Virus record (IMG/VR): IMGVR_UViG_3300047094_003366
Location: 1 to 34,459 of that record
Source of the DNA: a virus
Direction: 5' to 3' (one strand)
DNA: 34,459 nt
Part shown: one piece after another, positions 1 to 34,459 of the stretch
Position numbering within the stretch: position 1 is the first letter of the stretch
Layout: every line of letters begins with the position of its first letter
Notes under the pieces: generated by a model
The model's input: only the letters and a program-made list of their open reading frames with translations
Databases searched by the model: none
What the model was told of the DNA's origin: nothing
Made by a program: the position numbers and the translations under genes

Positions 1-381
1 TCACGCTATCGCCTGAGTAATCAGTAGCGCCAAAACAATTAACGTAAACCAGGGCCAAGGCGTCGCCCAGGGCGACCGCGCCTTCATTGCCTGTATTTGG
101 CCAATCGCATTTTGAACGCTGGCTTGTTGGAGGTGGAGATCCTTGATGGCGGCTTTCATGACGTCAGCTTCCACGTAGGTCGCAGCATCAGCTGCAAGTA
201 GCTCAACCTCTTCTAGCAGCCGGAGCACTTCATGCAGCCGGGGTAGCGCGTTTGGGTCGGGCGTGCCAAGCAAGGCCATGGCCTCTTGATGCTTGCTCGT
301 AGCTAGCTTTAGCATCTGGCTAATGTGTTCGACGGCAGCGTCGGGCAGGTCAGGATCGGCAGCGTCCATTGCGGATGTCAT
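1..381 (-). CDS. Tail-anchored small membrane protein of unknown function
   Basis: The protein has 126 residues from the ATG at 381; a TTG at 393 would add four residues. Most of it is predicted helical and acidic, with a Leu/Glu/Ala-rich central stretch (about residues 45-95) that could form a coiled coil. It ends in a hydrophobic segment of about 18 residues (109-126, starting Trp-Pro-Trp-Phe) right at the C-terminus. That is the layout of a tail-anchored inner-membrane protein with its bulk in the cytoplasm. The start lies one base after the stop of the upstream gene, so the two are probably co-transcribed at the end of the integration operon. I do not recognise a family. It could be prophage cargo, since accessory genes often sit beside the integrase, but no function can be read from the sequence. 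Confidence 0.6.
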   Translation of the reverse strand: MTSAMDAADPDLPDAAVEHISQMLKLATSKHQEAMALLGTPDPNALPRLHEVLRLLEEVELLAADAATYVEADVMKAAIKDLHLQQASVQNAIGQIQAMKARSPWATPWPWFTLIVLALLITQAIA

Positions 382-382
382 T

Positions 383-1162
383 TCAATTAACAACCAGATC
401 CGGCACTTGCCGATCCGTTTCCAACTTCAATGCCAAGGACCAAAGCGGCGTCTTGGTGAACATCCGCTCTCGATTGAGGCCTTCTCCCACCACGTGCCCC
501 TGCAAAAGCCCTAGCCATAGGAGCGGCCGCAAGACTTGGATGTAGAATGCGGATCTGACCCGGCTGTGCCCAAGGCTGCGTTCGTTGGCGTTACTGCCGA
601 ATAGCGCCTGACAAAGGTGATCGTCGCTACATCCCGCATGGACTTCCACGTTGATTACGTTGATGAAGATATCCCAGTTGCCGACGATGGTGTCGTCAAA
701 GCGGCTATGCTGGCTGTGGTCGTAGCCATGCATGAGGTGCTCGGCTAAAATGGCTAAGACGGTACCTGGGTGGTGCCTGATTTTCGTTCCCCACTTCGAT
801 ATTTGCATCACACCATTTTGGTGGCGTGCCAGTTTCAGCCCAACGAGCAGATCGTGCAGCACTACCAAAGGTGGGAAGTCGACTTCATTGAGGACCTTGT
901 TAGAGGAGTAGAGGTCCGCGGCGGTGTATTCCGGCCAAGCGAAGGCTTCCGCTGCCCATTCCACAAAGTAGCGTTTCAGGGCCTTTGATGGCGTCAGGCC
1001 TATAGAGCCGTTGACCTCCATGTATTCGAGGGTCAGCAGCGCAGCCCTCAAAAGCGGCGAGATCTCGACTGCTAGGTTTTCTGCTTCCGGGGAGATAATA
1101 CCGATCATTGATGCAGTGTGCCGGAAATGCGTGCTAAGACCAACCCCTGAGGTTGGCCTCAC
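383..1162 (-). CDS. Uncharacterised 259-residue protein in the integration operon
   Basis: The open frame from the GTG at 1162 encodes 259 residues. The next ATG, at 1108, gives 241 residues beginning Met-Ile-Gly-Ile-Ile. The GTG has a weak GGGA before it and lies 10 bases after the stop of the upstream HTH gene, while the ATG has no visible ribosome-binding site, so the start is open. The N-terminal half (about residues 35-125) looks globular and helical, with Leu-Thr-Pro-Ser-Lys-Ala-Leu-Lys-Arg and Val-Leu-His-Asp-Leu-Leu patches that resemble a winged-helix arrangement. The C-terminal half has a Trp-Leu-Gly-Leu-Leu segment that also fits a wing. There are no transmembrane segments and no catalytic motif I can name. 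It appears to form a two-gene unit with the tail-anchored protein after it. Function unknown. Confidence 0.65.
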   Translation of the reverse strand: MRPTSGVGLSTHFRHTASMIGIISPEAENLAVEISPLLRAALLTLEYMEVNGSIGLTPSKALKRYFVEWAAEAFAWPEYTAADLYSSNKVLNEVDFPPLVVLHDLLVGLKLARHQNGVMQISKWGTKIRHHPGTVLAILAEHLMHGYDHSQHSRFDDTIVGNWDIFINVINVEVHAGCSDDHLCQALFGSNANERSLGHSRVRSAFYIQVLRPLLWLGLLQGHVVGEGLNRERMFTKTPLWSLALKLETDRQVPDLVVN

Positions 1163-1172
1163 TCCCGACCGT

Positions 1173-1556
1173 TCAAGCTACCCCAAATGTCGACTTTTCT
1201 TGCTCGGCCCACGGTAACTCCGATACCATCCCCAGTTCCTTAATCGAAACCTCAGGTGATACGCGTGCAACTAGTAGTTTCTCCAGCACGGCTGGCGACA
1301 GATAGGCCAACCTCAGCATTGGCCCAACATAGCGGTCCGATACGCCCTCGGCTTCAGCGATATCGGAAAGGGTCGCAGCAGCACCCGTTTCAAGTTTCCG
1401 TCTCCAACCCCACGCTTTGGCGATTGCCTTCAGGATGTGCGGGGCCACCCCGCCGGTGTCTGGCACCATATCGACTGGCGGCATGATCTTGGGCCGCCCG
1501 TTGGGCTTGCGGATGGTGAGCGGGATGAACACCCGCGTGGTGACAGGTGCGTTCAT
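1173..1556 (-). CDS. HTH protein, partner of the serine recombinase
   Basis: This 127-residue protein has a clear helix-turn-helix at about residues 60-85 (Thr-Leu-Ser-Asp-Ile-Ala-Glu-Ala-Glu-Gly-Val-Ser then Tyr-Val-Gly-Pro-Met-Leu-Arg). A Leu-Ser-Pro-Ala-Val-Leu-Glu-Lys-Leu-Leu segment follows, as in ParB-type DNA-binding domains. Its ATG overlaps the recombinase stop by four bases (ATGA, 1553-1556), so the two are probably translationally coupled. Small HTH proteins of this kind accompany Cys-less serine recombinases in many alphaproteobacterial elements. A role as an accessory or directionality factor for recombination is inference only; it could equally be an autoregulator of the operon. 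Confidence 0.75.
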   Translation of the reverse strand: MNAPVTTRVFIPLTIRKPNGRPKIMPPVDMVPDTGGVAPHILKAIAKAWGWRRKLETGAAATLSDIAEAEGVSDRYVGPMLRLAYLSPAVLEKLLVARVSPEVSIKELGMVSELPWAEQEKSTFGVA

Positions 1557-2872
1557 GCTACTTGTCTCCGTTCGGGCGCTATCATTTCGCGAATGACCGA
1601 TCCAAGGCCATCGGTGCGCAGATCGACCGCGAGGCCATCGGCGCTGACTGTGACCCGCTCAATCAGTAATCGGGCGATGCGCGCCTGCTCGGCTGGAAAC
1701 AGAGCTTCCCAAAGTCCATCGAACCCGGCCAGCGCGGTGACAACATCGTGCACGTCTATGTCGGGGTCACTTCGGCGCGCTGCCTCCACTGCGCGCGCCG
1801 CAATTTCCGGGGCGCGCAGCAGGTCTCGGATGTGCTGGATGACCGCACCCTCGACCATTCCGGCGTTCAGCCTTACAAACCCATCAGTACCTTCGCCCGC
1901 CCGGTTCCGGATCGCGTCCATTGAAGTGTAATAGCGATAATGGCGGCTGCCTTTCTTGGTGGCGGTTGGTGTCATGGCCACGCCGCTTGCAGTAAAGATC
2001 AGCCCCTTGAGTAGCGCTGGCGTCTGGGTTCGGGTGTTCGCCGCGCGCTGCCGGGGGCTCTCCTGCAAGATGGCGTGGACCTGATCCCACAGTTCATGCG
2101 TAATGATGGCCTGATGCTCGCCCGGATAACTGGTGCCCTTGTGGACTGCCTCGCCGAGGTAGAGCCGGTTGCGGAACAATTTGTACAAGAACCCCTTGTC
2201 GATCGGTTTACCGCGCTTGTTGATCGAACCTGCCGCTACCAGTTCTCGGGTCAGCAGCGTCGCTGATCCAAGCTTAACAAACCGCTGGAACATCTGACGG
2301 ACCCTGTCTGCCTCAACTTCGTTGATGATAAGCTTTCGGCCTTCGACATCGTAACCCATTGGCACAAAACCGCCCATCCACATTCCTTTTGCGCGGGAGG
2401 CCGCAAACTTGTCACGAATGCGTTCGCCGGTGACCTCGCGCTCGAACTGGGCGAACGACAGCAGGATGTTAAGCGTTAAACGGCCCATGGAGGTTGTGGT
2501 GTTAAACGACTGGGTGATGGAAATGAACGTGACACCGTGCTTGTCGAACACCTCCACCAGCCGCGAGAAGTCCATCAGGGAGCGTGACAGGCGATCAATT
2601 TTGTAGACCACCACGACATCAACCAGCCCAGCCTCGATATCCTCGAGCAGCATCTTGAGCCCCGGACGATCCAGTGTTCCACCGGAGAACCCGCCGTCAT
2701 CATAATGCTCGCGCATACACAGCCACCCTTCGGCACGCTGGCTGGCGATATAGGCCTCGCACGATTCCCGCTGGGCATCGAGACTGTTGAACGCCATGTC
2801 CAGCCCCTCTTCGGAGCTTTTGCGGGTATAGATAGCGCAGCGTAGGCGTCGAGGGGGTGCCGCCTCCTTCAT
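1553..2872 (-). CDS. Large serine recombinase (phage integrase)
   Basis: The predicted site-specific recombinase has 439 residues and would integrate and excise the prophage. The N-terminal resolvase domain (about 10-155) has the nucleophile motif Tyr15-x-Arg17-x-Ser19 and the active-site arginine stretch Tyr-Lys-Ile-Asp-Arg94-Leu-Ser-Arg97-Ser. A recombinase domain (about 165-270) and a zinc-ribbon-like region (about 300-350) follow. The latter lacks the usual cysteines (Leu-Leu-Lys-Gly-Leu-Ile-Phe-Thr-Ala-Ser-Gly), which is known for this subfamily. I chose the ATG at 2872 because it overlaps the DUF2924 stop as ATGA (2869-2872). An upstream frame to 2923 exists but would run into the DUF2924 gene. 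Catalysis through a 5'-phosphoserine is family knowledge; the att sites cannot be seen. Confidence 0.93.
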   Translation of the reverse strand: MKEAAPPRRLRCAIYTRKSSEEGLDMAFNSLDAQRESCEAYIASQRAEGWLCMREHYDDGGFSGGTLDRPGLKMLLEDIEAGLVDVVVVYKIDRLSRSLMDFSRLVEVFDKHGVTFISITQSFNTTTSMGRLTLNILLSFAQFEREVTGERIRDKFAASRAKGMWMGGFVPMGYDVEGRKLIINEVEADRVRQMFQRFVKLGSATLLTRELVAAGSINKRGKPIDKGFLYKLFRNRLYLGEAVHKGTSYPGEHQAIITHELWDQVHAILQESPRQRAANTRTQTPALLKGLIFTASGVAMTPTATKKGSRHYRYYTSMDAIRNRAGEGTDGFVRLNAGMVEGAVIQHIRDLLRAPEIAARAVEAARRSDPDIDVHDVVTALAGFDGLWEALFPAEQARIARLLIERVTVSADGLAVDLRTDGLGSVIREMIAPERRQVA

Positions 2873-3330
2873 GCTGCAGTCCTCTTGTTTGCTCGAAGGC
2901 CAAAGAAGCGGTAGCCGTTCCACTGTGTGCCGGTAATATTGCGCGCAATCGCCGAGAGCGATTTATAACGGCGGCCCTGCCAATCAAAGCCGTCTCGCAG
3001 CACGGTAATGATATGCTCGGCGCCATCCCATTCACGAACCAGCCTTGTGCCAATGACAGGGTTGCGCGGATCGCTGATAACTGACCTGCGCACCTTCTTG
3101 CCGTCTACCTCGTCGGCTAGGGAATCGAGTAGCCGGACGACTGGCTTGGATGGACCGCCATAGGTCAGCTCCTGGATTCGATAGGCAATCCGCAGTTCTA
3201 AGAACGAACGGCTGTTGTTGGGTGCCTCGCTGCCAATGAGAGCCTGCCACTGGGCTTTTAGCTCAGTCACAGACATTTGTTTTAACGATGCCAGCCTTGC
3301 TAGCACCTGCGGATCGTCATTATCTTGCAT
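2869..3330 (-). CDS. DUF2924 family protein
   Basis: This 153-residue basic protein matches DUF2924 in length and pattern. It has an N-terminal helical part with Leu-Lys-Gln-Met-Ser-Val-Thr-Glu-Leu-Lys-Ala-Gln-Trp and a Phe-Leu-Glu-Leu-Arg-Ile-Ala-Tyr-Arg-Ile-Gln-Glu-Leu block. The C-terminal part has Gly-Thr-x-Leu-Val-Arg-Glu-Trp, then Val-Leu-x-Asp-Gly-Phe-x-Trp-x-Gly-x-x-Tyr-x-Ser-Leu-Ser-x-Ile-Ala and Ile-Thr-Gly-Thr-x-Trp-Asn-Gly. The end resembles a small DNA-binding fold. A GGAG lies 7 bases before the ATG. The start overlaps the previous stop (TAATG) and the end overlaps the recombinase start (ATGA). The family is found beside serine recombinases, so a role in recombination is likely, but its biochemistry is not established. 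Confidence 0.88.
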   Translation of the reverse strand: MQDNDDPQVLARLASLKQMSVTELKAQWQALIGSEAPNNSRSFLELRIAYRIQELTYGGPSKPVVRLLDSLADEVDGKKVRRSVISDPRNPVIGTRLVREWDGAEHIITVLRDGFDWQGRRYKSLSAIARNITGTQWNGYRFFGLRANKRTAA

Positions 3331-3548
3331 TATCGTTCTCCATTGCAGGCTTCTTGCCTGGAATGGCTAACGCTCTTGTAGGCAGGAGAGCCAAGTGAAC
3401 TATCTGCATGTGCATCAGATAAATGACTGGACTGTTCGCGCATCCGCAGCACTCCAGTTGCAATGATCTGGCCCAACTCGCAGATCCTAGCTTCAGGGGT
3501 CATCAGGGTAGGGCAAAGGCCGTTACAATGGGCAGCGGTGGTCTGCAT
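3330..3548 (-). CDS. Small first ORF of the recombinase cassette
   Basis: The predicted product has 72 residues. The start at 3548 is set by AAGGA seven bases upstream; a longer frame to 3572 lacks a comparable site. The stop overlaps the DUF2924 ATG as TAATG, so it is the first gene of the coupled cassette. A central segment (Thr-Pro-Glu-Ala-Arg-Ile-x-Glu-Leu-Gly-Gln-Ile-Ile-Ala-Thr-Gly-Val-Leu-Arg) resembles small proteins I associate with this cassette in other alphaproteobacteria. The rest is polar and probably disordered. Function unknown. A recombination directionality factor is one possibility, because no excisionase is otherwise visible. Confidence 0.6.
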   Translation of the reverse strand: MQTTAAHCNGLCPTLMTPEARICELGQIIATGVLRMREQSSHLSDAHADSSLGSPAYKSVSHSRQEACNGER

Positions 3549-3628
3549 CGATATATCCTTGATAAGGTGCATACAGGAGCCCGTACTTCGGGTTTTCCTG
3601 TTTCTGCCCTCAAGAATAACGATGGATG

Positions 3629-3676
3629 TATCCCACTACAAACAGTCTCTGATTATATACCCTCTTGACAAAGGGT
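3629..3676 (-). promoter_or_regulatory. Probable promoter and operator of the integration operon
   Basis: Read on the minus strand, a perfect -10 hexamer TATAAT lies at 3657-3652, about 100 bases before the first cassette gene. There is no good -35 at 17 or 18 bases (TACAAC or ATACAA). Instead the spacer holds an 18-bp inverted repeat, ACCCT-N8-AGGGT (3659-3676). That arrangement fits a promoter needing an activator or blocked by a bound regulator. Just downstream of the expected start, GTGGGATA (minus strand, 3636-3629) shares GTGGGAT with the operator repeats beside the repressor gene. All of this is read from sequence; promoter activity is inference. Confidence 0.45.
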
Positions 3677-3680
3677 TGTA

Positions 3681-4406
3681 TCACCGTCCGCGGCGGTAAA
3701 GACTCTGGTGCGCCCGCAAGACAATTGCGATGATCGTGGTATCATGATCGCCGACGTGATTTTCATCCGGGCGCCCAATAATGATGGGCTCTTGAAACTC
3801 TGCTCGCGAAGACTCAGCGCGCAAAACAAAATTCTGTCCATCATGGTCAAGGCGCTTGCAGGTGAGCTCTTGTAGATCGTGCCGATTTCGCTGGACGATG
3901 ACGATGTCGCCAGGTTGCGGTTCGACATAGCCATAAGCGACCCGCAGGCATTCAAGGTCTGAGCCAGGCGGAATAATCTTATCCATCGAGAAGCCTTCCA
4001 TGCGAAGTGCTAGTCGTTCACTGCCGGGATAAAGATTGGGCCCAACCTCAATGGTATAGCAGTCTTCAGGGCCCCAGTCAGTCTGCTCGCGCCAGACGCC
4101 TGCTGCAACAGCGCCAACTACAGTAAGGGTATCATAGGCTTGGCGCCCGCCTGTTCGCTGCATGACCGAGGCACCTGCAGGGATCATCTGTGAGATGTCC
4201 ATTTCCAGAGCCTTGGCAAGTCCCACCAGCGTATCAAGCGTCGGGTTAATGCTCTTGCCCTTTATGATGTCGCGGACAAGGTAGGCGTTCTTGCCCCCAG
4301 TGGCAGCGAGCGAAAGCGAGCGCGAGTTCCACAAGGCATCTGGCGCGGTTGCAACTTCCAAAATGTTTTTAAGGAAAGCGATGTTGAAGGCTGAGGGTTG
4401 AGTCAT
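3681..4406 (-). CDS. S24 (LexA/CI-like) phage repressor
   Basis: This 241-residue predicted transcriptional repressor should maintain lysogeny. The N-terminal region (about 10-75) is an HTH domain with Val-Arg-Asp-Ile-Ile-Lys-Gly-Lys-Ser-Ile-Asn-Pro-Thr-Leu-Asp-Thr-Leu. The C-terminal half is an S24 peptidase: an Ala102-Gly103 bond after Val-Val-Gly-Ala-Val-Ala suits self-cleavage, Ser140-Met141 is the nucleophile, and Lys184 in Thr-Cys-Lys-Arg is the general base. RecA-stimulated autocleavage is therefore likely. I used the ATG at 4406 because the HTH domain starts there; the frame runs on to 4508 but that stretch crosses the operator repeats. No Shine-Dalgarno sequence is visible before 4406, so translation may be weak or leaderless. 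The gene is divergent from the early operon. Confidence 0.9.
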   Translation of the reverse strand: MTQPSAFNIAFLKNILEVATAPDALWNSRSLSLAATGGKNAYLVRDIIKGKSINPTLDTLVGLAKALEMDISQMIPAGASVMQRTGGRQAYDTLTVVGAVAAGVWREQTDWGPEDCYTIEVGPNLYPGSERLALRMEGFSMDKIIPPGSDLECLRVAYGYVEPQPGDIVIVQRNRHDLQELTCKRLDHDGQNFVLRAESSRAEFQEPIIIGRPDENHVGDHDTTIIAIVLRAHQSLYRRGR

Positions 4407-4408
4407 AA

Positions 4409-4456
4409 GTTGTGGGTAACATTGTGGGATGGTTCCCGCAATCTTAATTGTGGGAT
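4409..4456. promoter_or_regulatory. Operator cluster between repressor and early operon
   Basis: The heptamer TTGTGGG occurs three times on the plus strand (4410-4416, 4422-4428, 4448-4454) and once inverted as TTGCGGG (4441-4435). The second and the inverted copy form a 22-bp inverted repeat with 9-bp arms, ATTGTGGGA at 4421-4429 and TCCCGCAAT at 4434-4442, with one mismatch. A further degenerate inverted copy, TTATGGG, lies inside the start of the next gene (4517-4511). Position between divergent genes and symmetry make these the likely binding sites of the S24 repressor. No convincing -35/-10 pair could be assigned in either direction. Confidence 0.7.
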
Positions 4457-4501
4457 GACACCCTACTTGCGATGTTGGATTGATATCGGAATAAGGAATG
4501 T

Positions 4502-4738
4502 ATGACACATCCCATAATCTTTGAAATTGATTCGTTCATCAAGGCCAACCAAATGGCCGAGAGCTATTTTGGCCGTAAAGCTGCCAATGACTGGAAGCTT
4601 GTGCGTCAACTGCGCGCTGGCCGAAGGCTCTGGCCAGATACAGAGGCCCGGATCCGCACATTCATGGAATCTTACGAAAAGCCTGTCCGAGGCCGCTTGT
4701 CTCATCGCTCATCCAACCAACTACAAGGCAAAGTATAA
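4502..4738 (+). CDS. First early gene, possible Cro-like DNA-binding protein
   Basis: The product has 78 residues. The start is set by AAGGA at 4493-4497, with a short four-base spacing. The N-terminal 60 residues are helical and basic, with Ala-Asn-Asp-Trp-Lys-Leu-Val-Arg-Gln-Leu-Arg-Ala-Gly-Arg-Arg-Leu-Trp-Pro-Asp-Thr-Glu. This looks like a recognition helix and turn followed by a helix that would close a small HTH domain. The position, divergent from the CI-like repressor, is where a Cro-type regulator is expected. The C-terminus (Arg-Gly-Arg-Leu-Ser-His-Arg-Ser) is basic and probably disordered. The stop overlaps the next ATG (TAATG at 4736-4740). The Cro role is inference from place and size. 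Confidence 0.7.
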   Translation: MTHPIIFEIDSFIKANQMAESYFGRKAANDWKLVRQLRAGRRLWPDTEARIRTFMESYEKPVRGRLSHRSSNQLQGKV

Positions 4739-5079
4739 TGCAGAACATATCAAGAACAAATGTCCGACGTACGGTTGGGCACGAACTACTTTTTTGTGCC
4801 TGGTTGGCCAATGCCGCAGGTGGGGACCGTTATGAATATCACCGCGGTTTCCTTGCTAAGGACATAGACATAGGCCCTAAGCGCCGCTTTGGCGATAAGG
4901 AGCGCAAGATACTCGAGCGTTTGTCCGAGCGGGTGCGCTGGGCTTGCGATAAAGGCTGCGTGCATCTTGTCCAAGAACGCCTTGGACCTGATTGCTATAG
5001 CTACATTGCTATCGCTCGGCCCAGAGCCCCTAGTGCGGGTAATCCGCTCGCCGACATCGAACTGTCGCAGGTGGCATGA
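4738..5079 (+). CDS. Hypothetical early phage protein
   Basis: This 113-residue protein starts at the TAATG overlap with the preceding gene and ends in the ATGA overlap with the nuclease gene. It has Tyr-Glu-Tyr-His-Arg-Gly-Phe-Leu-Ala near residue 33, an Arg/Lys-rich middle, and a compact end with Gly-Cys-Val-His-Leu-Val-Gln-Glu-Arg-Leu and Tyr-Ser-Tyr-Ile-Ala-Ile-Ala-Arg-Pro-Arg. I recall similar short proteins in early regions of sphingomonad-type phages, with no assigned function. There are no membrane segments or catalytic motifs. It belongs to the early operon driven from the 4400-4500 region. Confidence 0.75.
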   Translation: MQNISRTNVRRTVGHELLFCAWLANAAGGDRYEYHRGFLAKDIDIGPKRRFGDKERKILERLSERVRWACDKGCVHLVQERLGPDCYSYIAIARPRAPSAGNPLADIELSQVA

Positions 5080-5867
5080 TGGCAAACGCATTTGAACGTC
5101 ACGGCCTTGATCATTTGTCGGCCTCGTCGATTAACTTGTTTGTTGCGCAACCTGCAATGTGGGCCATGCAAAAGCTGATGGGGCGCAAATCAGGTGTTGG
5201 CCCAGCTGCCCACCGCGGTACGTCCATTGAGGCCGGGGTCGAGATGGGGTTGTTCGAGCCCGATGCCTCGGTGGAGGCCTGCCAGGAACTGGCGGTGGCT
5301 AGGTTTAACCAGTTGACTGCGCTATCGGGCCACCCCGGCGTCGAGAAGGAGCGCGCCGGTATTGCTCCTGCGGTCGCCATTGGCCTTAAGGAGCTGCGCC
5401 AATACGGCGTTCCGGCTACCGCCGATGGTAATCGCCAGCACCGCATCGAGGTCATGATCCCCGGCGTGCCTGTGCCGTTCATTGGCTGGCTCGACTTTTG
5501 GTTTCCGGATCACGGCATCATAGTTGATCTGAAAACGCAATTGCGACTGTCGTCCAAGATCTCTGATCCACATGCGAGGCAAGGCGCTATCTATCTCGCC
5601 GCACATGGTAATTCTGAAATCCGCTTCGCTTACGTCACCCCCCAAAAGGTCGGGGTCTACAAGCTTGAGGATCCGCGCAGTCACCTAAGCCGGGTTGTGA
5701 GCATCGCAAACTCAATCGAGCGGTTCTTGAGCCTGTCAGATGACGGTGCGGCACTGACAGGCTCGCTTTCGCCTGACTTTGACAGCTTTTACTGGAACGA
5801 CCCTGGCGCGCAAGCAGCCGCCCAAGAGATCTGGGGCCTTGCCCCCGAGGCCGCGCCGCAGGCCTGA
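5076..5867 (+). CDS. PD-(D/E)XK nuclease (RecB/Cas4-like)
   Basis: The predicted DNA exonuclease has 263 residues. The core of the PD-(D/E)XK superfamily is visible: Gly-Trp-Leu-Asp140 before a hairpin, then Ile-Ile-Val-Asp151-Leu-Lys153-Thr. A Gln169-Gly-Ala-Ile-Tyr173 (QxxxY) motif follows, typical of the RecB/Cas4 branch. An upstream His46-Arg-Gly-Thr-Ser-x-Glu52 supplies the expected early acidic or His element. No cysteines for an Fe-S cluster flank the domain, so it is not a standard Cas4. Two adjacent ATGs (5076 and 5079) are possible starts. It overlaps the upstream gene by ATGA and precedes a possible ssDNA-binding protein, a pairing that would suit phage recombination or end processing. 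Confidence 0.85.
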   Translation: MMANAFERHGLDHLSASSINLFVAQPAMWAMQKLMGRKSGVGPAAHRGTSIEAGVEMGLFEPDASVEACQELAVARFNQLTALSGHPGVEKERAGIAPAVAIGLKELRQYGVPATADGNRQHRIEVMIPGVPVPFIGWLDFWFPDHGIIVDLKTQLRLSSKISDPHARQGAIYLAAHGNSEIRFAYVTPQKVGVYKLEDPRSHLSRVVSIANSIERFLSLSDDGAALTGSLSPDFDSFYWNDPGAQAAAQEIWGLAPEAAPQA

Positions 5868-5903
5868 CAAGCGGCACCCCAAATGTAATAAGGAAACAGG
5901 ATT

Positions 5904-6530
5904 ATGGGTTTTATGACTCCATCCGCCACTGGCGCGGATTTTAAGGTGTTTATCTCGTTTAACGCTAAAGCAGGACGTTGGTACACCAAGCGCGACGGCC
6001 AGGACGAACCCCAGTTCGAGGTCACCGACATGACAGCGGTGTTCGACATGCCGGGCTTGCAGACAGGCTGGTTTAAGTTTGCAGCAAATGTGGCCCCAGA
6101 AAAGGTAATGGACCCCTCGTTTAGCGAAGCTGCATCAAATCCGGGCCAGGACTTTAAGCGCGGCTTTCAGCTGGATCTATACTCAGAGAAGAACCTGCTG
6201 GGTTTGCGGGAGTTCAGTTCCACCGCCGGCATTGTGATCGAGGCGATGAACAGCCTCTATGATCTTTGGTTGGTAGCGCCCGAGACGGCGACCGGCAAGC
6301 TTCCGGTGGTGCGCTGTGTCGGTGTCCAGCCAGTCACCAACAAGCATGGCACCAACTATCAGCCGAAGTTTGAGATCGTCGGGTGGACTGATCGGCCAGA
6401 CGCGTTTGGTGATGCAGGGCTGCCTGCACCTGCAGCGAGAGCAGCCTTACCAGTTGCCGCAGGGCCGGCCGCACACATGCCACCGCCATTGGCGCCGGCA
6501 CCAGCACCCGAAGGCGCGCCGCTGTTTTGA
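5904..6530 (+). CDS. Possible phage ssDNA-binding protein
   Basis: This 208-residue protein is preceded by AAGGA nine bases before the ATG. Residues 1-165 look like a beta-rich domain (Phe-Lys-Val-Phe-Ile-Ser-Phe-Asn-Ala-Lys-Ala-Gly-Arg-Trp-Tyr and Gly-Trp-Phe-Lys-Phe, later Pro-Lys-Phe-Glu-Ile-Val-Gly-Trp). The last 40 residues are a Pro/Ala-rich low-complexity linker ending Ala-Pro-Leu-Phe. A folded domain plus a flexible tail with a terminal aromatic, between a RecB-like nuclease and a primase-helicase, fits a single-strand DNA-binding protein. The tail lacks the acidic residues of a true SSB tip. I do not recognise a named family, so the role is inference from layout. Confidence 0.72.
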   Translation: MGFMTPSATGADFKVFISFNAKAGRWYTKRDGQDEPQFEVTDMTAVFDMPGLQTGWFKFAANVAPEKVMDPSFSEAASNPGQDFKRGFQLDLYSEKNLLGLREFSSTAGIVIEAMNSLYDLWLVAPETATGKLPVVRCVGVQPVTNKHGTNYQPKFEIVGWTDRPDAFGDAGLPAPAARAALPVAAGPAAHMPPPLAPAPAPEGAPLF

Positions 6531-6538
6531 TCGGCTAG

Positions 6539-8656
6539 ATGCTGGGTTGCTGCGGCGGCCCGGCATCAGTCTTTGATTCACCTATTACTTCTCAGCAGAA
6601 AGTGGTCCTGGCCGCCATGGCGCGTCGCATTGAAACCGGCAGCATCGATATTGACGCGATCAAGGACCAGTTCCCTCTGGCCGATGAGGTGCGCCGGCAT
6701 CTCGTGCTTAAGCAGCGCGGCCAGACGCTGGTCGGCCTTTGTCCGTTTCATACAGAGCGCACGCCGTCGTTTACTGTGTATCCCCAGGACCAGCGATATA
6801 ATTGCTTCGGCTGCGGGGCAAATGGCGATGTATTTGATTTTTTGGAAGCCAAGGTCGGCCTGAATATCCGCGCTGCAGCCGAGCAACTGACGGGTGGACT
6901 GATGCCCGTCCTGTCCGAAGCTCGCGTATATGAACTCAAGGAGCGGCAGGCACGTTTTGAGGCAGAGCAGGCTGCGCGCCGAAAGTCTGCCGCTGAGCAA
7001 ATGCGTCTGCGCTGGGCAGCGGCGGATCCGGGCTATTCATCCCATCCCTATCTGACGGCTAAGGGCATTGGCCCCAATGGTACGCGGCTCGATCGTGAGC
7101 ACGTCCTGGTGCCGCTGTTCGATACCGATGGCGTACTTAAATCTTTGCAGTCGATTGATCCTGCCGGCCACAAGCTATTTGAAGCCGATCTTCCGGTGGC
7201 AGGCGCGATGTTCGTTATCGGACCGCCGGTCACAGCGGTAGCCGCGCCGGTCTTAGTTTGTGAAGGCTTCGCCACTGGCGCTTCCTTACATGAAGCCACC
7301 GGCCGCAGCGTCATCGTCACCTTCAATGCCGGCAACCTAGCCAAAGTCGCTGAGCAGCTTGTGTCAGCCTATCCTGAGTCCCGTTGGCTGGTCGCCGGTG
7401 ACGATGACCTAGGCAAGCCTAATAATGTCGGCCGTGATGCAGCAGTCCAAGCCGCGCGCATCTTGCGCTGTGATGCGGTTTTTCCGATTTTCAGGCAAGG
7501 AGCCGACGGGACAGATTTTAACGATATGGCTGCGCTGTCTGGCATAGATGCGGTCAGGGCGCTGCTGGATGCAGGCGGTGCAGCCAGTGATATCGTCACC
7601 GGTCCTGATGTCTTTGCGACCTTGAGCCTTGATGAGATTGACAACATGCCGCCACCAAGCTGGCGGATCGATGGCCTGATCCCATCGCACGGCCTGGTGC
7701 TGCTCTATGGCCGGCCAGGCGAGCATAAGACGTTTATCGCTCTCGATATGGTGCTGCGGGTTGCATACGGTCTTGGCTGGCATGGAAAGCCGACCAAGCA
7801 GACCGGCGTTCTCTATATAGCCGGCGAAGGCAAATACGGCATTGGTCAGCGGATCAAGGGCTGGCGCCGCGAGCATAGGTTGGACCGCGTCGATGCGCCG
7901 TTTAAGCTGCTACCTCTTGCCGTCCGTATGCTTGATCCTGCCAGCATTGGGAAGCTGAAGCGAACAATCGACCAAGTGCGCGCCGAGGTCGATTTTGCCA
8001 TCGGGTTGGTTGTGATCGATACCGTGTCGCGCTCGATCCCGGGCGAAAATGAGAACAGCCAGGAAGCCATGTCGCTGTTTATCGACGGCTGCGCCGACCT
8101 TCAGCAGCATTGCTCTGGCAGCGTGATCGGGGTCCACCATTCGGGCAAGGAACTAGACCGCGGCATGCGCGGCTCGACTGTGCTTTTGGGTGGCTGCGAT
8201 ACCTCGATCCGGGTCGCCAAAGAGGAAGATATCACGACGCTCTGTGTTGAAAAGCAGAAGGACGGCGAAGAACTCAATGATCTGCATTTTACGATGAAGG
8301 TTGTTGACCTGACAGTCGGACTTGGTCCTGAGCAAAATACGCTCGTGCCAGTGCTAGGCGCAGGTGTAACTCCGTTGGACGACAAGCGCCTAAGTTGGCA
8401 ACATATCCGTGAGATATTCCAAGCGATTGACGAAGCTTGGCGTGCAGGATCACCTTGGTCTGTATTTCCGCATGCAAGGCGCAAGGGCCGGTTTGCGGTC
8501 GACCTTATTTCTGAAAAATATGGGGTAAGCAAGCGCGAGGCAGAGACCTCTATTAGCAAGTGGCAGCAGCATGGCTACCTCGTCACAGAGGCTGGAAAAT
8601 TCCACGGCAAGGCCACCGGGCTCAGGGTCGTGAAGTATCTGGAGCCTGTCCAATGA
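6539..8656 (+). CDS. Bifunctional primase-helicase (CHC2, Toprim, RepA-like ATPase)
   Basis: The predicted replication protein has 705 residues. Domains in order are a CHC2 zinc finger (Cys68-x2-His71 and Cys89-x2-Cys92), a Toprim domain (Glu242-Gly-Phe-Ala-Thr-Gly, then Gly-Asp288-Asp-Asp290) and a linker. A RepA-like hexameric helicase domain follows, with Walker A Gly391-Arg-Pro-Gly-Glu-His-Lys-Thr398, Walker B Val-Val-Ile-Asp494 and Gly-Val-His-His-Ser at 531-535. A winged-helix-like end follows from about residue 620. It should make primers and unwind the fork. The ATG at 6539 has a poor ribosome-binding site; Met27 (6617) is an alternative that keeps all domains. It ends in an ATGA overlap with a small repetitive ORF. 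The combined architecture is typical of temperate-phage replication initiators. Confidence 0.92.
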   Translation: MLGCCGGPASVFDSPITSQQKVVLAAMARRIETGSIDIDAIKDQFPLADEVRRHLVLKQRGQTLVGLCPFHTERTPSFTVYPQDQRYNCFGCGANGDVFDFLEAKVGLNIRAAAEQLTGGLMPVLSEARVYELKERQARFEAEQAARRKSAAEQMRLRWAAADPGYSSHPYLTAKGIGPNGTRLDREHVLVPLFDTDGVLKSLQSIDPAGHKLFEADLPVAGAMFVIGPPVTAVAAPVLVCEGFATGASLHEATGRSVIVTFNAGNLAKVAEQLVSAYPESRWLVAGDDDLGKPNNVGRDAAVQAARILRCDAVFPIFRQGADGTDFNDMAALSGIDAVRALLDAGGAASDIVTGPDVFATLSLDEIDNMPPPSWRIDGLIPSHGLVLLYGRPGEHKTFIALDMVLRVAYGLGWHGKPTKQTGVLYIAGEGKYGIGQRIKGWRREHRLDRVDAPFKLLPLAVRMLDPASIGKLKRTIDQVRAEVDFAIGLVVIDTVSRSIPGENENSQEAMSLFIDGCADLQQHCSGSVIGVHHSGKELDRGMRGSTVLLGGCDTSIRVAKEEDITTLCVEKQKDGEELNDLHFTMKVVDLTVGLGPEQNTLVPVLGAGVTPLDDKRLSWQHIREIFQAIDEAWRAGSPWSVFPHARRKGRFAVDLISEKYGVSKREAETSISKWQQHGYLVTEAGKFHGKATGLRVVKYLEPVQ

Positions 8657-8853
8657 GCTATAAAACCTCGTTGTCGCAAGCTGTCGGAAGCACGGATTTG
8701 CGTCAGTCGCAAGCCAGTCGGAAGGCGTCGGAAGCACGGTCGCAAGCTGTCGGAACGCGCAGTCGCTTCCCCCCCATACCCCCTAAGGGCTTCCGACTGC
8801 GCTTCAGGCGCATCGTCTGCCTTAATTTTAACAGAGAAAGGAGGCTGCCATGA
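8653..8853 (+). CDS. 66-codon ORF over a repeat array
   Basis: This small frame begins at an ATGA overlap with the primase-helicase stop and ends at an ATGA overlap with the next gene, so it fills the interval exactly. The product would have 66 residues, very basic and serine-rich, with recurring Ser-Gln-Ala and Val-Gly-Ser/Thr pieces that come from the underlying DNA repeats. The second half is Arg/Pro-rich. No fold is evident. The exact coupling at both ends argues for translation; the repeat-derived sequence argues that the DNA, not the protein, may be what is selected. Either may be true. Confidence 0.4.
   Translation: MSYKTSLSQAVGSTDLRQSQASRKASEARSQAVGTRSRFPPIPPKGFRLRFRRIVCLNFNRERRLP
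8673..8797. repeat. Array of GTCG(G/C)AAGC repeats, candidate replication origin
   Basis: Direct copies of the 9-mer GTCGSAAGC, some with a mismatch in the last bases, lie at 8673, 8683, 8706, 8717, 8727, 8739 and 8749. An inverted copy, GCTTCCGAC, lies at 8789-8797. A 17-base block, GTCGCAAGCTGTCGGAA, occurs identically at 8673-8689 and 8739-8755. GTCGGAAGCACGG occurs at 8683-8695 and 8727-8739. Spacing is mostly 10-12 bases, about one helical turn, with wider gaps of 23, 11 and 12. Clustered short repeats beside a replication initiator gene are typical of iteron origins. The link to the primase-helicase is inference. Confidence 0.6.
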
Positions 8854-9392
8854 AGGGCGCACCACCTACCCGTCATAGTCAGATCAGCGATATGCAGGTC
8901 ATCATCAACTGCGTCGATCAGCGCGGTCGTGAAATGGACCAGTGCTGGGGCATTGGCCGGTTGCCGATGCTTGTGCCTTTTGCGTGGGCCGAGCGCTTTC
9001 ACGCACAGCAAAAACTTTTTAACGCTGCTGTGTGGGCGTTCGATCTGTGCCTTATCCGTCAGCACGGCGATGCCATGCTGCGGGCGTATGACAAGCTTGA
9101 TGGACTTGCTCGTGAAATCAAGGGTGAGCCCCTGCCGGTCGACCAGTGGGAGTTTGAGACAGAGCAAGGTCTCGTCATTTTGGTGCGGGACCTGCGCGAT
9201 ACCGGCAGAGCCCAGTGTCATGGGCGCAAAGCTCAGGTCTGGTCACTCGATGAGATCGCCAATGTAATCCGCTGCCATCCCATGATTGCTTCAGCCAAGG
9301 AGGCATTTCCTGGAGCACAGGTGGTGAGTGTCCGGCCATCGAAGGTCGCCATCGATGAACTCAACGATGAACTTTCGGACATTCCGTTTTGA
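8850..9392 (+). CDS. Early phage protein with an SSB-like C-terminal tip
   Basis: This 180-residue protein of unknown family has a very good ribosome-binding site (AAAGGAGG, seven bases before the ATG). The N-terminal two thirds look helical with several tryptophans (Cys-Trp-Gly-Ile-Gly, Phe-Ala-Trp-Ala-Glu-Arg-Phe). The C-terminal third has His-Pro-Met-Ile-Ala-Ser-Ala-Lys-Glu-Ala-Phe-Pro-Gly. The last residues are Asn-Asp-Glu-Leu-Ser-Asp-Ile-Pro-Phe, close to the acidic Asp-Asp-Asp-Ile-Pro-Phe tip by which bacterial SSB binds replication and repair partners. No OB-fold is apparent. It may compete for, or recruit, the host proteins that bind SSB; that is inference. Confidence 0.72.
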   Translation: MKGAPPTRHSQISDMQVIINCVDQRGREMDQCWGIGRLPMLVPFAWAERFHAQQKLFNAAVWAFDLCLIRQHGDAMLRAYDKLDGLAREIKGEPLPVDQWEFETEQGLVILVRDLRDTGRAQCHGRKAQVWSLDEIANVIRCHPMIASAKEAFPGAQVVSVRPSKVAIDELNDELSDIPF

Positions 9393-9540
9393 TATCGGCC
9401 GTTCTGACGCCGGCCTTACCCGAGGAGGCTGCCATGCCTTGATACTCTCACCCTTAAGACCGGACGACGGGGGTCCGTACCGCCAAGCACAAAACCATCG
9501 CCGTCCGCACCACAAATCAACCCCGAAATGGAGAATATTC

Positions 9541-10077
9541 ATGGATATACTGACCTTGCCTGTGCCGCCTTGCAGTGCAACCCCTAAGGCAAAGGCAACC
9601 ACTTTAGCCTGTGGTTCCCTTGTTGCTCTTGACCTTGGCACCAGTACAGGCTGGGCGCTGCGGGGCAGGGGTGATTTTATCAGTAGCGGCACCGTATCGT
9701 TCAAGCCCTCCCGCTTCGATGGCGGCGGAATGCGCTTTGTGCGATTTCGGCGCTGGCTGGAGCAACTCGATAGCGATGCAGGTCCCATTGAAGCAATTTA
9801 TTACGAAGAGGTTCGCCGCCATGTAGGCACCGACGCTGCCCATGTTTATGGCGGCCTGCAGGCGGTCCTGACCTCATATTGCGAAGAGCATCTGATCGCA
9901 TATCAGGGCGTTCCTGTAGGAACGATCAAGCGGTTCATTGCCGGCAAAGGCAACGCCGATAAGGCGGCGGTGATCGACGCGGTGCGGCAGCGCGGCTTTG
10001 CGCCTGTGGATGACAACGAAGCAGACGCGATAGCTATCATGCTCTGGGCCACCGAGACCAAGGGAGGTGTGCAATGA
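9541..10077 (+). CDS. RuvC-like Holliday junction resolvase
   Basis: This 178-residue nuclease of the RNase H-like RuvC group has acidic residues in the expected order. They are Leu-Asp31-Leu-Gly-Thr-Ser-Thr-Gly-Trp-Ala in the first strand, Tyr-Tyr-Glu89-Glu90-Val in the middle, and Asp157-Asp158-Asn-Glu160-Ala-Asp162-Ala-Ile-Ala near the end. Gly-Thr-Ile-Lys-Arg-Phe-Ile-Ala-Gly-Lys-Gly-Asn-Ala-Asp-Lys is the typical basic substrate-facing loop. The ATG at 9541 has GGAG seven bases upstream; an in-frame extension to 9328 overlaps the previous gene and is unlikely. It should cut branched replication or recombination intermediates before packaging. Its stop overlaps the next start (ATGA). Confidence 0.87.
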   Translation: MDILTLPVPPCSATPKAKATTLACGSLVALDLGTSTGWALRGRGDFISSGTVSFKPSRFDGGGMRFVRFRRWLEQLDSDAGPIEAIYYEEVRRHVGTDAAHVYGGLQAVLTSYCEEHLIAYQGVPVGTIKRFIAGKGNADKAAVIDAVRQRGFAPVDDNEADAIAIMLWATETKGGVQ

Positions 10078-10331
10078 GCAGTTGGTCTATCCTTGGCCAT
10101 GCCGCAAAGGTTCTCGAAGAGCGCCGCGATGATTACGGAGATCCTGCCGAGCAGTTCCAAGCGATCGCCGATCGCTGGTCGATCACCTTGGGCACGCCAG
10201 TGTCACCGGCCAAGGTTGCGCTGTGCATGATTGACCTAAAGCTGGTGCGGCTCGCCTTCGATCCGGGTCACGTCGACAGCGTGGTTGATGTCATCGGCTA
10301 TGCCGCACTGCTGCGGGAGGTGCGCTCATGA
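10074..10331 (+). CDS. DUF6378 family protein
   Basis: This 85-residue protein resembles the DUF6378 family of phage and host genes. It has Ala-Lys-Val-Leu-Glu-Glu-Arg-Arg-Asp-Asp-Tyr-Gly-Asp-Pro-Ala-Glu-Gln-Phe near the start, then Ala-Lys-Val-Ala-Leu-Cys-Met-Ile-Asp-Leu-Lys-Leu-Val-Arg. A final Asp-Ser-Val-Val-Asp-Val-Ile-Gly-Tyr-Ala-Ala helix follows. The Glu/Asp spacing across these helices is like that of all-alpha MazG-like nucleotide pyrophosphatases, which makes a nucleotide-metabolism role thinkable but unproven. ATGA overlaps link it to both neighbours. Confidence 0.8.
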   Translation: MSSWSILGHAAKVLEERRDDYGDPAEQFQAIADRWSITLGTPVSPAKVALCMIDLKLVRLAFDPGHVDSVVDVIGYAALLREVRS

Positions 10332-10516
10332 GTTTTACCTCTCGGATCTATAACAGCGCCCGGCAGCGTGACGGCGAAGAACTCAAACGCGATGGCTGGC
10401 GAAGCGGCATCCTTGCCGTCTCGGTCTGCGACAAGCGGCTAACCCCGCTGGAACGTGAAGCCATCCGTGCGATTGGTGAACGGCTTTATGGAGGTTTGGA
10501 TGGCACGCGGGCGTAA
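10328..10516 (+). CDS. Small hypothetical early protein
   Basis: This 62-residue basic protein starts at an ATGA overlap and ends 17 bases into the next gene. It contains two amphipathic helices (Ser-Ala-Arg-Gln-Arg-Asp-Gly-Glu-Glu-Leu and Thr-Pro-Leu-Glu-Arg-Glu-Ala-Ile-Arg-Ala-Ile-Gly-Glu-Arg-Leu). No family is recognised. Its place in a chain of coupled genes is the main support that it is real. Confidence 0.65.
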   Translation: MSFTSRIYNSARQRDGEELKRDGWRSGILAVSVCDKRLTPLEREAIRAIGERLYGGLDGTRA

Positions 10517-11057
10517 GCGCAAGGCTGGCAAGCGCTTGCCATGCGGTAAGCGGTCGCGCGCAGAAAACAGGAAGGATGTGATGGCGACCGCACTCGAAGC
10601 CCGCCGGCGTCATTACGGCGTATCAGCGGCGCAGGCCAAGGATGAGCGGCTTGGTTCGGCGCTTGGCCGCCTTGCATTTGCGGGGTATATTTCGGCGGAT
10701 CAATATGCCGCTGGTGAGAATTACGGGGAGATTATAGCGCGTAACAGGGCTATCATGGGTCTCCCCATGGACCAGCCGCGCTCGGTGACAGGGATCTTAA
10801 TCAACGAGGGTATCTTTGGCGGCGGGGCTCCTGACCCTGATCCTGAATTGGTTGCAAAGGTTCGCAAACAGGCAGCAGCTGCTATTTTGGTACTGAAGGC
10901 AGCTGATAGCGATGCGCCGGGCATTACTGGACGCAAGCCAAGCGTTTTGGTTCATGCGGCGGTTTGCCACGACGCCGATGCGCTGCATTGGGGTCCAGCA
11001 GACATGCGCCAATTGTGCCATGGTTTGGATGCATTGTGCCGACTATTCCGATTGTGA
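10500..11057 (+). CDS. Hypothetical phage protein with basic N-terminus
   Basis: This 185-residue protein starts at 10500, set by GGAGG at 10490-10494; the frame is open back to 10455 but without a site. Residues 1-25 are strongly basic (Met-Ala-Arg-Gly-Arg-Lys-Arg-Lys-Ala-Gly-Lys-Arg), which suggests nucleic-acid contact. The rest is helical, with an Arg-Leu-Gly-Ser-Ala-Leu-Gly-Arg-Leu segment and a His/Cys-containing end (Ala-Val-Cys-His-Asp-Ala-Asp and Gln-Leu-Cys-His-Gly). I recall proteins of this outline in the same place, before the packaging genes, of related prophages, without known function. It is the last gene of the early run before the terminator at 11192. Confidence 0.75.
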   Translation: MARGRKRKAGKRLPCGKRSRAENRKDVMATALEARRRHYGVSAAQAKDERLGSALGRLAFAGYISADQYAAGENYGEIIARNRAIMGLPMDQPRSVTGILINEGIFGGGAPDPDPELVAKVRKQAAAAILVLKAADSDAPGITGRKPSVLVHAAVCHDADALHWGPADMRQLCHGLDALCRLFRL

Positions 11058-11138
11058 TAGGGCAGTTTGTGACCAGATTCGCTCGCCTACCAAGATAGCT
11101 AACAAACTGATTTAATTGATATATTGTTTAATTTTATG

Positions 11139-11164
11139 TTGACGGGGCTATGCATTTGGCATAG
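11139..11164 (+). promoter_or_regulatory. Possible promoter with overlapping inverted repeat
   Basis: In an AT-rich gap, TTGACG (11139-11144) is followed after 17 bases by TAGTGT, a weak -10. The inverted repeat CTATGC-ATTTG-GCATAG (11148-11153 and 11159-11164) fills the spacer and touches the -10. This looks like a small regulated promoter, but a terminator-like hairpin follows about 30 bases on, so a transcript may be short. Activity is inference. Confidence 0.35.
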
Positions 11165-11191
11165 TGTTCCGAAATTCGAGAATTAACAACT

Positions 11192-11229
11192 GCGCCCGGA
11201 GCCTACAGGCCTTCGGGCGCTGTTTCGTT
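11192..11229. terminator. Hairpin terminator at the end of the early operon
   Basis: GCGCCCG (11192-11198) pairs with CGGGCGC (11214-11220). An inner stem, GCC/GGC around TACA, extends it, with a bulge. TGTTTCGTT follows on the plus strand. It lies between the convergent ends of the early operon and the minus-strand gene at 11230-11463, so it may serve both directions. Confidence 0.7.
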
Positions 11230-11463
11230 CTAGCTGATCCAGCGCCGGTTGTAGATCTGGTAGGTTTCAGGATCGATCGATGCAGCACATTGGTGCCCAG
11301 CTCGGCATTCGGACACAGCATTGATCAAACCTGTGGTTGGGTCGGTCCGCTGCTCAATGATGTTGGAAGGCTCGCCGCAGATCGCTCCCGTATCATCAAT
11401 CAGTTTTGGGCAAGCTTCGTTAGTGATAAAACGGCGATCAGACATAATCGGGCGCGTTAGCAT
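11230..11463 (-). CDS. Small Cys-containing hypothetical protein
   Basis: The predicted product has 77 residues and is encoded against its neighbours. The start at 11463 is supported by GGAG seven bases upstream on the minus strand; a second ATG at 11445 has none. It has four cysteines (18, 29, 53, 59) and His57, but no CxxC pairs, so zinc binding is only possible. The gene ends right at the bidirectional hairpin, and its 5' end overlaps the likely 5' part of the HNH gene. A lone minus-strand gene between early and late regions often is a lysogenically expressed cargo gene. I do not recognise the family. Confidence 0.5.
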   Translation of the reverse strand: MLTRPIMSDRRFITNEACPKLIDDTGAICGEPSNIIEQRTDPTTGLINAVSECRAGHQCAASIDPETYQIYNRRWIS

Positions 11464-11725
11464 AGGGCGTCTCCGAGGTCGAGCGGGTGTCGCTCAGCGC
11501 GTTCGTCGACTAAGGGTAGAGCCACTTTGCCGCGATTGCGCCTCCAAGGGGATTATCCGCGAGGCGACCGTACCTGACCACATTGTGCCGCTGGCCCATG
11601 GCGGATCGGACGAAGACAGCAACATTCGCTGCCTCTGCGCTGAGTGCCATGCCAGGCGGACTGCCGAACAATTCGGCCGCCGCAGGACGGTTGCCGTAGG
11701 GCCCGACGGATGGCCGATCGGTTGA
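11423..11725 (+). CDS. HNH endonuclease, start uncertain
   Basis: From the GTG at 11423 this gives 100 residues. The HNH core is clear: Cys36-x2-Cys39, then Val-Pro-Asp52-His53-Ile-Val-Pro-Leu-Ala-His-Gly-Gly, Asp-Ser-Asn67 and Cys72-x2-Cys75-His76-Ala-Arg-Arg-Thr. These are the metal-binding and catalytic positions plus a zinc-holding pair. Phage HNH proteins next to terminase genes help cut DNA during packaging, which suits the place here. The start is unclear: no ATG or ribosome-binding site lies near the domain. The frame is open back to a TTG at 11321, overlapping the minus-strand gene. The 5' end may have been lost or replaced. Confidence 0.68.
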   Translation: MIKRRSDIIGRVSIGRLRGRAGVAQRVRRLRVEPLCRDCASKGIIREATVPDHIVPLAHGGSDEDSNIRCLCAECHARRTAEQFGRRRTVAVGPDGWPIG

Positions 11726-11911
11726 CCAGGCCGGGGGCGGCTCGAAAGTCTGGGCCCTCGGCGGGGGACACCGCGCATGGTCCAAAAAACACGCAACCGC
11801 GAGTTAGCGACCGGGGGTCAAAGTCTAGAAAGTCCAGCAATCCCATCTATTTGACTGGATAGCAGGTTCGAAAAGAGCGTTAGTCGTTTCACCAAAACGA
11901 AAGCGACGCAG

Positions 11912-12274
11912 ATGACCAACTCTACCCTTCCAACCGCCAACGAAGCCTGGGGCTTCTTCGGCACCACAGGCGGTTTCGCGGACGCCCAGGCAGCTTGGGC
12001 CATCGCGTTCCCCGCGGTCGCGAAGGCCACGAGCGGCAGCGCCGAAGGGGTTCGGGATTTTCTCGACAGCCGGCACGGACGCCACTTCGCTGACGATGTG
12101 CACAACGGCATCCACAGCGGCATCGACCTCAAGGCTGCCATTGACGCGGCTATCGCCCGCTGGATGGGCTGGACCATCAACCGCGCTACTTCGCGTGACC
12201 ACGGCATTCCGGTCGGACTGCCTTACCTGACCGGCTTTGTCGGCCTCTACGAAATCTTGGCAGACGCGGAATGA
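11912..12274 (+). CDS. Hypothetical protein, possibly plasmid-related
   Basis: This 120-residue soluble protein contains Trp-Gly-Phe-Phe-Gly-Thr, a central Ser-Arg-His-Gly-Arg-His-Phe-Ala-Asp-Asp-Val block (about residues 53-63), Trp-Met-Gly-Trp-Thr-Ile and Gly-Leu-Pro-Tyr-Leu-Thr-Gly-Phe-Val near the end. I recall a similar pattern in uncharacterised proteins of alphaproteobacterial plasmids. There is no good ribosome-binding site. The next gene is coupled by ATGA at 12271-12274. Third codon positions are richer in G and C than in the early genes upstream, which suggests a separate origin for this gene pair. No function is assigned. Confidence 0.72.
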   Translation: MTNSTLPTANEAWGFFGTTGGFADAQAAWAIAFPAVAKATSGSAEGVRDFLDSRHGRHFADDVHNGIHSGIDLKAAIDAAIARWMGWTINRATSRDHGIPVGLPYLTGFVGLYEILADAE

Positions 12275-12495
12275 GCGCGGGTGTCACCAGCACGGTCCGC
12301 CTTGCGATCCGTACGTTGCCAGAGAACTTCGACCGTAGCCGAATTGGTGTGGTGCTCGAGACGATCGAGCAGGAACTTTACGAAAGCGGCGTTTACGCAA
12401 GCGCAAGCGCTGACAGCTTCACCATCGAAATCACGGTCCGGACCGACCAGTTGCTCGACACGGCCAAGGTGTTGAACGAGCTCGAACTGGTCTGA
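12271..12495 (+). CDS. Small hypothetical protein
   Basis: This 74-residue acidic protein is coupled to the preceding gene through ATGA. It seems to form an alpha/beta fold, with Arg-Ile-Gly-Val-Val-Leu-Glu-Thr-Ile-Glu-Gln-Glu-Leu as a helix and Ser-Phe-Thr-Ile-Glu-Ile-Thr-Val-Arg-Thr as a strand. No known family is recognised. It shares the GC-rich codon use of its partner, and the two probably moved together. Confidence 0.65.
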   Translation: MSAGVTSTVRLAIRTLPENFDRSRIGVVLETIEQELYESGVYASASADSFTIEITVRTDQLLDTAKVLNELELV

Positions 12496-12546
12496 CCCGG
12501 GGGCAATACCCCCCAACTACCCTTCGACCTGACAATTTGACCACGC

Positions 12547-12572
12547 GCCGCGAGCCTGAAGGCTTCCGCGGC
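12547..12572 (+). promoter_or_regulatory. Strong hairpin upstream of the methyltransferase gene
   Basis: GCCGCG (12547-12552) and AGCC (12553-12556) pair with GGCT (12561-12564) and CGCGGC (12567-12572) around a TGAA loop, with a two-base bulge. No T-run follows, so a simple intrinsic terminator is unlikely. The hairpin lies about 20 bases before the methyltransferase ATG and its AAGGA, where it could influence translation or protect an mRNA end. Confidence 0.5.
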
Positions 12573-12594
12573 CGAACGCTATCCAAGGATATTT

Positions 12595-13884
12595 ATGGAT
12601 CAGAACTGGCCGGCCCAGAGCAGTGAGTTCTGGCCGATAGAGAAGATCACGCCTTATGCGCGCAACTCCCGCACGCACTCGGATGAACAGGTTGCGCAGA
12701 TCGCTGCCTCAATCCGTGAATGGGGCTGGACCAATCCGATCCTCGTCGATGAAGATGGCGGGCTGATTGCTGGCCATGGACGTCTGCTTGCTGCGCGCAA
12801 GCTGGGGCTGACGCAGATACCGACCATGGTCGCCAAGGGCTGGAGCGAGGCCCAGAAAAAGGCCTACGTCATCGCCGACAACAAGCTGGCGTTGAACGCC
12901 GGCTGGGACCTTGAACTGCTGGCCGTCGAACTGGGCGATCTGCAGGGTTTCGATTTCGACCTGATGTTGACCGGTTTTTCGGACGACGAGCTATCCAAGC
13001 TGCTGACCGAAAAGACCGACGGCCTAACCGACCCTGACGCTGTTCCGGAAGCGCCGATCGACCCTGTCGCCAAGCCCGGTGATGTCTGGCTGCTTGGCAA
13101 GCACAGGCTGGTCTGCGGCGACAGCACCGATGCCGACACCGTCGCCAAGGCGCTGAACGGCGTTTCACCCCACCTGATGGTCACCGATCCTCCCTACGGC
13201 GTCGAGTATGATCCCGCCTGGCGCGAAAAGGCCGGCGTTGCCGCATCCGGAACCGCCAAAGGCAAGGTGCTGAACGATGACAAGGCCGACTGGCGCGAGG
13301 CCTGGGCACTGTTTCCGGGTGACGTCGCCTATGTCTGGCACGCCGGACTGTTTGCCGGTGTTGTCGGCGACAGCCTAGCTTCCTGCGATCTGTTGCTACG
13401 TTCCCAGATCATCTGGGACAAGGGCCAGCTAGTCCTTTCTCGGGGCGACTATCACTGGGAGCATGAGCCCTGCTGGTACGCCGTCAAAAAGGGCGCAAAG
13501 GGGCACTGGGCCGGCGACCGGAAGCAGACTACCATCTGGCACATTCCCAAGCCGAAGAAGAATGAGACCGGACATGGGACCCAGAAGCCAGTCGAGTGCA
13601 TGAAGCGCCCGATCGAGAACAATTCCTGCGCAGGCCAAGCGGTCTACGAGCCGTTTTCAGGGTCTGGCACTACCATCATCGCCGGCGAAATGACTGGCCG
13701 CTCGGTCCACGCGATTGAGCTCAACCCGGCCTACGTCGATGTGACTATTAAACGCTGGCAGGATTTTACCGGCAAGGCTGCAACCCTCGAAGGCGATGGC
13801 CGGACATTCGACGACATCGCTGGGATCTTCAGCAGCGATGTCCCCGCCAATACCGATCCCATCGTAGAGCCCAGCCACCCCTGA
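12595..13884 (+). CDS. ParB-like domain fused to N6-adenine/N4-cytosine DNA methyltransferase
   Basis: The predicted DNA-modifying enzyme has 429 residues. Residues 15-105 form a ParB/Srx-type domain with Ile-Ala-Gly60-His-Gly-Arg-Leu-Leu-Ala. A linker leads to a methyltransferase with motif IV Asp198-Pro-Pro-Tyr201, a long variable region, His-Gly-Thr-Gln-Lys-Pro-Val-Glu, and motif I Phe354-Ser-Gly-Ser-Gly-Thr-Thr360. Motif IV before motif I marks the beta class. AAGGA precedes the ATG. No restriction enzyme lies next to it, so it is likely an orphan methylase shielding phage DNA or marking sites for packaging or regulation. The fusion is common in alphaproteobacterial prophages just before terminase. 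Target sequence unknown. Its last 56 bases overlap a minus-strand gene. Confidence 0.92.
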   Translation: MDQNWPAQSSEFWPIEKITPYARNSRTHSDEQVAQIAASIREWGWTNPILVDEDGGLIAGHGRLLAARKLGLTQIPTMVAKGWSEAQKKAYVIADNKLALNAGWDLELLAVELGDLQGFDFDLMLTGFSDDELSKLLTEKTDGLTDPDAVPEAPIDPVAKPGDVWLLGKHRLVCGDSTDADTVAKALNGVSPHLMVTDPPYGVEYDPAWREKAGVAASGTAKGKVLNDDKADWREAWALFPGDVAYVWHAGLFAGVVGDSLASCDLLLRSQIIWDKGQLVLSRGDYHWEHEPCWYAVKKGAKGHWAGDRKQTTIWHIPKPKKNETGHGTQKPVECMKRPIENNSCAGQAVYEPFSGSGTTIIAGEMTGRSVHAIELNPAYVDVTIKRWQDFTGKAATLEGDGRTFDDIAGIFSSDVPANTDPIVEPSHP

Positions 13885-14245
13885 CCATCGCGCAAGAAAT
13901 ATCGCCAGATTTCGGCGACACGCACCAAGCAGCCGTCCGCGAACCACCGGCACCACCTTCAGATCGGCACTGCATTGCCGGACCGCTTACAAGAATATGC
14001 CCTTCACGTGACACGCCGACCGGGCGGCCGATCAGCCTTACCAGCGCATCTCGAGCTTCTTCCGCTGAGGCACGCGGACATGGTTGATTGGACCTGCAGC
14101 TACCGTCGCTTTCACGCGCAGCGATGCCGGACAGGCGGATACGCGGACCTTCGGCGCACCAGACCGGCCCATCACCGTCCCAGACGCGGGTCGGCGTGCA
14201 AGTAAACGTTGTGCCCTGCGGTGCAATCACTGCGGCAGCAGCCAT
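13829..14245 (-). CDS. Staphylococcal-nuclease-like protein
   Basis: From the first ATG (14245) this gives 138 residues. The SNase-like pattern is Thr-Pro-Thr-Arg-Val-Trp-Asp-Gly-Asp-Gly, Ile-Arg-Leu-Ser-Gly-Ile-Ala-Ala-Arg-Glu, and a final Cys-Ala-Met-Val-Arg-Gly-Gly-Trp-Ala-Leu-Arg-Trp-Asp-Arg-Tyr-Trp. Six or more cysteines suggest disulphides and export. An export signal would need the hydrophobic residues coded just upstream of the ATG (Ile-Phe-Glu-Phe-Leu-Ile). There an ATA codon at 14263 sits eight bases after GAGG, so the true start may be this rare codon, or the start may be mutated. The gene runs against its neighbours and overlaps the methyltransferase 3' end by 56 bases. Its role in the phage is not known. 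Confidence 0.75.
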   Translation of the reverse strand: MAAAAVIAPQGTTFTCTPTRVWDGDGPVWCAEGPRIRLSGIAARESDGSCRSNQPCPRASAEEARDALVRLIGRPVGVSREGHILVSGPAMQCRSEGGAGGSRTAAWCVSPKSGDISCAMVRGGWALRWDRYWRGHRC

Positions 14246-14331
14246 GATCAGAAATTCAAATATCGTCGTGTCCTCAAGTCTGGGAGTTTTGAAAGTGGTC
14301 AGGCGCGAGACATAGCGGAAGGCACCTTGCC

Positions 14332-14814
14332 ATGAAACCCGGAACAAAACCCAAGCCCACCCATCTCAAATTGGTCACCGGCAATCCCGGCAAACGGGCG
14401 CTGAACCGCAAAGAAGCCAAGGCCAAAGCTGCGATACCCGTGCCGCCAGTCCACCTCACTGCCGACGCGGTCGAGGAATGGAACCGGGTCGCAACGGATC
14501 TATACAATCTGGGCGTTCTCTCCGAGATCGATCGGGCGGCACTCGCGGCCTACGCGCAGGCCTATGCCCGCTGGGTCCAGGCCGAACGGGCAATCGCCAA
14601 GATGGCCGAGAAGGACCAGCTGACCGGCGGGCTTATGATCAAAACATCAAACGGCAACGCGATCCAGAACCCGCTGGTGGGCACCGCCAACAAGGCCGCG
14701 GCGGACATGATGCGTTACGCTGCAGAATTCGGGATGACGCCCAGTGCCAGGAGCAGGATCGCAGCAACACCGCCAGAAGAAGGCTCAGATCCCGCCGACC
14801 GGTTCTTCGCCTGA
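14332..14814 (+). CDS. terS: Terminase small subunit, P27 family
   Basis: This 160-residue packaging protein recognises phage DNA and brings the large subunit to it. The P27-family opening is plain: Lys-Pro-Thr-His-Leu-Lys-Leu-Val-Thr-Gly-Asn-Pro-Gly-Lys-Arg. Leu-Thr-Ala-Asp-Ala-Val-Glu-Glu-Trp-Asn-Arg-Val and Leu-Ser-Glu-Ile-Asp-Arg-Ala-Ala-Leu-Ala-Ala-Tyr-Ala follow, then Asn-Pro-Leu-Val-Gly-Thr-Ala-Asn-Lys-Ala and an end typical of the family (Asp-Arg-Phe-Phe-Ala). It overlaps the large-subunit gene by 71 bases. Confidence 0.93.
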   Translation: MKPGTKPKPTHLKLVTGNPGKRALNRKEAKAKAAIPVPPVHLTADAVEEWNRVATDLYNLGVLSEIDRAALAAYAQAYARWVQAERAIAKMAEKDQLTGGLMIKTSNGNAIQNPLVGTANKAAADMMRYAAEFGMTPSARSRIAATPPEEGSDPADRFFA

Positions 14815-16567
14815 TCGGACACTGGCCTATGCCAGGGCCGTCGTGTCAGGCGAGACTATCGCCGGGCCGCATGTTCGCAACTCTTGCCAAAGGCACATCG
14901 CGGACCTGAAGCGCAAGGATGGCATCTGGTTCGACCAGGCGGCCGCCAATCATGCCTTTGCCTTTTTCGAGGAGGTACTGAAGCTTTCCGAAGGCCAGTT
15001 CGAGGGCCAGCCTTTCCAGCTGGAACCAAGCCAGGCCTTCATTATCGGCTCGCTATTTGGCTGGAAGCGCAAGGATGGCAGGCGCCGGTTTCGCCGGGCT
15101 TACATCGAACAGGGCAAAGGCAACGGCAAGTCGCCGATTGCCGGCGGCATTGGCGTTTATGGGATGACAGCCTGCAAGGAGGCGGGCGCTCAGATCTATG
15201 CGGCTGCCGCCAAAAAGGAGCAGGCCAACATCCTGTTCCGTGACGCGGTAAAGATGGTGCGGCAATCCCCAGCGCTGGCCCGTCGGTTGGAGTTCTCCGG
15301 CGGTCCGGGCCGCGAGTTCAACATAGCGCATTTGCCGTCGGGCAGTTTCTTCCGCCCGGTGTCGCGCGATACGGGCAAGACAGGGTCAGGCCCTCGACCT
15401 TACTTTGTATTAGCGGACGAGGTCCACGAACTACCGGACCGCTCGATTATCGAAATGCTGGAGCGCGGTTTCAAGTTCCGCCGCGATCCGCTGCTGTTCA
15501 TGATTACCAATTCGGGATCAAACCGAAATTCAGTCGCATGGGAGGAACACGAACACGGGGTGCGGGTGGCAGCCGGTAATCCCGATGCGGTGCTGGACCC
15601 GACTTACCTCGGCCAAGTCATCGACGATACGACTTTCAGCTATGTCTGCGCGCTCGATGAGGACGACGATCCGCTGACTGATCCCAGTTGCTGGATCAAG
15701 GCTAACCCACTCTTGGGCGTTACGATCACCGAGCAGTATCTCTCCGAAGTTGTGGCCCAGGCTAAAGCCATCCCGGGCCAATTGAACGGGATCTTGCGGC
15801 TTCACTTTTGCATCTGGACCGATGCCGAAACCGCCTGGATGGCGCGTTCGACGCTGGAACCATTGCTGGCCGAGTTCGATCCTAAAGGGGGACAACCAGT
15901 CTGGCTTGGATTGGACCTCAGCCAGAACCGGGATTTGACTGCACTGGCCGGCGTCCAGCGCAATGGCGAAAAGGATGGCAAGCCGTGTTTTGATGCTTGG
16001 GTCGAGGTCTGGACGCCGGGCGATACGCTGTCGGCGCGGGTGCTGCGCGACAAGCAGCCCTATGACTTATGGGTCGCTGGCGGATTTCTGAATGCGCCCC
16101 AAGGCGAGAACATCAGCTTGCGGCAAGTGGCGCAGGCGCTGGCTGAACTGGAAAGTGATTATCGCGTCGAGACCGTGGCCTACGACCGTTACGCCTTCCG
16201 ACGGTTTGAAGAAGAAGTCAGCGAACTCGGGCTGTCGGTCAATTTCATCGAGCACCCGCAAGGCGGCACCAAGCGCGGTAAACCACAGGACGGGATGAGC
16301 GAAGGACTATGGATGCCAGGCTCACTGCGGCATCTAGAAGAACTGATCCTTGAAGGCCGGATCCGTCTCAAGCGCAATCCGGTGCTGATATCGGCAATGA
16401 TGTCAGCAGTCACTGAGACCGATCGCTGGGACAACAAGTGGCTTTCCAAGCAGCGGGCCATCAACAAGATCGACGCAGCTGTGGCGCTGTGTATGGCAGT
16501 GGGGGCAGCAATGGCAGGCGACACCACCGGCTCGATCGATGACTGGCTAAAGAGCCTGCACGCATGA
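14744..16567 (+). CDS. terL: Terminase large subunit
   Basis: The packaging motor and nuclease has 607 residues. The ATPase domain has the Walker A-like Glu122-Gln-Gly-Lys-Gly-Asn-Gly-Lys-Ser130 and Walker B Phe-Val-Leu-Ala-Asp225-Glu226. The nuclease domain begins at Gly-Leu-Asp391-Leu-Ser-Gln-Asn-Arg-Asp398-Leu-Thr-Ala, with a late Lys-Ile-Asp-Ala-Ala-Val-Ala motif. The best start is a GTG at 14744, inside the small-subunit gene, because no ATG lies before the conserved Leu-Ala-Tyr-Ala-Arg-Ala-Val-Val segment; the ribosome-binding site is weak. ATGA coupling links it to the portal gene. The class goes with HK97-like cos or headful packaging, which cannot be told apart here. Confidence 0.95.
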   Translation: MPGAGSQQHRQKKAQIPPTGSSPDRTLAYARAVVSGETIAGPHVRNSCQRHIADLKRKDGIWFDQAAANHAFAFFEEVLKLSEGQFEGQPFQLEPSQAFIIGSLFGWKRKDGRRRFRRAYIEQGKGNGKSPIAGGIGVYGMTACKEAGAQIYAAAAKKEQANILFRDAVKMVRQSPALARRLEFSGGPGREFNIAHLPSGSFFRPVSRDTGKTGSGPRPYFVLADEVHELPDRSIIEMLERGFKFRRDPLLFMITNSGSNRNSVAWEEHEHGVRVAAGNPDAVLDPTYLGQVIDDTTFSYVCALDEDDDPLTDPSCWIKANPLLGVTITEQYLSEVVAQAKAIPGQLNGILRLHFCIWTDAETAWMARSTLEPLLAEFDPKGGQPVWLGLDLSQNRDLTALAGVQRNGEKDGKPCFDAWVEVWTPGDTLSARVLRDKQPYDLWVAGGFLNAPQGENISLRQVAQALAELESDYRVETVAYDRYAFRRFEEEVSELGLSVNFIEHPQGGTKRGKPQDGMSEGLWMPGSLRHLEELILEGRIRLKRNPVLISAMMSAVTETDRWDNKWLSKQRAINKIDAAVALCMAVGAAMAGDTTGSIDDWLKSLHA

Positions 16568-17829
16568 ACCTATTTCAAAAGGCGCTCGGATACATCGCCC
16601 GCTCGATAGTGCTTACCGATCCGGGCCTTACCCAGGCAGTCGGTGGCCGCATGACTACTACTGGCGAAGTGGTATCCACCGCCTCGGTGTTGGGCCTCGC
16701 TTCAGCTTGGGCCTGCGTCAACCTGCTTGCCGGCACGATCGCTTCGCTACCGCTCATGGTCTACCGAACCCGGGGCGGCGCGAGGGTGGTTGCAACCGAT
16801 CATCCGCTGTACATGATTTTACATAACAGCCCGAACGCTGATCAGACCGCGGTCGACTTTTGGGAGTTCATCTGTGCTTGTATCGAACTTGGCGGTAACG
16901 CCTATGCCGAGATCATAAGGTCCAGCGATGGCCGAGTGATAGCGCTCAGTGTGCCCATCGCTCCGGAAATAATGACTGTTCGCCGCCTGCGTGACGGCAG
17001 TTTGCAGTATGAATGGTCTGACAACGGTATCCGTTTGGTCGCTGCCCAGGAAAATATGCTTCACATCCGCGGATTTGGCGGCAATCCGCTGGGCGGGCTC
17101 TCGACATTGTCGTTTGGCCGCCAAACCTTTGGGTTGGCCCAAGCCATTGAACGCGCCTCAGGCGATACGTTCCGAAACGGAGTCCGGCCTTCGGGCCTCC
17201 TGAAGACGGCAGACACGCTGACACTAGATCAGCGCAAACAAGCCGAGGAACTGCTGCAGGAGAAGTTTGCAGGCGCCATCAATGCCGGGCGGCCCATGCT
17301 GCTCGACCGAGGCATGGACTGGGTTCAGCTTTCGATTAGCCCGGAAGATGCGCAGATGTTGCAGAGCCGAGCCTTTTCGGTCGAGGAGGTCTGCCGGTTT
17401 TTTGGCGTGCCGCCGTTCATGGTTGGCCACACTGAGAAAACCACCAGCTGGGGTACAGGCCTTGAACAGCAGACATTGGGGTTCCAGAAGTTCACGCTTC
17501 GCCGGCGCCTCAAACGCATCGAGCAAGCGCTTGCTAAACAGCTTCTATCGCCCGCAGACCGTCAGGCCGGGATCGTTATCGAGTTTAACCTAGAAGGCTT
17601 GCTGCGCGGAGACAGCGGCGCACGTGCCTCCTTCTACCAGCAGATGCTGAGCAACGGCGTGATGACCATCAACGAGGTTCGTGCGCTTGAAAACCTTGCA
17701 CCCGTCGAAGGCGGCGAGGTGCCGCGGATGCAGATGCAAAATGTTCCCATCAACCAGGTCGGCCCTGGATTGGGGCAATCCCGCACGTCTGCTTCACTGT
17801 CTGTGACTGATATTGGAGTTACCCCATGA
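16564..17829 (+). CDS. Phage portal protein, HK97 family
   Basis: This 421-residue protein would form the ring at the head vertex through which DNA passes. HK97-type features include Ser-Ala-Trp-Ala-Cys-Val-Asn-Leu-Leu-Ala-Gly-Thr-Ile-Ala-Ser-Leu-Pro near residue 48 and Glu-Leu-Gly-Gly-Asn-Ala-Tyr-Ala-Glu-Ile. Later come the Gly-Val-Pro-Pro-Phe-Met-Val-Gly motif and a C-terminal Gly-Val-Met-Thr-Ile-Asn-Glu-Val-Arg-Ala. It starts at the ATGA overlap with terminase and ends in the same way at the protease gene. Confidence 0.95.
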   Translation: MNLFQKALGYIARSIVLTDPGLTQAVGGRMTTTGEVVSTASVLGLASAWACVNLLAGTIASLPLMVYRTRGGARVVATDHPLYMILHNSPNADQTAVDFWEFICACIELGGNAYAEIIRSSDGRVIALSVPIAPEIMTVRRLRDGSLQYEWSDNGIRLVAAQENMLHIRGFGGNPLGGLSTLSFGRQTFGLAQAIERASGDTFRNGVRPSGLLKTADTLTLDQRKQAEELLQEKFAGAINAGRPMLLDRGMDWVQLSISPEDAQMLQSRAFSVEEVCRFFGVPPFMVGHTEKTTSWGTGLEQQTLGFQKFTLRRRLKRIEQALAKQLLSPADRQAGIVIEFNLEGLLRGDSGARASFYQQMLSNGVMTINEVRALENLAPVEGGEVPRMQMQNVPINQVGPGLGQSRTSASLSVTDIGVTP

Positions 17830-18452
17830 ACCATCTGGATTTCACTTTAGATACTAAGGCCGTTACCGACGGCGGCCTCATTGAGGGCATCGCTGCAGGT
17901 TACGGCAATATTGATGCTGGCGGCGATGTGATTGTGCCAGGCGCCCTTAACCGATCGCTTAAAGGGCGCAAATCTGTGCCCATGCTGATGTTCCATGATC
18001 AAACCCGTCCTGCAGGGGTATGGACTGAATTTGTAGAGAGCCGCGAGGGACTGATCGTCAAAGGCCAGCTTTCGCTATCTTCCCAATCTGGCCAAGAGGC
18101 TCATGGGTTGGTCCGTGATGGCGCGATTGGCGGGCTATCAATTGGCTATAGGACTATCCGCGAGCAACTGGTGGGCAAGACCCGTCAACTGCTCGAACTT
18201 TCACTATATGAAGTGAGCCTGGTTACCATTCCAATGAACGAGCGGGCGCTCATAACCAGTGTAAAATCAATCCTCGATGATGGGCGCCTGCCAACGCTTC
18301 GTGAATTTGAGCATTTCCTGCGTGAGGCAGGGTTCTCGAAAAGTCAGGCCACCGCAATCGCGGGCAAAGGCCTGACGCCGCTGTTCCAGAGTGAGTCTGG
18401 CAGCACTACTTCCGACTTTCTGTCGGCCCTTATGGCGCAAATGCGCGCCTGA
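17826..18452 (+). CDS. HK97 family prohead protease
   Basis: This 208-residue S78-type serine protease would trim capsid subunits during head maturation. The catalytic pair is seen as Leu-Met-Phe-His57-Asp and Gly-Gly-Leu-Ser105-Ile-Gly-Tyr. The Leu-Leu-Glu-Leu-Ser-Leu-Tyr-Glu-Val-Ser-Leu-Val segment near residue 125 is a family signature. A C-terminal tail after about residue 155 is variable and may act in scaffolding or be removed. The gene lies between portal and capsid, as usual, and is coupled to the portal gene by ATGA. Confidence 0.95.
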   Translation: MNHLDFTLDTKAVTDGGLIEGIAAGYGNIDAGGDVIVPGALNRSLKGRKSVPMLMFHDQTRPAGVWTEFVESREGLIVKGQLSLSSQSGQEAHGLVRDGAIGGLSIGYRTIREQLVGKTRQLLELSLYEVSLVTIPMNERALITSVKSILDDGRLPTLREFEHFLREAGFSKSQATAIAGKGLTPLFQSESGSTTSDFLSALMAQMRA

Positions 18453-18480
18453 ATATTAGCCTGCAAATAAGGACTATTAC

Positions 18481-19812
18481 ATGAGCGATCAAAAAACCGC
18501 CGAGCAGCTTGCCGGCGAAGTCAAAGGCGTGCTCGATGCCCGCTACAGTGAAGTGCAAGCCAGCCTTGATACCAAGCAGGCAGAATTGCGGTCCATGCTG
18601 GAAACAAGACACGACGAGATCAAATCTGACCTTGATAGCAAACATGACAAGGTAAAGGCCTTGGCCGAAGAAGCGCTGGGCAAAGCACAGCGCGGCGAAG
18701 ATTTATCCGTGGCTACAAAGCAGCTGGCCGATGAAGCACTGACCGCGCTTAACAATGCCAAAGCCCGCCTTGACGAGGTTGAGCAAAAGCTTGCCCGCAG
18801 GGTAGCCGAAGATACGGCCCCTCAATTCAAGACCATCGGCGAACAAGTTGTAGCAGATGACGCGATTAAGGCATTTTTGGGCAATAGCACAGTGCGGGGC
18901 CGCGCCAGTGTAGAGGTAAAGGCTATTATCTCGGCGCTTACCACGGACGCTAATGGCTCGGCGGGCGACCTTATCGTGGCCGACCGTCTGCCTGGCATTG
19001 TGATACCAGGCCAGCGTCGTCTGACCGTGCGCGACCTGCTGACGCCAGGGCGGACTGCTAGCAATTCAGTGCAGTATGTTAAGGAGACCGGCTATGCCAA
19101 TGCGGCAGCTTCGCTTTCGGAGACCGCAGGTACAACCAAACCGCAGTCAGACATCAAGTTTGATGTACTGACCAGTAACGTCACGACGATCGCGCACTGG
19201 GTTTTGGCGACACGCCAGATCCTTGACGACGTGCCGATGCTTCAATCCTACATCGACGGACGGCTTCGTTACGGATTGGCGCTTGTTGAAGAAAACCAGC
19301 TGCTAAACGGCAGCGGAACAGGCACGGACCTTGCCGGCATTTACACGCAGGCAACAGCCTTTACGCCGCCGATTACGATCCCTGCAACGGTGACCCGGAT
19401 TGATGTGCTGCGGCTTGCTATGTTGCAGACAGCGCTCTCAGAACTGATGTCAACTGGCGTGGTGCTCCATCCTGCAGATTGGGCAGCCATCGAACTGCTT
19501 AAAGATAGCCAGGGCAGGTTTATTGTTGGCAACCCGCAAGGCACTCTTACGCCAACGCTTTGGGGGCAGCCGGTAGTCTCCACGCAGTCGATGGCAACTG
19601 GCAAGTTCTTGACAGGTGCGTTTCAACTGGGTGCCCAGATTTTCGATCGCATGGATGCAGTGGTCGAGATTTCTACCGAAGATGACCAGAACTTCCGCAA
19701 AAACTTGGTGACAGTGCTGGCAGAAGAACGCCTTGCGCTTGCGGTCTACCGGCCCGAAGCCTTTGTGAAGGGTGACTTTGCGGCCGCAGCGACGGCAGCC
19801 ACCAAGATTTGA
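18481..19812 (+). CDS. Major capsid protein, HK97 fold
   Basis: This 443-residue subunit has AAGGA before the ATG. Residues 1-115 are a charged coiled coil with repeated Lys/Glu/Asp heptads, the delta domain that acts as an internal scaffold and is cut off by the protease. The remaining residues form the HK97 fold, with Asp-Leu-Ile-Val-Ala-Asp-Arg-Leu-Pro-Gly-Ile and Arg-Leu-Thr-Val-Arg-Asp-Leu-Leu near 165-185. A conserved Glu-Glu-Asn-Gln-Leu-Leu-Asn-Gly-Ser-Gly-Thr-Gly E-loop-side motif and a final Val-Tyr-Arg-Pro-Glu-Ala-Phe-Val-Lys-Gly-Asp-Phe follow. A hairpin terminator comes directly after. Confidence 0.96.
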   Translation: MSDQKTAEQLAGEVKGVLDARYSEVQASLDTKQAELRSMLETRHDEIKSDLDSKHDKVKALAEEALGKAQRGEDLSVATKQLADEALTALNNAKARLDEVEQKLARRVAEDTAPQFKTIGEQVVADDAIKAFLGNSTVRGRASVEVKAIISALTTDANGSAGDLIVADRLPGIVIPGQRRLTVRDLLTPGRTASNSVQYVKETGYANAAASLSETAGTTKPQSDIKFDVLTSNVTTIAHWVLATRQILDDVPMLQSYIDGRLRYGLALVEENQLLNGSGTGTDLAGIYTQATAFTPPITIPATVTRIDVLRLAMLQTALSELMSTGVVLHPADWAAIELLKDSQGRFIVGNPQGTLTPTLWGQPVVSTQSMATGKFLTGAFQLGAQIFDRMDAVVEISTEDDQNFRKNLVTVLAEERLALAVYRPEAFVKGDFAAAATAATKI

Positions 19813-19819
19813 TAAAAGA

Positions 19820-19848
19820 GGGCTGGCTTTCGGGCCGGCCCTTCATTT
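19820..19848 (+). terminator. Terminator after the capsid gene
   Basis: GGGCTGGC (19820-19827) pairs with GCCGGCCC (19834-19841) with one G-T wobble around a TTTCGG loop, followed by TTCATTT. Only partial termination would be useful, since the connector and tail genes downstream have no visible promoter; this could give more capsid mRNA than tail mRNA. Confidence 0.75.
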
Positions 19849-19865
19849 TATAGGAGAACGCCGCC

Positions 19866-20126
19866 ATGCTTTTAAAGGCACGCGACACTATTCACGTAAG
19901 TAGCGTAAGTTCAGATAATATTATTACCGGCCAGACCTTCGAGATCGACGCATTGGCAGGAGCGAGCCTCATCAAGCGAGGTCTTGCCACTGAAGTCGGT
20001 GCGGCTGCGGTAAAGTCAGAGCCTGCCGCGCTATCCAAATCTGAAACTACGCCCAAGGCAAAGCAGCAAGAAACGCAGACCGCCTTGACCAAATCTGGAG
20101 CGAACATTCGCAACAAGGCTGGTTGA
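19866..20126 (+). CDS. Small hypothetical head-region protein
   Basis: This 86-residue protein has GGAG before the ATG. The first 45 residues form a small beta-rich unit (Ile-Thr-Gly-Gln-Thr-Phe-Glu-Ile-Asp-Ala-Leu-Ala-Gly-Ala-Ser-Leu-Ile-Lys-Arg-Gly-Leu-Ala). The rest is Lys/Ser/Thr/Ala-rich and probably disordered. Such short proteins between capsid and connector genes are common and mostly unassigned. Its stop overlaps the next ATG as TGATG. Confidence 0.7.
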   Translation: MLLKARDTIHVSSVSSDNIITGQTFEIDALAGASLIKRGLATEVGAAAVKSEPAALSKSETTPKAKQQETQTALTKSGANIRNKAG

Positions 20127-20668
20127 TGTCCGAGATACTCGTCATCGCTCCGCCACAGGACAGAGCAGTGACGCTTGAGGAAGCTCGGCAGCAACTGCGA
20201 CTTGATGCAAGGGACGAGGATCTGCTGCTGGGGGCCAAGCTCGATGCCGCCCAGGCGGAACTGGAGCTGCAAACCGGCCTCAAGTTGTGCGAACAGACCC
20301 TCGAATTGCAGCTTGAAGGCTGGGAAGACGAAGTCACTGTGCCGGTCCGGCCCTGCACAGTAGCTGAGATCCGCTTCACTGCGGCAAACGGCAACATGAC
20401 CGTCCTGCCGGAGAGTGATTATGTCGCTCGTCGGCGCAATGGGTTTACCCGCATCCGCCCGGCTTCGGCCACATCATGGCCAGAGCTTGGCACAGACGGT
20501 CTGATCCAGATCACCTTGTCAGCCGGATTTTCAGACACAGCCCCTGATCTCCAGATCGCCCGGACCGCGATCCTGGTCAAAGTTGCCTCTATGTTTGAAA
20601 ACCGTGAAGGCGCGCCCTGTCTCGCCTTCGAGAGCCTCTTGGGACAGCTCAAATGCCGCTGGATCTAG
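20126..20668 (+). CDS. Head-tail connector protein (gp6-like)
   Basis: This 180-residue adaptor would bind below the portal ring. The N-terminus has Val-Thr-Leu-Glu-Glu-Ala-Arg-Gln-Gln-Leu-Arg-Leu-Asp-Ala-Arg-Asp-Glu-Asp, followed by a helix leading to Leu-Glu-Leu-Gln-Thr-Gly. That is the DNA-packaging/gp6-like pattern. The C-terminal region has Ile-Gln-Ile-Thr-Leu-Ser-Ala-Gly-Phe-Ser and Ala-Ile-Leu-Val-Lys-Val-Ala-Ser-Met-Phe-Glu-Asn-Arg-Glu. I chose the ATG at 20126, in a TGATG overlap, over a TTG one codon earlier. Confidence 0.88.
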   Translation: MSEILVIAPPQDRAVTLEEARQQLRLDARDEDLLLGAKLDAAQAELELQTGLKLCEQTLELQLEGWEDEVTVPVRPCTVAEIRFTAANGNMTVLPESDYVARRRNGFTRIRPASATSWPELGTDGLIQITLSAGFSDTAPDLQIARTAILVKVASMFENREGAPCLAFESLLGQLKCRWI

Positions 20669-21006
20669 CCTCGAGCCTCGACACAAGGATCCGGATCGAG
20701 CGCAAGTTGGTCACACGGGACCCGCAATACGGAACCGAACAGGTCACTTGGGGACAGTTTGCTTATGTCTGGGCCGAGGTGAGGGACATTCTTCCATCTA
20801 AGGCTGAACGTTTAGCGGACAGTGTCCAGATTGCTCGCAGGCCTGCGCGTATCCGGATACGTTATTTGGCGGGGCTCGTTGCTGATATGCGCGTCATCTT
20901 CGACAATCGCATTCACCAGATTGTCTCTGGCCCGGCGACGCTTGGCCGGCGCGAGGCCATGGAAATCATGGTCGAAGAACACTCCAGTCAAGGAACCGCA
21001 CCATGA
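20653..21006 (+). CDS. Head-tail adaptor / head closure protein
   Basis: This 117-residue protein is of the SPP1 gp16-like group, which seals the head and joins it to the tail. Evidence is the opening Leu-Asp-Thr-Arg-Ile-Arg-Ile-Glu-Arg-Lys, then Trp-Ala-Glu-Val-Arg-Asp-Ile-Leu-Pro-Ser-Lys-Ala-Glu and Ala-Arg-Ile-Arg-Ile-Arg-Tyr. It overlaps the connector gene by 16 bases and is followed by an ATGA overlap. Confidence 0.86.
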   Translation: MPLDLASSLDTRIRIERKLVTRDPQYGTEQVTWGQFAYVWAEVRDILPSKAERLADSVQIARRPARIRIRYLAGLVADMRVIFDNRIHQIVSGPATLGRREAMEIMVEEHSSQGTAP

Positions 21007-21566
21007 CTATAAAGTTGAAGGGCGGACCTGAACTGCTGCGCTTGCTTGATGAACTGCCCAAGAACCTTGAGCGCAACGTTATCCGCGGCGGGCTTCGCGC
21101 TGGCGCCAAGGTGATCCAGCAACAGGCGAAGGCCAATGTCCCTGTCCGCACAGGCAAGCTCAAGACGGCGATCGGCATCGGCACGCGGGTTGAGGGCAGT
21201 AAGCTCTCCTCCTACGTTAAACTGCGCGGAACAGGCTCATATGTTGGCCTGTTCATCGAATATGGCGTTGCGCCGCACCTGATTTCGGTTTCCGATGCAG
21301 ACAAGCCAGTACGCGAGACACGCCGCGGCCCCCGTGCGGTGTCGATCGGCACGATCAACAAGATGGTGAAACGTGGCAGCCTGAAGATTGGCGAGAACTT
21401 CGTCGGTGCCGTGGTTATGCACCCGGGCCACGCCGCCAAACCCTTCTTGCGCCCCGCTCTCGACCAGAAGGCCGAGGAAGCCGTGGGCGCCATGGGCGCC
21501 TACATCGCCCACCGCGTGCAGATTGGTGATCTCAAGGCTCCGAAGCTCGAGATCGACGACGAATGA
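21003..21566 (+). CDS. HK97 gp10-like neck/tail protein
   Basis: This 187-residue protein is of the HK97-gp10 family. Its pattern starts with Leu-Leu-Asp-Glu-Leu-Pro-Lys-Asn-Leu-Glu-Arg-Asn-Val-Ile-Arg-Gly-Gly-Leu-Arg-Ala-Gly-Ala-Lys-Val. Val-Pro-Val-Arg-Thr-Gly-Lys-Leu-Lys follows, and a final His-Pro-Gly-His-Ala-Ala-Lys-Pro-Phe-Leu-Arg-Pro-Ala. The family takes part in joining head and tail. An insertion of about 40 residues in the middle (Arg-Glu-Thr-Arg-Arg-Gly-Pro) makes it longer than the shortest relatives. ATGA overlaps join it to both neighbours. Confidence 0.9.
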   Translation: MTIKLKGGPELLRLLDELPKNLERNVIRGGLRAGAKVIQQQAKANVPVRTGKLKTAIGIGTRVEGSKLSSYVKLRGTGSYVGLFIEYGVAPHLISVSDADKPVRETRRGPRAVSIGTINKMVKRGSLKIGENFVGAVVMHPGHAAKPFLRPALDQKAEEAVGAMGAYIAHRVQIGDLKAPKLEIDDE

Positions 21567-21967
21567 ACGGGGTTATTGCGGTCCGTACCCTCCTGGTAAC
21601 CGACACCGGGATGACGGCGCTTGTTCCTGAAGCGCGTATTGCCGCTGGAATGCTGCCCCAGGGCACAGACTTGCCGGCGATATCGCTGATGTCGGTCAGC
21701 AGCGCTGATCGCAACATCCCGGCACCGAGCCACAAACGCCGGGTGACCGAGCGCGTGCAGGTGACCGTGCTTGCGGCGTCTTACCGCCAAGTAAAAGCCA
21801 TTCTCTCGGCTGTCCGCAGGGCTACTGCCGACCAAATGCCCATTATCGACGGGCTCTTTGACGTGACCGTCCACACAGACACCGCCGGGCCAGATTTCCT
21901 CGACGAGGAAACCGGCATCCACATGCAGACGCAGGATTTGCGCGTCTCATTCAACGAGGCGCGTTGA
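21563..21967 (+). CDS. DUF3168 tail completion protein
   Basis: This 134-residue protein fits the DUF3168 tail terminator group in size, place and pattern. It has Val-Arg-Thr-Leu-Leu-Val-Thr-Asp-Thr-Gly at the start, Leu-Pro-Ala-Ile-Ser-Leu-Met-Ser-Val-Ser, a Arg-Val-Thr-Glu-Arg-Val-Gln-Val-Thr-Val-Leu-Ala strand, and Leu-Arg-Val-Ser-Phe-Asn-Glu at the end. It should cap the tail tube at the head end. It starts in an ATGA overlap. Confidence 0.84.
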   Translation: MNGVIAVRTLLVTDTGMTALVPEARIAAGMLPQGTDLPAISLMSVSSADRNIPAPSHKRRVTERVQVTVLAASYRQVKAILSAVRRATADQMPIIDGLFDVTVHTDTAGPDFLDEETGIHMQTQDLRVSFNEAR

Positions 21968-21996
21968 AGCCTCCCCTTCAATAAGGAACCACTCCC

Positions 21997-22458
21997 ATGA
22001 CCGTTCGGACTTCCGCCGGCACCACCTTGAAGGTGTCGGCCTCTACCCCTGCGACCTTTGATGCCACCGGCTACAACGCGCTGACCATGACCACGGTTGG
22101 TGAAGTTTCCGACCTTGGCGAGTTCGGCCGCGAGTTCAATCTCGTGACCTTCAACCCTGTCGGCAGCCGCGGCGTCGTCAAGAAGAAGGGCAGCTTCAAT
22201 CAGGGCACGATGACCATCCAGATGGGCCTCGATACCGATGATACGGGGCAGATCCTTCTAAAATCCGCGTCTAGTTCAGATGCCGATCACAGCTTCCTCG
22301 TCACCACCCAGAACGGCGACAAGTACTATTTCCAGGCGCAGGTCATGAGCTTCAAGGTCAACGTCGGCTCGGTCGACCAGATCACCACCGCCACCGTTAC
22401 GCTGGAACTCACCACCAATTCTGCCGGTGTGGGCATCGTTGAAGTGCTCGCGCCCTGA
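21997..22458 (+). CDS. Major tail tube protein
   Basis: This 153-residue protein has AAGGA before the ATG. It is beta-rich, with Val-Gly-Glu-Val-Ser-Asp-Leu-Gly-Glu-Phe-Gly-Arg-Glu-Phe-Asn, Val-Lys-Lys-Lys-Gly-Ser-Phe-Asn-Gln-Gly-Thr-Met-Thr and Tyr-Tyr-Phe-Gln-Ala-Gln-Val-Met-Ser-Phe-Lys. This is typical of tube proteins of non-contractile tails. It lies directly before the chaperone and tape-measure genes. No sheath protein gene is present, which supports a siphovirus tail. Confidence 0.88.
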   Translation: MTVRTSAGTTLKVSASTPATFDATGYNALTMTTVGEVSDLGEFGREFNLVTFNPVGSRGVVKKKGSFNQGTMTIQMGLDTDDTGQILLKSASSSDADHSFLVTTQNGDKYYFQAQVMSFKVNVGSVDQITTATVTLELTTNSAGVGIVEVLAP

Positions 22459-22485
22459 TCCCTGACACCCTGACGGAGTTATCCC

Positions 22486-22902
22486 ATGTTTGACATCACG
22501 ACCCTCGCTGCAACCGACACGTCCACCGTGGAACTCGTCGGCGGCGACGACGCCCCGCTCTTTGATGACAAGGGCAAGCGGCTCTCTATTACGGTCTACG
22601 GCCCGGGCTCGAAGGTCTACCAACGCGCGCAGGCCCGCCAGCAGAACCAGCTGATGGACAAGATCAAGAAGCGCGGGAAGATGGACCAGTCGGCCGAGGA
22701 AAAGCTCGCCGAACAGGCCGATTTTCTGGCCGCCTGCACGGTCAGCTTCAACGGCTTTGCCTATCCGCCCGCTGAAGGGCTGGAAGGTCAGGAGCTGTTC
22801 CGCAAGGCCTATGCCGATCCCTCGATCGGTTTCATCGCCACCCAGGTTGCCGCTCACATCAATGACTGGGCAAATTTTACGAAGAGCTCGGGGCAGAGCT
22901 GA
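22486..22902 (+). CDS. Tail assembly chaperone, short (G-like) form
   Basis: This 138-residue protein is the zero-frame product and has GGAG before the ATG. It is expected to bind the tape measure protein before the tube forms. It contains Arg-Leu-Ser-Ile-Thr-Val-Tyr-Gly-Pro-Gly-Ser-Lys-Val-Tyr-Gln-Arg-Ala, a charged Lys-Ile-Lys-Lys-Arg-Gly-Lys-Met-Asp-Gln-Ser-Ala-Glu-Glu helix, and Phe-Asn-Gly-Phe-Ala-Tyr-Pro. Only seven sense codons follow the slippery site before the TGA. Those that slip make a 290-residue fusion instead. The position just before the tape measure gene is the one used for lambda G and GT. Confidence 0.88.
   Translation: MFDITTLAATDTSTVELVGGDDAPLFDDKGKRLSITVYGPGSKVYQRAQARQQNQLMDKIKKRGKMDQSAEEKLAEQADFLAACTVSFNGFAYPPAEGLEGQELFRKAYADPSIGFIATQVAAHINDWANFTKSSGQS
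22872..22900 (+). promoter_or_regulatory. Programmed -1 ribosomal frameshift site
   Basis: The heptamer A-AAT-TTT (22872-22878) is in the zero frame of the chaperone gene and fits X-XXY-YYZ exactly. After a six-base spacer comes a stem-loop, AGCTC (22885-22889), loop GGGGCA, GAGCT (22896-22900). The zero-frame stop is at 22900-22902. The -1 frame from the slip stays open to 23357, next to the tape measure start. Slip site, spacer length, stem and long open frame all agree with known tail-chaperone frameshifts. Confidence 0.88.
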
Positions 22903-23357
22903 GCCTCTATGTCCGGCAACTGGCGTGGCTGGGCACAGCGCCAAAGCCGCGCTCACCCAAGCAGGCCAAACCCGACGCTGACACCGAACTGCTGACCCGG
23001 CTGCAGCGGATGGCCATCGACGATCTCACCCCCGACTTTCCGCCGATCCGCACCCCATGGGTGATCGACTGGCTGATGGAAGTGGGCCCAACCGATCCCG
23101 GTGCGATGGGCGCAGTGCCCATCTCATGGGGCTCGATAAGCCAATGGCAGCAATGCATGGGGCTAGACCTGCCGCCCTGGCTGGTCCGCCTGCTGCGACG
23201 CCTGTCTGTGGAGTTCGTCGCCGAAACAGTCCGCGCCCGCGAGCCGGATTGTCCGCCGCCCTGGACCGCCACGTCCGTTCTCAACCGTGATGAAGTTTCC
23301 CGGAAAGTGACCAACGCCTTCCGGGCGCTGATGATGTCGAAGGAGCCTGCAAAATGA
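22878..23357 (+). CDS. Frameshift extension of the tail chaperone (GT-like)
   Basis: This is the -1 frame continuation of the preceding gene, 159 codons after the slip, giving a fusion of about 290 residues. It opens Tyr-Glu-Glu-Leu-Gly-Ala-Glu-Leu-Ser-Leu-Tyr-Val-Arg-Gln-Leu-Ala-Trp-Leu-Gly. It later has Trp-Val-Ile-Asp-Trp-Leu-Met-Glu-Val-Gly and Leu-Pro-Pro-Trp-Leu-Val-Arg-Leu-Leu-Arg-Arg-Leu. The first ATG in this frame (23010) has no ribosome-binding site and would cut the helical start off, so independent translation is unlikely. It ends in an ATGA overlap with the tape measure gene. By analogy with lambda, this part would link the tape measure to the tube protein. Confidence 0.85.
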   Translation, partial: YEELGAELSLYVRQLAWLGTAPKPRSPKQAKPDADTELLTRLQRMAIDDLTPDFPPIRTPWVIDWLMEVGPTDPGAMGAVPISWGSISQWQQCMGLDLPPWLVRLLRRLSVEFVAETVRAREPDCPPPWTATSVLNRDEVSRKVTNAFRALMMSKEPAK

Positions 23358-26300
23358 AGGCCGGCACCCTCGAGATTGAGATGATCACCAATGTTGCCCG
23401 GCTCCAGAAGGAGATGGCTGACATCAAGCGGTCGGTTGCAGGCGCCATGGGGGAAGTGGCGGCTTCGTCAGCTCAGGCGGATAGGGCCATTGAGGCCGTC
23501 GGCTCGCGCGGAATGACCCGCATGGGCGGCTCGGCAAAATTGGCCGGCCATCAGATGCAAAATCTCGTCTACCAGCTCAACGACGTGGTGGTCAGCCTAT
23601 TCTCAGGCCAGAAGCCGATGACCGTGTTCATGCAGCAGGGCAGCCAGATCGGTCAGATCGCCATGCAGGCTGGTGTCGGGATCGGCGGCATGGCCCGGGC
23701 ACTGCTGGGGCTGGCTGCAAGTGCGGCAGCGACTGCGCTCACCAACCCCTATTTGCTGGCGGCAGCCGCTGCCGCAGCCCTCGCGTTCGGCGCGTTCAAG
23801 ATGTTCCAGTCCAGTGTTAAACAGTCGGGCGAGCTCGACAAATATGCCGCTAGCCTTGGGCTCACCGCCAAGGAGATGGAGAAGCTCGGGCCGGTCGGGA
23901 TCACGGTCGGCGACACCATGAAGGGTTTGTGGACCACCGTCTCGGACGGGCTCAACCTTGGGCCTGTCTTCTCCACCCTAAAAGATTGGGCGATCGTAGC
24001 CTTTGAAGCGATCCTTCAGGTCGGCAAATATGCTGTCGCGATCCTATATGCTGGCTGGGTCGGCGGGTTCAACGCGATCCGGATCCTCTGGTCGTCGCTG
24101 CCTGGCGTGATCGGTGAAGCAGCCATAGGCGCTGCCAATCTCGCTATCGCGGGCATCGAATATCTCGCCAATAAGGCGATCGCCGCGCTGAACTGGCTGG
24201 CACACTGGGTCAACCCGGTGCTCGACCGGGTGGGCCTTGCCACCATCGGTCAGATCGAGAGTGTGGCGCTGCCCCGATTGGAAAACAGCTTTGCTGGATC
24301 GACGGCGCGGATGAGCGCTCAGGTCCGGGACGAGTTCACCTCGGCCTTTGGCGATGCCATGGGAATGATGGACGCCTTTTCTGCACAGTGGCGGGAGAAC
24401 AGCCTGAAAGCTGCCCGCGAGCGCCTGGCTGCAAGTGCGGCTGAGATCCGCGGTGATCGCCCGGACCGGGCTGGTGCTGGCCGTCAGTCTCGCGAAGCAA
24501 GCGAGGCCGAGCGTGCTCTCCAGGCTGCCAGAGACTTTGCTGCCAATCTCGCGCTCGAGACCGCCAAGATCGGCAAGACGCCAATTGAGATCAAGCGCAT
24601 GGAAGTCGCCATGGCGGCGCTGAAGGCGCCCACTGACGCGGCACGCATCGCTATTCTCGAAGCTGGTGAGGCCTGGGAACGGACAACCCGCGCGTTCGCC
24701 GCGTCTGAGTTCCTGCGCCAAACGGTCGCCCCGCTTGAACAGCAGGTCGCACTTCTGGGCCAGTCCGCGCGGGCGCAGGCAGTCGCCAATCTTGAGGCGG
24801 AGCGCGAGCAGATTGTGCTCGAACGCGGCGCCCAAGCTTGGGAACGATATCGGGCTGCACGCACCCGCCTGATGGAGGCTGACTTTGCGCAAAGCGACCA
24901 GGAACAGTTTCTCAAGAGCCTCGACGACATGGTCTCGGCCACTGAAGCTGCGGCTCAGGGCATGGCCGATGCTTTCGGTTCAGTTGGCGGGGCGATTGGC
25001 GGCATCACCGTCGAGATCACCCGTTTTGCCTCTGCGCAGGTGGCCGCTGCTAGCCGCGTCGCCGATGCAGAGCGTGAATATGGAAGGTCCGCGTTACAGT
25101 ACGCGGATGCGCGCACGGCGCAGGCTTCGGCTGAGATCAACCATTATGGCAATCTCGCCTCGGCAGCGAAGGGCTTCTTCAAAGAAGGCTCCGAGGGCTT
25201 CAAAGCCATGGCTGCCGCCGAGAAGGTGTTCCGCGCCTTTGAACTCGCCATCGCGATCAAGAACGCAGCAGTGAAAATCGGCCTGATCGGTGCGCAGACC
25301 GCGGCCAAGGTCACCTCCGATACGGCTATGGCGGTCTCCGACACCGCGCGGGCCGGCGTCGAACAGGGCAACTCGATCATTACAACGGGTATCAAGGCGG
25401 TTGAAGCCGTGGTCAACGCCATTCGCTCACTGCCGTTTCCGCTTAACATTGCCGCAGGGGCCGTCACCGCAGGCGTCATCGCCTCGCTCGGCATCGCAAT
25501 TGGCGGAGCTTTTGGCGGCGGCGGTGCCAAGCCCACGCCTGCCAATGACGGCACCAGCACGGCCTTCGGCGATAGCGCGGCAAAATCCGAAAGCATTGCC
25601 AAGGCCATCGATCATCTGCGCGAGGTCGACACGCTGACCATGCGCTATTCTGCTGCCATGCTGGCTTCGCTGAAAAGCATCGAGGCCAACATTGGCGGGC
25701 TTACCAACCTCATCATCCGCACCAATGGCATCGAAGGCTCTGCCGTCGGCATCCAGACCGGCACCAAACTCACCGGACTTTTGGGAACGGCCAATTCGAT
25801 GCTGACTGGCATCTCCAACTTTTCCAGCAGCAAGACGGGCTCGCTGATTGGTGCCGGCATCGGGATGGCGATCGCGGGGCCGATTGGCGCTGCCATTGGC
25901 TTCCTGGGCGCCAAGCTGCTGGGCGGTCTCGGCAAGGTCCTTGGCAGCATCGTAGGCGCTCTGTTTGGCACCAAGACCAGCATCGTTGGCCAGGGCATTT
26001 ATGGCGGCGCGCAGGCGCTCGGTTCGATCATGTCGGGCGGTTTTGACGCTAGCTATTACTCCGACATCAAGAAGACCAAGAAGTTCCTCGGGATCAGTAC
26101 CGGCTCGAGCTACTCCACCCAGTACACCGCGGCAGACGCCGAACTCGAGCGCCAGTTCAGCCTGATCTTCGAAGGCTTCTACGGCGCGATCTCGGCGGCT
26201 GCCGGCCCGCTGGGCCTTTCGCTCGGCGAGGTGCAGTCGCGCCTTTCTGGATTTGTGGTCAACATCGGCAAGATCGATTTGAAGGGCCTGACCGGGACCG

Positions 26301-27550
26301 AGATCCAGGAGAAGCTGACCGCCGTCTTCGGGGCTGCCGCCGACAATCTTGCCCGGACTGCGGTGCCAGGGCTCGAGCAGTTCCAGAAGGTCGGTGAAGG
26401 CTATTTCGAGACGCTGGTGCGGGTTGCCTCCAGCATCGAGGCGGTGACCAGTACGCTCAGCCTTCTGGGCACCTCGGTTGAGGGTCTGAGCCTCAGCGCC
26501 AAGATGAACCTCTTCGACCTGTTCGGCTCGGCCAGCGACATGGCGTCTGCCGCAGGTGAGTATTTTGCTCTCTATTACACCAAGGCCGAACAGGCCTCGG
26601 CGCAGACCGCGCAGATGGCCAGGGTCTTTGACAGCCTAGGGCTTGCGCTGCCGCAAAGCATCGCGGGCTTCCGCGCGCTGGTTGAAGCGCAGGACCTTAC
26701 CACCGTATCTGGACAGGCAGCTTACGCAGCGCTGATCCAGTTGGCGCCGGCGTTCGCCGATCTGGTTGGTGCTGCGCAGGATGCTGCCAGTGCCGCTGCC
26801 ATTCTTGATGAGCGGTTCTCACTCGAGCGGCGGATCCTGGAACTTCAGGGCGATACTGCAGCGCTGCGCGCGCTCGACCTTGCCCAGATCGATATGTCTA
26901 ACAAGGCGCTGCAGGAACAGGTCTGGGCGCTTGAAGATCAGCAAAAGGCAGCCGATGACGCCGCCAATGCCGCGGAACAGCTTCGCAATGCATGGGCCCA
27001 AATCACCGATGGACTGATCGCCGAGATCAAGCGGATCCGGGGCGTGATGAGCGATACGCCGACAAACTATGCCGTGGCCCTTGCTGCGTTTAACAACGCC
27101 TCGATGCTGGCGCGTTCGGGTGACCAGGAAGCAGCCAAGGCGCTGCCGGGCTTGAGCCAGGCTCTGCTTTCGGTCGCAGCCAACACCGCACGGTCGGCAG
27201 AAGATCTGGGCCGGCTTCAGGGCCTGACCGCGGCAAGCCTCGAACAGACATTGGCGATCATCAGCCAGGCGAGCGGAACGGAATCCGGCGCTGCGACATC
27301 TGCCGCCACCACGCCAAGCTGGTGGGAGCAGTTCACTGCCAATCAGATGGGTACGCCAAGCATTCCGGCCAACGACGGCCAGAGCGCGATGATCGATGAA
27401 CTCAAGGCGCTCAGGCAGGAGGTGTCTGACCTGCGCGGCGAACAGCGGATAGCTGCAGCCACGATCGCGTCGGGAACGAGCAAAACAGCCCGCATTCTGG
27501 AGCGGGTCACGCCTGATGGTGATGCCATTTCCACTAGGTCGGCGGCATGA
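23354..27550 (+). CDS. Tape measure protein
   Basis: The tail-length determinant has 1398 residues. The N-terminus has a charged helical part, then Ala-Gly-His-Gln-Met-Gln-Asn-Leu-Val-Tyr-Gln-Leu-Asn-Asp-Val-Val-Val-Ser-Leu (about 65-85), a signature of this tape family. Two hydrophobic segments (about 112-130 and 135-155) follow, then long coiled-coil regions (about 330-530) and Gly/Ala-rich hydrophobic stretches near 690-720 and 830-880. The C-terminal half has another helical domain and ends in a Glu/Lys coiled coil. At the usual rate of about 0.15 nm per residue, the tail would be near 200 nm. It is coupled to both neighbours by ATGA. Confidence 0.93.
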   Translation: MKAGTLEIEMITNVARLQKEMADIKRSVAGAMGEVAASSAQADRAIEAVGSRGMTRMGGSAKLAGHQMQNLVYQLNDVVVSLFSGQKPMTVFMQQGSQIGQIAMQAGVGIGGMARALLGLAASAAATALTNPYLLAAAAAAALAFGAFKMFQSSVKQSGELDKYAASLGLTAKEMEKLGPVGITVGDTMKGLWTTVSDGLNLGPVFSTLKDWAIVAFEAILQVGKYAVAILYAGWVGGFNAIRILWSSLPGVIGEAAIGAANLAIAGIEYLANKAIAALNWLAHWVNPVLDRVGLATIGQIESVALPRLENSFAGSTARMSAQVRDEFTSAFGDAMGMMDAFSAQWRENSLKAARERLAASAAEIRGDRPDRAGAGRQSREASEAERALQAARDFAANLALETAKIGKTPIEIKRMEVAMAALKAPTDAARIAILEAGEAWERTTRAFAASEFLRQTVAPLEQQVALLGQSARAQAVANLEAEREQIVLERGAQAWERYRAARTRLMEADFAQSDQEQFLKSLDDMVSATEAAAQGMADAFGSVGGAIGGITVEITRFASAQVAAASRVADAEREYGRSALQYADARTAQASAEINHYGNLASAAKGFFKEGSEGFKAMAAAEKVFRAFELAIAIKNAAVKIGLIGAQTAAKVTSDTAMAVSDTARAGVEQGNSIITTGIKAVEAVVNAIRSLPFPLNIAAGAVTAGVIASLGIAIGGAFGGGGAKPTPANDGTSTAFGDSAAKSESIAKAIDHLREVDTLTMRYSAAMLASLKSIEANIGGLTNLIIRTNGIEGSAVGIQTGTKLTGLLGTANSMLTGISNFSSSKTGSLIGAGIGMAIAGPIGAAIGFLGAKLLGGLGKVLGSIVGALFGTKTSIVGQGIYGGAQALGSIMSGGFDASYYSDIKKTKKFLGISTGSSYSTQYTAADAELERQFSLIFEGFYGAISAAAGPLGLSLGEVQSRLSGFVVNIGKIDLKGLTGTEIQEKLTAVFGAAADNLARTAVPGLEQFQKVGEGYFETLVRVASSIEAVTSTLSLLGTSVEGLSLSAKMNLFDLFGSASDMASAAGEYFALYYTKAEQASAQTAQMARVFDSLGLALPQSIAGFRALVEAQDLTTVSGQAAYAALIQLAPAFADLVGAAQDAASAAAILDERFSLERRILELQGDTAALRALDLAQIDMSNKALQEQVWALEDQQKAADDAANAAEQLRNAWAQITDGLIAEIKRIRGVMSDTPTNYAVALAAFNNASMLARSGDQEAAKALPGLSQALLSVAANTARSAEDLGRLQGLTAASLEQTLAIISQASGTESGAATSAATTPSWWEQFTANQMGTPSIPANDGQSAMIDELKALRQEVSDLRGEQRIAAATIASGTSKTARILERVTPDGDAISTRSAA

Positions 27551-28440
27551 AGCTGATCCGCCCGACCGCGCTGACGGACGCTATGCTGTCAAGTAGCACA
27601 GCGCCTGAGAATGACTATGCTGCTTGGGGCTCTGGCACAGCCTATGCAGTAGGTGCCCGGGTCATCCTGACTGCGACCCACCGGCGGTACGAGGCCTTGG
27701 CTACATCAACCGGGGTCAACCCAGCCAGCGATCCGACCAAGTGGCTCGACATTGGCCCGACCAACCGCTGGGCGATGTTTGATCAGCGCGTTGGCACAGC
27801 AACAACCCGGGCAGGGTCGTTGCACGTGGTTCTGGCGCCCGGGGCTACAGATGGCGTTGCTCTGATCGACACCAATGCGGAAAGCGCTACGGTGACGCTG
27901 ACAGTTTCTGGGGCACCGCTCTATACAAAGACCCAGAGCTTCAATGCTGGCGGCAATGCTATCGACACCTGGTTTGCCTGGTTCTTCGAACCACTGGGCC
28001 AGAAAACCAATATGTTGTTTCTCGACGTGCCTGTTTACGAAACCGGCGTCCTGACCGTTAATATGACCCGTGATAATCCGGCAGATCAGGTTTCCTGTGG
28101 GACGCTGCTGGTGGGCCGCCAATTTGACATTGGTGAAACCGAGCACGGGGTGGACATCGGCATCATCGATTATTCGCGCAAGGAGACCGACCAGTTTGGT
28201 GCAACCTCGGTGGTCGAGCGTGCCTTTGCCAAGCGCATGACCGCGCGTGTGGTTATGCAAACCTCGGCAATTGATGATGTTCACCGCACACTTGCCGCAA
28301 TTCGTGCAACGCCCGTTCTTTGGATTGGCTCGGAGGGCTTTGAGAGCCTTACCGTATTTGGTTTTTACAAAGAGTTTTCGATCGATCTTGCATACCCGAC
28401 CGTCAGCTACTGCAGCTTGACCATTGAAGGCCTGACCTGA
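27547..28440 (+). CDS. Distal tail protein with carbohydrate-binding-like start
   Basis: This 297-residue protein comes directly after the tape measure gene. Residues 20-75 (Tyr-Ala-Ala-Trp-Gly-Ser-Gly-Thr-Ala-Tyr-Ala-Val-Gly-Ala-Arg-Val, then His-Arg-Arg-Tyr-Glu-Ala-Leu, Pro-Thr-Lys-Trp-Leu-Asp-Ile-Gly) have the spacing of a CBM5/12-like module. Asn-Arg-Trp-Ala-Met-Phe-Asp follows, as in many phage tail-tip proteins. The C-terminal half is beta-rich with Phe-Gly-Ala-Thr-Ser-Val-Val-Glu-Arg-Ala-Phe-Ala-Lys-Arg-Met. It probably forms part of the tip to which the fibres attach. The usual set of several tip proteins is not seen, so this one may do more than one job. Confidence 0.75.
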   Translation: MKLIRPTALTDAMLSSSTAPENDYAAWGSGTAYAVGARVILTATHRRYEALATSTGVNPASDPTKWLDIGPTNRWAMFDQRVGTATTRAGSLHVVLAPGATDGVALIDTNAESATVTLTVSGAPLYTKTQSFNAGGNAIDTWFAWFFEPLGQKTNMLFLDVPVYETGVLTVNMTRDNPADQVSCGTLLVGRQFDIGETEHGVDIGIIDYSRKETDQFGATSVVERAFAKRMTARVVMQTSAIDDVHRTLAAIRATPVLWIGSEGFESLTVFGFYKEFSIDLAYPTVSYCSLTIEGLT

Positions 28441-28475
28441 TCCTTTTTGCCTGATTTAACCTTGAAGGGTATCCC

Positions 28476-29612
28476 ATGCCTATAACCGATCTGCCAACGC
28501 CGCCCACAAGGGCGGACGCGGCAAACTTTAACGCGCGCGCTGATGCATTCCTTGGAGCGCTGCCGACTTTTGCAGCCCAAGCCAACGCGCTTGCGGTTGA
28601 GGCTAACGGCTATGCAAGCAACGCATCTGCAAGTGCAGCTACTGCAGTCAATGCGCCTGGTACCAGTGCAACCAGCACGACCTCGTTAGGGATTGGCGCT
28701 GGCTCCAAGTCCTTGACGATCCAAACAGCCAAAGCCTTCGTGGTGGGGCAGTGGGTCACCGTCACCAACACGGCGGCGCCGGCCAACTGGATGCATGGCC
28801 AGATCACCGCCTACAACAGCGGCACTGGAACGCTTGTTGTCAGCGTCTCTGCGACTGGCGGAAGCGGTACCTATGGCGCTTGGACGATTGGGCTCAGCGC
28901 GCCTGCGCAGTCGAGCGCTGCGTTGCTCTCGACGTCGAGCTATGCCGACCCTGTATGGCTGACTTCGCTTGCAGCTTCCAAGGTCACTGGGACCGTGCAG
29001 ATCTCTAATGGTGGAACAGGCGCTGCGACCGGAGCCGATGCTCGCAATAACCTCGATGTGCCATCCAGAAGCGGTGTGGGAGCGGCAGGCACCTGGGGCA
29101 TATCGATTAGCGGATCTGCCGCCAGTGCCAATACGGCAACTACGGCCACACTCGCAGGTACCGCCAATGCGCTTAACATAAGCGGCAGTTATCAGGTCGG
29201 CTCGATTGGGATTGGAACTGCAGCTTCCGGCATGGCCGGTGAGATCCGCGCAACTGGCGACATCACTGCCTATTTTGCGTCCGATGCGCTTCTCAAGGAG
29301 AATGTCCAACCAATCACAGGTGCGCTCAGCGCAGTACTCGGCATTGGAGGCAAGACGTTTGACTGGCGTGATAGCCACATTGCGGCGCGGGGCGGCGAGG
29401 ATGGGTTGTTCGTGCGGAAGGCTGATTTTGGCGTTATCGCTCAGGATGTCGAGGAGGTTTTTCCATTGGCAGTCCGCATTCGTTCAAACGGCCAGATGGC
29501 GGTGGATTACGCCAAGCTGACCGCACTTGCGTTTCAGGCAATTGTGGAACTCAAGGCCGAGGTCGATGCGCTTCAAGAGCAAATTATTGCCCCAACCGAG
29601 AAAGGAGGCTGA
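28476..29612 (+). CDS. Tail fibre with S74 self-cleaving chaperone
   Basis: The predicted fibre has 378 residues. Residues 1-60 are an Ala-rich helical start, likely the attachment end. The middle (60-260) is rich in Gly, Ser, Thr and Ala in short beta repeats (Gly-Thr-Ala-Asn-Ala-Leu-Asn-Ile-Ser-Gly). The C-terminal 110 residues are an S74 intramolecular chaperone with Ser269-Asp-Ala-Leu-Leu-Lys274, the catalytic Ser-Lys pair, then Phe-Gly-Val-Ile-Ala-Gln-Asp-Val-Glu-Glu-Val-Phe-Pro. By family knowledge it helps the trimer fold and then cuts itself off before Ser269. A coiled coil ends the protein. It is a likely receptor-binding protein. Confidence 0.9.
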   Translation: MPITDLPTPPTRADAANFNARADAFLGALPTFAAQANALAVEANGYASNASASAATAVNAPGTSATSTTSLGIGAGSKSLTIQTAKAFVVGQWVTVTNTAAPANWMHGQITAYNSGTGTLVVSVSATGGSGTYGAWTIGLSAPAQSSAALLSTSSYADPVWLTSLAASKVTGTVQISNGGTGAATGADARNNLDVPSRSGVGAAGTWGISISGSAASANTATTATLAGTANALNISGSYQVGSIGIGTAASGMAGEIRATGDITAYFASDALLKENVQPITGALSAVLGIGGKTFDWRDSHIAARGGEDGLFVRKADFGVIAQDVEEVFPLAVRIRSNGQMAVDYAKLTALAFQAIVELKAEVDALQEQIIAPTEKGG

Positions 29613-29614
29613 CC

Positions 29615-29830
29615 ATGTCTAACCAGGACCCTATTGTAGAAATGGCACTGATCCGGGCCGACCTCGAAGCGATGCAGTCCGAGCTTAAGGCTGTCCGTAA
29701 GGAACTCAAAGGCCTACTTGATGCCTGGAATACCGCCACTGGCGTCGTTCGGTTCGTTAAGTGGCTCTCCACCCTGGTAACAGCCGGGGCCATCATCTTT
29801 GCAGCCTTCAGAGGCTTTTCTGAGCGCTAA
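29615..29830 (+). CDS. Holin-like or spacer membrane protein, one segment
   Basis: This 71-residue protein has AAAGGAGG before the ATG. Residues 7-38 are a Glu/Lys/Leu coiled coil and 46-66 a hydrophobic segment, followed by Arg-Gly-Phe-Ser-Glu-Arg. This one-segment layout occurs in small phage holins and in related accessory proteins found directly before endolysin genes. The place before the endolysin is the main support for a lysis role. It could instead be a tail accessory protein. Confidence 0.62.
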   Translation: MSNQDPIVEMALIRADLEAMQSELKAVRKELKGLLDAWNTATGVVRFVKWLSTLVTAGAIIFAAFRGFSER

Positions 29831-29850
29831 CCTGCCAAAGGAGAACAACC

Positions 29851-30387
29851 GTGAACCCGCTACCATCAGCCTATGGCTGGATCGATGACCTGCGTCCGCT
29901 GCCCCGGATGCTGGACGAAGCCCGCAAGCTTTACGGCACCCTTGAAGTGTCAGGCCCTGCAAACAATCCTATCATTATCGACTGGGCCAAAGAAACAGGC
30001 CTAGCCAAGATCTTTACCGCTGACTCCATCCCTTGGTGTGGCTTGTTTATGGCTCTGATTGCCAAGCGCGGTGGCAAGCCGGTCGTGGAAGGCCCCCTGT
30101 GGGCACGCAACTGGGCTAAGTTTGGCAAAGCGGCCGACAAAGGTCAGTTGGGCGATGTGCTGGTGTTCCGGCGCGCGCATGGTTCGGGCCATGTCGGGCT
30201 CTATGTCGGCGAGGATTACGGCGCATACCACGTGCTCGGCGGCAATCAGTCTGATGGCGTGACTATCACTCGTATCGCGAAAGACCGATGCATTTCAGTC
30301 CGCCGCCCGCCCTACCGTAAGGCACCGGTTACCGCCAAGCCTATGCTGCTTGCAGCCACCGGCGTTCTGTCATTGAATGAGGCCTAA
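29851..30387 (+). CDS. Endolysin-like peptidoglycan hydrolase (TIGR02594, CHAP/NlpC-like)
   Basis: This 178-residue protein has a GTG start with GGAG before it. The NlpC/P60-CHAP type triad can be read as Ile-Pro-Trp-Cys63-Gly, Gly-Ser-Gly-His114-Val-Gly-Leu-Tyr and Gly-Gly-Asn132-Gln. Gly-Asp-Val-Leu-Val-Phe-Arg-Arg precedes the His, as in TIGR02594 proteins. It would cut peptide bonds in the cell wall and free the virions. It has no signal peptide, so it depends on a holin. A short hydrophobic C-terminal segment (Met-Leu-Leu-Ala-Ala-Thr-Gly-Val-Leu) is present after the domain. Confidence 0.85.
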   Translation: MNPLPSAYGWIDDLRPLPRMLDEARKLYGTLEVSGPANNPIIIDWAKETGLAKIFTADSIPWCGLFMALIAKRGGKPVVEGPLWARNWAKFGKAADKGQLGDVLVFRRAHGSGHVGLYVGEDYGAYHVLGGNQSDGVTITRIAKDRCISVRRPPYRKAPVTAKPMLLAATGVLSLNEA

Positions 30388-30404
30388 TCTCGCCACGGCC
30401 ACGC

Positions 30405-30424
30405 TAGCTTACCTAGGTAAGCTA
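30405..30424. repeat. Perfect 20-bp palindrome
   Basis: TAGCTTACCTAGGTAAGCTA is fully self-complementary. It lies 18 bases after the endolysin stop and 10 bases before a terminator. As RNA it would form a stem with no proper loop in the middle, so a protein-binding site in DNA is likelier than a terminator stem. No -35/-10 pair is visible around it. Role unknown. Confidence 0.75.
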
Positions 30425-30433
30425 AATTCAACC

Positions 30434-30456
30434 ACCCGCCTTTTGGCGGGTTTTTT
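30434..30456 (+). terminator. Intrinsic terminator after the endolysin gene
   Basis: ACCCGCC (30434-30440) and GGCGGGT (30445-30451) pair perfectly around TTTT and are followed by five more T residues. It is the strongest terminator of the window. The next gene starts only 15 bases later, so its transcript must come from readthrough, an antiterminated complex or a promoter not recognised here. Confidence 0.9.
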
Positions 30457-30470
30457 AATGGAGAAAAGAC

Positions 30471-30665
30471 ATGGAAGAACTTAAACCCTGGTGGACCTCG
30501 AAGGCCATCTGGACTGGCGTAATCGGCAGCGTCTGGGGCGTTGCCGGCGTTATTGGTATTTTGCCTGAAAATCTCAGCCAGGCTGATGTCCTGACTGTGG
30601 TTCTTGCCGTGACCGGGATCGGCGGCGTTCTGTTCCGCAAGACGGCGAAAACTCGAATCAGCTAA
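30471..30665 (+). CDS. Second small membrane protein, holin candidate
   Basis: This 64-residue protein has GGAG before the ATG. It starts Met-Glu-Glu-Leu-Lys-Pro-Trp-Trp-Thr-Ser-Lys-Ala-Ile-Trp, then has two hydrophobic segments (about 12-31 and 41-56) joined by a short polar turn, and a basic end (Arg-Lys-Thr-Ala-Lys-Thr-Arg). Two segments, small size and basic C-terminus suit a class II holin. It is separated from the endolysin gene by a strong terminator, unusual for a holin pair. Confidence 0.68.
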   Translation: MEELKPWWTSKAIWTGVIGSVWGVAGVIGILPENLSQADVLTVVLAVTGIGGVLFRKTAKTRIS

Positions 30666-30680
30666 ACCATCATAAACATA

Positions 30681-30714
30681 ATGGCGGGGGCTTCAGCCTC
30701 CGCCATGTTCATTT
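30681..30714 (+). terminator. Hairpin after the second membrane protein gene
   Basis: ATGGCGGGGGC (30681-30691) and GCCTCCGCCAT (30696-30706) pair with one wobble around TTCA. GTTCATTT follows. The T-run is interrupted, so termination may be partial. An apparent reading frame that starts inside this hairpin at 30681 is not the start of the next gene. Confidence 0.65.
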
Positions 30715-30731
30715 CCAATCGAGGTGCAAGC

Positions 30732-31043
30732 ATGACCAGGCTGACTATTCGCCGAGGTGGCACCAGACGTCTGCGGGCTTCTCTGTACGCAGATATTGCT
30801 GCAGGCGAACGAAGAGATCTTACTGGCCTGATCGCGATGGTTGTTGATCAAAGTCCTAACATTGCTGTGCCAACTGTTAGCATTTGCAATCCGCCTGCTT
30901 TGGGTGAAATCGAAGTGCTTTGGAGTGACGATCAGACCACAACCCTAAGTCCCGGGGCGGGCCGTGTTTGGCTGATTATCGGCCTCGAAAACGGCGAAGG
31001 GGAGCGTGAAGTCCTGCCGATCTTCACGTTCGATGTCGAATGA
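30732..31043 (+). CDS. Hypothetical protein of the fibre cluster
   Basis: This 103-residue protein starts at 30732, set by GAGG seven bases upstream; the frame is open to 30681 but that part is the terminator hairpin. It seems beta-rich, with Leu-Thr-Ile-Arg-Arg-Gly-Gly-Thr-Arg-Arg-Leu-Arg at the start and Gly-Glu-Ile-Glu-Val-Leu-Trp-Ser-Asp and Val-Leu-Pro-Ile-Phe-Thr-Phe-Asp near the end. It resembles small proteins of the phage BppU/baseplate-adaptor type in outline only. ATGA joins it to the collagen-like gene. Confidence 0.65.
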   Translation: MTRLTIRRGGTRRLRASLYADIAAGERRDLTGLIAMVVDQSPNIAVPTVSICNPPALGEIEVLWSDDQTTTLSPGAGRVWLIIGLENGEGEREVLPIFTFDVE

Positions 31044-31300
31044 CCAGCACCATCCAGATTCTGGAGACGGTTCAGACGATCGTCGTCGAGCCGCAAGGGA
31101 TTGCAGGTCCTCGCGGCGCAACCGGTAGCACTGGGGCTCAAGGCGCTCAGGGACCACCCGGTCCGCTCAGTTCTCTCAATGATCTTTCCGACGTCAATCT
31201 CACGCAGCCCGAAGGTGGCGACGTGCTCATTTTTTCATCCCCCGACAATCGGTGGTGCAACACGAATTCGGCCCGACTGGTCGATGGAGGTAATTTCTGA
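31040..31300 (+). CDS. Small collagen-like fibre protein
   Basis: This 86-residue protein has an N-terminal piece with Val-Gln-Thr-Ile-Val-Val-Glu. A Gly-x-y run covers about residues 23-43 ([12 protein letters not shown]), about seven triplets. A small end domain has Leu-Asn-Asp-Leu-Ser-Asp-Val and [13 protein letters not shown], a frequent end of phage stalk proteins. It likely forms a trimeric joint. It is coupled to the long fibre gene by TGATG. Confidence 0.78.
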
Positions 31301-32841
31301 TGGCCAATACTCTTCGCATCAAACGCCGCGCCGTAGGCGGTGCGGCCGGGGCTCCGGCATCGCTCGCCAATGCCGAGCTCGCATTTAACGAACAGGACAA
31401 CACGCTCTATTACGGCTCCGGGACCGGGGGTGCTGGCGGCACGGCCACCTCCGTCATTGCGATTGGTGGTCCGGGCGCCTTTGTCGGGCTTTCCGGTGAC
31501 CAGACAGTCGCCGGGATCAAGACCTTCTCGAGTACAATTGCGGGTTCGATCTCGGGCAATGCTGGCACTGCAACCGCGCTGACAACGGCGCGTTCGCTCG
31601 GCCTTTCCGGCGACGTGACCGGCACGGCCTCGTTCAATGGCACCGCAAATGCGACGATCGCGGCCACGCTAGCCAACAGCGGTGTCACTGCAGGCACCTA
31701 TGGTTCTGCCACGCAAGTCGGCCAGGTTACGGTCGACGCCAAAGGGCGCGTAACGACCGCCAGCAACGTCGCGATCACGTTCCCGGTGACTTCGGTGGCT
31801 GGTCGTTCCGGTGCCATCACGCTCTCCACTAGCGACGTCTCTGAAGGCACCAACCTCTACTTCACCGATGCCCGGGTGCGCGCCAACCGGCTCGACCAGT
31901 TGGCTGCACCTACCGCTGCGGTGGACTTCAACAGCCAGCGCATCACAGGCCTTTCTGACCCGACATCTGCCCAGGACGCCGCCACCAAGAACTACGTCGA
32001 TCTGACTGTTCAGGGGCTTGATCCCAAGGCTTCGGTGAGAGCCGCATCGACCGCCAATATCGCCTCGCTGTCCGGCACCATGACGATCGACGGCGTGGCG
32101 CTTGCCGCGGGCGACCGCGTGCTGGTGAAGGACCAGGCCACGCCGTCCCAGAATGGCGTTTATGTCGTTGCCTCTGGCGCCTGGGCGCGCGCGATCGATC
32201 TCTCGACTTGGGACGAGCATGTCTCGGCTTACCTGTTTGTCGAGCAGGGCACAGTGAATGCCGACGTGGGCTACCTCTGCACGGTTGATGGGGGCGGCAC
32301 GCTGGGCACAACAGCCATCACCTTCGTCCAGTTCAATGGCGCGGGTCAGATCGTTGCCGGCAATGGCCTCACCAAGACCGGGAACACGATCGAGGTCGGG
32401 GCCGGCACAGGCATTGCTGTGGCCGCTGACGCTGTCGCACTGACCGGTCAGGCGCTGGCGCTCCACAACCTTGGCTCCAACGGGATAATCGCCCGCACAG
32501 CCGCTGGAACTGTCGCAGCGCGCACGCTGACGGCAGGCTCGACCAAGATCGCAGTCACCAATGGCGATAGTGTGGCGGGCAACCCAACTATCGATGTCAA
32601 CGAAGCCAACCTGACGCTGGGCAATATCGGCGGCACGCTCGGCGTGGCCAAAGGCGGCTCGGGGGCCACCACGCTCACCGGCTACCTCAAGGGCAACGGC
32701 ACCGCGGCGTTCACGGCCTCCGCGACTATTCCCAATACTGACATCTCCGGGCTCGGCTCCATGTCGACGCAGGCGGCTAGCAACGTCGCGATCACTGGTG
32801 GCTCTATCGATGGCGTGACGTTGGACGGTGGAACCTTCTGA
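31300..32841 (+). CDS. Long tail fibre protein
   Basis: This 513-residue protein has an N-terminal module at residues 1-42 (Leu-Arg-Ile-Lys-Arg-Arg, then [15 protein letters not shown]) found in phage fibres, likely the joint. The rest is Gly/Thr/Ala/Ser-rich beta repeats, e.g. [10 protein letters not shown] and [10 protein letters not shown]. A distinct domain (about 225-350) contains [10 protein letters not shown] and Gly-Asp-Arg-Val-Leu-Val-Lys-Asp-Gln. It has no S74 domain. It may act as a shaft whose tip is the next protein. Confidence 0.85.
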
Positions 32842-33722
32842 TGCCGAGCACGATCCTACTCAAACGGTCCTCGACTGCATCGAGCATCCCTGCTGCGGGC
32901 GCTCTTCAGACAGGAGAGCTTGCCGTCAATCTTACCGATCAGAAGCTTTACTCCAAGACCGCAGGCGGCGCTGTAGTGCAGGTTGGTTTTGGCAATATGA
33001 CTTCGTCCCTAATCACGGCAGCGCTTGGCTTTACCCCTTACAATGCCTCTAATCCAAACGGCTATATAACGGCCAGCGCTTCGATAACCGGGGCCTCTGG
33101 ATCCTGCTCGGGCAATGCTGCTACTTCGACCAGATGGGCCACTGGTCGGACCATCGCTTTGAGTGGCGATATTTCGGGAACAAGCGCTGCCTTTGATGGC
33201 ACTGCTTCGCTTTCATTTGCGACCACGCTCGCCAGCTCAGGCGTAGTTGCCGGAACTTATCTCAAGGTAACGGTCGATACTAAGGGCCGCGTCACTGCAG
33301 GTACTGCAATGTCGTCCGGAGATGTAACAGGAGCGCTGGGCTACACGCCGGCGAATAGGGCAGGGGATAGTTTTACAGGCGGCATCTCGGTGTCAGGTGC
33401 AATTACTGCGACTGGTGATATCACGGCTTATTCTGACGCATCGCTCAAGACTGATGTTGCCACGATTAAAGGTGCGCTTGCGCTGGTAGAGCGGATGCGA
33501 GGGGTTACTTACGCGCGCATTGATACAGGGGAACACGGGATTGGCGTGATCGCCCAAGAGTTAAAGGGCGTGCTGCCCGAGGCTGTTGCGGAAAATCCCG
33601 ATGGGATGTTGTCAGTTGCCTATGGAAATTTGGTGGGCGTGCTTGTTGAAGCTTTAAAAGAAATTGCGGCCCGAACCGATCACCAAGCGCGCGATATCGC
33701 TGAATTGAAGGCAAAGCTATGA
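32841..33722 (+). CDS. Tail fibre with S74 self-cleaving chaperone, second copy
   Basis: This 293-residue fibre repeats the N-terminal module of the gene before it (Ile-Leu-Leu-Lys-Arg, Gly-Glu-Leu-Ala-Val-Asn-Leu-Thr-Asp-Gln-Lys-Leu-Tyr). A repeat shaft follows, including Val-Thr-Val-Asp-Thr-Lys-Gly-Arg-Val-Thr. It ends in an S74 domain with Ser198-Asp-Ala-Ser-Leu-Lys203 and Gly-Ile-Gly-Val-Ile-Ala-Gln-Glu-Leu. Cleavage before Ser198 would leave a fibre of 197 residues. The S74 part is somewhat shorter than in the fibre at 28476. The gene is coupled by TGATG at its start and ATGA at its end. Confidence 0.88.
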   Translation: MPSTILLKRSSTASSIPAAGALQTGELAVNLTDQKLYSKTAGGAVVQVGFGNMTSSLITAALGFTPYNASNPNGYITASASITGASGSCSGNAATSTRWATGRTIALSGDISGTSAAFDGTASLSFATTLASSGVVAGTYLKVTVDTKGRVTAGTAMSSGDVTGALGYTPANRAGDSFTGGISVSGAITATGDITAYSDASLKTDVATIKGALALVERMRGVTYARIDTGEHGIGVIAQELKGVLPEAVAENPDGMLSVAYGNLVGVLVEALKEIAARTDHQARDIAELKAKL

Positions 33723-34186
33723 CCCTGCAATCATCTGGTCCTATATCGCTTGGCAATGTTGGATCCGAACTGGGGCGGACAGTGGGCACAACCACATCCC
33801 TTGGCGAAACCGCTGTTAGAAATCTGGCTGCAGTTGCTTCGGGGGCGATCAGGCTGTCAAACCTTTACGGCAAGTCGTCTGTAACATTTACCCCTGAAGG
33901 TGGCCTCTCTAGTGCCTCGGCAGTCATGCTTTCTGATTGGGCTGGTGGTGGAGCAGCCGCGTCCGTCAGAATACAATGTTCGCCATCCGCTGTCTGGTCA
34001 TGGACGAAAAGTGGTTCGACGGCAGGCATTACAAGTGTTGTAAACGGCGGCACTGCCACGTCGATCCTGTTTTCGCTTCCAAACAATGGTTATACAATCA
34101 GACAAACGAATTGGAATGTTAGCGCCACCGCTGGGGGAATAACCCGTTATTGGTCGGTTGAGCTCATAAATGAGGGATTTGTCTGA
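33719..34186 (+). CDS. Last phage tail protein, fibre-associated
   Basis: This 155-residue protein begins Leu-Gln-Ser-Ser-Gly-Pro-Ile-Ser-Leu-Gly-Asn-Val and carries Ser-Gly-Ala-Ile-Arg-Leu-Ser-Asn-Leu-Tyr-Gly-Lys-Ser at about residues 41-53. That pair of motifs occurs in small tail proteins of many phages. The rest (60-155) is one beta-rich domain with several Trp residues (Trp-Ser-Trp-Thr, Tyr-Trp-Ser-Val-Glu-Leu), maybe a sugar- or receptor-binding unit. It is the last gene of the coupled fibre cluster. Confidence 0.8.
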   Translation: MTLQSSGPISLGNVGSELGRTVGTTTSLGETAVRNLAAVASGAIRLSNLYGKSSVTFTPEGGLSSASAVMLSDWAGGGAAASVRIQCSPSAVWSWTKSGSTAGITSVVNGGTATSILFSLPNNGYTIRQTNWNVSATAGGITRYWSVELINEGFV

Positions 34187-34193
34187 TAGTATC

Positions 34194-34220
34194 CAGCGCG
34201 TGGGGTAACGTGGAGCGCTG
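34194..34220 (+). terminator. Weak hairpin after the fibre cluster
   Basis: CAGCGC (34194-34199) and GCGCTG (34215-34220) can pair around a 15-base loop soon after the last phage stop. No T-run follows, so it is at best a weak or factor-dependent end. Its place suits the end of the late transcript. Confidence 0.35.
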
Positions 34221-34289
34221 TCTCGATCAAATAGGGGCCCGCTTATCATTAGGGAACAAAAATCATATCGGATACCAAACAAGCACTTA

Positions 34290-34436
34290 ATGTTTGAACG
34301 TTTGGTGTGTCCTATTCTGGCATGTGACGACTGTTCTTGTCGGCTTTTCATGTTAGGCTTCCACGCATTAGCTTGCGCGTTTTGTGGAGATAAATGTGAA
34401 GTACCTAATCCCAATAAATTTAATGTTCGCTTGTAG
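34290..34436 (+). CDS. 48-residue Cys-rich, zinc-ribbon-like mini-protein
   Basis: The frame from the ATG at 34290 to the TAG at 34434 encodes 48 residues with seven cysteines. Two CxxC pairs (Cys12-Asp-Asp-Cys15 and Cys29-Ala-Phe-Cys32) are 13 residues apart, as in small zinc ribbons, with Cys7, Cys17 and Cys36 in addition. There is no clear ribosome-binding site. Small zinc-ribbon proteins do occur at prophage ends and act in DNA or RNA binding, but no family is recognised here. It could be a chance frame; the regular cysteine pairs argue against that. Confidence 0.4.
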   Translation: MFERLVCPILACDDCSCRLFMLGFHALACAFCGDKCEVPNPNKFNVRL

Positions 34437-34459
34437 GACTGTACGGACTGGCGGGACAT

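Follow-up and report, generated by a model that had tools for sequence, protein, structure and literature searches.

The two overlapping reading frames between the tail tube and tape measure genes of the analysed window (the whole stretch of 34,459 nucleotides, i.e., a 34.5-kb virus record) are best explained as a tail chaperone pair in which a -1 frameshift yields a fusion of 290 amino acids, and we consider this explanation highly probable. The mechanism is already known, and the window pair adds to it a tail chaperone frameshift of known class. Interpretation of the pair as a lambda-type chaperone frameshift, proposed in an earlier note on this DNA, is supported by its position, by the retention of both frames and the selection acting on them, by the replacement of the heptamer in divergent relatives, and by the fold of the N-domain. 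It joins two genes that annotation splits, both in common prophages of sphingomonads and in Acinetobacter phages. Most interesting is that members of one family have exchanged their slippery heptamers.

Source phage and anatomy of the proposed frameshift region

The window belongs to a temperate siphophage that infects alphaproteobacteria and has a head of the HK97 type: it encodes portal and capsid proteins of this type, a tail module and a large serine recombinase, and relatives of the phage are mostly prophages of sphingomonads. The phage probably integrates by serine-type recombination, given the Resolvase and Recombinase domains of its large serine recombinase (1553-2923, - strand). Elsewhere in the window, a ParB-N domain is joined to an N6/N4 DNA methylase upstream of the terminase (12595-13884), and two proteins of one tail module (28476-29612 and 32841-33722) carry intramolecular chaperone domains of Peptidase_S74 (endosialidase-type). 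The order of genes around the frameshift region (tail tube, chaperone pair, tape measure) equals the V-G-T-H order of lambda. The features are as follows.

21997..22458, + strand: major tail (tube) protein, upstream of the chaperone pair (phrog_158, E 2.7e-17)
22486..22902, + strand: putative zero-frame tail assembly chaperone (gpG-like), 138 aa (open reading frame; dN/dS 0.054; phrog_313; match of the model to 2ob9)
22872..22878, + strand: slippery heptamer A_AAT_TTT, kept in all close relatives spanning the site and in several distant ones
22879..22885, + strand: 7-nt spacer ACGAAGA between the heptamer and the conserved 6-bp stem (direct reading; its first codons lack synonymous variation)
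22886..22904, + strand: predicted stem-loop GCUCGG-(7 nt)-CUGAGC (pairing across 55 distinct sequences, with compensatory changes)
22900..22902, + strand: zero-frame stop TGA, with the same 138-aa zero-frame length in all close relatives spanning the site
22875..23357, + strand: putative gpT-like extension in the -1 frame, which adds 159 residues behind the junction Phe (open frame; dN/dS 0.142; weak PF23812)
23354..27550, + strand: tape measure protein (PF06791 TMP_2, E 6e-16; phrog_7740, E 5e-48)

As in lambda-type G/GT pairs, two overlapping frames, the second at -1, are flanked by the genes for the major tail protein and the tape measure, and a site of the X_XXY_YYZ type is found in phase within the overlap. 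Direct reading bore out the in-frame AAATTTT heptamer at 22872-22878, which the earlier note had reported: AAT (22873) and TTT (22876) are codons of the frame that starts with ATG 22486. The six-base spacer, ACGAAG (22879-22884), leading to the stem as first drawn, was likewise read correctly, and our coordinates agree with the claim of a zero-frame stop at 22900-22902 and of a -1 frame open for 159 codons up to the tape measure start. The -1 frame is open from just past TGA 22863-22865 to TGA 23355-23357, where its stop and the tape measure ATG (23354) overlap as ATGA. The predicted fusion, with the junction ...DWANF-YEELG, consists of 131 + 159 residues, which confirms the length of 290 residues claimed before. 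No upstream Shine-Dalgarno-like stimulator was evident by reading, and neither an intrinsic terminator nor a promoter was found in the chaperone region.

Taken alone, the window is weak evidence for the site, because its other genes contain in-frame X_XXY_YYZ sequences (Y = A/T) at 5 of 6640 codons, and a heptamer arises in 7% of the trials when the last 16 codons are resampled synonymously (AAATTTT itself in 3.5%). Nor does the motif predict anything by itself, since a motif-only scan of viral contigs, with GAYMGNGCAAATTTTTAYRA and a GCG control pattern, gave just unrelated places with no -1 extension. Conservation of the site, in turn, is beyond chance.

Conservation in close relatives

The search with the N part retrieved 80 viral loci (numbered here with the prefix L), 79 of which carry AAATTTT in phase together with a continuing -1 frame, while the remaining one, L030, ends inside the slippery site. 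One pattern of this search contained the junction, and for this reason the searches were repeated with junction-free patterns. With N-terminal patterns of this kind, 15 loci were found in bacterial genomes, all of them with the site (14 of 14 prophage loci and the partial locus L097). Patterns from the C part yielded first 74 loci with new numbers and subsequently a further 80, again with the site in all, these sets overlapping each other and the N-part viral set, so that the counts are not independent. The heptamer and the next codon are invariant across 74 distinct sequences, although the N-part genes prefer AAC and TTC over AAT and TTT. A class-wide search of 385 genomes gave a match in only two, and the PF23812 search of five host genomes gave one weak match. 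Sphingobium sp. DEHP117 (L089/L090) and Novosphingobium sp. ST904 (L173/L175) harbor two copies of the chaperone pair each, presumably belonging to two prophages. Sandarakinorhabdus cyanobacteriorum TH057 also carries a relative (L088-L090 being the loci of this genome and of Sphingobium sp. DEHP117).

The arrangement is thus kept in relatives, as is typical of lambda-type G/GT pairs. An alignment of relatives had been suggested in the earlier note as a check on the conservation of the heptamer and both frames, and all close loci spanning the site keep both. The two outcomes feared there for relatives did not materialize in that form: where AAATTTT is absent, a different slippery site occupies its place, and both parts in one continuous frame were found in none of the relatives examined.

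Selection on both frames and the possibility of two separate genes

Both frames are under purifying selection at the protein level, another property of lambda-type G/GT pairs. For 42 diverged sequences the median dN/dS is 0.054 in frame 0 of the N part and 0.142 in frame -1 of the C part, while the control frames of the same DNA show values of 2.0-4.9 (2.0-2.7 for the C-part controls) and 4-5 stops per sequence.

The best surviving alternative, which we nevertheless hold to be improbable, is that of two separate genes, the second protein being made without any fusion from ATG 23010 or from a non-standard CTG (22866 or 22899) by translational coupling or reinitiation. ATG 23010, where gene-calling programs would place the start, is present in 70 of 73 relatives, as is CTG 22899 in 69 of 73, and annotators did split the Acinetobacter relatives into two genes. 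These counts also qualify the earlier statement that the -1 frame has no usable start of its own: it holds for the conserved beginning of the -1 part, where ahead of ATG 23010 just CTG codons occur, with neither ATG nor GTG nor TTG present there, but ATG 23010 itself is widely retained. However, the stretch of -1 codons from the zero-frame stop to ATG 23010 is under the same constraint as the codons beyond it (pN/pS of 0.37 and 0.36, respectively), which indicates that this stretch is part of the protein and that the latter is not simply started at ATG 23010. Besides, two independently translated genes leave unexplained both the exact heptamer and its swap for other slippery heptamers in divergent relatives.

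Turnover of the slippery site in distant relatives

AAATTTT is kept in relatives with identity as low as approximately 25-40% (L169, L081/L082, L174, L273, and L281). In L169 identity is 38% in the C part and 35% in the N part, and the heptamer is present, as in L174. In the Acinetobacter phages MD-2021a (L081) and Effie (L082) only the C part matches, with approximately 26% identity; at the same place they have GCA-AAT-TTT-TAC, and their zero frame ends with ANFYKA. As for the N parts, tblastn against annotated phages gave no match for that of the window; our search found no relatives of the L081 N part and one or two near copies each for those of L169 and L175.

More divergent copies (L273-L281, of which L280 is a weak match) came from searching the genomes of the order with a profile. 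Six of them (L274, L275, L276, L277, L278, and L280) have GGGAAAC, located one codon earlier (TGG GGA AAC TTC), and L279 has GGGAAAG, the heptamer of lambda, a few codons later; L175 contains a T_TTT run, GGGTCTTTTCC. In all divergent copies the second part is at -1, and a junction motif resembling D-W-[AGS]-[NS]-F is mostly retained in L274-L279, L281, and L175. When mapped onto a tree of the fused sequences, the four types of site require three changes, the minimum possible, the placement of the longest branches being uncertain.

It seems rather likely that in this chaperone family the position of the frameshift is fixed by protein architecture, namely by the D-W-x-N-F junction, whereas the slippery sequence is exchangeable. 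If so, A_AAU_UUU, G_GGA_AAC, G_GGA_AAG, and a U_UUU run interchange at almost the same position, and each swap would have needed to preserve a working ratio of the fusion. The family would then be a natural series for the comparison of slippery sites, in which the fusion is kept as heptamers are exchanged, so that the efficiencies of heptamers could be compared among naturally occurring versions of a single gene.

The same substitutions bear on transcriptional slippage at the A/T run, which would produce a mixed mRNA instead of ribosomal slippage. AAATTTT is A/T-rich and the resulting fusion would be the same; however, efficient transcriptional slippage is known from long homopolymers, the runs here comprise just 3 A and 4 T, shorter than those, and GGGAAAC and GGGAAAG of the relatives fit tandem tRNA slippage, which makes this explanation very unlikely. 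An assembly error, or a frameshift mutation that inactivated a single gene, can practically be dismissed: a sequencing error does look like two frames of one apparent protein, but this idea is refuted by more than 90 loci that come from independent metagenomes and genomes and share the two-frame arrangement, as distant phages do.

Stem-loop downstream of the heptamer

The earlier note had described a 5-bp stem AGCTC/GAGCT with a 6-nt loop (22885-22900). This stem does exist; the better supported one, however, is a 6-bp stem that overlaps it, GCUC[G/A]G/CUGAGC (22886-22891/22899-22904), which is longer, competes with the 5-bp stem and can be extended by AG/CU pairs. Across 55 distinct sequences 319 of 330 pair cells of the 6-bp stem are formed, compared with 54-157 in shifted registers; by plain percentage the 5-bp stem fares similarly (265 of 275). 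The 6-bp stem shows double compensatory changes in L031 and L169 (three double-change cells); there it keeps five of its six pairs, while the 5-bp stem drops to three and two of five, respectively. Both arms of the stem are almost frozen at synonymous sites, the loop being free. The fold z-score of the 6-bp stem is 0.24, i.e., it is no more stable than shuffled sequence. Part of the freezing ahead of the zero-frame stop is due to dual coding, and part of the conservation of the stem may likewise reflect the two overlapping reading frames. Judging from the pairing pattern, a conserved helix at 22886-22904 is probable, and this stem-loop is possibly a stimulator of the frameshift.

Proposed mechanism

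According to the frameshift model, most ribosomes would produce the 138-aa chaperone, while a minority would slip back by one base on A_AAU_UUU and produce the 290-aa fusion, tRNA-Asn exchanging AAU for AAA and tRNA-Phe one UUU for another, possibly with the aid of the stem-loop at 22886-22904. A_AAU_UUU is plausible as a slip site since the H_HH.U_UU.Y motifs, which cover it, are among the most efficient ones in E. coli (Sharma et al., 2014, PMC4066793). In our literature search, AAATTTT was not reported for any tail frameshift of a phage; the matches that were set aside concerned a hydrolase of a Wolbachia phage and, for AAAUUUU with "tail", RNA viruses. In the gpG/gpGT system the short form sits on the tape measure protein, and tail tube protein is recruited by the extension (reviewed in PMC5009743). 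By analogy, the short form of the window phage would coat the tape measure protein, and the extension would recruit tail tube subunits at a set ratio.

Comparison with known tail chaperones

A chaperone function of the pair would fit the gene order and the fold of the N-domain, family scores being weak. The zero-frame protein matches phrog_313 "Tail assembly chaperone" weakly (E 3e-4), as do 18 of 24 relatives at E<=0.1; the -1 part matches PF23812 Phage_TAC_18 with E 1e-3, under the gathering score, and so does this part in 22 of 24 relatives. For the AlphaFold model of the N-domain, which like that of the C-domain is of moderate confidence (pLDDT 64), the top solved structure is the HK97 tail assembly chaperone (2ob9), a weak match that is not significant (E 0.14, TM 0.37-0.44). 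Among named viral models, it resembles the tape measure chaperones of Caulobacter phage Sansa (E 4e-3) and Escherichia phage Seurat (E 1.4e-2), and the Seurat fusion is also the second match of the C-domain model (E 5e-2). In both phages the chaperone genes precede the tape measure gene and -1 slippage is annotated; the junction SNFF of Seurat resembles ANF of the window phage. On the other hand, close sequence identity is lacking, and the slip sites of Sansa and Seurat are GGGAAAA and a T-run, as opposed to AAATTTT here.

The Acinetobacter phages Effie and MD-2021a share with the window phage AAATTTT, the D-x-ANF junction and a similar -1 frame. In their annotation the pair appears as two hypothetical proteins unrelated to each other; the slippage was overlooked, as was the initial part of the -1 frame. 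The second CDS is annotated to start well within the -1 frame.

As to lambda itself, where G comprises 140 aa and GT 279 aa, GGGAAAG lies 15 nt ahead of the stop and the end of T overlaps the start of H, the window pair has in common with it the position between the tail tube and tape measure genes, a -1 shift near the end of a first gene of about 140 aa, a fusion of about 280-290 aa, and a second frame overlapping the tape measure start. It differs in the slippery site, A_AAT_TTT instead of G_GGA_AAG. Homology to lambda G and T is not supported by sequence, because these belong to other PHROG families (phrog_42 and phrog_39) than the window pair.
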